DNA from: Patescibacteria group bacterium
GTDB taxonomy: Bacteria > Patescibacteriota > Minisyncoccia > Portnoybacterales > UBA2143
Assembly: GCA_018820085.1 (NCBI GenBank)
Contig: JAHJOV010000020.1
Span: 1 to 32,036 of the forward strand
Direction: 5' to 3'
Length of the DNA: 32,036 bases
Shown here in pieces: positions 1-32,036 of this stretch (position 1 is its first letter; each line of letters begins with the position of its first letter). The notes below the pieces were generated by a model. That model did no database searches. It had not been told where the DNA came from and saw only the letters and a program-made list of their open reading frames with translations. The translations under genes were made by a program, and so were the position numbers.

Positions 1-1
1 A

Positions 2-685
2 TACAAAGAAAAAATTAAAAGAATAATGACTACTCCCGAAATGAGAAGAATGCTTAGCAGAAGAGCAAAGAAACAATGGGAAAATGAAGAATATAAGCAG
101 TATATGACTAAAAAGTTTTTAGAATTTTATAACAACTCTCCAGAATATAGAAAAAAGAATAATGAATTATTAAATAAAGTTCAAAAAGAATATTGGTCTA
201 AAAAAGAAAACAGAATAAAACAAGCTAAAAAGGTTAAGAAATATTTTGAATTACATCCAGAAAAAAGAGAAGAATATTCTTTATTATCAAAACAGCAATG
301 GCAAGATTTAGAATTATTAGCTTGGCGTAAACAAAAAACAAGAGAACAGTGGACAGATGATTTTAGAATAAAAAGAAGAAAAGCCCTAAACAAAACCTAC
401 CATAAGAAGACAGTTGAATTTTTGAAAGGCGTTTATGAGCAGTATGGTAATTTTGAAAAATACGATATTTTGAGAGTTGAGACAAAAGATCATTCTCTTT
501 TGAAGTTTTCAACATTTTGTGAGATGTTTTTTAACGGGAATAAAAAGAATGCTTATGAGGCCGTAAGGAAATATAATCATAAAATTAAAAAGATAATCAG
601 GGTTAGAAAAAAAATAGATGTCTATGATTTAGAAGTAGAGAAAACCCATAATTTTGCTCTGTCTTCTGGGATTTTTGTTCATAAC
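2..685 (+). other. GyrB intein, C-terminal part
   Basis: Protein-splicing element. Its C-terminal splicing block is visible: [19 protein letters not shown], then VHN ending at base 685, followed by a Ser as the first C-extein residue. The penultimate His and terminal Asn needed for Asn cyclisation are both present. The preceding 180 or so residues are very rich in Lys, Glu and aromatics. They show a repeated pattern of about 20-25 residues with W or Y followed by R/K-rich helices, resembling the modular DNA-binding repeats of homing endonucleases. No LAGLIDADG or complete HNH motif is visible, but the N-terminal half is outside the window, so endonuclease status is undecided. Confidence 0.9.
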
Positions 686-1297
686 AGCGCAAAACAGGGA
701 AGAGATAGAAAATTTCAGGCTATTCTTCCTTTAAGAGGTAAGGTTCTTAATGTTGAAAAGGCGCGATTAGATAAAGCTTTAACTTCCAAGGAAATCAGAG
801 CTCTAATTATTGCTTTGGGTACAGCTATTGCCGAAGAGTTTGATATTAGTAAATTACGTTATCATGCGATTATTATTATGGCTGATGCTGATGTTGATGG
901 TTCTCATATTAGAACTTTGCTTTTAACACTCTTTTTCCGTTATTTTCCAGAAATTATTAATCAAGGTCATCTATATATTGCTCAACCGCCACTCTATCGT
1001 CTTTCTAAGGGGAAAAGATCAGAATACGTTTATACTGATGTAGATAAAGATAAAATATTAGTTGAGATGGGTAAAGATGGAGTTAATATTCAGCGTTACA
1101 AAGGTTTAGGTGAAATGAATCCAGGTGAATTATGGGAAACAACTATGAATCCAGCTAATCGAGTTATGAAAAAAGTTTTAGTTGATGACGCTAAGGAAGC
1201 AGATAAAATTTTCGATATTTTAATGGGTAATGAAGTTGCTCCAAGAAAGAAGTTTATTCAAACCCACGCTAAGAAGGTAAAAAATCTAGATGTTTAA
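2..1297 (+). CDS. gyrB: DNA gyrase subunit B, 3' part, interrupted by an intein (partial)
   Basis: This is the C-terminal part of the ATPase subunit of DNA gyrase. The frame is open to the left edge, so the N-terminal GyrB domains lie outside the window. The first 684 bases encode the end of an intein, and the C-extein starts at the Ser codon at 686 ([11 protein letters not shown]). The extein contains the TOPRIM metal motif [11 protein letters not shown], the [11 protein letters not shown] segment and the tail [18 protein letters not shown], all standard for GyrB. The usual sequence before SAKQGRD is EGDSAGG, a known intein insertion point. After splicing, the visible extein is about 203 residues. 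ParE is a possible alternative, but the TOPRIM and tail wording fits GyrB. A repeat cluster starts 9 bases after the stop. Confidence 0.93.
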
Positions 1298-1306
1298 AGC
1301 TAAGAT

Positions 1307-1419
1307 GAGGTCTGACCTCAGCAGAGGTCCGACCTCTGCGGAATGCGGCCTCAGAATTAAGGTCGGACCTTGTTTTGCCGAACCTCTGCTGAGGTGCGGA
1401 CAAAAAAATGTACGACCTT
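1307..1419. repeat. Composite palindromic repeat (B hairpin plus family A)
   Basis: Fills most of the gap between gyrB and the secE promoter. It contains two short palindromes (GAGGTCTGACCTC at 1307-1319 and AGAGGTCCGACCTCT at 1323-1337). A linker with GCGGAATG and TCAGAATT follows, and then a 61-nt family A palindrome at 1359-1419. The same order, reverse-complemented, occurs at 9939-10055, so the composite is a unit. It is more GC-rich than the flanking genes. Confidence 0.9.
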
Positions 1420-1443
1420 ACTAAAATGGACATTGGTTAATCC

Positions 1444-1472
1444 TTGACAGTATAATAATATTGGAATAAGAT
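1444..1472 (+). promoter_or_regulatory. Promoter of the secE-nusG-rplK operon
   Basis: TTGACA (1444-1449) is followed after 17 bases by TAAGAT (1467-1472). An alternative is TGGACA (1427-1432), 18 bases, then a perfect TATAAT (1451-1456). In that case the -35 sits just after the repeat, and the leader would include the hairpin at 1482-1499. Confidence 0.6.
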
Positions 1473-1481
1473 AAGGGTAAT

Positions 1482-1499
1482 AGCCCTTGGGGGCTTTTT
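1482..1499 (+). terminator. Terminator-like hairpin in the secE leader
   Basis: AGCCC (1482-1486), loop TTGG, GGGCT (1491-1495), then a run of T to 1499. It lies between the promoter and the secE start at 1507. AAGGG (1473-1477) could instead pair with CCCTT (1484-1488), which would prevent the terminator stem. The arrangement is attenuator-like. It is only meaningful if transcription starts at the upstream promoter option. Confidence 0.4.
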
Positions 1500-1506
1500 A
1501 AATACA

Positions 1507-1707
1507 ATGGAGATTAGTCAATTACCTACAAAATTAATCACCTTTTTGAAAGAAGTCCGCATTGAATTAAAGCGGGTGACTTGGCTTACACGTCAAGATA
1601 CTATTAGACAAACTTTAATAGTTATTGGCTTCACCTTAGCCGTAGCTGCTTTTTTGGGTGGTTTGGACTTTTTATTTTCATATTTACTTAATAAGTTTGT
1701 GATTTAA
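1507..1707 (+). CDS. secE: Preprotein translocase subunit SecE
   Basis: Small subunit of the SecYEG protein-conducting channel in the inner membrane. The 66-residue protein has the short bacterial SecE form: an amphipathic N-terminal helix with LKEVRIELKRVTWLTRQD, then one transmembrane helix (about residues 38-60). The ELKRVTWPT-like motif is the family signature. It is the first gene of the conserved secE-nusG-rplK order, with nusG starting 2 bases after its stop. No Shine-Dalgarno sequence is visible before the ATG. Confidence 0.95.
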   Translation: MEISQLPTKLITFLKEVRIELKRVTWLTRQDTIRQTLIVIGFTLAVAAFLGGLDFLFSYLLNKFVI

Positions 1708-1708
1708 T

Positions 1709-2251
1709 ATGCCTAAGCAAATACAACAAGGAAGAAATTGGTATGTTCTCCATACGTATTCTGGTTATGAAGAAGCTGTTGCTCGAAATTTGAAACAGCG
1801 TATTGAGTCTATGAATATGGAGGATAAGATTTTTAGCGTTTTAGTTCCAACTGAGAAAAAGATTAAAATTAAAAAGAGTAAAAGAGTCATTGAAGAAGAA
1901 AAAATCTATCCTGGTTATGTTTTAGTTGAAATGATTGTCACTGATGATTCTTGGTATGTAGTTAGAAATACTCCTCGAGTAACTGGTTTTATTGGCGCTG
2001 GAACAGTACCAACTCCAATTTCTGAAGAAGAAATTAAGTCATTACAAAAGAGAATGGGTGTTGATGAGCCAGAATACAAGATTAATTTTGTTGTTGGTGA
2101 TGGAGTTAAAATTACTGATGGCCCATTTAAGGATTTTGATGGTAAAGTTTCAGAAATTGATGAGAAGCGAGGCAAGATTAAGGTTCTTGTTTCTATGTTT
2201 GGTCGAGAAACACCAGTTGAATTAGATTTTTTGCAAGTAGATAAATTATAA
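1709..2251 (+). CDS. nusG: Transcription termination/antitermination protein NusG
   Basis: Elongation factor that binds RNA polymerase and can link it to Rho or to the ribosome. The 180-residue length is typical. The N-terminal NGN domain begins with [19 protein letters not shown] and contains [11 protein letters not shown] and [12 protein letters not shown], all hallmark NusG segments. The C-terminal KOW domain contains [19 protein letters not shown] and ends with [12 protein letters not shown]. It lies between secE and rplK with 1-base gaps, indicating one transcript. Confidence 0.97.
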
Positions 2252-2252
2252 T

Positions 2253-2675
2253 ATGGCAAAATTAATAAAAACAACTATTAAGTTACAAATTAAAGCTGGA
2301 CAAGCGAATCCGACTCCACCAATTGGTCCGGCTTTAGGTCAACATGGTTTAAATATTCAGGATTTTTGTAGTAGATTTAATGCTGCTACTCAAGAAATGT
2401 CTGGCGATATTATTCCTGTTGAAATTACGGTTTATGAGGATCGAACTTTTGATTTTAGATTAAAAACTCCACCAGCCGTTGATTTGCTTAGAAAGGCAGC
2501 TGGAATTGAAAAGGGTTCTGGAACACCGCATAAGAAAAAAGTTGGTAAAGTAACTAAAGACCAAATTAAACAAATTGCTGAAAAAAAGATGGTTGATTTA
2601 AATGCTTTTAATCCAGAACAAGCTCAAAAAATCATTGAAGGCACGGCAAGGAGTATGGGTGTTGATGTTAAATAA
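2253..2675 (+). CDS. rplK: 50S ribosomal protein L11 (uL11)
   Basis: Component of the GTPase-associated centre of the large ribosomal subunit. The 140 residues match the family length. The N-terminal domain shows [20 protein letters not shown] followed by HGLNIQDFC. The C-terminal rRNA-binding domain includes [19 protein letters not shown] and ends with [12 protein letters not shown]. It starts 1 base after nusG. rplA (L1), which normally follows directly, is absent. A terminator-like hairpin and a deaminase gene come next. Confidence 0.97.
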
Positions 2676-2698
2676 TAGAGATTTTGATAATTATTTAG

Positions 2699-2737
2699 AG
2701 CCTTATTGGGTTATTGATCCTTTAGGGCTTTATTTTT
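2699..2737 (+). terminator. Terminator after rplK
   Basis: AGCCTTA (2699-2705) can pair with TAGGGCT (2723-2729) through 7 pairs including one G-U, with a small inner GG/CC pairing. A T-rich run follows. It ends the secE-nusG-rplK transcript. Confidence 0.6.
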
Positions 2738-2785
2738 CAATTTTTTTATTATAGAATGAGATGGGGGAGAAAGAGGTTAAAAAAA

Positions 2786-3331
2786 ATGAAAAAAAGTAAG
2801 AAATTATTGGGAAAAGCAACGAAAAATGTTCCAAAAAAGGTACTGAAAGAAATGATTCTCGAAAAAATAAGTACTTCTTATAAAAGGCCAACTTTTAATG
2901 ATGTTTTGGCTGAAATAGTACTTGCTGTTTCAAAGAGGTCAGTTTGTCTTTTTTATAGCATTGGTACAGTTATTTTTAGAGATAAGCAAGTTTTGTCTTT
3001 AGGTTATAATGGACCATCAAGGGGTGATGTTCATTGTCATAAAGTTGGATGTAGTCGAATAGTCGGAGGTAAACTTAAAAAAGGAGCTGGTATGTGTCGG
3101 GGTAGTCATGCAGAGTTAAATGCTATAGGTAATGCTGCAAATAACGGTATTAATATTAGTGGAGCGAGTATGATTATTTCTTTTAGTCCTTGTAAATCGT
3201 GTGCAAAACAGATAGTAAACCAAAATATTAAAGAAATTTATTATCTTTCTGAGTATAATTTAGATAAAGATGTTGAAAAATATTTAACTCGTCTTGGTGT
3301 TAAGCTTATTCATTATAAAATTAAAAAATAA
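2786..3331 (+). CDS. dCMP deaminase family protein
   Basis: Zinc-dependent deaminase expected to convert dCMP to dUMP, the substrate of the thymidylate synthase encoded next. The zinc and catalytic motifs are HAELNA and SPCKSCA (about residues 108-110, 136 and 139 from the chosen start). The extra Cys/His residues around DVHCHKVGCSRI fit the dCMP deaminase (ComEB-like) subgroup with a second metal site. The frame also has an ATG at 2756. The ATG at 2786 is preferred because AGAGG lies 9 bases upstream, one of the few good ribosome binding sites here, and because a TATAGA box overlaps the upstream ATG. A general cytidine/tRNA deaminase is less likely given the context. Confidence 0.85.
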   Translation: MKKSKKLLGKATKNVPKKVLKEMILEKISTSYKRPTFNDVLAEIVLAVSKRSVCLFYSIGTVIFRDKQVLSLGYNGPSRGDVHCHKVGCSRIVGGKLKKGAGMCRGSHAELNAIGNAANNGINISGASMIISFSPCKSCAKQIVNQNIKEIYYLSEYNLDKDVEKYLTRLGVKLIHYKIKK

Positions 3332-3335
3332 ATAA

Positions 3336-5015
3336 ATGAACGATAAAATAGTAAATTTAATTAAGAATCAAATTGGGTCTAATGGAGAAAAGGGATGGCC
3401 AGTCGTTGCTAGAGATAGAATTTCTTTTCCTTCTTTTTCTGAATTAAGAGTCACTGACGCTAATGTCGGTGTTGCTTTTTTGTGGACGATGAGAGATGCG
3501 ATTATTCCGAAGTTAAAAAAAGAAAATTTAGCTATCGCTGCTAATTTCTATACTCCAGCTGGTATTCAGCCGATGATAAGAAATATTTTAGGAAATCCCT
3601 TTATTAGATATTTTATTTTATTAGGAGAGGAATATTCTTCGAAATCTTCTAATGATCAAGTATCAGATTTGACTAGCGCAAATGCGATAAGAAATTTCTT
3701 TGAAAAAGGAATAGATAATAATAGAAAGATTAAAGGTTTTGAAAACGCTGTTTATTTAGACAAGAATATTCCTATTAAATTAATAGAAAAGGTGAGAAAA
3801 AATGTTGAGTTTATTGATTTAAATAAAAAAATGCCAACGGCTTCTTTAGACAAAAAAATCAAGGAAGCAAACAAGTTAGTCAAGACTTTTAAAGAAAAAG
3901 AACCCTTTATGATACCTCAAGTTTTTGATTATGAGCAAACTGAGGACTCTTTTCCTTATGAAGGAGGGCCTATTATTGTTTATGGAGGAAATATTCCTGA
4001 AGCTTGGATAAAGATGATCAGTAATATTTATCGATACGGGAGAAAAAATTTAATGAATGCTAATACAGATAGATGGGTTAAGGAAATAAATGATATGACG
4101 GTGGTTATTCATAATCCTCAAGATATGGATTTATCAATTAATCCGTTTTTAATTCCTTTAACCAAAGAGAAAATAGAGGCTTATAAAAAGGAAATCCTAT
4201 CTCCTTTATTACCCAAGGGTAAAGCCTATACTTACGGGAATAAGTTAAGAGCCTATTATTATCCTGATCCTGAAAAGATTAAAGAACTTGTTAATACTAA
4301 AGAATATAAGGATTTTGAATTTGGGCAGGGTAAATGGTTGGATAAAAATATTCGTTATAAGAAAGGTTATTGTGAGATTAATCAGGTTAAAGATGCTATT
4401 GATACTTTAAAAAGAGACCCTTATTCAAAAACATGTGTAGCGATAACTTGGCATGTTGCTGATGAATTGATGAGAAAACATAAATCTTCTCCGTGTTTAG
4501 TGTTTTTACAGGTATTAGTTCAAGATGAAAAATTGAATTTAACTGTATTTTTCAGAAGTCATGATATGACACAGGGTTGGCCTGAAAATGCTTATGGTTG
4601 TGCTGCAATTCAAGAAGAAATTGCTAAAGGTATTGGAGTTGATTCTGGTCTGTTAACTATTATTTCTGGAAGTGCTCAGATCTATAATAATTATTATCAG
4701 CAAGTTGAAGGAATGTTAAAAAAATATAAGAATGTAATGAAAAGGACCTGTCATGATAAAAGAGGAAATTATCAGATTAAAATTGAAAAAAATAAAATCA
4801 TTGTAACTTTACTCCATCCTGAAACTGGGGTGGAGTTGGAAAAATACTCTGGAAAAACAGCATATGATTTAAGAGATAAAATAGCTTCGATATCTTCTTT
4901 AAATACTAATCATGCAATTTATTTAGGAACAGAATTAGCAATTGCCGAAATGTGTCTTAAAAAGAAAAGGTCATATAATCAAGATTCAACTTTCAAAACA
5001 AGTAATTTGTTTTAA
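3336..5015 (+). CDS. Thymidylate synthase with N-terminal MtrA-like domain
   Basis: Expected to methylate dUMP to dTMP using methylene-tetrahydrofolate. The C-terminal part (about residues 340-520) has ThyA hallmarks: the nucleophile in SSPCLVF (Cys387), the phosphate-binding FFRSHD (Arg407), QGWPENAYG, and SGSAQIYNN in place of the usual GDxHxYxNH. It is nearer the divergent archaeal/methanogen type than Escherichia coli ThyA. The N-terminal part (about 20-165) resembles tetrahydromethanopterin S-methyltransferase subunit A: GWPVV, a KENLAIAANF segment, NPFIRYFILLGEE and VEFIDL. In MtrA a His following the GAE-like motif ligates the corrinoid cobalt. Here that stretch reads GEEYSSKSSND with no His, so corrinoid binding is doubtful. 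The gene lies 4 bases after the dCMP deaminase and directly before glyA. Confidence 0.85.
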   Translation: MNDKIVNLIKNQIGSNGEKGWPVVARDRISFPSFSELRVTDANVGVAFLWTMRDAIIPKLKKENLAIAANFYTPAGIQPMIRNILGNPFIRYFILLGEEYSSKSSNDQVSDLTSANAIRNFFEKGIDNNRKIKGFENAVYLDKNIPIKLIEKVRKNVEFIDLNKKMPTASLDKKIKEANKLVKTFKEKEPFMIPQVFDYEQTEDSFPYEGGPIIVYGGNIPEAWIKMISNIYRYGRKNLMNANTDRWVKEINDMTVVIHNPQDMDLSINPFLIPLTKEKIEAYKKEILSPLLPKGKAYTYGNKLRAYYYPDPEKIKELVNTKEYKDFEFGQGKWLDKNIRYKKGYCEINQVKDAIDTLKRDPYSKTCVAITWHVADELMRKHKSSPCLVFLQVLVQDEKLNLTVFFRSHDMTQGWPENAYGCAAIQEEIAKGIGVDSGLLTIISGSAQIYNNYYQQVEGMLKKYKNVMKRTCHDKRGNYQIKIEKNKIIVTLLHPETGVELEKYSGKTAYDLRDKIASISSLNTNHAIYLGTELAIAEMCLKKKRSYNQDSTFKTSNLF

Positions 5016-5016
5016 C

Positions 5017-6282
5017 ATGAACAAAGACAAAAATTGGAGATTATTGGAGAAAAACGACAAACAAATATACAAAGCGATTATTGGAGAGGAGAAGCGTCAG
5101 CAAAAAGGAATTGAATTAATTCCTTCGGAAAACTATACTTATCCAGAGGTTTTGGCGGCTAATGGTTCTATTTTGACTAATAAGTATTCGGAAGGATATC
5201 CCAAGAAAAGATATTATGGAGGACAGAAATATACTGATATAGTAGAACAATTGGCTATTGATCGAGCTAAAAAAGTTTTTAAATGTGAGCATGCTAATGT
5301 TCAGCCTTTGTCTGGTTCTCCTATGAATCAGGCAGTTTATTTCGCTTTTTTAAAGCCGGGTGATACGATTTTAGGTATGGATTTATCTCATGGCGGTCAT
5401 CTAACTCATGGAGCGCCTGTTTCTCATATGGGTCAGATTTTTAATTTTATTCGATATAAGACCGATCCAGAGAATAAAGGGAAAATAGACTTTAAGGAAT
5501 TAATGAAAATTGCTAAAAAGCATAAGCCCAAGATTGTTCTTTGCGGATATACTTCTTATCCTCGGGATATTGATTATGCTGGTTTCAAGAAAGTAGCTCA
5601 AGCAGTTGGGGCTATAACCATGGCTGATGTTGCCCATATTGGTGGATTGATTGCTGGTGGTGTTATGAATAATCCTTTTGATTATAGTTTTGATATTGTT
5701 ACCACCACAACACACAAGAGCTTGAGGGGTCCTCGGGGCGGTTTAATTCTATGCAAGGAAAAGTTTGCCCAGGCGATTGATAAATCTGTCTTTCCTGGTT
5801 TACAGGGCGGTCCTCATATGCAAACAATCGCTGCTATTGCTATAACTCTTAAAAAAGCAATGCAACCTGAATTTAAAAAATACACTCAACAAATATTAAA
5901 GAATGCTAAAATATTATCCCAAGTATTAATGAAAAATGGAGCCAAATTAATAACTAATGGAACTGATAATCATATGATGGTGATTGATACAATTAAAAGT
6001 TTTAATCTTGATGGAAGAGTAGCTGAGGAAACTTTGGATAAGATTTCTTTAACAGTTAATAAGCAAATTATTCCGGATGATTCGCATCCTCCTTTGCGGC
6101 CAAGCGGTATTCGTTTAGGAACACCAGCGGCTACGACTAGAGGAATGAAGGAAAAGGAAATGGAAATGATTGGTCAATGGATAATTAAGGCCTTGAATAA
6201 TTATAAGGATGATAAGTTTTTAAAAAAACTAAACAAAGAAGTAGAAACAATGTGTTTAAAGTTTAAAGTCCCGGGGATATAA
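5017..6282 (+). CDS. glyA: Serine hydroxymethyltransferase
   Basis: PLP enzyme converting serine and tetrahydrofolate to glycine and methylene-tetrahydrofolate, the one-carbon donor for the preceding thymidylate synthase. Seen in the protein: ELIPSENYTYPEVLAANGS, the YSEGYPKKRYYGG motif, LSGSPMNQAVY, ADVAHIGGLIAGG, the PLP lysine in TTTTHKSLRGPRGG (about Lys234), and the C-terminal RPSGIRLGTPAATTRGM. The length of 421 residues is normal. The ATG at 5017 follows the thyA stop by one base. An in-frame ATG at 4942 lies inside thyA and would add 25 unrelated residues. A family A repeat begins right after the stop. Confidence 0.97.
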   Translation: MNKDKNWRLLEKNDKQIYKAIIGEEKRQQKGIELIPSENYTYPEVLAANGSILTNKYSEGYPKKRYYGGQKYTDIVEQLAIDRAKKVFKCEHANVQPLSGSPMNQAVYFAFLKPGDTILGMDLSHGGHLTHGAPVSHMGQIFNFIRYKTDPENKGKIDFKELMKIAKKHKPKIVLCGYTSYPRDIDYAGFKKVAQAVGAITMADVAHIGGLIAGGVMNNPFDYSFDIVTTTTHKSLRGPRGGLILCKEKFAQAIDKSVFPGLQGGPHMQTIAAIAITLKKAMQPEFKKYTQQILKNAKILSQVLMKNGAKLITNGTDNHMMVIDTIKSFNLDGRVAEETLDKISLTVNKQIIPDDSHPPLRPSGIRLGTPAATTRGMKEKEMEMIGQWIIKALNNYKDDKFLKKLNKEVETMCLKFKVPGI

Positions 6283-6283
6283 C

Positions 6284-6377
6284 TTCAGAATTAAGGTCGG
6301 ACCTTGTTTTGCCGGACCTCTGCTGAGGTACGGACAAAACAATGTACGACCTTATCAATACGGACCTTATCAACGCG
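6284..6377. repeat. Family A palindrome plus tandem 15-mers before folD
   Basis: A 61-nt family A palindrome (6293-6353), preceded by the linker fragment TTCAGAATT that joins A and B elsewhere. It is followed by two copies of a 15-base unit (GACCTTATCAATACG and GACCTTATCAACGCG, 6348-6377) ending 2 bases before the folD ATG. The unit TTATCAA with an upstream CGGACA 16 bases away resembles a weak promoter. Confidence 0.88.
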
Positions 6378-6379
6378 AT

Positions 6380-7183
6380 ATGAATATTATAGATGGAAAA
6401 AAAATAGCAGATGGGATTTTGGAAGAGTTGAAGGAAGAAATTGAAGAAAAAGAACTTAAACCTTGTTTAGGTATTATTTTAGTAGGAAATAATCTAGCTT
6501 CTCAGCTATACGTTCAGAAAAAAGAACAAGCTACCCAGAAAGTTGGTATTGAAATTAAAAAGAAAGTTTTAACTCAAAATACTTCAGAAGAAGAAATCTT
6601 AAAAATTATTAATCAATTTAATCAAGATAATCAAGTTAATGGTATTTTAGTTCAAATGCCTTTACCTGAAGGGATTAATTCAGATAAAATTATTAAAGCA
6701 ATTAATCTAGAAAAAGATGTTGATGGGTTTTTGTCAGAAAGTAAGTTTGATTCTCCTTTTATTCTAGCCATAGAACAAGCCCTAAAATCAATTGAGGAGG
6801 ATTTAGATGATAAAAAAACAATTGCTCTGGTTAATTCAGAAGTTTTTGGAGAGAGGTTAGAACATAAATTGAGATTATGTGTTAAAAGTATTCGGGCCAT
6901 CGTATGGCCAAATGTATTCGGCCATCCGATGGCCGAATATGATATTATTATCACTGCTTTAGGCAAACCCCATATAATAAAGGGAGACATGGTTAAATCG
7001 GGTGTTATTTTAATAGATGGCGGAATTAGTAAAAAAGATGGTAAAATAGTAGGAGATGTTGATAGGGAAAGTGTTCAAGAAAAAGCCAGTTGGCTTTCAC
7101 CAGTCCCAGGCGGACTTGGTCCTCTAACAGTCGCTTTTCTTTTGCGAAATGTTATAGGGACGGTAATCAAGGTCGGACCTTAA
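6380..7183 (+). CDS. folD: FolD-like methylenetetrahydrofolate dehydrogenase/cyclohydrolase with in-frame repeat
   Basis: Bifunctional one-carbon enzyme interconverting methylene-, methenyl- and formyl-tetrahydrofolate with NADP. Conserved here are YVQKKEQATQKVGI with the catalytic Lys48, GILVQMPLP, EKDVDGF and PVPGGLGPLTVAFLLRN near the end. Several usual features are altered. The PCTPxG segment reads FDSPFILA. The cofactor loop GRSxxVGxP reads VNSEVFGER. Residues 171-187 (IRAIVWPNVFGHPMAEY) come from a 51-nt palindrome placed where the NADP-contacting strand and loop normally lie. The last four residues and the TAA stop come from the 5' arm of the next repeat. Length is 267 residues against about 280-300 usual. 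The enzyme may have altered cofactor use or reduced dehydrogenase activity. The family assignment is firm. Confidence 0.88.
   Translation: MNIIDGKKIADGILEELKEEIEEKELKPCLGIILVGNNLASQLYVQKKEQATQKVGIEIKKKVLTQNTSEEEILKIINQFNQDNQVNGILVQMPLPEGINSDKIIKAINLEKDVDGFLSESKFDSPFILAIEQALKSIEEDLDDKKTIALVNSEVFGERLEHKLRLCVKSIRAIVWPNVFGHPMAEYDIIITALGKPHIIKGDMVKSGVILIDGGISKKDGKIVGDVDRESVQEKASWLSPVPGGLGPLTVAFLLRNVIGTVIKVGP
6890..6940 (+). repeat. Family 2 in-frame palindromic element in folD
   Basis: A 51-nt imperfect palindrome with arms starting ATTCGGGCCATCGTATGGCC and ending GGCCATCCGATGGCCGAAT. It is read as IRAIVWPNVFGHPMAEY (folD residues 171-187). The same element in the same frame occurs at 22241-22291 and 22727-22777. 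No intergenic copy is seen in this window. Confidence 0.9.
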
Positions 7184-7272
7184 AATGCCGAACCTTTCTC
7201 AACGAAAATTTAAAATATGAGGTAATTTAATAAGGTTAGATGGAAAGGTTCGGCATTTTAAGGTCCGACCTT
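7169..7272. repeat. Long inverted repeat spanning folD stop and gatB start
   Basis: Two perfectly complementary 30-base arms (7169-7198 and 7243-7272) begin AAGGTCGGACCTTAAAATGC and flank a 44-base AT-rich centre. The left arm supplies the folD stop codon at 7181-7183. The right arm is followed by TATCACGCAG and the gatB ATG. The layout is MITE-like and related to family A through its outer arm sequence. Confidence 0.92.
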
Positions 7273-7281
7273 ATCACGCAG

Positions 7282-8739
7282 ATGGAATACAAAGTAGTCA
7301 TTGGGTTAGAAATACATAGTGAGCTAAAGACAGAGAGCAAAATGTTCTGTGATTGTTTGAATAATCCCGAGGTTCAGGAGGCTAATGTTAATGTTTGTCC
7401 GATTTGCATGGCTCAGCCAGGAAGCTTACCAGTTATTAATCAAAAAGCAGTTGATTTCGTAATTAAAACTGGATTAGCCTTGAATTGTAAGATACCTGAT
7501 AGAGCTAAATTTGATCGTAAAAATTATTTTTATCCTGATTTGCCTAAAGGTTATCAAATCTCCCAATATGATTTGCCTTTAGTATTAGGCGGATCCTTGA
7601 AAATTAACGGTCAGAAAATTAGGATTACCCGAATCCATTTAGAAGAAGATACGGGCAAATTAATTCACCCTCAAGGAAGTAATTATTCTTTAGTTGATTA
7701 TAACCGAGCTGGTGTTCCTTTAATGGAATTAGTAACTGAACCGGATATTGAATCTAGTCAGCAAGCTCGTCAGTTTTGTGAAGAATTACAATTAATCCTT
7801 CGTTATCTAGATGTTTCTGAGGCGAATATGGAAAAAGGTCAGATGCGTTGTGAGGTTAATATTTCTCTTAAATCAGAAAAAGGCGAAATGGGAACTAAGG
7901 TGGAAATTAAAAATCTTAATTCTTTTAGAGCGGTAGAACGTTCTATTGATTATGAGATTAAAAGACAGGCTCAAGTTTTAGATTCAGGCGAAGAAATCAT
8001 TCAGGAAACCAGAGGTTGGGATGAGAATAAGCAAAAAACATTTTCTCAACGAGTCAAGGAAGGATCTAAAGATTACCGTTATTTTCCTGAACCGGATTTA
8101 CCTCCCTTAAACAATCTTTCAAAAGCAAGTTCTGAATTATTAAGTAAAATACCTGAATTGCCTCAAGCTAAGCGAATTAGATTTGAACAAGAATATAAAA
8201 TACCAGTTGATGATATTAATATTTTAGTTAGTAACAAAGGACTATCTGATTATTTTGAACAGGTGGTTTCTGAATTAAATACTTGGTTGAAAATTAAATC
8301 AATTGACGATAAACAGCCATTGATAAAACTAACTGTTAATTATCTTTTAACCGAACTACAGAAGCTTTTATTAGATAGTAAGGTAAGTATTAATGATTGC
8401 AAGATTAGTCCAGAAAATTTTGCTGAATTTATTACTTTAATTGAACAGAAGGAAATTTCCAGTTCAGCCGCTCAAACGGTTCTTAAGGAAATGTTTGAAA
8501 CAGGAGTCGATCCTTCTAATATTGTTGAAGAAAAAAGTTTGAAACAGGTTAGTGATGAAGGAGAATTGGATAAGATAATTAAAAAAGTAATTAAGGATAA
8601 TTCTAAGCCAGTAGGTGATTTTAAGGCTGGTAAGGAAAATGCGCTTCAATTTTTAGTCGGACAAGTTATGGCTGCTAGTCGAGGCCAGGCTAATCCTCAA
8701 ATAGTAGAGGAAATCTTAAAAAAGAAATTAAGGAAATAA
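7282..8739 (+). CDS. gatB: Aspartyl/glutamyl-tRNA(Asn/Gln) amidotransferase subunit B
   Basis: Subunit of GatCAB, which converts misacylated Glu-tRNA(Gln) or Asp-tRNA(Asn) to the correct amide. The protein starts EYKVVIGLEIHSELKT. It carries the zinc cysteines MFCDC and CPICM (Cys23, 25, 39, 42), then FDRKNYFYPDLPKGYQISQY and IHLEEDTGKL. The C-terminal tRNA-binding YqeY-like domain ends FLVGQVMAASRGQANPQIVE. The ATG at 7282 is chosen over the in-frame ATG at 7240 because the extra 14 codons lie in the repeat arm and homologous proteins begin with the VIGLEIH strand. Length is 485 residues, normal. gatA and gatC are not in the window. Confidence 0.96.
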   Translation: MEYKVVIGLEIHSELKTESKMFCDCLNNPEVQEANVNVCPICMAQPGSLPVINQKAVDFVIKTGLALNCKIPDRAKFDRKNYFYPDLPKGYQISQYDLPLVLGGSLKINGQKIRITRIHLEEDTGKLIHPQGSNYSLVDYNRAGVPLMELVTEPDIESSQQARQFCEELQLILRYLDVSEANMEKGQMRCEVNISLKSEKGEMGTKVEIKNLNSFRAVERSIDYEIKRQAQVLDSGEEIIQETRGWDENKQKTFSQRVKEGSKDYRYFPEPDLPPLNNLSKASSELLSKIPELPQAKRIRFEQEYKIPVDDINILVSNKGLSDYFEQVVSELNTWLKIKSIDDKQPLIKLTVNYLLTELQKLLLDSKVSINDCKISPENFAEFITLIEQKEISSSAAQTVLKEMFETGVDPSNIVEEKSLKQVSDEGELDKIIKKVIKDNSKPVGDFKAGKENALQFLVGQVMAASRGQANPQIVEEILKKKLRK

Positions 8740-8743
8740 AAAA

Positions 8744-9061
8744 ATGCACGAACAAGAACAAAAAAAACCAAATCTTAATCCTAACCTTAAAATTTATGAA
8801 GAAGGTATTTTTAAGACAACAGATAAAGAGCTTGGTAAAAAAATTAAAGAGAATCAACAGAAAAAAATAACAGAAAAAGGAAGAAAAAAAGTAGAAGATG
8901 CAGTGATTAAAGGTGAATTAAAATTTGGAACAAAATCAGAAAAAGTAAGAAAACCGACATTCGAAGAATACAAAGCTAAACAAAAAACCGAACAAGAAGA
9001 AATGCTTGAAAAAGCAAGAGAAAAATTAAAAGAAAAATACGAAGAAGCAAAAGCAGCTTAG
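8744..9061 (+). CDS. Small, highly charged hypothetical protein
   Basis: No family recognised. The 105 residues are very rich in Lys and Glu, with almost no hydrophobic core. They are predicted to be largely helical after residue 28, with a strongly helical tail (EEMLEKAREKLKEKYEEAKAA). There is no signal peptide, membrane segment or Cys/His metal motif. It starts 4 bases after gatB and probably shares its transcript. It ends tail to tail with miaA, the two stop codons overlapping by 4 bases. A nucleic-acid- or ribosome-associated role would fit the charge but is only a guess. Confidence 0.7.
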   Translation: MHEQEQKKPNLNPNLKIYEEGIFKTTDKELGKKIKENQQKKITEKGRKKVEDAVIKGELKFGTKSEKVRKPTFEEYKAKQKTEQEEMLEKAREKLKEKYEEAKAA

Positions 9062-9924
9062 TTTATAAAATTAATTATCATTTTTTTCGCTTTTTTATAA
9101 TCTTTAATCCATTTGATTTTTTTGTCTCGTCTAAACCAGGACATTTGACGACGAGCATATTGTTTAGTATGGATTTTGATTAATTCTTCAGAGTTATCCA
9201 AAAGCGCTTCTTTGTACCCAATACCACTCATTGAATATGGCTTAGAACCGTATTTTTTAATTAGTTTTTCAACTTCTTCAAGTAATCCAGCTTTAATCAT
9301 TTGCTTAACCCGTTGATTAATTCTTTTGTCTATAATTTTAATATCTGGGTTAAGTCCAATTTGTAAAATATCGAAAAGTTTAGGTCCTTTATGTTTTTGT
9401 TGAGAAAAAGGTTGCCCAGTAATTAAACAAACCTCTAAAGCTCGAACCATTCTTCTTTGATTATTCTTATCAATTATCTTTAAAGCTTGAGGATCAAGTT
9501 TTTTAAGTTGATTATATAACTCTTGATTAGTTTTGCTTTCTAGTTTGTTTCTAAGTTTTTTATTCGGTTTAGTTTTTGGAATTTGGAGATTATCTACAAC
9601 GGATTGGATGTATAAGCCGGTCCCGCCAACCAAAAAAGGGAGTTTATCTCTTTTTTGAATATCTTTAATAATTTTAGTTGCTTTTTTTTTGAATTGGGCT
9701 AGAGAAAATTCTTGATTAGGCTTAATAATATCTATTAAATGATGAGGAATGCCTTGCATTTCTTTTTTTGTGATTTTAGCTGTGCCGATATCCATTTCCT
9801 TATATATTTGTCTGGAATCAGCAGAGACGATTTCGCCATTAAATTTTTGGGCCAATTTCACGGCTAAACTAGACTTACCTGAAGCAGTCGGACCAAGGAT
9901 AATTATAAGTTTGTTGTGTGACAT
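9058..9924 (-). CDS. miaA: tRNA dimethylallyltransferase
   Basis: Transfers an isopentenyl group to N6 of A37 in tRNAs reading UNN codons, the first step to ms2i6A. The P-loop is GPTASGKSS (residues 11-19). It is followed by the family's SADSRQIYKEMDIGTAK, PHHLIDIIKPNQEFSLAQF, VGGTGLYIQSVVD and the RRMVRALEVCLITGQPFS segment. The C-terminus has YARRQMSWFRRDKKIKWI, a standard ending. Length of 288 residues is slightly short but complete. The next minus-strand gene upstream is miaB, which acts on its product. A repeat cluster separates the two and may provide the miaA promoter. Confidence 0.96.
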   Translation of the reverse strand: MSHNKLIIILGPTASGKSSLAVKLAQKFNGEIVSADSRQIYKEMDIGTAKITKKEMQGIPHHLIDIIKPNQEFSLAQFKKKATKIIKDIQKRDKLPFLVGGTGLYIQSVVDNLQIPKTKPNKKLRNKLESKTNQELYNQLKKLDPQALKIIDKNNQRRMVRALEVCLITGQPFSQQKHKGPKLFDILQIGLNPDIKIIDKRINQRVKQMIKAGLLEEVEKLIKKYGSKPYSMSGIGYKEALLDNSEELIKIHTKQYARRQMSWFRRDKKIKWIKDYKKAKKMIINFIN

Positions 9925-9933
9925 AATCGTGGC

Positions 9934-9961
9934 ATGATAAGGTCGGACATTGTTTTGTCCG
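9934..9961 (-). promoter_or_regulatory. Possible repeat-derived promoter of miaA
   Basis: On the minus strand, CGGACA (9961-9956) lies 16 bases before TATCAT (9939-9934), which ends 9 bases before the miaA ATG. The -35-like box belongs to the family A repeat. Spacing suggests a leaderless or nearly leaderless transcript. Confidence 0.35.
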
Positions 9962-10084
9962 TACCTCAGCAGAGGTCCGGCAAAACAAGGTCCGACCTTA
10001 ATTCTGAAGCAACTATATTCCGCAGAGGTCAGACCTTTGGGGAAGGTCTGACCTCATCTTTTGACAAAATAATGTACGACCTCT
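9939..10084. repeat. Composite palindromic repeat between miaA and miaB
   Basis: A full composite. Family A occupies 9939-9999. The linker includes AATTCTGAAGC and ATTCCGC. The B hairpin at 10024-10055 (AGAGGTCAGACCT paired with AGGTCTGACCTC) follows, and then a 24-base remnant of a second A copy in opposite orientation (10061-10084). That remnant ends 5 bases from the miaB stop codon. Confidence 0.9.
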
Positions 10085-10089
10085 GAACA

Positions 10090-11064
10090 TCAAAACATAT
10101 CAAGAAGAATTTTTTTTCTTCTTTTTTTGATACCTGAAGGAATATTATCTTTGAATTTGTGGGCTACGGTGCCCGGTCGCGGAGAATAGGCCGAGACATA
10201 GGATTGACTGAATCTAATTTCTTTAACTAATTTAACTGTGTTTTGGAATTGTTTTTCAGTTTCATCGGGGAATCCGACAATAATGTCAGTTGATATTTTT
10301 GCTTTAGGTATTTGTTGGCGGATTTTTTTAATTAATTTTTTATAATCTTGAACTGTATAACCACGGTTCATTTTTTTTAATATTTTATTATCACCAGATT
10401 GAACCGGTAAATGAATGTTTTTAGATACTTTTTTACTACTAGCAATAATACTAATTAACTCATCAGACATATCTTTAGGATGGGAAGTCATGAAGTTGAT
10501 CTCAAAGTTACCAGGTAAATGATTAAGAGTTTTTAATAGTTTAGGAAAGTTATTTTGATAAGAATTCACATTTTGGCCTAAGAGAGTAATCTCTTTGTAG
10601 TTATTTTTAATTAAATTTTTAACTTCTTTAATAATTTCTTGGGTTGGTCGTGATTTTTCTCGTCCTCGAGTATATGGGACAGCGCAATAGGAACAAAAAT
10701 TATTACATCCAGTCATAATTGGAACAAGGGCTTGTTTAGTTGATTGACAGTTAGTTTTGATTTTAAAATTGTCGGAAATCGGCTTTATTTTATCAACCTT
10801 TTCTTTGAATTGTTTTTTGTCTTTTTCCAAGATACAGCCGGTTAGAATAATTTTAGGTTTTTTAGAAAACAGGCGGATTTTTTTGATTTTATCATAGACG
10901 CGGTTAATGGCTGATTGTCGGACTGAACAGACATTAATTACAATTAAATCAGCTTGTTTAATATTTTTAGCTAGCTGATGTTTCTGTTTTTCTAGTTGAG
11001 TGGCTATTCTTTCGCTATCAGATTCATTCATCTGACATCCGTAAGTGATAATGTGATATTTCAT
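10090..11064 (-). CDS. miaB: tRNA-2-methylthio-N6-dimethylallyladenosine synthase, C-terminally truncated
   Basis: Radical SAM methylthiotransferase acting on i6A37 made by MiaA. The N-terminal cluster cysteines are in YGCQMNESDSE (Cys10), NVCSVR (Cys46) and TGCILEK (Cys77). The radical SAM triad is CNNFCSYC (Cys120, 124, 127). The HLPVQSGDNKILKKMNRGYT and STDIIVGFPDETE segments mark MiaB. The protein ends just after SPRPGTVAHKFKDN and KKRRKKILLDMF at 324 residues. Family members are usually about 430-470 with a C-terminal TRAM RNA-binding domain, which is missing here. The stop lies 5 bases from a repeat fragment, so repeat insertion may have cut the gene. The catalytic core is intact. Confidence 0.93.
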   Translation of the reverse strand: MKYHIITYGCQMNESDSERIATQLEKQKHQLAKNIKQADLIVINVCSVRQSAINRVYDKIKKIRLFSKKPKIILTGCILEKDKKQFKEKVDKIKPISDNFKIKTNCQSTKQALVPIMTGCNNFCSYCAVPYTRGREKSRPTQEIIKEVKNLIKNNYKEITLLGQNVNSYQNNFPKLLKTLNHLPGNFEINFMTSHPKDMSDELISIIASSKKVSKNIHLPVQSGDNKILKKMNRGYTVQDYKKLIKKIRQQIPKAKISTDIIVGFPDETEKQFQNTVKLVKEIRFSQSYVSAYSPRPGTVAHKFKDNIPSGIKKRRKKILLDMF

Positions 11065-11071
11065 GTTATTT

Positions 11072-11191
11072 AGAGGTCGGACCTTGTTTTGCCGAACCTC
11101 TGCTGAGGTGCGGACAAAACAATGTACGACCTCTAGACTTTAGTAAAATAACTTTTTACTAAAAGGTTCCTACTTTTTGAGGTCGGACCTT
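11072..11191. repeat. Family A palindrome and AT-rich hairpin upstream of miaB
   Basis: A 63-nt family A copy with 5-base longer AGAGG/CCTCT ends (11072-11134). A 10-base-pair AT hairpin follows (TTTAGTAAAA at 11139-11148 with TTTTACTAAA at 11154-11163), and then a lone arm GAGGTCGGACCTT (11179-11191). It sits between the divergently transcribed miaB and the GT2 gene. Confidence 0.88.
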
Positions 11192-11216
11192 ACTAGACCT
11201 AGCTATATTAGATACT

Positions 11217-11245
11217 TTGTATCTTAATAGAAAGTATTGTATAAT
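11217..11245 (+). promoter_or_regulatory. Promoter of the GT2-galT-DedA-tpiA-pgk run, leaderless
   Basis: TTGTAT (11217-11222), a 17-base spacer and a perfect TATAAT (11240-11245). The ATG at 11253 begins 7 bases after the -10, so transcription should start at or next to the start codon. Confidence 0.75.
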
Positions 11246-11252
11246 ACAAGGT

Positions 11253-11993
11253 ATGGAAAAAGTTTTTCTTTCAGTTATTATCCCGGCTTATAATGAGGAA
11301 ATGAATATTAGTAATACTCTTTTGGATATTGATCATTATTTAAGCCAACAGGATTATACTTACGAGATATTAGTTGTTATTGACGGAGCTAAGGATAAAA
11401 CAGCTCAAATAGTGGGTAAATTTGTTGATTTAGTTAAGAATTTAAGAGTTATTAATAACAAAGAGAATCACGGTAAAGGGTGGGTTGTTCGGCAGGGAAT
11501 GCTTGAAGCTAAGGGTCAAATTCGACTTTTTATGGATGCTGATAATGCTACAACTATAGATCATTTTAAGAAAATGATTCCTTTGTTTGAGCAAGGTTAT
11601 CAAGTAGTTATTGGTTCTCGTGATTCAAAAGATGTAGCTGGAGCTAAGCAAGCTGTTCCTCAACCATTTCATAAGAGATTAGTTGGTAATATGGGGAATC
11701 TAGTTATTCAATTAGTGGCTGTTTCTGGTATTTGGGATACCCAATGTGGTTTTAAAGCTTTAACTGCTCAAGTAGCTGAAGATGTTTTTAGTCGTTGTCG
11801 AATTGATCGTTGGAGTTTTGATGTTGAGGTTTTAGCTATAGCTAGAATGTTGGGTTGCAAGATAGGAATCATTCCTGTTTATTGGATTAATAATCCTAAT
11901 AGTCGGGTTAGTTGGAAAAGCTATTTTAAAACTTTTTGGGAAGTTTTTAAAATAAGATGGAATTTAATAACAAAAAAATATGACCAAAGATAA
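11253..11993 (+). CDS. Family 2 glycosyltransferase, dolichyl-phosphate glucosyl/mannosyltransferase-like
   Basis: Cytoplasmic GT-A fold enzyme likely moving a sugar from a nucleotide donor to a polyprenyl phosphate. It begins with the GT2 strand LSVIIPAYNEEMNIS. VVIDGAKDKT, NHGKGWVVRQGMLEAKG and the metal-binding RLFMDADNAT follow, then IGSRDS, WDTQCGFKAL and RWSFDVEVLAIA. The order resembles Alg5/DPM1-type enzymes. There is no membrane helix, and 246 residues is the core length. A TTG at 11217 in the same frame is rejected as start because it is the -35 box. The last 14 bases overlap galT. Confidence 0.88.
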   Translation: MEKVFLSVIIPAYNEEMNISNTLLDIDHYLSQQDYTYEILVVIDGAKDKTAQIVGKFVDLVKNLRVINNKENHGKGWVVRQGMLEAKGQIRLFMDADNATTIDHFKKMIPLFEQGYQVVIGSRDSKDVAGAKQAVPQPFHKRLVGNMGNLVIQLVAVSGIWDTQCGFKALTAQVAEDVFSRCRIDRWSFDVEVLAIARMLGCKIGIIPVYWINNPNSRVSWKSYFKTFWEVFKIRWNLITKKYDQR

Positions 11994-12945
11994 AGAAAAA
12001 TCTCCATCAGAATTAAGAATGGATCTAGTCTCTAATGATTGGGTTGTTATTGCTACTGGTCGGGCTCGTCGACCAGAAACTTTTGCTCAACAAGAAAGAA
12101 TCAAAGATGACGTTTCATCAAGGAAATGTCCTTTTTGTAAACTTAAATTTTCCGGAAAGTTAGTTATATCCCACCCTAATGATTTTCCAGCTTTTACTCC
12201 GGCTGATGATCTTAATGAACGGAAGCAAGGTCCTAATCGAATTATGAATGGGGTTGGCTATCATGAGGTTATTATTACAGCTGATCATAAAAAACAAATA
12301 GCTCATTTTTCTTCAGGCGAAGTAAAAATAGTAATTGATCTTTATCAAAAGAGATATCTTGAGTTAATGAATAAGAAGTTCATTAAATATATTTCAATTT
12401 TCCATAATCATGGTCGGGAAGCAGGTTCTTCTATTGCTCATCCTCATTCTCAGTTATTGGCTATTCCAGTTGTTGATCCTGATTTGAGGTCTAGTTTAGA
12501 TGGGGCCGAGGCCTTTTATCGTAGTCAAGGTAAATGTGTCTATTGTACTATGATTGAATGGGAACTTCAGGATAAGAAACGAATTATTTATGAAAATGAG
12601 AAGTTTTTAGTTGTTTGTCCTTTTGCCGCACAAGTCTCTTTTGAAGTTAGAGTCTATCCCAAAGAACATCAGCCATATTTTGAAAAAATGACCGAAGAAG
12701 AAAAAGAATTTTTTGCTGATGCTATGCAAAAAGGGTTAAACAAGCTTTACAAAGGACTCAAGGATCCAGCTTATAATTTTTATTTTCACACTGCTCCTTG
12801 CGATGGGGGAAATTATGATCAATATCATTGGCATTTGAATATTTTACCGAAGACAAATATTTGGGCTGGTTTTGAATTGGGGGCTGGTATAGAGATTAGT
12901 ACTATTGAGCCAGAAAAAGCGACAGAATTTTTAAGAGAGCAGTAA
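11980..12945 (+). CDS. galT: Galactose-1-phosphate uridylyltransferase family protein
   Basis: HIT-superfamily nucleotidyltransferase that exchanges UMP between UDP-glucose and galactose-1-phosphate. The protein opens with ELRMDLVSNDWVVIATGRA. It has a zinc pair CPFC (Cys50, Cys53), HNHGREAGSS, and the catalytic SIAHPHSQ (His154-Pro-His156). The second HIT-like half ends with NYDQYHWHLNILPK. Length is 321 residues. It overlaps the preceding glycosyltransferase, which suggests it feeds nucleotide sugars to envelope glycan synthesis. A broader sugar-1-phosphate specificity is possible, since distant GalT homologues vary in substrate. Confidence 0.9.
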   Translation: MTKDKEKSPSELRMDLVSNDWVVIATGRARRPETFAQQERIKDDVSSRKCPFCKLKFSGKLVISHPNDFPAFTPADDLNERKQGPNRIMNGVGYHEVIITADHKKQIAHFSSGEVKIVIDLYQKRYLELMNKKFIKYISIFHNHGREAGSSIAHPHSQLLAIPVVDPDLRSSLDGAEAFYRSQGKCVYCTMIEWELQDKKRIIYENEKFLVVCPFAAQVSFEVRVYPKEHQPYFEKMTEEEKEFFADAMQKGLNKLYKGLKDPAYNFYFHTAPCDGGNYDQYHWHLNILPKTNIWAGFELGAGIEISTIEPEKATEFLREQ

Positions 12946-12955
12946 TTCGGATTAT

Positions 12956-13573
12956 ATGGAATTTTTCTTAATAACAATTGCTTCCTGGGTAACAAGTATT
13001 ATTGATAAAATTGGATATTTAGGTGTCTTGGTTTTAATGACTATAGAAAGCTCTTTTATTCCTTTTCCTTCTGAAGTGGTTATTTTACCAGCTGCTTATT
13101 TAGCTCAGCAGGGTAAGATGAATATCTATTTAGTTGTTATTGCTGGAATAATTGGTAGTATTTTAGGCGCTTTAATAAACTATTATCTAGCTTCGACCTT
13201 AGGCCGGAAGATAATTTATACTTTAGCTGATAAAAGGTTTTTCAAATTTTTGTTGATTACTCCCGAAAAAGTTAATAAGGCTGAAAAATATTTTTTAAAA
13301 TATGGAAATATTTCTACTTTGATTGGCCGGTTGGTTGTTGGAGTACGGCAATTGATTTCTATTCCGGCTGGTTTTTCTAAAATGAAGTTATCTAGTTTTA
13401 TTTTTTATACTACGCTTGGTTCCAGTATCTGGGTTGTTATTTTAGCAGTTTTTGGTTATAGTTTTGGTTCTAATCAAGAGCAATTAGAAAAATATTATAG
13501 TGAGATTTCTTGGTTTTTTGTTATCTTAGCCGTTATTTTCATAGCTTATCTTATTATTAAAAAGAAAAAATAA
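12956..13573 (+). CDS. DedA family membrane protein
   Basis: Polytopic inner-membrane protein of the DedA/VTT superfamily, whose members act in membrane lipid (including polyprenyl carrier) translocation and homeostasis. Seen: the hallmark ESSFIPFPSEVVILPAAYLA near residue 31, AGIIGSILGALINYYLASTLGRKI, and the second conserved segment RLVVGVRQLISIPAGFSKM with the family's F/GRFxPxxR-like arginine. There are about four to five hydrophobic helices in 205 residues, and a basic C-terminus IIKKKK. It lies 10 bases after galT and 1 base before tpiA. Confidence 0.9.
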   Translation: MEFFLITIASWVTSIIDKIGYLGVLVLMTIESSFIPFPSEVVILPAAYLAQQGKMNIYLVVIAGIIGSILGALINYYLASTLGRKIIYTLADKRFFKFLLITPEKVNKAEKYFLKYGNISTLIGRLVVGVRQLISIPAGFSKMKLSSFIFYTTLGSSIWVVILAVFGYSFGSNQEQLEKYYSEISWFFVILAVIFIAYLIIKKKK

Positions 13574-13574
13574 T

Positions 13575-14351
13575 ATGTCTAAATTAATTATTGGTAATTG
13601 GAAATGCAATCCAACTAGTCTTAACGAAACTAAACATCTTTTTGAAGTAATTCAAAGAGGGATTGTTAAAAATAAGAATGTTGAAGTTATTATTTGTCCG
13701 CCCTTTATATATTTAGCCCACTTAATCGCTTTGGTTAAAGGCGGACTCACTTTCGGTGCGCAAGATTGTTTTTGGGAGCAAAAAGGCGCCTTTACTGGTG
13801 AAATTTCTCCTTTGGAGCTTAAAAATACGGGTTGTCAGTATGTAATTATTGGTCATTCAGAAAGAAGAAAATATCTTCAAGAAACAGATGAGATGATTAA
13901 TAAAAAGATAAAGGCGGTTTTAAAAAGTCGTCTTAAGCCAATTCTTTGTGTTGGTGAAGAAACTAGAGATACTTTTAATTCTGAAGGTAAGCCTCTTAAT
14001 GAAATGAGCTTAATGGTTGGTGAACAAATAGAAAAGGATTTAGCTAATGTTTCAGCGGCTCGAATTAGAGATATAGTTATTGCCTATGAACCAATCTGGG
14101 CTATTGGAACGGGTAATTCTTGTTCATCTGATGATGCTATGAAGGCTAGTTTGTTTATTCGAAAAACTTTAACTAAACTTTATGATCGACCGACGGCTGA
14201 AAAGGCCAAGATCGTTTATGGCGGTAGTGTTAATAGTAAAAATGTTAATGAATATATTAAAGGAGCTAATATGGATGGAGTTTTAGTAGGTGGCGCTTCT
14301 TTAAATGGAAGTGAATTTGTTAAGATATATGAAATTTCTTCGAGATTTTAA
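13575..14351 (+). CDS. tpiA: Triosephosphate isomerase
   Basis: Glycolytic enzyme interconverting dihydroxyacetone phosphate and glyceraldehyde-3-phosphate. Catalytic residues are all present: Lys10 in IIGNWKCNP, His94 in IIGHSERR and Glu172 in AYEPIWAIGTG. The phosphate loops are YGGSVNSKN and VLVGGASL. The 258 residues are a normal length. The 3' end overlaps pgk by 23 bases, a typical coupled tpiA-pgk pair, although the more common order is gap-pgk-tpiA. Confidence 0.97.
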   Translation: MSKLIIGNWKCNPTSLNETKHLFEVIQRGIVKNKNVEVIICPPFIYLAHLIALVKGGLTFGAQDCFWEQKGAFTGEISPLELKNTGCQYVIIGHSERRKYLQETDEMINKKIKAVLKSRLKPILCVGEETRDTFNSEGKPLNEMSLMVGEQIEKDLANVSAARIRDIVIAYEPIWAIGTGNSCSSDDAMKASLFIRKTLTKLYDRPTAEKAKIVYGGSVNSKNVNEYIKGANMDGVLVGGASLNGSEFVKIYEISSRF

Positions 14352-15495
14352 TTTTAAAGATAAAAAAGTTTTAATCAGAGTTGATTTTAATGTGCCTTTG
14401 GGTGACGATTTGAAAGTTGATAATAGTGAAGATTGGCGAATTGAGGCAACTCTACCGAGTATTAAATATCTATTAGATCAAGGAGCTAAAATTATTCTTT
14501 TGGCTCATTTAGGCAGGCCTAACGGGAAAATAGTTGAAGGGCTACGATTAGACCCAGTGGCTAAAAGGCTAGGAGAGCTTTTGGGCAGAAAAGTTATTAA
14601 ATTAGATGATTGTTGTAGTCAGAAAGTTAAAGATCGAGTTAGTCAAATTAAGGTCGGAGAAATTATCTTACTAGAAAATCTTCGTTTTTATCCAGAGGAA
14701 AAGAATAATGATAGGCAATTTGCTAAGCAATTGGCTAGTTATGGAGAGATTTATGTTAATGATGCTTTTGGGGTAGACCATCGGGCTCACGCTTCTTTAG
14801 TTGGGATTCCTAAGTATTTACCAAGTTGTGCTGGATTACTTTTAGAAAAAGAAATTACAGCTCTGACTAAGGTTTTAGATAAACCAGAAAGACCTTTAGT
14901 TGTAATTATTGGAGGAGTAAAAATTTCTACTAAAATTAAAGTTATTAAAAAGTTTTTAAAAAAAGCAGACAATGTTCTTTTAGGCGGAGCTCTAGCTAAC
15001 ACAGTTCTTGCCGCTAAAGGAATTGCTATTGGTCAGTCAGTGGTTGAAGAGGGAATGATTGAGGAAGTTAAGAAATTAGAATTGACTGATATTAAACTTC
15101 ATTTACCAGTCGATGCTATTACTTCAACAGACCCTTTAGGTAAGTCAGATATTCGAATAGCCCCAATTGGTAATACTAATAAAGAAGAGATGATTTTAGA
15201 TATTGGTCCAGATACTAATAATCTTTTTAGGCAGATAATTTCTCAATCGAAAGCAATTATTTGGAATGGTCCTATGGGTTTAATTGAAGTCGATAAATTT
15301 GTTGAGGGAACTAAAAAAATAGCTCAGGTTATAGCTAATAATGATAGTTATTCAGTTATTGGTGGAGGAGACAGTATTGCTTTAATAGAAGAGATGGGTT
15401 TATTTGATAAAATGAGTCACGTCTCTACTGGAGGAGGAGCTATGTTAAAATTTTTAGCTGGTGATAAATTACCAGGAATAGAAGCGTTGGGCTAA
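14329..15495 (+). CDS. pgk: Phosphoglycerate kinase
   Basis: Makes ATP from 1,3-bisphosphoglycerate in glycolysis. The N-terminal substrate domain has KKVLIRVDFNVPL, the RIEATLPSIKYLL helix, LAHLGRPNGK and LLENLRFYPEEKNND followed by VNDAFG and AHAS. The nucleotide domain has VIIGGVKISTKIKVI, IWNGPMGLIE and the C-terminal VIGGGDSIALIEEMG with STGGGAMLKFLAG. From the ATG at 14329 the protein has 388 residues. An in-frame ATG at 14305 would add eight residues inside tpiA and is less likely. Confidence 0.97.
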   Translation: MKFLRDFNFKDKKVLIRVDFNVPLGDDLKVDNSEDWRIEATLPSIKYLLDQGAKIILLAHLGRPNGKIVEGLRLDPVAKRLGELLGRKVIKLDDCCSQKVKDRVSQIKVGEIILLENLRFYPEEKNNDRQFAKQLASYGEIYVNDAFGVDHRAHASLVGIPKYLPSCAGLLLEKEITALTKVLDKPERPLVVIIGGVKISTKIKVIKKFLKKADNVLLGGALANTVLAAKGIAIGQSVVEEGMIEEVKKLELTDIKLHLPVDAITSTDPLGKSDIRIAPIGNTNKEEMILDIGPDTNNLFRQIISQSKAIIWNGPMGLIEVDKFVEGTKKIAQVIANNDSYSVIGGGDSIALIEEMGLFDKMSHVSTGGGAMLKFLAGDKLPGIEALG

Positions 15496-15496
15496 C

Positions 15497-15577
15497 CAGT
15501 GTCATTATCGGGCTTGACCCGATAATCCAGCGAAAATTAATTAATCCTGGATTCCCGCTTTCGCGGGAATGACACCA
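15497..15577. repeat. Nested inverted repeat after pgk
   Basis: Outer arms GTGTCATT and AATGACAC enclose AATCCAG/CTGGATT and two hairpins: ATTATCGGG-CTTGA-CCCGATAAT (15504-15526) and ATTCCCGC-TTTC-GCGGGAAT (15551-15570). The CTGGATTCCCGC...GCGGGAATGAC wording is a dispersed repeat type known from many bacterial genomes. It is unrelated to family A. It may also terminate pgk transcription. Confidence 0.85.
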
Positions 15578-15603
15578 AAATTTATAATTTAAAATTCTTT
15601 TTT

Positions 15604-17355
15604 ATGAGGTGGCAAATTAAAACAAAAGCGCCCCGCGCTTTTTTTAAACAATTTCCTGAGCTTTCTCCTTTAGTCGCTCAATTAATTTACAATCGTGGCT
15701 TAAAAACTCAAAAACAAGTTGATGAGTTTTTTAATCCTGATTATCAAGAAGACATTCATGATCCTTTTTTACTCAAGGATATGAGTAAAGCAGTTAAGAG
15801 AATTAATAGAGCCATTAAAAAGAAGGAAAAGATAACTATTTATGGTGATTTTGATACTGATGGAATTTGTTCTAGCGCTATTGTCTATTTAACTCTTAAA
15901 GAATTGGGAGTTAAAAACCTTAATGTCTATATCCCAGATCGGGCTAAAGAAAATCATGGTTTGAATGAAAAATCAGTTAAGAACATAGCTAAAAAGGGAG
16001 CTCATCTAATTATTGTTGTTGATTGCGCCAGTACTGACCTAGAAGAAGCTGATTTAGTTAAGTCTTTAGGAATGGATTTAATCATTACCGATCATCATAC
16101 GCTAGGCAAAAAAATCCCACAAACAATTGCTTTTGTTAATTTTCAGCAAAAAGGGGATAAATATCCTTTTAAGGAATTGTCAGGAGCTGGCGTAGCTTAC
16201 AAATTAGTTTGCGCTCTTTTATCGGTTCAGGAAAAGAGAATAGAGCATTCTTTTAAGAAGTGGCTTTTAGATTTAGTTGCTATTGCTACCGTGGTTGATA
16301 TGATGCCCATTGTTGGCGAGAATAGAACTTTAGTGAAATATGGACTAGGAGTCTTGGCTCAAACTCGATGGATCGGTTTGCAAGAGTTAATGAAAATAGC
16401 TAAAATTAATCCGGAAATTGAGCAAGATTCAATTAATGGAGAGGCTCCCTTAACTAATCTAAATACTAATACGCTGGGTTTTGTTATTGGGCCTAGATTG
16501 AATGCGGCTAGTCGGATAGATCATGCTAATAATGCATTTAATCTTTTAGTTGAAGAGGATAGAGAAAAAACTAAAGATTTAGCTTTTCAAATTGAAGAAA
16601 AAAATAAGAAGAGGCAGAATTTAACCAGTAAGATTTTTAAAGAAGCAGAGATTCTTATTAATCAAAAAAAGATTGATAGTTTGATTTTTGAGGGAAGCAT
16701 TGATTGGCCGACGGGATTAGTCGGTTTGATTGCTAGTAAGCTTAAGGAAAAATATGGCAAGCCAGCAATTATTTATTGGGATGGTGGCGATACAATTCAC
16801 GCTTCATGTCGAGCTCCTAAACAAATTGATTTAGTTGGAATATTGAATAAATGTTCAAAGTATTTTATCGAATATGGTGGCCGAAGATGCACTGGCGGTT
16901 TTAGGGCTAAAAAAGAAAATCTTGGTGTAATTAGCAAGATATTACATAGGGAATTTGATCAAGGAATGAAAAACTTAGACCTGACACCGGTTTTGGATAT
17001 TGATCAGGAATTGAATCTTAATGATGTTAGTTTTCAAAGCTATGACGAGATAAGAAAATTTGAACCTTTTGGTAGAGGTAATTCCGCGCCCAGATTTTTA
17101 GCTAAAAAATTAGAAATTTGTGAATTAAGAAGTGTAGGTAATGGGAATAAACATTTAAAAATGGAATTAATAATGTTTGACAAACATGGAGAAAAAATTA
17201 AAAAGTTTAATACTATTGCTTTTGGTTTAGGGGATAAAGAGCCAATTCTTAAAAAAGGTCAGTTAATTAATATTGTTTTTGAAATGATTGTTAATCAATG
17301 GAATGGTCATCGGGGATTAGAAATGAAAATAATCGATTTAAAATTATGCGAATAA
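15604..17355 (+). CDS. recJ: Single-stranded-DNA-specific exonuclease RecJ
   Basis: DHH-superfamily 5'-3' exonuclease for recombination and mismatch or base excision repair. Metal-binding motifs: IYGDFDTDGICSSAI (Asp82, 84, 86), IIVVDCAST (Asp140) and ITDHHTLG (Asp163-His-His). SGAGVAYKL and GFVIGPRLNAASRID follow, typical of RecJ. The DHHA1 part has SCRAPKQIDL and the glycine-rich GGRRCTGGFR. An OB-like C-terminal domain follows DINQELNL-like wording around residue 460. Length of 583 is normal. A TATAAT at 15583-15588 precedes the start by 15 bases. The 3' end overlaps rnhA by 10 bases. Confidence 0.95.
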   Translation: MRWQIKTKAPRAFFKQFPELSPLVAQLIYNRGLKTQKQVDEFFNPDYQEDIHDPFLLKDMSKAVKRINRAIKKKEKITIYGDFDTDGICSSAIVYLTLKELGVKNLNVYIPDRAKENHGLNEKSVKNIAKKGAHLIIVVDCASTDLEEADLVKSLGMDLIITDHHTLGKKIPQTIAFVNFQQKGDKYPFKELSGAGVAYKLVCALLSVQEKRIEHSFKKWLLDLVAIATVVDMMPIVGENRTLVKYGLGVLAQTRWIGLQELMKIAKINPEIEQDSINGEAPLTNLNTNTLGFVIGPRLNAASRIDHANNAFNLLVEEDREKTKDLAFQIEEKNKKRQNLTSKIFKEAEILINQKKIDSLIFEGSIDWPTGLVGLIASKLKEKYGKPAIIYWDGGDTIHASCRAPKQIDLVGILNKCSKYFIEYGGRRCTGGFRAKKENLGVISKILHREFDQGMKNLDLTPVLDIDQELNLNDVSFQSYDEIRKFEPFGRGNSAPRFLAKKLEICELRSVGNGNKHLKMELIMFDKHGEKIKKFNTIAFGLGDKEPILKKGQLINIVFEMIVNQWNGHRGLEMKIIDLKLCE

Positions 17356-17780
17356 TTATTCAAACAGATGGGGGATCTCGGGGTAATCCTGGGCCATCAG
17401 CCATTGGAGTTGTTATTTTCCAAGAAGGACAGATTCTCAAGAAATATGGGGAATCAATTGGTCAAACAACTAATAATCAAGCTGAATATGAGGCAGTTAT
17501 TTTTGCTTTGAAAAAAGCAAAACTTCTTTTTGGTAAGAAAAAAGCTAAGGAAATGGAAATAGAATTTAGAGTTGACAGTGAATTACTTGTCAAACAAATG
17601 AATCATCAATACAAGATTAAAGAAAAAGATTTACAGCTTTTGTTTATCAAAATCTGGAATTTAATTTTAGATTTTAAGAGTGTTAACTTTAAACATGTTC
17701 GGAGAGAAGAAAATAAAGAAGCTGATGAAATGGTTAATCAGACTCTAGATAATCAAGATAGAGAGCAATCACTTTTATAA
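17346..17780 (+). CDS. rnhA: Ribonuclease H (RNase HI family)
   Basis: Cleaves RNA in RNA-DNA hybrids. The protein starts with the first strand IIIQTDGGSRGNPGP (Asp8) and continues with TNNQAEYEAVIFALKKA (Glu47), FRVDSELLVKQMN (Asp77) and VRREENKEADEMVNQ (Asp127). The four catalytic acids are therefore present. The 144 residues match the compact RNase HI form used by many CPR and archaea. The ATG at 17346 lies inside the recJ 3' end. An in-frame ATG at 17298 would add 16 unrelated residues. Its pairing with recJ suggests co-transcribed nucleic acid repair functions. Confidence 0.93.
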   Translation: MRIIIQTDGGSRGNPGPSAIGVVIFQEGQILKKYGESIGQTTNNQAEYEAVIFALKKAKLLFGKKKAKEMEIEFRVDSELLVKQMNHQYKIKEKDLQLLFIKIWNLILDFKSVNFKHVRREENKEADEMVNQTLDNQDREQSLL

Positions 17781-17809
17781 TTGACAAGGTCGTTTATTTG
17801 TAATAGTAT
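17781..17809 (+). promoter_or_regulatory. Promoter of RNase P RNA
   Basis: TTGACA (17781-17786), a 17-base spacer, TAGTAT (17804-17809). Initiation 6 bases downstream would place the transcript start at about 17815, directly before the P1 helix. Confidence 0.75.
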
Positions 17810-17814
17810 ATAAA

Positions 17815-18202
17815 TAACCTAAGTAAGTTAGATAGTCGCCCCGCAGTACTGCGGGGAGGAAAGTCCGGGCATCATAAACCTGCCGTCGCGCTTCGCGCTA
17901 TGGCAAGGCAAGAAAGGTGGTGGATAATGTCCACCGTTCGTAAGAATAGGGAAAGTGCCACAGAGACTATGTTTCTCCATTTTAGGGGTAATCTCCTAAA
18001 AAGGGGTAAAAGTGAAAAGTAGAGGAGTAAGACCCTCTTTCCCACAGGGAGACCTGTCGGGATGGTAAACCCCACCTGATGCAAGAGCAAATCTCGACTT
18101 TTTATGTTGAGACAAAAGTAGCTCGCTTGAGGCTAATGGTAACATTAGTCCTAGATAAATGACTATCCAAGACAGAACCCGGCTTATTGCTTACTTGGGT
18201 TG
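17815..18202 (+). ncRNA. rnpB: RNase P RNA (bacterial type A)
   Basis: Catalytic RNA that trims tRNA 5' leaders. P1 is visible as a 12-base pairing of AACCTAAGTAAG (17816-17827) with CTTACTTGGGTT (18190-18201). The conserved core elements are GAGGAAAGTCCGGGC (17856-17870), GGGAAAGTGCCACAGAGAC near 17950, and the 3' universal region with ATAAATGACTATCC followed by GACAGAACCCGGCTTA. The length of about 388 nt is typical. Boundaries come from P1 and the promoter. Open frames across this stretch are incidental. Confidence 0.96.
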
Positions 18203-18210
18203 TATAAAAG

Positions 18211-18232
18211 TCCCGCCTCGCGGGATTTTTTT
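18211..18232 (+). terminator. Rho-independent terminator of RNase P RNA
   Basis: TCCCGC (18211-18216), loop CTC, GCGGGA (18220-18225), then seven T. Confidence 0.93.
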
Positions 18233-18241
18233 ATGTGCATG

Positions 18242-18417
18242 ATAAGGTCCCATTCTGGTAAGGTCGGACATTGTTTTGCGTGACAAGGTCCGACCTCATT
18301 TTGTCTGAACCTTCAGTAAAGGTTCAGCAAAATGAGGTCTGACCTTCAAGATATCTGATTACTACATTCCGCAGAGGTCAGACCTTTACTGAAGGTCTGA
18401 CCTCATATCAGACCTCC
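18242..18417. repeat. Composite palindromic repeat cluster before the sugar transferase
   Basis: Contains ATAAGGTC starts, a family A-like unit interrupted by an inner variant hairpin (CTGAACCTT-CAGT-AAAGGTTCAG, about 18304-18327), and the linker with ACATTCCGC. A B hairpin follows (AGAGGTCAGACCTT with GAAGGTCTGACCTC, about 18373-18404). The inner variant is shared with 29640-29662. Together with the RNase P terminator it fills the gap up to 18432, and nothing else is seen there. Confidence 0.85.
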
Positions 18418-18432
18418 TCAATTCTTTTCCGG

Positions 18433-18461
18433 TTGCGTTTTTGGGAATAATTCATTAGGAT
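18433..18461 (+). promoter_or_regulatory. Promoter of the envelope polysaccharide cluster, leaderless
   Basis: TTGCGT (18433-18438), a 17-base spacer, TAGGAT (18456-18461). The ATG at 18468 is 6 bases after the -10, so the mRNA would start at or next to its start codon. Confidence 0.55.
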
Positions 18462-18467
18462 TAGAGT

Positions 18468-19898
18468 ATGAAGAAGTCAGAGCTTATATTCACAGCTATT
18501 TTAGTTCCCTTGGATTTTTTGATGTTAGTCGGATCTGGTTTAGCTGCTTATTTTTTAAGAACTAATACTTGGATAACTCAATATCGTCCAGTTTATTTTG
18601 AGTTAAGCTTGCCTTTCAGAGAATATTTGTCATTGGTTATTGGTGTGACTATTTTTCTTTTAGTTGTTTTTGCTCTAATTGGTCTTTATAAGATTAAAGC
18701 TCATCGAGTTTTATTAGATGATTTTTTGAAAATATTAGTCGGTATTTCGGCTGGTATTTTTGTTTTGGTTTTCTATATCTTTCTTCGTCAGGAATTATTT
18801 AATTCTCGTTTCCTAATTTTAGTTGGCTGGTTCTTAGCTATTATTTTTGTTGCTTTTGGTCGTCTTTTAATTGGTTATTGGCAGAGATATTTAATGAAAA
18901 AATATCATTTAGGAGTCCATCGAGTTTTAATTATTGGTAAGGATAAAGTTACTCAGAAAGTTATTAAGAATATTAATCAGGATGCTCGTTTAGGATATCT
19001 TTTAGTTGGTAATTTTTCTGAACCTAATTTGAATAAGATAGAACAAAAGTTTAAGGACTCATGTTTTGATGAGATTATCTTAGCTGATCCTAATTGGCCT
19101 AAGAAAGATATTTTAGAATTAGTTAATTTTTGTGAGAATAATCATTTGGTTTTTAAGTTTGTCCCTAATCTTTTCCAGACTTTAACTGTTAATAGCGTTA
19201 GCAGTACTTTAGGAACAGTTCTTTTAATTGAAATTAAGAGAACTGCTTTAGATGGTTGGGGCAGGATAATTAAAAGAACTTTTGATATTATTTTTTCTCT
19301 TTTATTTATTATTGTTTTTTCGCCAGTTTATCTAATAATAGCTTTGGTTATTAAATTGAGTTCACCTGGGCCAGTTATTTACAAAGATTATCGTTATGGT
19401 TATAGAAGAAAGAAGTTTGTTTTCTACAAATTTCGTTCTATGAGAAGTGATCTTTGTGATGGCGAATTTGGTACCAAAGAAGGCCGAGATATACTTAAAG
19501 AATTAGAAAAAGATCAGGATAGAAATATAAGAGGTGGAAGTCCGATTCATAAGATTAGGAATGATCCTAGAATTACTAAAATAGGTAGTTTTTTGCGTAA
19601 ATCTTCATTTGATGAATTACCTCAGTTTTTTAATGTTTTAAAAGGAGATATGAGTTTAGTCGGTTATCGGCCTCATATGTCTTATGAAGTTGAGAAATAT
19701 AATTTAGAACAGCAGAAAATGTTTTGTGCTAAACCAGGTATTACTGGCTTAGCTCAGATTTCTGGACGAAGTGATCTAGATTTTGATGAAGAAGTAAAAT
19801 TAGATCTTTTCTATATTGAAAATTGGTCTCTAATTTTAGATTTGGTTATTTTATTAAAGACTCCGTTTATTGTTCTCTTGAAAAAATATCAAACATAA
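18468..19898 (+). CDS. Polyprenyl-phosphate sugar-1-phosphate transferase (WbaP/exopolysaccharide type)
   Basis: Initiates envelope glycan synthesis by placing a sugar-1-phosphate on undecaprenyl phosphate at the inner membrane. The N-terminal half has about four transmembrane helices (residues 10-140) and a Rossmann-like segment (VLIIGKDKVTQKVIKNI). The C-terminal bacterial sugar transferase domain starts IIKRTFDIIFSLLFIIVFSP. It contains the SSPGPVIYKDYRYG motif, YKFRSMR, LRKSSFDELPQFFNVLKGDM, SLVGYRPH and KPGITGLAQISGRS. These are the standard catalytic and reentrant-helix features. Length is 476 residues. Its TAA overlaps the next start by one base. Confidence 0.93.
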   Translation: MKKSELIFTAILVPLDFLMLVGSGLAAYFLRTNTWITQYRPVYFELSLPFREYLSLVIGVTIFLLVVFALIGLYKIKAHRVLLDDFLKILVGISAGIFVLVFYIFLRQELFNSRFLILVGWFLAIIFVAFGRLLIGYWQRYLMKKYHLGVHRVLIIGKDKVTQKVIKNINQDARLGYLLVGNFSEPNLNKIEQKFKDSCFDEIILADPNWPKKDILELVNFCENNHLVFKFVPNLFQTLTVNSVSSTLGTVLLIEIKRTALDGWGRIIKRTFDIIFSLLFIIVFSPVYLIIALVIKLSSPGPVIYKDYRYGYRRKKFVFYKFRSMRSDLCDGEFGTKEGRDILKELEKDQDRNIRGGSPIHKIRNDPRITKIGSFLRKSSFDELPQFFNVLKGDMSLVGYRPHMSYEVEKYNLEQQKMFCAKPGITGLAQISGRSDLDFDEEVKLDLFYIENWSLILDLVILLKTPFIVLLKKYQT

Positions 19899-20983
19899 TG
19901 CGTGTTGCTTTAGTTCATGATTATCTTAATCAGTATGGAGGGGCCGAAAGGGTTTTAGAAGCTTTTGGACAGATTTTTCCTAAAGCTCCAATTTACACCC
20001 TGCTTTATGATAAAAAAAGAACTGGTTATGCTTTTGAAGGACGAGAGATTCATACTTCTTTTATGCAAAAAGTTCCTTTTGTTAAATCTCATCATCGTCC
20101 TTTTTTAATGTTAATGCCTTTGGCTATTGAACAATTTGATTTGTCTGATTATGATTTGATTCTTTCTGATTCAGCTAGTTATGCCAAAGGGGTAATTACT
20201 TCCCCTCAAACATTACATATTTGTTATTGTCATACACCAATTCGTTATGCTTGGGATGATTCTCATAAATACATTGAAGAATTTGGTTATTCTAGTTTAA
20301 TTAAAAAGGTAATTCCTTTTTTTATGAACTATATCCGGGTTTGGGATGAACAAGCTGCTCAGAGAGTTGATAAATTTATTGCTAATTCTCGATTTGTCTC
20401 TCAGCGAATTAGGAAATATTACAAGCGGGAATCAAAAGTAATTCATCCACCGGTTAAAACAGATCTTTTTTATGTCGCTCCTAAACCAGAAGAATATTTT
20501 TTAATGGTTGGTCGCTTTTTGCCATATAAGAGATTTAATTTAGCTATTGAAGCCTTTAATCAACTTGGTTGGTCATTAAAGATCATTGGCGATGGACCAG
20601 AAAGAAAAAAGCTTGAGGCCTTGGCTAATGATAATATTGAATTTTTGGGTTTAGTTTCTGATCAAAAATTAAGAGATTTTTATGCTCATTGTCAGGCTTT
20701 TATTTTCCCTCAAGAAGAGGATTTTGGTATCACTGCTGTTGAAGCAATGGCTTCAGGTCGGCCTGTTATTGCTTATCAGGGTGGTGGCATTTTAGAGATT
20801 ATTCAATCAGAAATAACAGGACTTTTTTTCAAAGAACAAACCACAGATTGTTTGATTGAGGTACTTAAAAAGTTTAATCCTGATAATTTTAACTCTCAAG
20901 TTATTAGGGAAAGAGCTTTAGAATTTGATCAGGAAAGATTTAAAGAGAAAATTATTAAATTTATCAATGAATATAGGAATTGA
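19898..20983 (+). CDS. GT-B glycosyltransferase, family 4-like
   Basis: Cytoplasmic sugar transferase, probably mannosyl- or similar, extending the lipid-linked glycan begun by the preceding enzyme. The N-terminal domain begins RVALVHDYLNQYGGAERVLEAF. The C-terminal nucleotide-sugar domain has YFLMVGRFLPYKRFNLAIEAF, IIGDGPERKKLEAL, and the EX7E region EDFGITAVEAMASGRPVIAY. The start ATG at 19898 shares one base with the preceding stop (TAATG), favouring translational coupling. An upstream ATG at 19823 lies inside the previous gene. The 361 residues show no palindromic insert, unlike the next two glycosyltransferases. Confidence 0.92.
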   Translation: MRVALVHDYLNQYGGAERVLEAFGQIFPKAPIYTLLYDKKRTGYAFEGREIHTSFMQKVPFVKSHHRPFLMLMPLAIEQFDLSDYDLILSDSASYAKGVITSPQTLHICYCHTPIRYAWDDSHKYIEEFGYSSLIKKVIPFFMNYIRVWDEQAAQRVDKFIANSRFVSQRIRKYYKRESKVIHPPVKTDLFYVAPKPEEYFLMVGRFLPYKRFNLAIEAFNQLGWSLKIIGDGPERKKLEALANDNIEFLGLVSDQKLRDFYAHCQAFIFPQEEDFGITAVEAMASGRPVIAYQGGGILEIIQSEITGLFFKEQTTDCLIEVLKKFNPDNFNSQVIRERALEFDQERFKEKIIKFINEYRN

Positions 20984-22130
20984 TATTAGAGTTTTAGCTC
21001 GAGGAGCCAGGACTGGAGTAGAGGAGTATACAATCAATCTTCTGTCTTGTCTTCTAACTCTTGAGCCCAAGATTAATTTTCATCTTTTCTATAATGCCTA
21101 TCGAAAAGTTGATTTAGATTATAATTGGCTTAATTTGAATAATGTTAAATTAAAAGATTTTAGAATTCCTAATCGTTTCTTTTTTACTACAGCCCGTTAT
21201 TTTGAATGGCCGAAAATAGATAAATTACTTGGGGATCGAGGGAAATTAGACATATATTTTAATCCTCATTTTTTTGTCGCTCCTTTGACAGATGGATGTA
21301 AAAAAGTAATTACTTTTCATGATCTATCTTTTGAACATCATCCAGAGTTTTTTTCTTGGCGGAAAAGAGTTTGGCAGAAGTTTTTAATGAATACTAAAAA
21401 GGAAGCCCAGAAAGCGGATAAGATTATTGCTGTTTCAGAATCAACCAAAAGTGATTTAATTAATCTTTATAGGATTGATTCAGAAAAGATAAAAGTAATT
21501 TATTCAGGAGTGGGGAAACAATTCAAGCCTATGAAGCTAGAGGTCGGACCTCGTTTTGTCCGTACCTCAGCAGAGGTCCGGCAAAACAAGGTCCGACCTC
21601 TGATTCCCGAAAAGTTTATTTTGTATTTCGGCACTATTGAACCACGTAAAAACTTAATCGGTCTTATTAAAGCATTCGAATTATTAAAGGATAAGAGTAT
21701 TAAGTTAGTTATTGCTGGAACCAAGGGTTGGCTTTATCAAGATATTTTTAAAATAGCTAGTCAGTCAAAAAGAAAAAAAGATATTATCTTTACCGGTTTC
21801 GTTAAAGAAGAGGATAAGCCATATTTATATAATTTAGCTCAGTCTTTTGTCTATCCTAGTTTTTTTGAAGGTTTTGGCTTTCCTCCTTTAGAAGCAATGG
21901 CTTGTGGAATTCCAACAATTGTTTCAGCTAATTCTTCACTTCCAGAAGTGGTTGGTGATGCTGCTTTAATGGTTAATCCAAAGAACATTGATGAATTAGC
22001 TTGGGCTATGGAAGAATCTTTAGTTAATAATCAACTAAGAGAACGATTGATTAAAAAAGGATTAACACAGGCTCAAAAGTTTTCTTGGCAAAGATGTGCT
22101 CAACAAACATTAAAAGTTTTAACAGAATGA
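20967..22130 (+). CDS. GT-B glycosyltransferase with in-frame family A repeat
   Basis: Family 4-type glycosyltransferase of the same envelope cluster, beginning [20 protein letters not shown]. The linker between the two Rossmann domains normally runs from VIYSGV to [17 protein letters not shown]. Here it is extended by residues about 191-211 ([21 protein letters not shown]), encoded by a 63-nt family A palindrome. After it, [25 protein letters not shown] and the EX7E motif [20 protein letters not shown] are intact, so the enzyme is probably active. Length is 387 residues. The start overlaps the preceding gene by 17 bases. The end forms ATGA with the next gene. Confidence 0.92.
21539..21601 (+). 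repeat. Family A palindrome inserted in frame in a glycosyltransferase
   Basis: A 63-nt copy with arms AGAGGTCGGACCT (21539-21551) and AGGTCCGACCTCT (21589-21601) plus an inner CCGTACCTC/AGAGGTCCGG pairing. Its length is a multiple of three and it adds 21 codons to the interdomain linker. Other family A copies in the window are intergenic. Confidence 0.93.
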
Positions 22131-23296
22131 TTAAGAGAAAACAAATCAGAATAGGGATTGATGCGCGATTTTATGGACCAAAACAAAAAGGCCTAGGGCG
22201 CTATGTTCAAAAATTAGTTGAGAATTTAGAGAAGGTAGATATTCGGGCTATCCGATGGCCAAATGCATTCGGCCATCGGATAGCCGAATACAGATTTATA
22301 ATCTTCCTCCGCCGAGAGAATTGGAATGAATATCAACCAAGTAATTCTAATTTTAAAAAGGTTTTAGCTGATTATCCTTGGTATAGTTTGCAAGAACAAT
22401 TTTTTATGCCTTTTAAGATTAGGCAACAAAAAGTTGATTTAATGCATTTTCCTCATTTTAATGTACCTATTTTTTATAATCAACCATTTGTTATAACTAT
22501 TCATGATTTAATTCTTAAAAAATTTCCTACTCGTCGAGCTTCTACTTTAGGCCCTATTAGATATTGGCTTAAAAATTTAGCTTACGATTCAGTTATTAAG
22601 TCAGCTATTAAAAGAGCTAAAAAAATTATTGCTGTTTCTAAATACACTAAAGAAGATATATTAAAATACTTTGATGTTGAGTCGGATAAAATTAAAGTTA
22701 TTTATGAAGGTTCGCCGAAGCCAAATATTCGGGCCATCCGACGGCTAAATGTATTCGGCCATCGGATGGCCGAATATTCTCCATATCTCCTCTACGTCGG
22801 CAATGCTTATCCTCATAAGAATCTGGAACGGTTAATTTCTACTTTTAAAGGATTAGTTAAAGAGAAGAAGAATTTAAAATTAGTTTTAGTTGGAGAATTA
22901 GACTATTTTTATCAACGACTTCAAAAGATTAGTCCAGCTCAGGTTGTTTTTACTGATTTTGTTTCTGATCAAGAATTAGTCAAGCTTTATCAAAATGCTT
23001 CTCTTTATGTCTTTCCTTCATTGTGTGAGGGATTTGGTTTGCCACCTTTGGAAGCTATGACTTACAATTTGCCAGTGGTTTGTTCTAAAAATAGTTGTTT
23101 ACCTGAAATTTTAGGTCAAGCAGCTATATATTTTGATCCAGAAAATACGGATGATATGGTTGATAAAATCAAGAAAGTTTTAGATAATAAGAAACTACAA
23201 AAGAAATTGATTTTTCAGGGCAAAGAAACCATTAAAAAGTATAGTTGGCATAAGATGGCTAAAGAAACATTGGAGGTTTATAAGAGCAACTTATAG
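22127..23296 (+). CDS. GT-B glycosyltransferase with two in-frame family 2 repeats
   Basis: Third GT-B enzyme of the cluster, starting [20 protein letters not shown]. The start at 22127 overlaps the previous stop as ATGA. Two 51-nt palindromes add residues 39-55 (IRAIRWPNAFGHRIAEY) in the N-terminal domain and residues 201-217 (IRAIRRLNVFGHRMAEY) in the interdomain linker, just before SPYLLYVGNAYPHKNLERLI. Donor-site features follow normally: LVLVGELDYFYQRL, VFTDFVSDQELVKLYQNA and the EX7E motif CEGFGLPPLEAMTYNLPVVC. Length is 389 residues. Without the inserts it would be about 355, near the family size, and the intact motifs suggest it is still functional. Confidence 0.92.
   Translation: MIKRKQIRIGIDARFYGPKQKGLGRYVQKLVENLEKVDIRAIRWPNAFGHRIAEYRFIIFLRRENWNEYQPSNSNFKKVLADYPWYSLQEQFFMPFKIRQQKVDLMHFPHFNVPIFYNQPFVITIHDLILKKFPTRRASTLGPIRYWLKNLAYDSVIKSAIKRAKKIIAVSKYTKEDILKYFDVESDKIKVIYEGSPKPNIRAIRRLNVFGHRMAEYSPYLLYVGNAYPHKNLERLISTFKGLVKEKKNLKLVLVGELDYFYQRLQKISPAQVVFTDFVSDQELVKLYQNASLYVFPSLCEGFGLPPLEAMTYNLPVVCSKNSCLPEILGQAAIYFDPENTDDMVDKIKKVLDNKKLQKKLIFQGKETIKKYSWHKMAKETLEVYKSNL
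22241..22291 (+). repeat. Family 2 in-frame palindromic element, copy 2
   Basis: Arms ATTCGGGCTATCCGATGGCC and GGCCATCGGATAGCCGAAT flank AAATGCATTC. Compared with the other copies, a C-G pair is replaced by T-A on both arms, a compensatory change. It is read as IRAIRWPNAFGHRIAEY. Confidence 0.92.
22727..22777 (+). repeat. Family 2 in-frame palindromic element, copy 3
   Basis: Arms ATTCGGGCCATCCGACGGC and the complementary TCGGATGGCCGAAT around AAATGTATTC. It is read as IRAIRRLNVFGHRMAEY in the same element frame as the other copies. Confidence 0.92.
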
Positions 23297-23311
23297 AGCT
23301 GTTCTTTTAAA

Positions 23312-23472
23312 TTGTCCACAGGTGGTTTTGTCAGGGAAGTGTGGCATATAAATATGAGGTCAGACCTTCAGTAAAGGTCTGACCTTATCAATGCGGACCT
23401 TATCAATGCGGACCTTATCAATGCGGACCTATCTTGTCCACAGGTGGTTCAGTTAGGGAAATATGGTATAAT
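23312..23472 (+). promoter_or_regulatory. Duplicated promoter-like region upstream of the DUF4012 gene, with repeat between
   Basis: Two similar stretches each start TTGTCCACAGGTGGTT (23312 and 23434), continue with an AGGGAA-containing segment and end in a -10-like box (TATAAA at 23347-23352, TATAAT at 23467-23472). Between them lie a B-type hairpin (23356-23386) and about 3.3 copies of the 15-mer GACCTTATCAATGCG (23381-23430). TTGTCCACA differs from the DnaA box TTATCCACA by one base. The TATAAT nearer the gene is the likelier promoter. The whole gap between 23297 and 23508 is covered by this. Confidence 0.6.
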
Positions 23473-23508
23473 TAAAACATCTGATTAGAGGTCGGAGTTT
23501 TTTGGCAT

Positions 23509-25947
23509 ATGGGCAAAAATAACCAAACCAAGTTTATTCTCAACGCTCTTTTTGATGTTAAACCTGTTACTCAAAATGGTGATTTGGATATGGAAAGAAT
23601 TAAAAAAGTCGGGCAGATTTTGGATTTAAGAAAAGAAGAACATCAAGTAAAATTAGTTAAAAGTGAACAGGGTCGGACTATTAATTTATCTATTAAGAAA
23701 GTGATTAAGAAACCGGACTTTGTTTGTGAAGAATTACTAAATAATATAGAAACACTGCCAACTAAAGAAGAAATTTTATCTGATTTAGCTTTGTTTGATA
23801 ATATTGATAATTTCTTAGATAATGTTAAAGTCCCGATACAAGATCAGGATACAGACTCTAAAGGTGTCGGGAAAAAAGAATTAAATCTTGGTTTAAATGA
23901 ATTCTATTTTCCTGAAGTTGCTTCTTATAAATCTACTGGCTCTATATCATTACCTCAAGAAAAACCTAATCGTTTTGTTAAAATTTGGCCTAAGTCTTTA
24001 TTTGGTTTTATTGGAACAGGGCTTTTAATTTCTTTGATTATTCCTACGGCGGCTTGGCTAAGTCAAGGATTAATGATTAAGGATGATGTTTTAAGTAATA
24101 GTATGTCAGCTTATCAAAATCTGATGGCTGCTCGTCAATCTTTAGAAGAATCAAATTGGCAGGCAGCAGAACAGAATTTTGGTTCAGCTTATTCTGATTT
24201 CTATCAAGCCCATCAGGAAATTAATAAATTAGGTCATTTAACTTTAGGTATTTTAGAACAGTTACCAGGTGGTGATTTAGTTTCTTCAGGTAGTCGTTTA
24301 GTTAAAGTAGGGGAGAATTTAGCTCAAGCTGGCCAGGGATTAGCAGCAGCTGTTAATTTATTCTCTTATGATAATTTATTTAATTTAATTAATTTAGGTG
24401 ATTCTTCAGGTAATTTAACGGACTTAATGGTTGAGAGTCAGGATAATTTAAGTCAGGCTCTATTTGGGATTAAACTAGCCAATCAAGAATTAGAAGAAGT
24501 TAAAACTGAGTCTTTGCCAGATGATATTCAGGAAGGAGTTGTCTCTTTAAAAGAAAAGTTACCTTTGCTTGAAAAAATGTTAATTAAAGTTGAAAGTTAT
24601 TCGGAAGTTCTTTTAAAGATTTTGGGACATGATAATCCCCGACAGTATTTGTTAATTTTTCAGAATAATAGCGAGATTAGAGCAACTGGTGGTTTTATCG
24701 GTACTTATGGATTATTAACTTTAGATAAAGGAACTATCAGTAATCTTTTTGTTGATGGAATTTTTAACGCTGATGGTCAGCTTCACGAAAAAATAATTCC
24801 ACCTCGTCCAATCCAAAAAGTTAGTACTTCTTGGTCAATGCATGATGCTAATTGGTTTGCTGATTTTCCAACTTCAGCTCAAAAGATTCAATGGTTTTAT
24901 GAAAAAACAGGTGGACCAACTACTGATGGAGTAATTAGCTTGACGCCAATATTAGTGGAACGACTTTTAGAATTAACTGGTCCAATTAATATGCCGGAGT
25001 ATGGAGTGGTTTTAAGCGCTAGTAATTTTGTTGAATTGATTCAATACAAGGTAGAAGTTGATTATGATAAAGAATTGAATCGGCCTAAAAAAATATTAGC
25101 CGACTTTACCCCATTATTTATTGAGAAGTTAAGCCAGTTATCTTCCCAGCAAAGAGAACAAGCTATAGAGATTATTTTTGATTGTTTAGAAGAAAAGCAT
25201 ATTCTTTTCTATTTTAATAACTCTTCTTTGGAAGATTTAATTATTGATCAAGGATGGGCTGGTCAGCTTTCTTCAGCTGATAGAGATTATTTAAGCGTTG
25301 TTTCTTCTAATATTAATGGATATAAAACTGATCGAATGGTTAAAGAAACCATTGATCATCAAGCTGAAATTCAACCTGATGGGTCAATTATTGATACTTT
25401 AACCATAGTTCGAGAACATCAGGGTGGTCAAGAGAAGTATGATTGGTGGAATCGGGTTAATTCTAACTATTTAAGAGTTTATTTACCTAAAGGAAGTCAA
25501 TTAATTTCAGCTCAAGGTCAAAGTTTAGAGATCTATCAACCGCCAGTTAACTATCAAGAGCAAGGATTTAAGACAGATCCTTTAGTTAATTTAATTGAAA
25601 GTGGTATGGTTATTGATAAAAAGACTGGAACTCATATTTTTGAAGAAAGTGGCAAGACAGTTTTTGGTAATTGGGTTTATGTCAGTCCGGGTGAAAAAGT
25701 TATTTTAACCTATAGATATAAGTTACCTTTTAAAATTGACTTGACTAAAACAAGTGATAGTTATAGTTTATTAGCACAAAAACAATTAGGTAGTTTAGGT
25801 AGTAATTTCAGTCATAAGTTGAAATTTCCTGAAGATTGGCAGATTTCTTGGCGTTATCCCGATAATTTTAATTCTAGTTCTGGATTAATAAATTTCATTA
25901 GTGATTTGAAAACAGATAAGTTTTTAGGTGCAACTTTTGGTTTTTAG
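23509..25947 (+). CDS. DUF4012 domain-containing membrane-anchored protein
   Basis: Large envelope protein of unknown function, common in CPR bacteria and Actinobacteria next to polysaccharide genes. Residues 1-163 are charged and probably cytoplasmic. One transmembrane helix lies at about 164-184 (LFGFIGTGLLISLIIPTAAW). A helical stretch follows, then the DUF4012 core from about residue 375: DNPRQYLLIFQNNSEIRATG, GGFIGTYGLLTLDKG, WSMHDANWFADFPTSAQKI and GGPTTDGVISLTP. The related LytR-CpsA-Psr ligases also carry a catalytic extracytoplasmic domain, and a glycan-attachment role is possible, but no direct motif proves it. The C-terminal part is beta-rich. It is the last gene before murJ, with 4 bases between them. 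Confidence 0.88.
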   Translation: MGKNNQTKFILNALFDVKPVTQNGDLDMERIKKVGQILDLRKEEHQVKLVKSEQGRTINLSIKKVIKKPDFVCEELLNNIETLPTKEEILSDLALFDNIDNFLDNVKVPIQDQDTDSKGVGKKELNLGLNEFYFPEVASYKSTGSISLPQEKPNRFVKIWPKSLFGFIGTGLLISLIIPTAAWLSQGLMIKDDVLSNSMSAYQNLMAARQSLEESNWQAAEQNFGSAYSDFYQAHQEINKLGHLTLGILEQLPGGDLVSSGSRLVKVGENLAQAGQGLAAAVNLFSYDNLFNLINLGDSSGNLTDLMVESQDNLSQALFGIKLANQELEEVKTESLPDDIQEGVVSLKEKLPLLEKMLIKVESYSEVLLKILGHDNPRQYLLIFQNNSEIRATGGFIGTYGLLTLDKGTISNLFVDGIFNADGQLHEKIIPPRPIQKVSTSWSMHDANWFADFPTSAQKIQWFYEKTGGPTTDGVISLTPILVERLLELTGPINMPEYGVVLSASNFVELIQYKVEVDYDKELNRPKKILADFTPLFIEKLSQLSSQQREQAIEIIFDCLEEKHILFYFNNSSLEDLIIDQGWAGQLSSADRDYLSVVSSNINGYKTDRMVKETIDHQAEIQPDGSIIDTLTIVREHQGGQEKYDWWNRVNSNYLRVYLPKGSQLISAQGQSLEIYQPPVNYQEQGFKTDPLVNLIESGMVIDKKTGTHIFEESGKTVFGNWVYVSPGEKVILTYRYKLPFKIDLTKTSDSYSLLAQKQLGSLGSNFSHKLKFPEDWQISWRYPDNFNSSSGLINFISDLKTDKFLGATFGF

Positions 25948-25951
25948 ATTA

Positions 25952-27277
25952 ATGATTAAGGCTTTTTTAAATAATAAATCTAAAACAATTGCTTCGGCCG
26001 CTATAATTTTAGGAGCGGCTTCTTTAGTTAGTAGATTTTTAGGTTTAATTCGAGATAGAATTTTAGCTGGTACTTTTGGAGCTGGGGATGAGCTAGATAT
26101 TTATTACGCTGCTTTTAGAATTCCCGATCTAGTTTTTTCTCTTTTGGTTATCGGAGCTATCTCAGCCGGGTTTATTCCGATTTTTATTAGTTATTTGAAT
26201 AAAGACAGAAACAAATCATGGTATTTGGCTAATAGTATTTTGAATATTATAAGTTTGTCTTTAATAATCATTTGTTTGATTTTAATAGTTTTTGCCCCTT
26301 GGTTGATTAAATTAATTACACCTGGTTTTTCTTTAGAAAAAACAGCCCTAACCGTTGAATTAACCAGAATTATGTTTTTAAGTCCTTTGTTTTTAGGATT
26401 AAGCGCTATTTTAGGAGGAATTCTTCAAAGCTTTGGTCGTTTTTTGGTTTATTCATTAGGGCCGATTATGTATAATTTGGGCATTATTTTTGGTATTTTG
26501 TTTTTAGTTGAGCCCTTTGGTCTTACTGGCTTAGCTTATGGTGTGGTTATAGGTGCTTTTTTACATATGGTTGTTCAGATTCCGACTGTTTATTTTTGCG
26601 GTTTTCGCTGGAAGCCGATATTTGATTTCAAATTTGAAGGAGTCAGAAGAATTTTTAAGATGATGCCGTCTAGAATTATTAATCTGGCTCTTAATCAAAT
26701 AACTCTTGTGATTATGACTATCTTCGCTTCTTTTTTAGCCATAGGTAGTATTGCCGTATATAATCTTTCATATAATATAGTTAGTTTTCCTTTGGGAGTT
26801 TTCGGAGTTTCTTTTGCTATAGCTGCCTTTCCAGAATTATCCAAACAAGCTCAGAAAAAAAATATTCCTGAATTTAATAAGGTATTTTATACTACTTTTC
26901 GAAAGATTCTTTTTTTAATTGTTCCAGCTTCTCTTATATTTATTATTCTACGTCAGTTAATTGTCAAAATTATTCTGGGTACCGGTCAGTTTGGATTAGA
27001 AGAAATTATTTTGACTTCCCAAACTTTAGGATATTTTTCAATTGGTCTTTTTGCTGAAGCATTAATTCTTTTATTTTTACGCGGGTTTTTTGCTTGGGAA
27101 GATACCAAGACTCCTTTTGTAATTGGGTTTTTATCGGCCATAGTTCGTTTGTCAGGCGCTTGGTATTTATCTAGTTTTATGGGTGTTCCTGGATTAGCTC
27201 TAGGTTTTTCTATTGGTAGTATTTTACATTTAGCTTTACTCTTTATTGTTTTAAGAAGGAAAATTAATGAATATTAG
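25952..27277 (+). CDS. murJ: Lipid II flippase MurJ (MviN)
   Basis: MOP-superfamily flippase that moves the lipid-linked peptidoglycan precursor across the inner membrane. Hydrophobic helices occur along the whole 441 residues (12-14 predicted). The N-terminal signature is ASLVSRFLGLIRDRILAGTFGAGDELDIYYAAFRIPD (split here as several MurJ-typical blocks), with FIPIF near residue 75 and PSRIINLALNQI in the middle. The ATG at 25952 is preferred over one at 25928 that overlaps the DUF4012 gene. A broader role in flipping other lipid-linked glycans is possible given its place in the polysaccharide cluster. The end overlaps lepA by 11 bases. Confidence 0.93.
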   Translation: MIKAFLNNKSKTIASAAIILGAASLVSRFLGLIRDRILAGTFGAGDELDIYYAAFRIPDLVFSLLVIGAISAGFIPIFISYLNKDRNKSWYLANSILNIISLSLIIICLILIVFAPWLIKLITPGFSLEKTALTVELTRIMFLSPLFLGLSAILGGILQSFGRFLVYSLGPIMYNLGIIFGILFLVEPFGLTGLAYGVVIGAFLHMVVQIPTVYFCGFRWKPIFDFKFEGVRRIFKMMPSRIINLALNQITLVIMTIFASFLAIGSIAVYNLSYNIVSFPLGVFGVSFAIAAFPELSKQAQKKNIPEFNKVFYTTFRKILFLIVPASLIFIILRQLIVKIILGTGQFGLEEIILTSQTLGYFSIGLFAEALILLFLRGFFAWEDTKTPFVIGFLSAIVRLSGAWYLSSFMGVPGLALGFSIGSILHLALLFIVLRRKINEY

Positions 27278-29045
27278 AAATTTTAGCATTATCTCACATA
27301 TCGACGCTGGCAAATCAACTTTAGCTGATCGTCTTTTGGAATTAACTGGAACAGTAGAACAAAGAAAAATGCACTCTCAGTTTTTGGATATGATGGAATT
27401 AGAGAAAGAGAAGGGTATTACTATAAAGTTACAACCGGTTCGAATGGAATATAATGGATATATTTTAAATCTAATTGATACACCTGGTCATGTTGATTTT
27501 AGTTATGAAGTTTCTCGAAGTTTAGCAGCAGTTGAGGGAGCAATTCTTTTAGTTGATGCCAGCCAAGGAGTTCAAGCGCAAACTTTAGCTAACTTACATT
27601 TAGCTCAAGACCAGAAATTAGTGATTATTCCAGTGATTAATAAGATAGATTTATCTCATGCTCAAGTTGAAAAAACAACTAAAGAAATGAGTCAGTTACT
27701 ACAAGTTAAAGAAGAAGATATTATTAGAATTTCAGCTAAGAATGGAACTAATGTAGAAAAGATCTTAGAAGCTATTATCGAAAGAATTCCTCCGGCTCAA
27801 GGTAAATTAGATAGTCCTTTGCGGGCTTTGATTTTTGATTCTAGTTATGATTCGTACAAAGGAGTTATTGCTTATGTTCGAATTGTTGATGGTCAGATTA
27901 AAGCTAATGATAAGATTACAATGATGGCTTCTAAAGCTAAGACAGATGTTATTGAAGTTGGTGCTTTAAAACCAGAAATGGTTAAAATTAAGTCGCTTTC
28001 AGCTGGTCAGATTGGATATATTGCTACTGGGTTAAAAAATGTTAATCAGTGTCGGGTTGGTGATACTATTACGAATGACCTTGGCGTTAGTCCTTTAATT
28101 GGTTACCAAGAACCTAAACCAATGGTTTTCGCTAGTTTTTATCCAACTGAGGCAGAAGATTATGATTTGCTTAAAGATGGATTATCTAAACTAGAATTAA
28201 ATGATGCTGCTTTGCAATATGAACCAGAATCTTGCGAAGGATTAGGCAGGGGTTTTCGCTGTGGATTTTTAGGCATGCTGCATTTAGAGATTATCTTGGA
28301 ACGACTTAAGAGAGAATACAAGTTAAATTTAATTGTGACAACTCCTTCGGTTAGTTATCAGATAATTGTTCGAAATAAAAAAGAACAAGTCATTTCTTCA
28401 GCTGTCATTTCCTCCGCAAATGACTTACCCGAAATGAATTTAATCGATGAAATTCGAGAACCTTGGGTTAGCTTAGAAATAATTACTCCTAATCAATATA
28501 TTGGTTCAATTATGAAATTACTGGAAGGAACCAGAGGAGAGTATAAGGATACTCAATATCTAAGCCCCGAAAGAGTTTTAATTGAATATCATATTCCTCT
28601 TAACGAAATCATTGTTGATTTTTATGATCAATTAAAAAACACCACATCTGGCTATGCTTCAATGAATTATAAAGTTCTGGATTACAGAAAAGGTGATTTA
28701 GTTAAAATGGATATTTTAGTAGCTGGTGATAATGTCGAAGCTTTTTCAAGAATTATTCATAGAGAAAGTGCTTTTAGAGAGGGTCGTTCTATGGTTAAAA
28801 AATTAAAGGAAGTTATTCCTAAACATCTTTTTTCTATTTCTTTGCAAGCTGCTGTTGGTGGGAATATTATTGCTCGGGAAACTATTTCAGCTATGCGTAA
28901 AGATGTAACTGGCTATCTTTATGGTGGGGATTATTCTCGTAAGAAAAAACTTTTAGAGAAACAAAAAAAGGGCAAAAAGAAAATGAAAGCCCTCGGTAAA
29001 ATAGAAATCCCTCAAGAGGTGTTTTTCAAGGTGTTGAAAAAATGA
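27267..29045 (+). CDS. lepA: Elongation factor 4 (LepA)
   Basis: Ribosome-associated translational GTPase. GTPase motifs: HIDAGKSTLADRLLE (G1), KGITIKLQPV (G2), DTPGHVDFSYEVSRSL (G3), INKIDL (G4). The LepA-specific C-terminal domain ends with YGGDYSRKKKLLEKQKKGKK and IPQEVFFKVL. Length of 592 is normal. AAGGA 6 bases before the ATG is one of the few clear ribosome binding sites in the window, perhaps because the start lies within the end of murJ. Residues around VISSAVISSANDLPEM are about two longer than usual and coincide with a small hairpin in the DNA. Confidence 0.97.
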   Translation: MNIRNFSIISHIDAGKSTLADRLLELTGTVEQRKMHSQFLDMMELEKEKGITIKLQPVRMEYNGYILNLIDTPGHVDFSYEVSRSLAAVEGAILLVDASQGVQAQTLANLHLAQDQKLVIIPVINKIDLSHAQVEKTTKEMSQLLQVKEEDIIRISAKNGTNVEKILEAIIERIPPAQGKLDSPLRALIFDSSYDSYKGVIAYVRIVDGQIKANDKITMMASKAKTDVIEVGALKPEMVKIKSLSAGQIGYIATGLKNVNQCRVGDTITNDLGVSPLIGYQEPKPMVFASFYPTEAEDYDLLKDGLSKLELNDAALQYEPESCEGLGRGFRCGFLGMLHLEIILERLKREYKLNLIVTTPSVSYQIIVRNKKEQVISSAVISSANDLPEMNLIDEIREPWVSLEIITPNQYIGSIMKLLEGTRGEYKDTQYLSPERVLIEYHIPLNEIIVDFYDQLKNTTSGYASMNYKVLDYRKGDLVKMDILVAGDNVEAFSRIIHRESAFREGRSMVKKLKEVIPKHLFSISLQAAVGGNIIARETISAMRKDVTGYLYGGDYSRKKKLLEKQKKGKKKMKALGKIEIPQEVFFKVLKK

Positions 29046-29172
29046 TATATTATAACATAGGGATGAATAGGAAAGAAATCATACTTAAAACAACCAAGCT
29101 GGCTAAAACAATCCAGGTAATCCGAATTATTTTCTTTTGAGTTGATGATTTCATAAATAAATAATAACATAG

Positions 29173-29568
29173 ATGGTTCAATCAGACAAAAACTTTTTTA
29201 AGAAAATTCTTAGTTCTAAGGTTTTTCTCTTTGTTGTTACTTTAGCTTTAATTGCAGTGGCAGTTAATGTTGGTCGAGAAAGTTATCGTAAGTATCAATT
29301 AACTCAAGAGATTAATAAATTAAAAATAGAGATAGAGAAAATAGAGGGCAAAAATGAACAATTAGCCAATTTAATGGAGTATTTAAAAAAAGAACCTTAT
29401 TTAGAAAAAGAAGCTCGACTTAAGCTTAATTTGAAAAAACCAGGCGAGAAAGTTATTATCTTATCTGATGAAGAACAGAAAGAACAAGAAACAGTCATTA
29501 ATGACATTTCTGAATTAAAAGAAAGTGGCAATCATTGGAAATGGTGGGAGTATTTCTTTTCCCCGTAA
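29173..29568 (+). CDS. FtsB/DivIC-like septum formation initiator
   Basis: Single-pass membrane protein probably belonging to the divisome FtsB/FtsL/DivIC group. After a short basic N-terminus there is one transmembrane helix (about residues 15-34, SKVFLFVVTLALIAVAVNVG). A heptad-like coiled coil follows (about 40-75), then a short KEPYLEKEARLKLNLKKPGE segment, which is the typical septum-initiator ending. Length is 131 residues. No ribosome binding site is seen. A TTGATG...TAACAT pair lies upstream, but its -10 is only 2 bases from the ATG, so the promoter is uncertain. Confidence 0.85.
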   Translation: MVQSDKNFFKKILSSKVFLFVVTLALIAVAVNVGRESYRKYQLTQEINKLKIEIEKIEGKNEQLANLMEYLKKEPYLEKEARLKLNLKKPGEKVIILSDEEQKEQETVINDISELKESGNHWKWWEYFFSP

Positions 29569-29578
29569 TGAGGTAATT

Positions 29579-29741
29579 CGAGGTCCGATCTTATTTTGTG
29601 TGATAAGGTCAGCATTGATAAGGTCGGACATTATTTTGTCTGAACCTTCAGTAAAGGTTCAGCAAAAGAAGGTCCGACCTTAAATCTGAAGCAGGTTGCT
29701 ACATTCCGCAGAGGTCAGACCTTTGGGGAAGGTCTGACCTC
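29579..29741. repeat. Composite palindromic repeat cluster before tRNA-Gly
   Basis: Contains AGGTCCGATC and ATAAGGTC fragments, a family A copy with the variant inner hairpin (CTGAACCTTCAGTAAAGGTTCAG), the ATTCCGC linker, and a B hairpin (AGAGGTCAGACCT with AGGTCTGACCTCG, about 29710-29741). It ends 11 bases before the tRNA gene. Confidence 0.87.
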
Positions 29742-29752
29742 GTTTTCGCTAA

Positions 29753-29823
29753 GCGGGTGTCGTATAGTGGTATTACGTCTGCTTCCCAAGTAGATAACAG
29801 GAGTTCAATTCTCCTCACCCGCT
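29753..29823 (+). tRNA. tRNA-Gly (anticodon CCC)
   Basis: Acceptor stem GCGGGTG (29753-29759) pairs with CACCCGC (29816-29822). The anticodon stem TCTGC/GTAGA encloses the loop TTCCCAA, with anticodon CCC at 29785-29787. The T arm is AGGAGTTCAATTCTCCT. CCA is not encoded; T is the discriminator base. The left boundary of the accessory pocket. Confidence 0.95.
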
Positions 29824-29834
29824 CAAGAATGCCC

Positions 29835-29878
29835 TGTGGATAATCTATCTGTAATTTTAAATGAAATCTTGGTATAAT
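29835..29878 (+). promoter_or_regulatory. Promoter of the Panacea pair with DnaA-box-like site
   Basis: TATAAT at 29873-29878 is followed 8 bases later by the ATG at 29887, again nearly leaderless. The -35 position (TGTAAT, 29850-29855) is weak. TGTGGATAA at 29835-29843 is a perfect reverse-complement match to the DnaA box TTATCCACA. Confidence 0.5.
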
Positions 29879-29886
29879 GCTATATA

Positions 29887-30390
29887 ATGATTGACCAAAA
29901 AAATAATAAAAATAAAAAAGAAATCACATATCAGGATATAGCTGATTATCTTTTAGCATTGGCTAATGAGACTGGTGAACCGATTACAAACTTGAAGTTG
30001 CAAAAATTGGTTTATTACGCTCAAGCTTGGTATTTGGCAAATTATTCCAAACCACTATTTAAAAAAGATTTTGAAGCATGGGTTCATGGGCCGGTTATTC
30101 CAGAATTATATCAATTTTATAAAGAGAGAGGTTCTTCTCCTATAGAGACAGATTTAAAGCTCGATAAAGTTGAGAAAAGGTTTGATAAGAAAACATTAGG
30201 ATTTTTGGAAGAATTTGTATCCGTCTATATGCCCTTTACTGCATATCAATTAGAGCAAATGGTCCATAGCGAGGATCCTTGGCTCAAAATTAGAGAAGGA
30301 TATCAACCAGATGAAATATGTAATAGTACTATTCCAAAAGAGTTAATAAGGAAATTTTATGGTGAAAAAATTAAAAATAAGACCGACTGA
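29887..30390 (+). CDS. Panacea (DUF4065, SocA-like) domain protein, likely antitoxin
   Basis: The 167-residue protein consists almost entirely of the Panacea/DUF4065 fold. It starts with TYQDIADYLLALANETGEPI, has the signature TNLKLQKLVYYAQAWYLA, then the FEAWVHGPVIPELYQFY block and the C-terminal segment AYQLEQMVHSEDPWLKIREG. Family members are antitoxins of widespread two-gene toxin-antitoxin systems, and some are proteolysis adaptors such as SocA. Here the 3' end overlaps the next gene by 32 bases, which fits an antitoxin-first TA operon. The role as antitoxin is inferred from family and context. Confidence 0.9.
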   Translation: MIDQKNNKNKKEITYQDIADYLLALANETGEPITNLKLQKLVYYAQAWYLANYSKPLFKKDFEAWVHGPVIPELYQFYKERGSSPIETDLKLDKVEKRFDKKTLGFLEEFVSVYMPFTAYQLEQMVHSEDPWLKIREGYQPDEICNSTIPKELIRKFYGEKIKNKTD

Positions 30391-30790
30391 ACCTCAGTTC
30401 AAAAGTAAAAAGATAAAACCAAGCAAAATTGATGACACGGAAAGGGTGTCATTTAATTTTCGAAGGTTATGTATCAAAAGAAAGAAATTTGATTATAAAT
30501 GTTGTAATCAGAGTTATTTTAGTACATTATTAGATAGATTAAAGAATGTTTCAGAAATGAACAGGAGAGAGATGACTGTGATGAATAAAAAATCGCTAAA
30601 ATGTCATATAATAAATTTTAAGGATAAAAATATTACAGAAAGTACTTTTGGAATTCATGGAGAAGATGTAGATGATGATGCGTGGCAATTTCAGTTAACA
30701 TCTAATAAACATGGAAGAGTTCACGGTTATTTTGTGGGTAGTACTTTTTATGTAGTTTGGTTTGATCCAAAGCATGAATTGTATAAATAA
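30359..30790 (+). CDS. Putative toxin of the Panacea pair, unknown family
   Basis: A 143-residue protein translated in a different frame from the overlapping end of the Panacea gene. The first 45 residues are very basic. The C-terminal half carries a compact pattern, WQFQLTSNKHGRVHGYFVGS followed by TFYVVWFDPKHELYK, resembling the end of small toxin domains seen beside Panacea antitoxins. The short HGRVHG...W.D..H pattern could provide catalytic or RNA-binding residues. No definite family is recognised. The overlapping start at 30359 implies translational coupling. Toxicity is an inference. Confidence 0.7.
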   Translation: MVKKLKIRPTEPQFKSKKIKPSKIDDTERVSFNFRRLCIKRKKFDYKCCNQSYFSTLLDRLKNVSEMNRREMTVMNKKSLKCHIINFKDKNITESTFGIHGEDVDDDAWQFQLTSNKHGRVHGYFVGSTFYVVWFDPKHELYK

Positions 30791-30826
30791 AAAGATTAAA
30801 TATATTTCAATAATGTGTTTAAAAAT

Positions 30827-31366
30827 ATGAAAATAGAACCATATTCAGATAATATAATTTTCTACGATTCAGAATTCTCTAGTTTAGATCCTTACAAAGG
30901 GGAAATTCTTTCTATTGGTCTGGTTAAAATGAATGGCGAAGAATTATATTTAGAACTTGAATATGATGGTGAAGTTAATCCTTGGGTTAAAAAGAATATT
31001 TTACCAATTCTGAAAGAACCAAAAATTAGTCGAGAAGAGGCTAAAAAGAGAATCAGGGAGTTTATTGGAAAGAAAGAACCATATTTTGTTGGCTATATTA
31101 ATCAATTTGATACTATTTATTGGTATAAGCTTTTTGGGGTAGATAATCATCCGGCATATTGGATTCCAATTGACTTTGCTTCAATATTATTTGGTTTAGG
31201 AATTGATCCCGAAGCATATAATCATCAAGATAAAAAGAATTTCTATAAAGAATTAGGTATTGATGTTTCAAAATATAGGGAACATAACGCTTTAGACGAT
31301 GCCAAGCTGTTAAAAGAGGTCTATTTGAAATTCTATGGGTCAATAGACAAAATTATGCCGAAGTAG
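30827..31366 (+). CDS. DEDDh-type 3'-5' exonuclease-like protein
   Basis: RNase T/DnaQ-like nuclease fold. Metal motifs are FYDSEFSS near the N-terminus (Asp and Glu), NQFDTIYWYK in the middle (Asp) and REHNALDDAKLLKE near the end (His and Asp), the DEDDh layout. The protein is about 179 residues from the ATG at 30827. A GTG at 30815 in the same frame is possible. It follows the putative toxin by about 36 bases. Its stop codon lies inside a tRNA-like sequence, the last sense codons being ATG CCG AAG. It may act on RNA or DNA ends. A defence or TA accessory role is a guess from the neighbourhood. Confidence 0.8.
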   Translation: MKIEPYSDNIIFYDSEFSSLDPYKGEILSIGLVKMNGEELYLELEYDGEVNPWVKKNILPILKEPKISREEAKKRIREFIGKKEPYFVGYINQFDTIYWYKLFGVDNHPAYWIPIDFASILFGLGIDPEAYNHQDKKNFYKELGIDVSKYREHNALDDAKLLKEVYLKFYGSIDKIMPK

Positions 31367-31384
31367 CTCAGAGGCAGAACAATT
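31357..31384 (+). pseudogene. tRNA 5'-half remnant
   Basis: GCCGAAGTAGCTCAGAGGCAGAAC has the layout of a tRNA acceptor strand, the TA connector and the D arm. It matches the first 25 bases of the tRNA-Thr at 31896 in 19 positions. No pairing anticodon arm or 3' acceptor strand follows. It may mark an old integration or recombination point. Confidence 0.4.
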
Positions 31385-31410
31385 TTTTCAATCTGCAACC
31401 ATCTTCAATC

Positions 31411-31439
31411 TTGACGCTGGTCGATAAATCCCATATACT
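31411..31439 (+). promoter_or_regulatory. Promoter of the HNH endonuclease gene, leaderless
   Basis: TTGACG (31411-31416), a 17-base spacer, TATACT (31434-31439), and an ATG at 31446 only 6 bases further. Confidence 0.75.
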
Positions 31440-31445
31440 TAATAT

Positions 31446-31892
31446 ATGCCAATGCCTAAAAAGCCTAGAAAAAAATGTTTTAGCTGTGGTAAGGAGACGC
31501 CACGGCCAAATTCTAAGTATTGTAACAATAAATGTCAGCATGAATTTCAATACCAATCTTATATTAAAAAATGGAAGAACGGAGAGGTCAGGGGATTAAG
31601 CATTTCAGGTTTGGTCTCATCATATATTAAAAAATATTTGCGTAGGAAATTTAAAAATAGATGCTGTTTGTGTGGTTGGTCAGAAATTAACCAAAATACA
31701 GGGTTAGTTCCGTTAGTAGCAGATCATATTGATGGTAATTGGCAGAATAATATTGAAAGAAACCTCCGTTTGATCTGCCCGAACTGCGATTCATTAACCT
31801 CTACATATGCCGCCCTCAATAAGGGAAATGGGCGGAAAAATCGAGCCCCAAGCAAGAGAGCCCAAGAAGGGCGTTTGTTGATCGGTCGTTAA
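31446..31892 (+). CDS. HNH endonuclease with N-terminal zinc ribbon
   Basis: A 148-residue nuclease. The N-terminal CFSCGKE and CNNKC (Cys11, 14, 26, 30) form a zinc ribbon. The C-terminal HNH fold has a zinc pair CLCGWSE, the catalytic ADHIDGNWQNN (His94) and NLRLICPNCDS (Cys111, Cys114). Such free-standing HNH proteins occur in phages, introns and mobile loci. A second ATG follows two codons after the first, and the first is favoured by the promoter spacing. It lies 3 bases from the start of the tRNA-Thr gene, and between a tRNA remnant and that tRNA, which suggests a mobile origin. Basic tail QEGRLLIGR. Confidence 0.87.
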   Translation: MPMPKKPRKKCFSCGKETPRPNSKYCNNKCQHEFQYQSYIKKWKNGEVRGLSISGLVSSYIKKYLRRKFKNRCCLCGWSEINQNTGLVPLVADHIDGNWQNNIERNLRLICPNCDSLTSTYAALNKGNGRKNRAPSKRAQEGRLLIGR

Positions 31893-31895
31893 TAC

Positions 31896-31966
31896 GCCGA
31901 TGTAGCTTAGTGGTAAAGCAGTGGTTTCGTAAACCACCGACGGCAGTTCAATTCTGCCCATCGGCT
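31896..31966 (+). tRNA. tRNA-Thr (anticodon CGT)
   Basis: Acceptor stem GCCGATG (31896-31902) pairs with CATCGGC (31959-31965), discriminator T. The anticodon stem GTGGT/ACCAC holds the loop TTCGTAA with anticodon CGT at 31928-31930. The T arm is GGCAGTTCAATTCTGCC. CCA is not encoded. Confidence 0.95.
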
Positions 31967-31969
31967 CTG

Positions 31970-31998
31970 TTTACTCAATTTTGAAAATATGATAAACT
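31970..31998 (+). promoter_or_regulatory. Possible promoter at the right edge
   Basis: TTTACT (31970-31975), 17 bases, TAAACT (31993-31998), then an ATG at 32005 after 6 bases. The spacing is the same as for the other leaderless promoters here. Confidence 0.4.
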
Positions 31999-32004
31999 TG
32001 CTTA

Positions 32005-32036
32005 ATGAAGGATCTGACTGAAAAACTTCAAGGGAA
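32005..32036 (+). CDS. Start of a gene cut by the window edge
   Basis: An ATG with ten open codons (MKDLTEKLQG) reaching the end of the window. Too short to identify. Confidence 0.4.
   Translation, partial: MKDLTEKLQG

Follow-up and report, generated by a model that had tools for sequence, protein, structure and literature searches.

Palindromic repeats that reside within protein-coding genes are already known as a kind, both from the Rickettsia palindromic elements (RPEs) and from intragenic REPs (PMC10969869, PMC3733652, PMC6649704). The same papers give the RPEs (Ogata et al. 2000, 2002, via PMC10969869, PMC6649704 and PMC3733652) a length of around 150 bp and mention that shorter, REP-like RPEs exist. 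For the transposases known as RAYTs, an arrangement in which the gene is flanked by inverted repeats has been described (PMC2817692). A limited search of the literature yielded nothing relevant on REPINs or REPs in Patescibacteria/CPR.

The window, i.e. the whole stretch of 32,036 nt that was analysed, contains a folD gene in which an earlier note had pointed out a palindromic insert at positions 6890-6940. This palindrome is real and not a product of chance: it forms a hairpin at 6889-6939 that is one of eight copies, on five contigs, of a 50/51-nt hairpin family that we refer to as element A. The copies of this family, like those of element B described below, were gathered by a similarity search of this genome (556 kb in 42 contigs, 94% complete and thus about 6% missing), so that divergent or partial copies may have been missed. 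Three of the eight lie within the window. The copies and the main host genes are:

6380..7183, plus strand: folD (methylene-THF dehydrogenase/cyclohydrolase), an intact ORF of 267 aa
6889..6939, no strand assigned: element A copy in folD, a 51-nt hairpin with a 20-bp stem, one bulged G and a 10-nt loop
22127..23296, plus strand: GT4 glycosyltransferase gene, host of two element A copies
22240..22290, no strand assigned: element A copy 1 in the GT4 glycosyltransferase gene, in frame, IRAIRWPNAFGHRIAEY
22726..22776, no strand assigned: element A copy 2 in the same gene, IRAIRRLNVFGHRMAEY, in a length-variable inter-domain linker
Contig C28: element A copy in frame in an O-antigen-ligase-like gene
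Contig C12: element A copy in frame in dprA
Contig C23, position 607: element A copy in frame in ftsK
Contig C19: element A copy in frame in a 1056-aa ORF without a Pfam match
Contig C23, position 5673: element A copy between def and fmt, the sole intergenic one of the eight

The folD codons 6890-6940 (IRAIVWPNVFGHPMAEY, FolD residues 171-187) nearly coincide with the hairpin. Folded as DNA, the hairpin has an energy of -17.8 kcal/mol (z -5.3) and no shuffled sequence was equally good; folding of the flanked 61-nt stretch as RNA gave a z of -5.7. No Rfam family was found at this position. The hairpin is conserved throughout the family: 154 of the 160 stem pairs are maintained across the eight copies, and five stem pairs represent double, i.e. 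compensatory, changes. In layout, two inverted palindromic units (of the GGCCATCSGATGGCC type) flank the 10-nt loop, and the copies start with TATTC, CATTC or CATTT and end with GAATA or AATG. A GTAG or CGTC tag is absent from these ends, and inspection by eye revealed no target-site duplications beside the copies. The intergenic, ligase and ftsK copies have the 50-nt form, an unbulged hairpin, and those in folD, dprA, the C19 ORF and the glycosyltransferase (both copies) have the 51-nt form with one extra base.

Seven of the eight copies are located inside long ORFs, in six genes, and all of these are in frame, although they are read in two different frames. Domain or homologue support is available for five of the six host genes, with Pfam domains identifying ftsK, dprA, the ligase and the glycosyltransferase. 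Given a chance of one in three for each copy, preservation of the frame in 7/7 genic copies has a p of 5e-4. Compared to seven relatives, the glycosyltransferase has clearly gained a net 14 aa through its first copy. The dprA gene (L109, 8782-9951) carries three in-frame palindromic inserts, two of element B and one of element A. The genic share of element A (7/8) differs from that of element B (about 4/44 full copies; Fisher p about 2e-5, where the genic and intergenic classes follow from ORF and homology as judged by eye). Nevertheless, random insertion may suffice to explain this share and no preference is needed, because genes cover most of such genomes and there are only eight copies. A more far-reaching view would be that element A is specialised for intragenic life, with copies that replace and do not only add host codons and one from which a probably essential enzyme obtains a strand of its Rossmann fold. 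It derives from the fact that five of the seven genic copies have the 51-nt form, which equals 17 whole codons, and that several frames are open; we regard this view as rather unlikely.

Among the genomes searched, element A is restricted to this one. Neither element A nor element B was found in 54 relatives (eight of the same family), nor in a draw of 383 genomes from the class that overlaps partly with these relatives. The 22-nt core of element A had one exact match in the public species collection, in a Verrucomicrobium, which was rejected as a relative since it comprised only the core and the hairpin arms were missing. The core pattern gave no match within the Rickettsiales of that collection. 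A viral origin of the two elements was likewise discarded, as viral contigs contained no match to the pattern of either.

Element B is a REPIN-like family of about 44 full copies that are nearly all intergenic. Four of them are in frame within genes: two in dprA, one in the glycosyltransferase at 20925-22130 and one in a comF-like gene. Within the window the following B-type features were recovered:

1360..1418, plus strand: element B, intergenic, after gyrB
6294..6352, no strand assigned: element B in the glyA-folD gap, directly upstream of folD
7169..7198, plus strand: B-type REP arm that supplies the last codons (KVGP) and the stop of folD
7243..7272, minus strand: inverted partner of the arm at 7169-7198, 100% complementary, with 44 nt between the arms
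9940..9998, minus strand: element B, intergenic, upstream of miaA
11074..11132, plus strand: element B, intergenic
21541..21599, minus strand: element B, in frame in the other GT4 glycosyltransferase (ORF 20925-22130)
29621..29680, minus strand: divergent element B, intergenic

The terminal IKVGP and TAA of folD (7165-7183) derive from the B-type arm, and B-type repeats occur at or near other gene ends as well, for instance that of fmt (L110, 4831-5661). An intergenic cluster of B-type palindromes is flanked by two 37-nt direct repeats (23312-23348 and 23434-23470; TTGTCCACAGGTGG...), the start of which resembles a DnaA box. The gyrB gene that precedes the first copy is a fragment (26-1297) with an intein, for which the Intein_splicing model matched residues 43-220 below cut-off, followed by the Toprim and GyrB C-terminal domains.

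The genome yielded one Y1 transposase match, a full-length RAYT-like ORF of 192 aa (C9:699-1277). It scored above cut-off for PF01797, and its only NCBIfam match was REP_Tyr_transpos (NF047646) with 47 bits, which is below the cut-off of 80. Inverted B-type repeats (C9:649-682 and 1287-1320) adjoin the ORF on both sides. Element A was not found beside it; the only Y1 gene detected in this 94% complete genome is flanked by B. This RAYT could have moved element A too, which would then be a second REP subfamily within the element B system, considering the presence of a full-length RAYT-like gene, the inverted-doublet REPIN layout of element A and the fact that several REP types are frequent in RAYT genomes (PMC3733652, PMC6006769). 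We consider this possible but doubtful: element A does not accompany the RAYT, the two elements have no evident sequence in common, and their locations differ, with A in genes and B in intergenic regions.

Palindromes were also encountered in sister genera. In one sister genome (G007) an equivalent RAYT gene is located between a sigma-factor-like and a beta-propeller-like ORF, as it is here, and is flanked by REPIN hairpins of a different family (GGGGGCTGCCCCC) that has dozens of matches in that genome. Another genome (G005) holds two matches to the GGGGGCTGCCCCC family, both in frame: one in KsgA, before NIPYY, and one in a glycosyltransferase, in the same linker that contains copy 2 of element A. 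Since a family that flanks the RAYT of G007 is in frame within genes of G005, these sequences indicate that, in this lineage, insertion into genes does occur for palindromes with a RAYT link. In G007, moreover, a 767-aa ORF (L119 / L241) fuses two adjacent glycosyltransferases, with a GGGGGCTGCCCCC hairpin at the junction that seems to have abolished the stop between them.

The folD product matches both Pfam domains (THF_DHG_CYH, 2.5e-36; THF_DHG_CYH_C, 5e-27) and has kept the catalytic residues Tyr44, Lys48, Gln92 and DVDG. The earlier note was accurate in stating that Lys48, DVDG, PGGLGP and VNSEVFGER are retained and that SPFI(LA) takes the place of PCTPxG. It had, however, coupled the motif losses to the insert, and this is not borne out. 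The FolDs of the same family (L018-L022; the four in the protein alignment are 52-61% identical) lack element A and nevertheless have SPFI or PPFI instead of PCTPxG and NS or KS instead of GRS. The insert was thus rejected as the cause of the losses; because insert-free family members share the SPFI-type motif and are without the 2'-phosphate arginine, comparison of the sequences identifies the loss as a trait of the lineage. The note had itself named, as a finding that would refute it, insert-free relatives with the same motif losses and a proven normal dehydrogenase activity; of this, the part on motif losses was observed.

The note had further taken the 17 residues to be simply added, which did not stand up either. 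In the element-bearing FolD, 30 residues separate the G of VFG from the D of DIIITALG, as compared to 22, 26, 26 and 32 in four same-family FolDs, 31-34 in other relatives and 31-33, mostly 31, in FolDs of viral contigs. Three of the four family members have a segment that falls short of this by 4-8 residues. The length is canonical (30 versus 31), native codons are missing, and on these segment lengths a clean 17-residue insertion was rejected. Because the segment minus the 17 residues would amount to 13, shorter than in any relative, the sequences point to an insertion that was probably accompanied by loss of native codons, or to a replacement. The neighbours of folD include glyA, a dCMP-deaminase-like gene and a single ORF (3336-5015) in which three domains are combined, namely thymidylate synthase, MtrA-like and PterinBD-DUF4346.

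The position of the insert at the cofactor region had been assigned correctly. In the alignment, the element peptide stands where canonical FolDs have the T-H-[RS]-x-T-x-[DN]-L segment, and in an AlphaFold2 model (mean pLDDT 92.5, pTM 0.89; 14 sequences, no other element-bearing FolD in the alignment, cofactor absent) it is predicted to form strand 170-175 and the subsequent loop of the Rossmann domain (pLDDT about 88-92), ahead of strand 189-193. It would therewith replace a Rossmann strand and the 2'-phosphate loop, the part on which His196 and Ser197 are found in human MTHFD1. The best PDB match to the model was C. jejuni FolD (6deb, TM-score 0.91). In human MTHFD1, Arg173, His196 and Ser197 bind the NADP 2'-phosphate (PMC3368264); the aligned residues here are Asn152, Ile174 and Val175, so that all three ligands are absent. 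The changed cofactor use suggested in the note is possible, in the form of a reduced preference for NADP, and would predate the insert, because the arginine has been lost across the family. One could also imagine an exaptation, in which the palindromic peptide was kept as a useful new cofactor site or fold element of FolD. The good confidence with which the strand and loop are predicted would fit, but the model draws on homologues without the element, unrelated proteins contain the same peptide, in several cases within linkers or variable regions, and there is no sign of selection on the peptide itself, which makes this very improbable.

A relaxed constraint on the whole FolD, as the note had considered, is disfavoured by the kept catalytic residues and the remaining pathway. 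Both fmt and def are present, as identified from their sequences, and a formate-THF ligase (PF01268) was not found in this 94% complete genome or in 19 relatives, whereas control genomes matched. When this ligase is lacking, the 10-formyl-THF for the initiator tRNA has to come from FolD and both activities are required. Given fmt and def and the failure to find the ligase, pathway knowledge suggests that both activities are probably needed. The enzyme probably stays functional, because the cofactor segment was already degenerate in the lineage before the element arrived. Taken at face value, a FolD without PCTPxG and without all three 2'-phosphate ligands might be seen as the product of a decaying pseudogene, and folD and the other hosts as genes that tolerate any insertion, with motif losses and palindrome both reflecting relaxed constraint. 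We give this very little credence, as intact genes of insert-free relatives show the same losses, the catalytic residues are invariant, the reading frame is maintained in every genic copy, the hosts include ftsK and dprA, and fmt and def are there with no formate-THF ligase recovered.

In our opinion the folD insert is most likely a copy of a genome-specific, non-autonomous and mostly intragenic palindromic mobile element of REPIN-like build, which would spread within the genome with preservation of the frame and the host protein. Element A would probably spread as a single-stranded hairpin on which an HUH/Y1-type activity acts in trans. The copies that survive would mostly be those in protein genes that retained their reading frame and a preserved product. 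The element peptide of FolD would have replaced the strand/loop segment at which canonical FolDs bind the NADP 2'-phosphate. Against this reading stand the lack of a transposase linked to A, the loss of folD codons beyond a simple insertion and the small number of eight copies.

Palindromes in genes have thus far been a Rickettsia curiosity, the mover of which is not known. Here, a small-genome lineage has several palindrome families in frame in genes, in three genera, and as two of the families in the lineage flank a RAYT-like transposase, the mover of protein-coding palindromes becomes testable. FolD provides a natural case in which mobile DNA supplies part of the core fold of an enzyme. The element A family, its location in genes and its place at a Rossmann strand appear to be new. 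As compared to bacterial FolDs (E. coli 1b0a, C. jejuni 3p2o/6deb), fold and catalytic residues are shared, but this FolD lacks PCTPxG and the 2'-phosphate ligands and has a strand/loop encoded by a mobile palindrome. With the RPEs, element A shares the in-frame presence of palindromes in unrelated protein genes, the apparently functional hosts and the lack of an identified mobiliser; by the same descriptions it is set apart by its size (about 50 nt versus about 150 bp) and its patescibacterial host. The inverted palindromic doublet hairpin is shared with the REPIN/RAYT system (Bertels and Rainey 2011, PMC3116915; Nunvar et al. 2010, PMC2817692), and element B lies on both sides of the one RAYT-like gene, in the arrangement reported for RAYTs (PMC2817692). 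Yet REPs are mainly extragenic and RAYT-flanking (PMC3116915, PMC2817692), whereas element A has most of its copies in genes and is not linked to the RAYT. The intragenic GTAG/CGTC REPs (PMC3733652) occur like element A in coding regions, as monomers or dimers and sometimes several per gene, but are mostly intergenic in their genomes (PMC3733652) and carry the tag that the ends of element A lack. On the basis of these analogies, element A is best read as REPIN-like in build and RPE-like in working.
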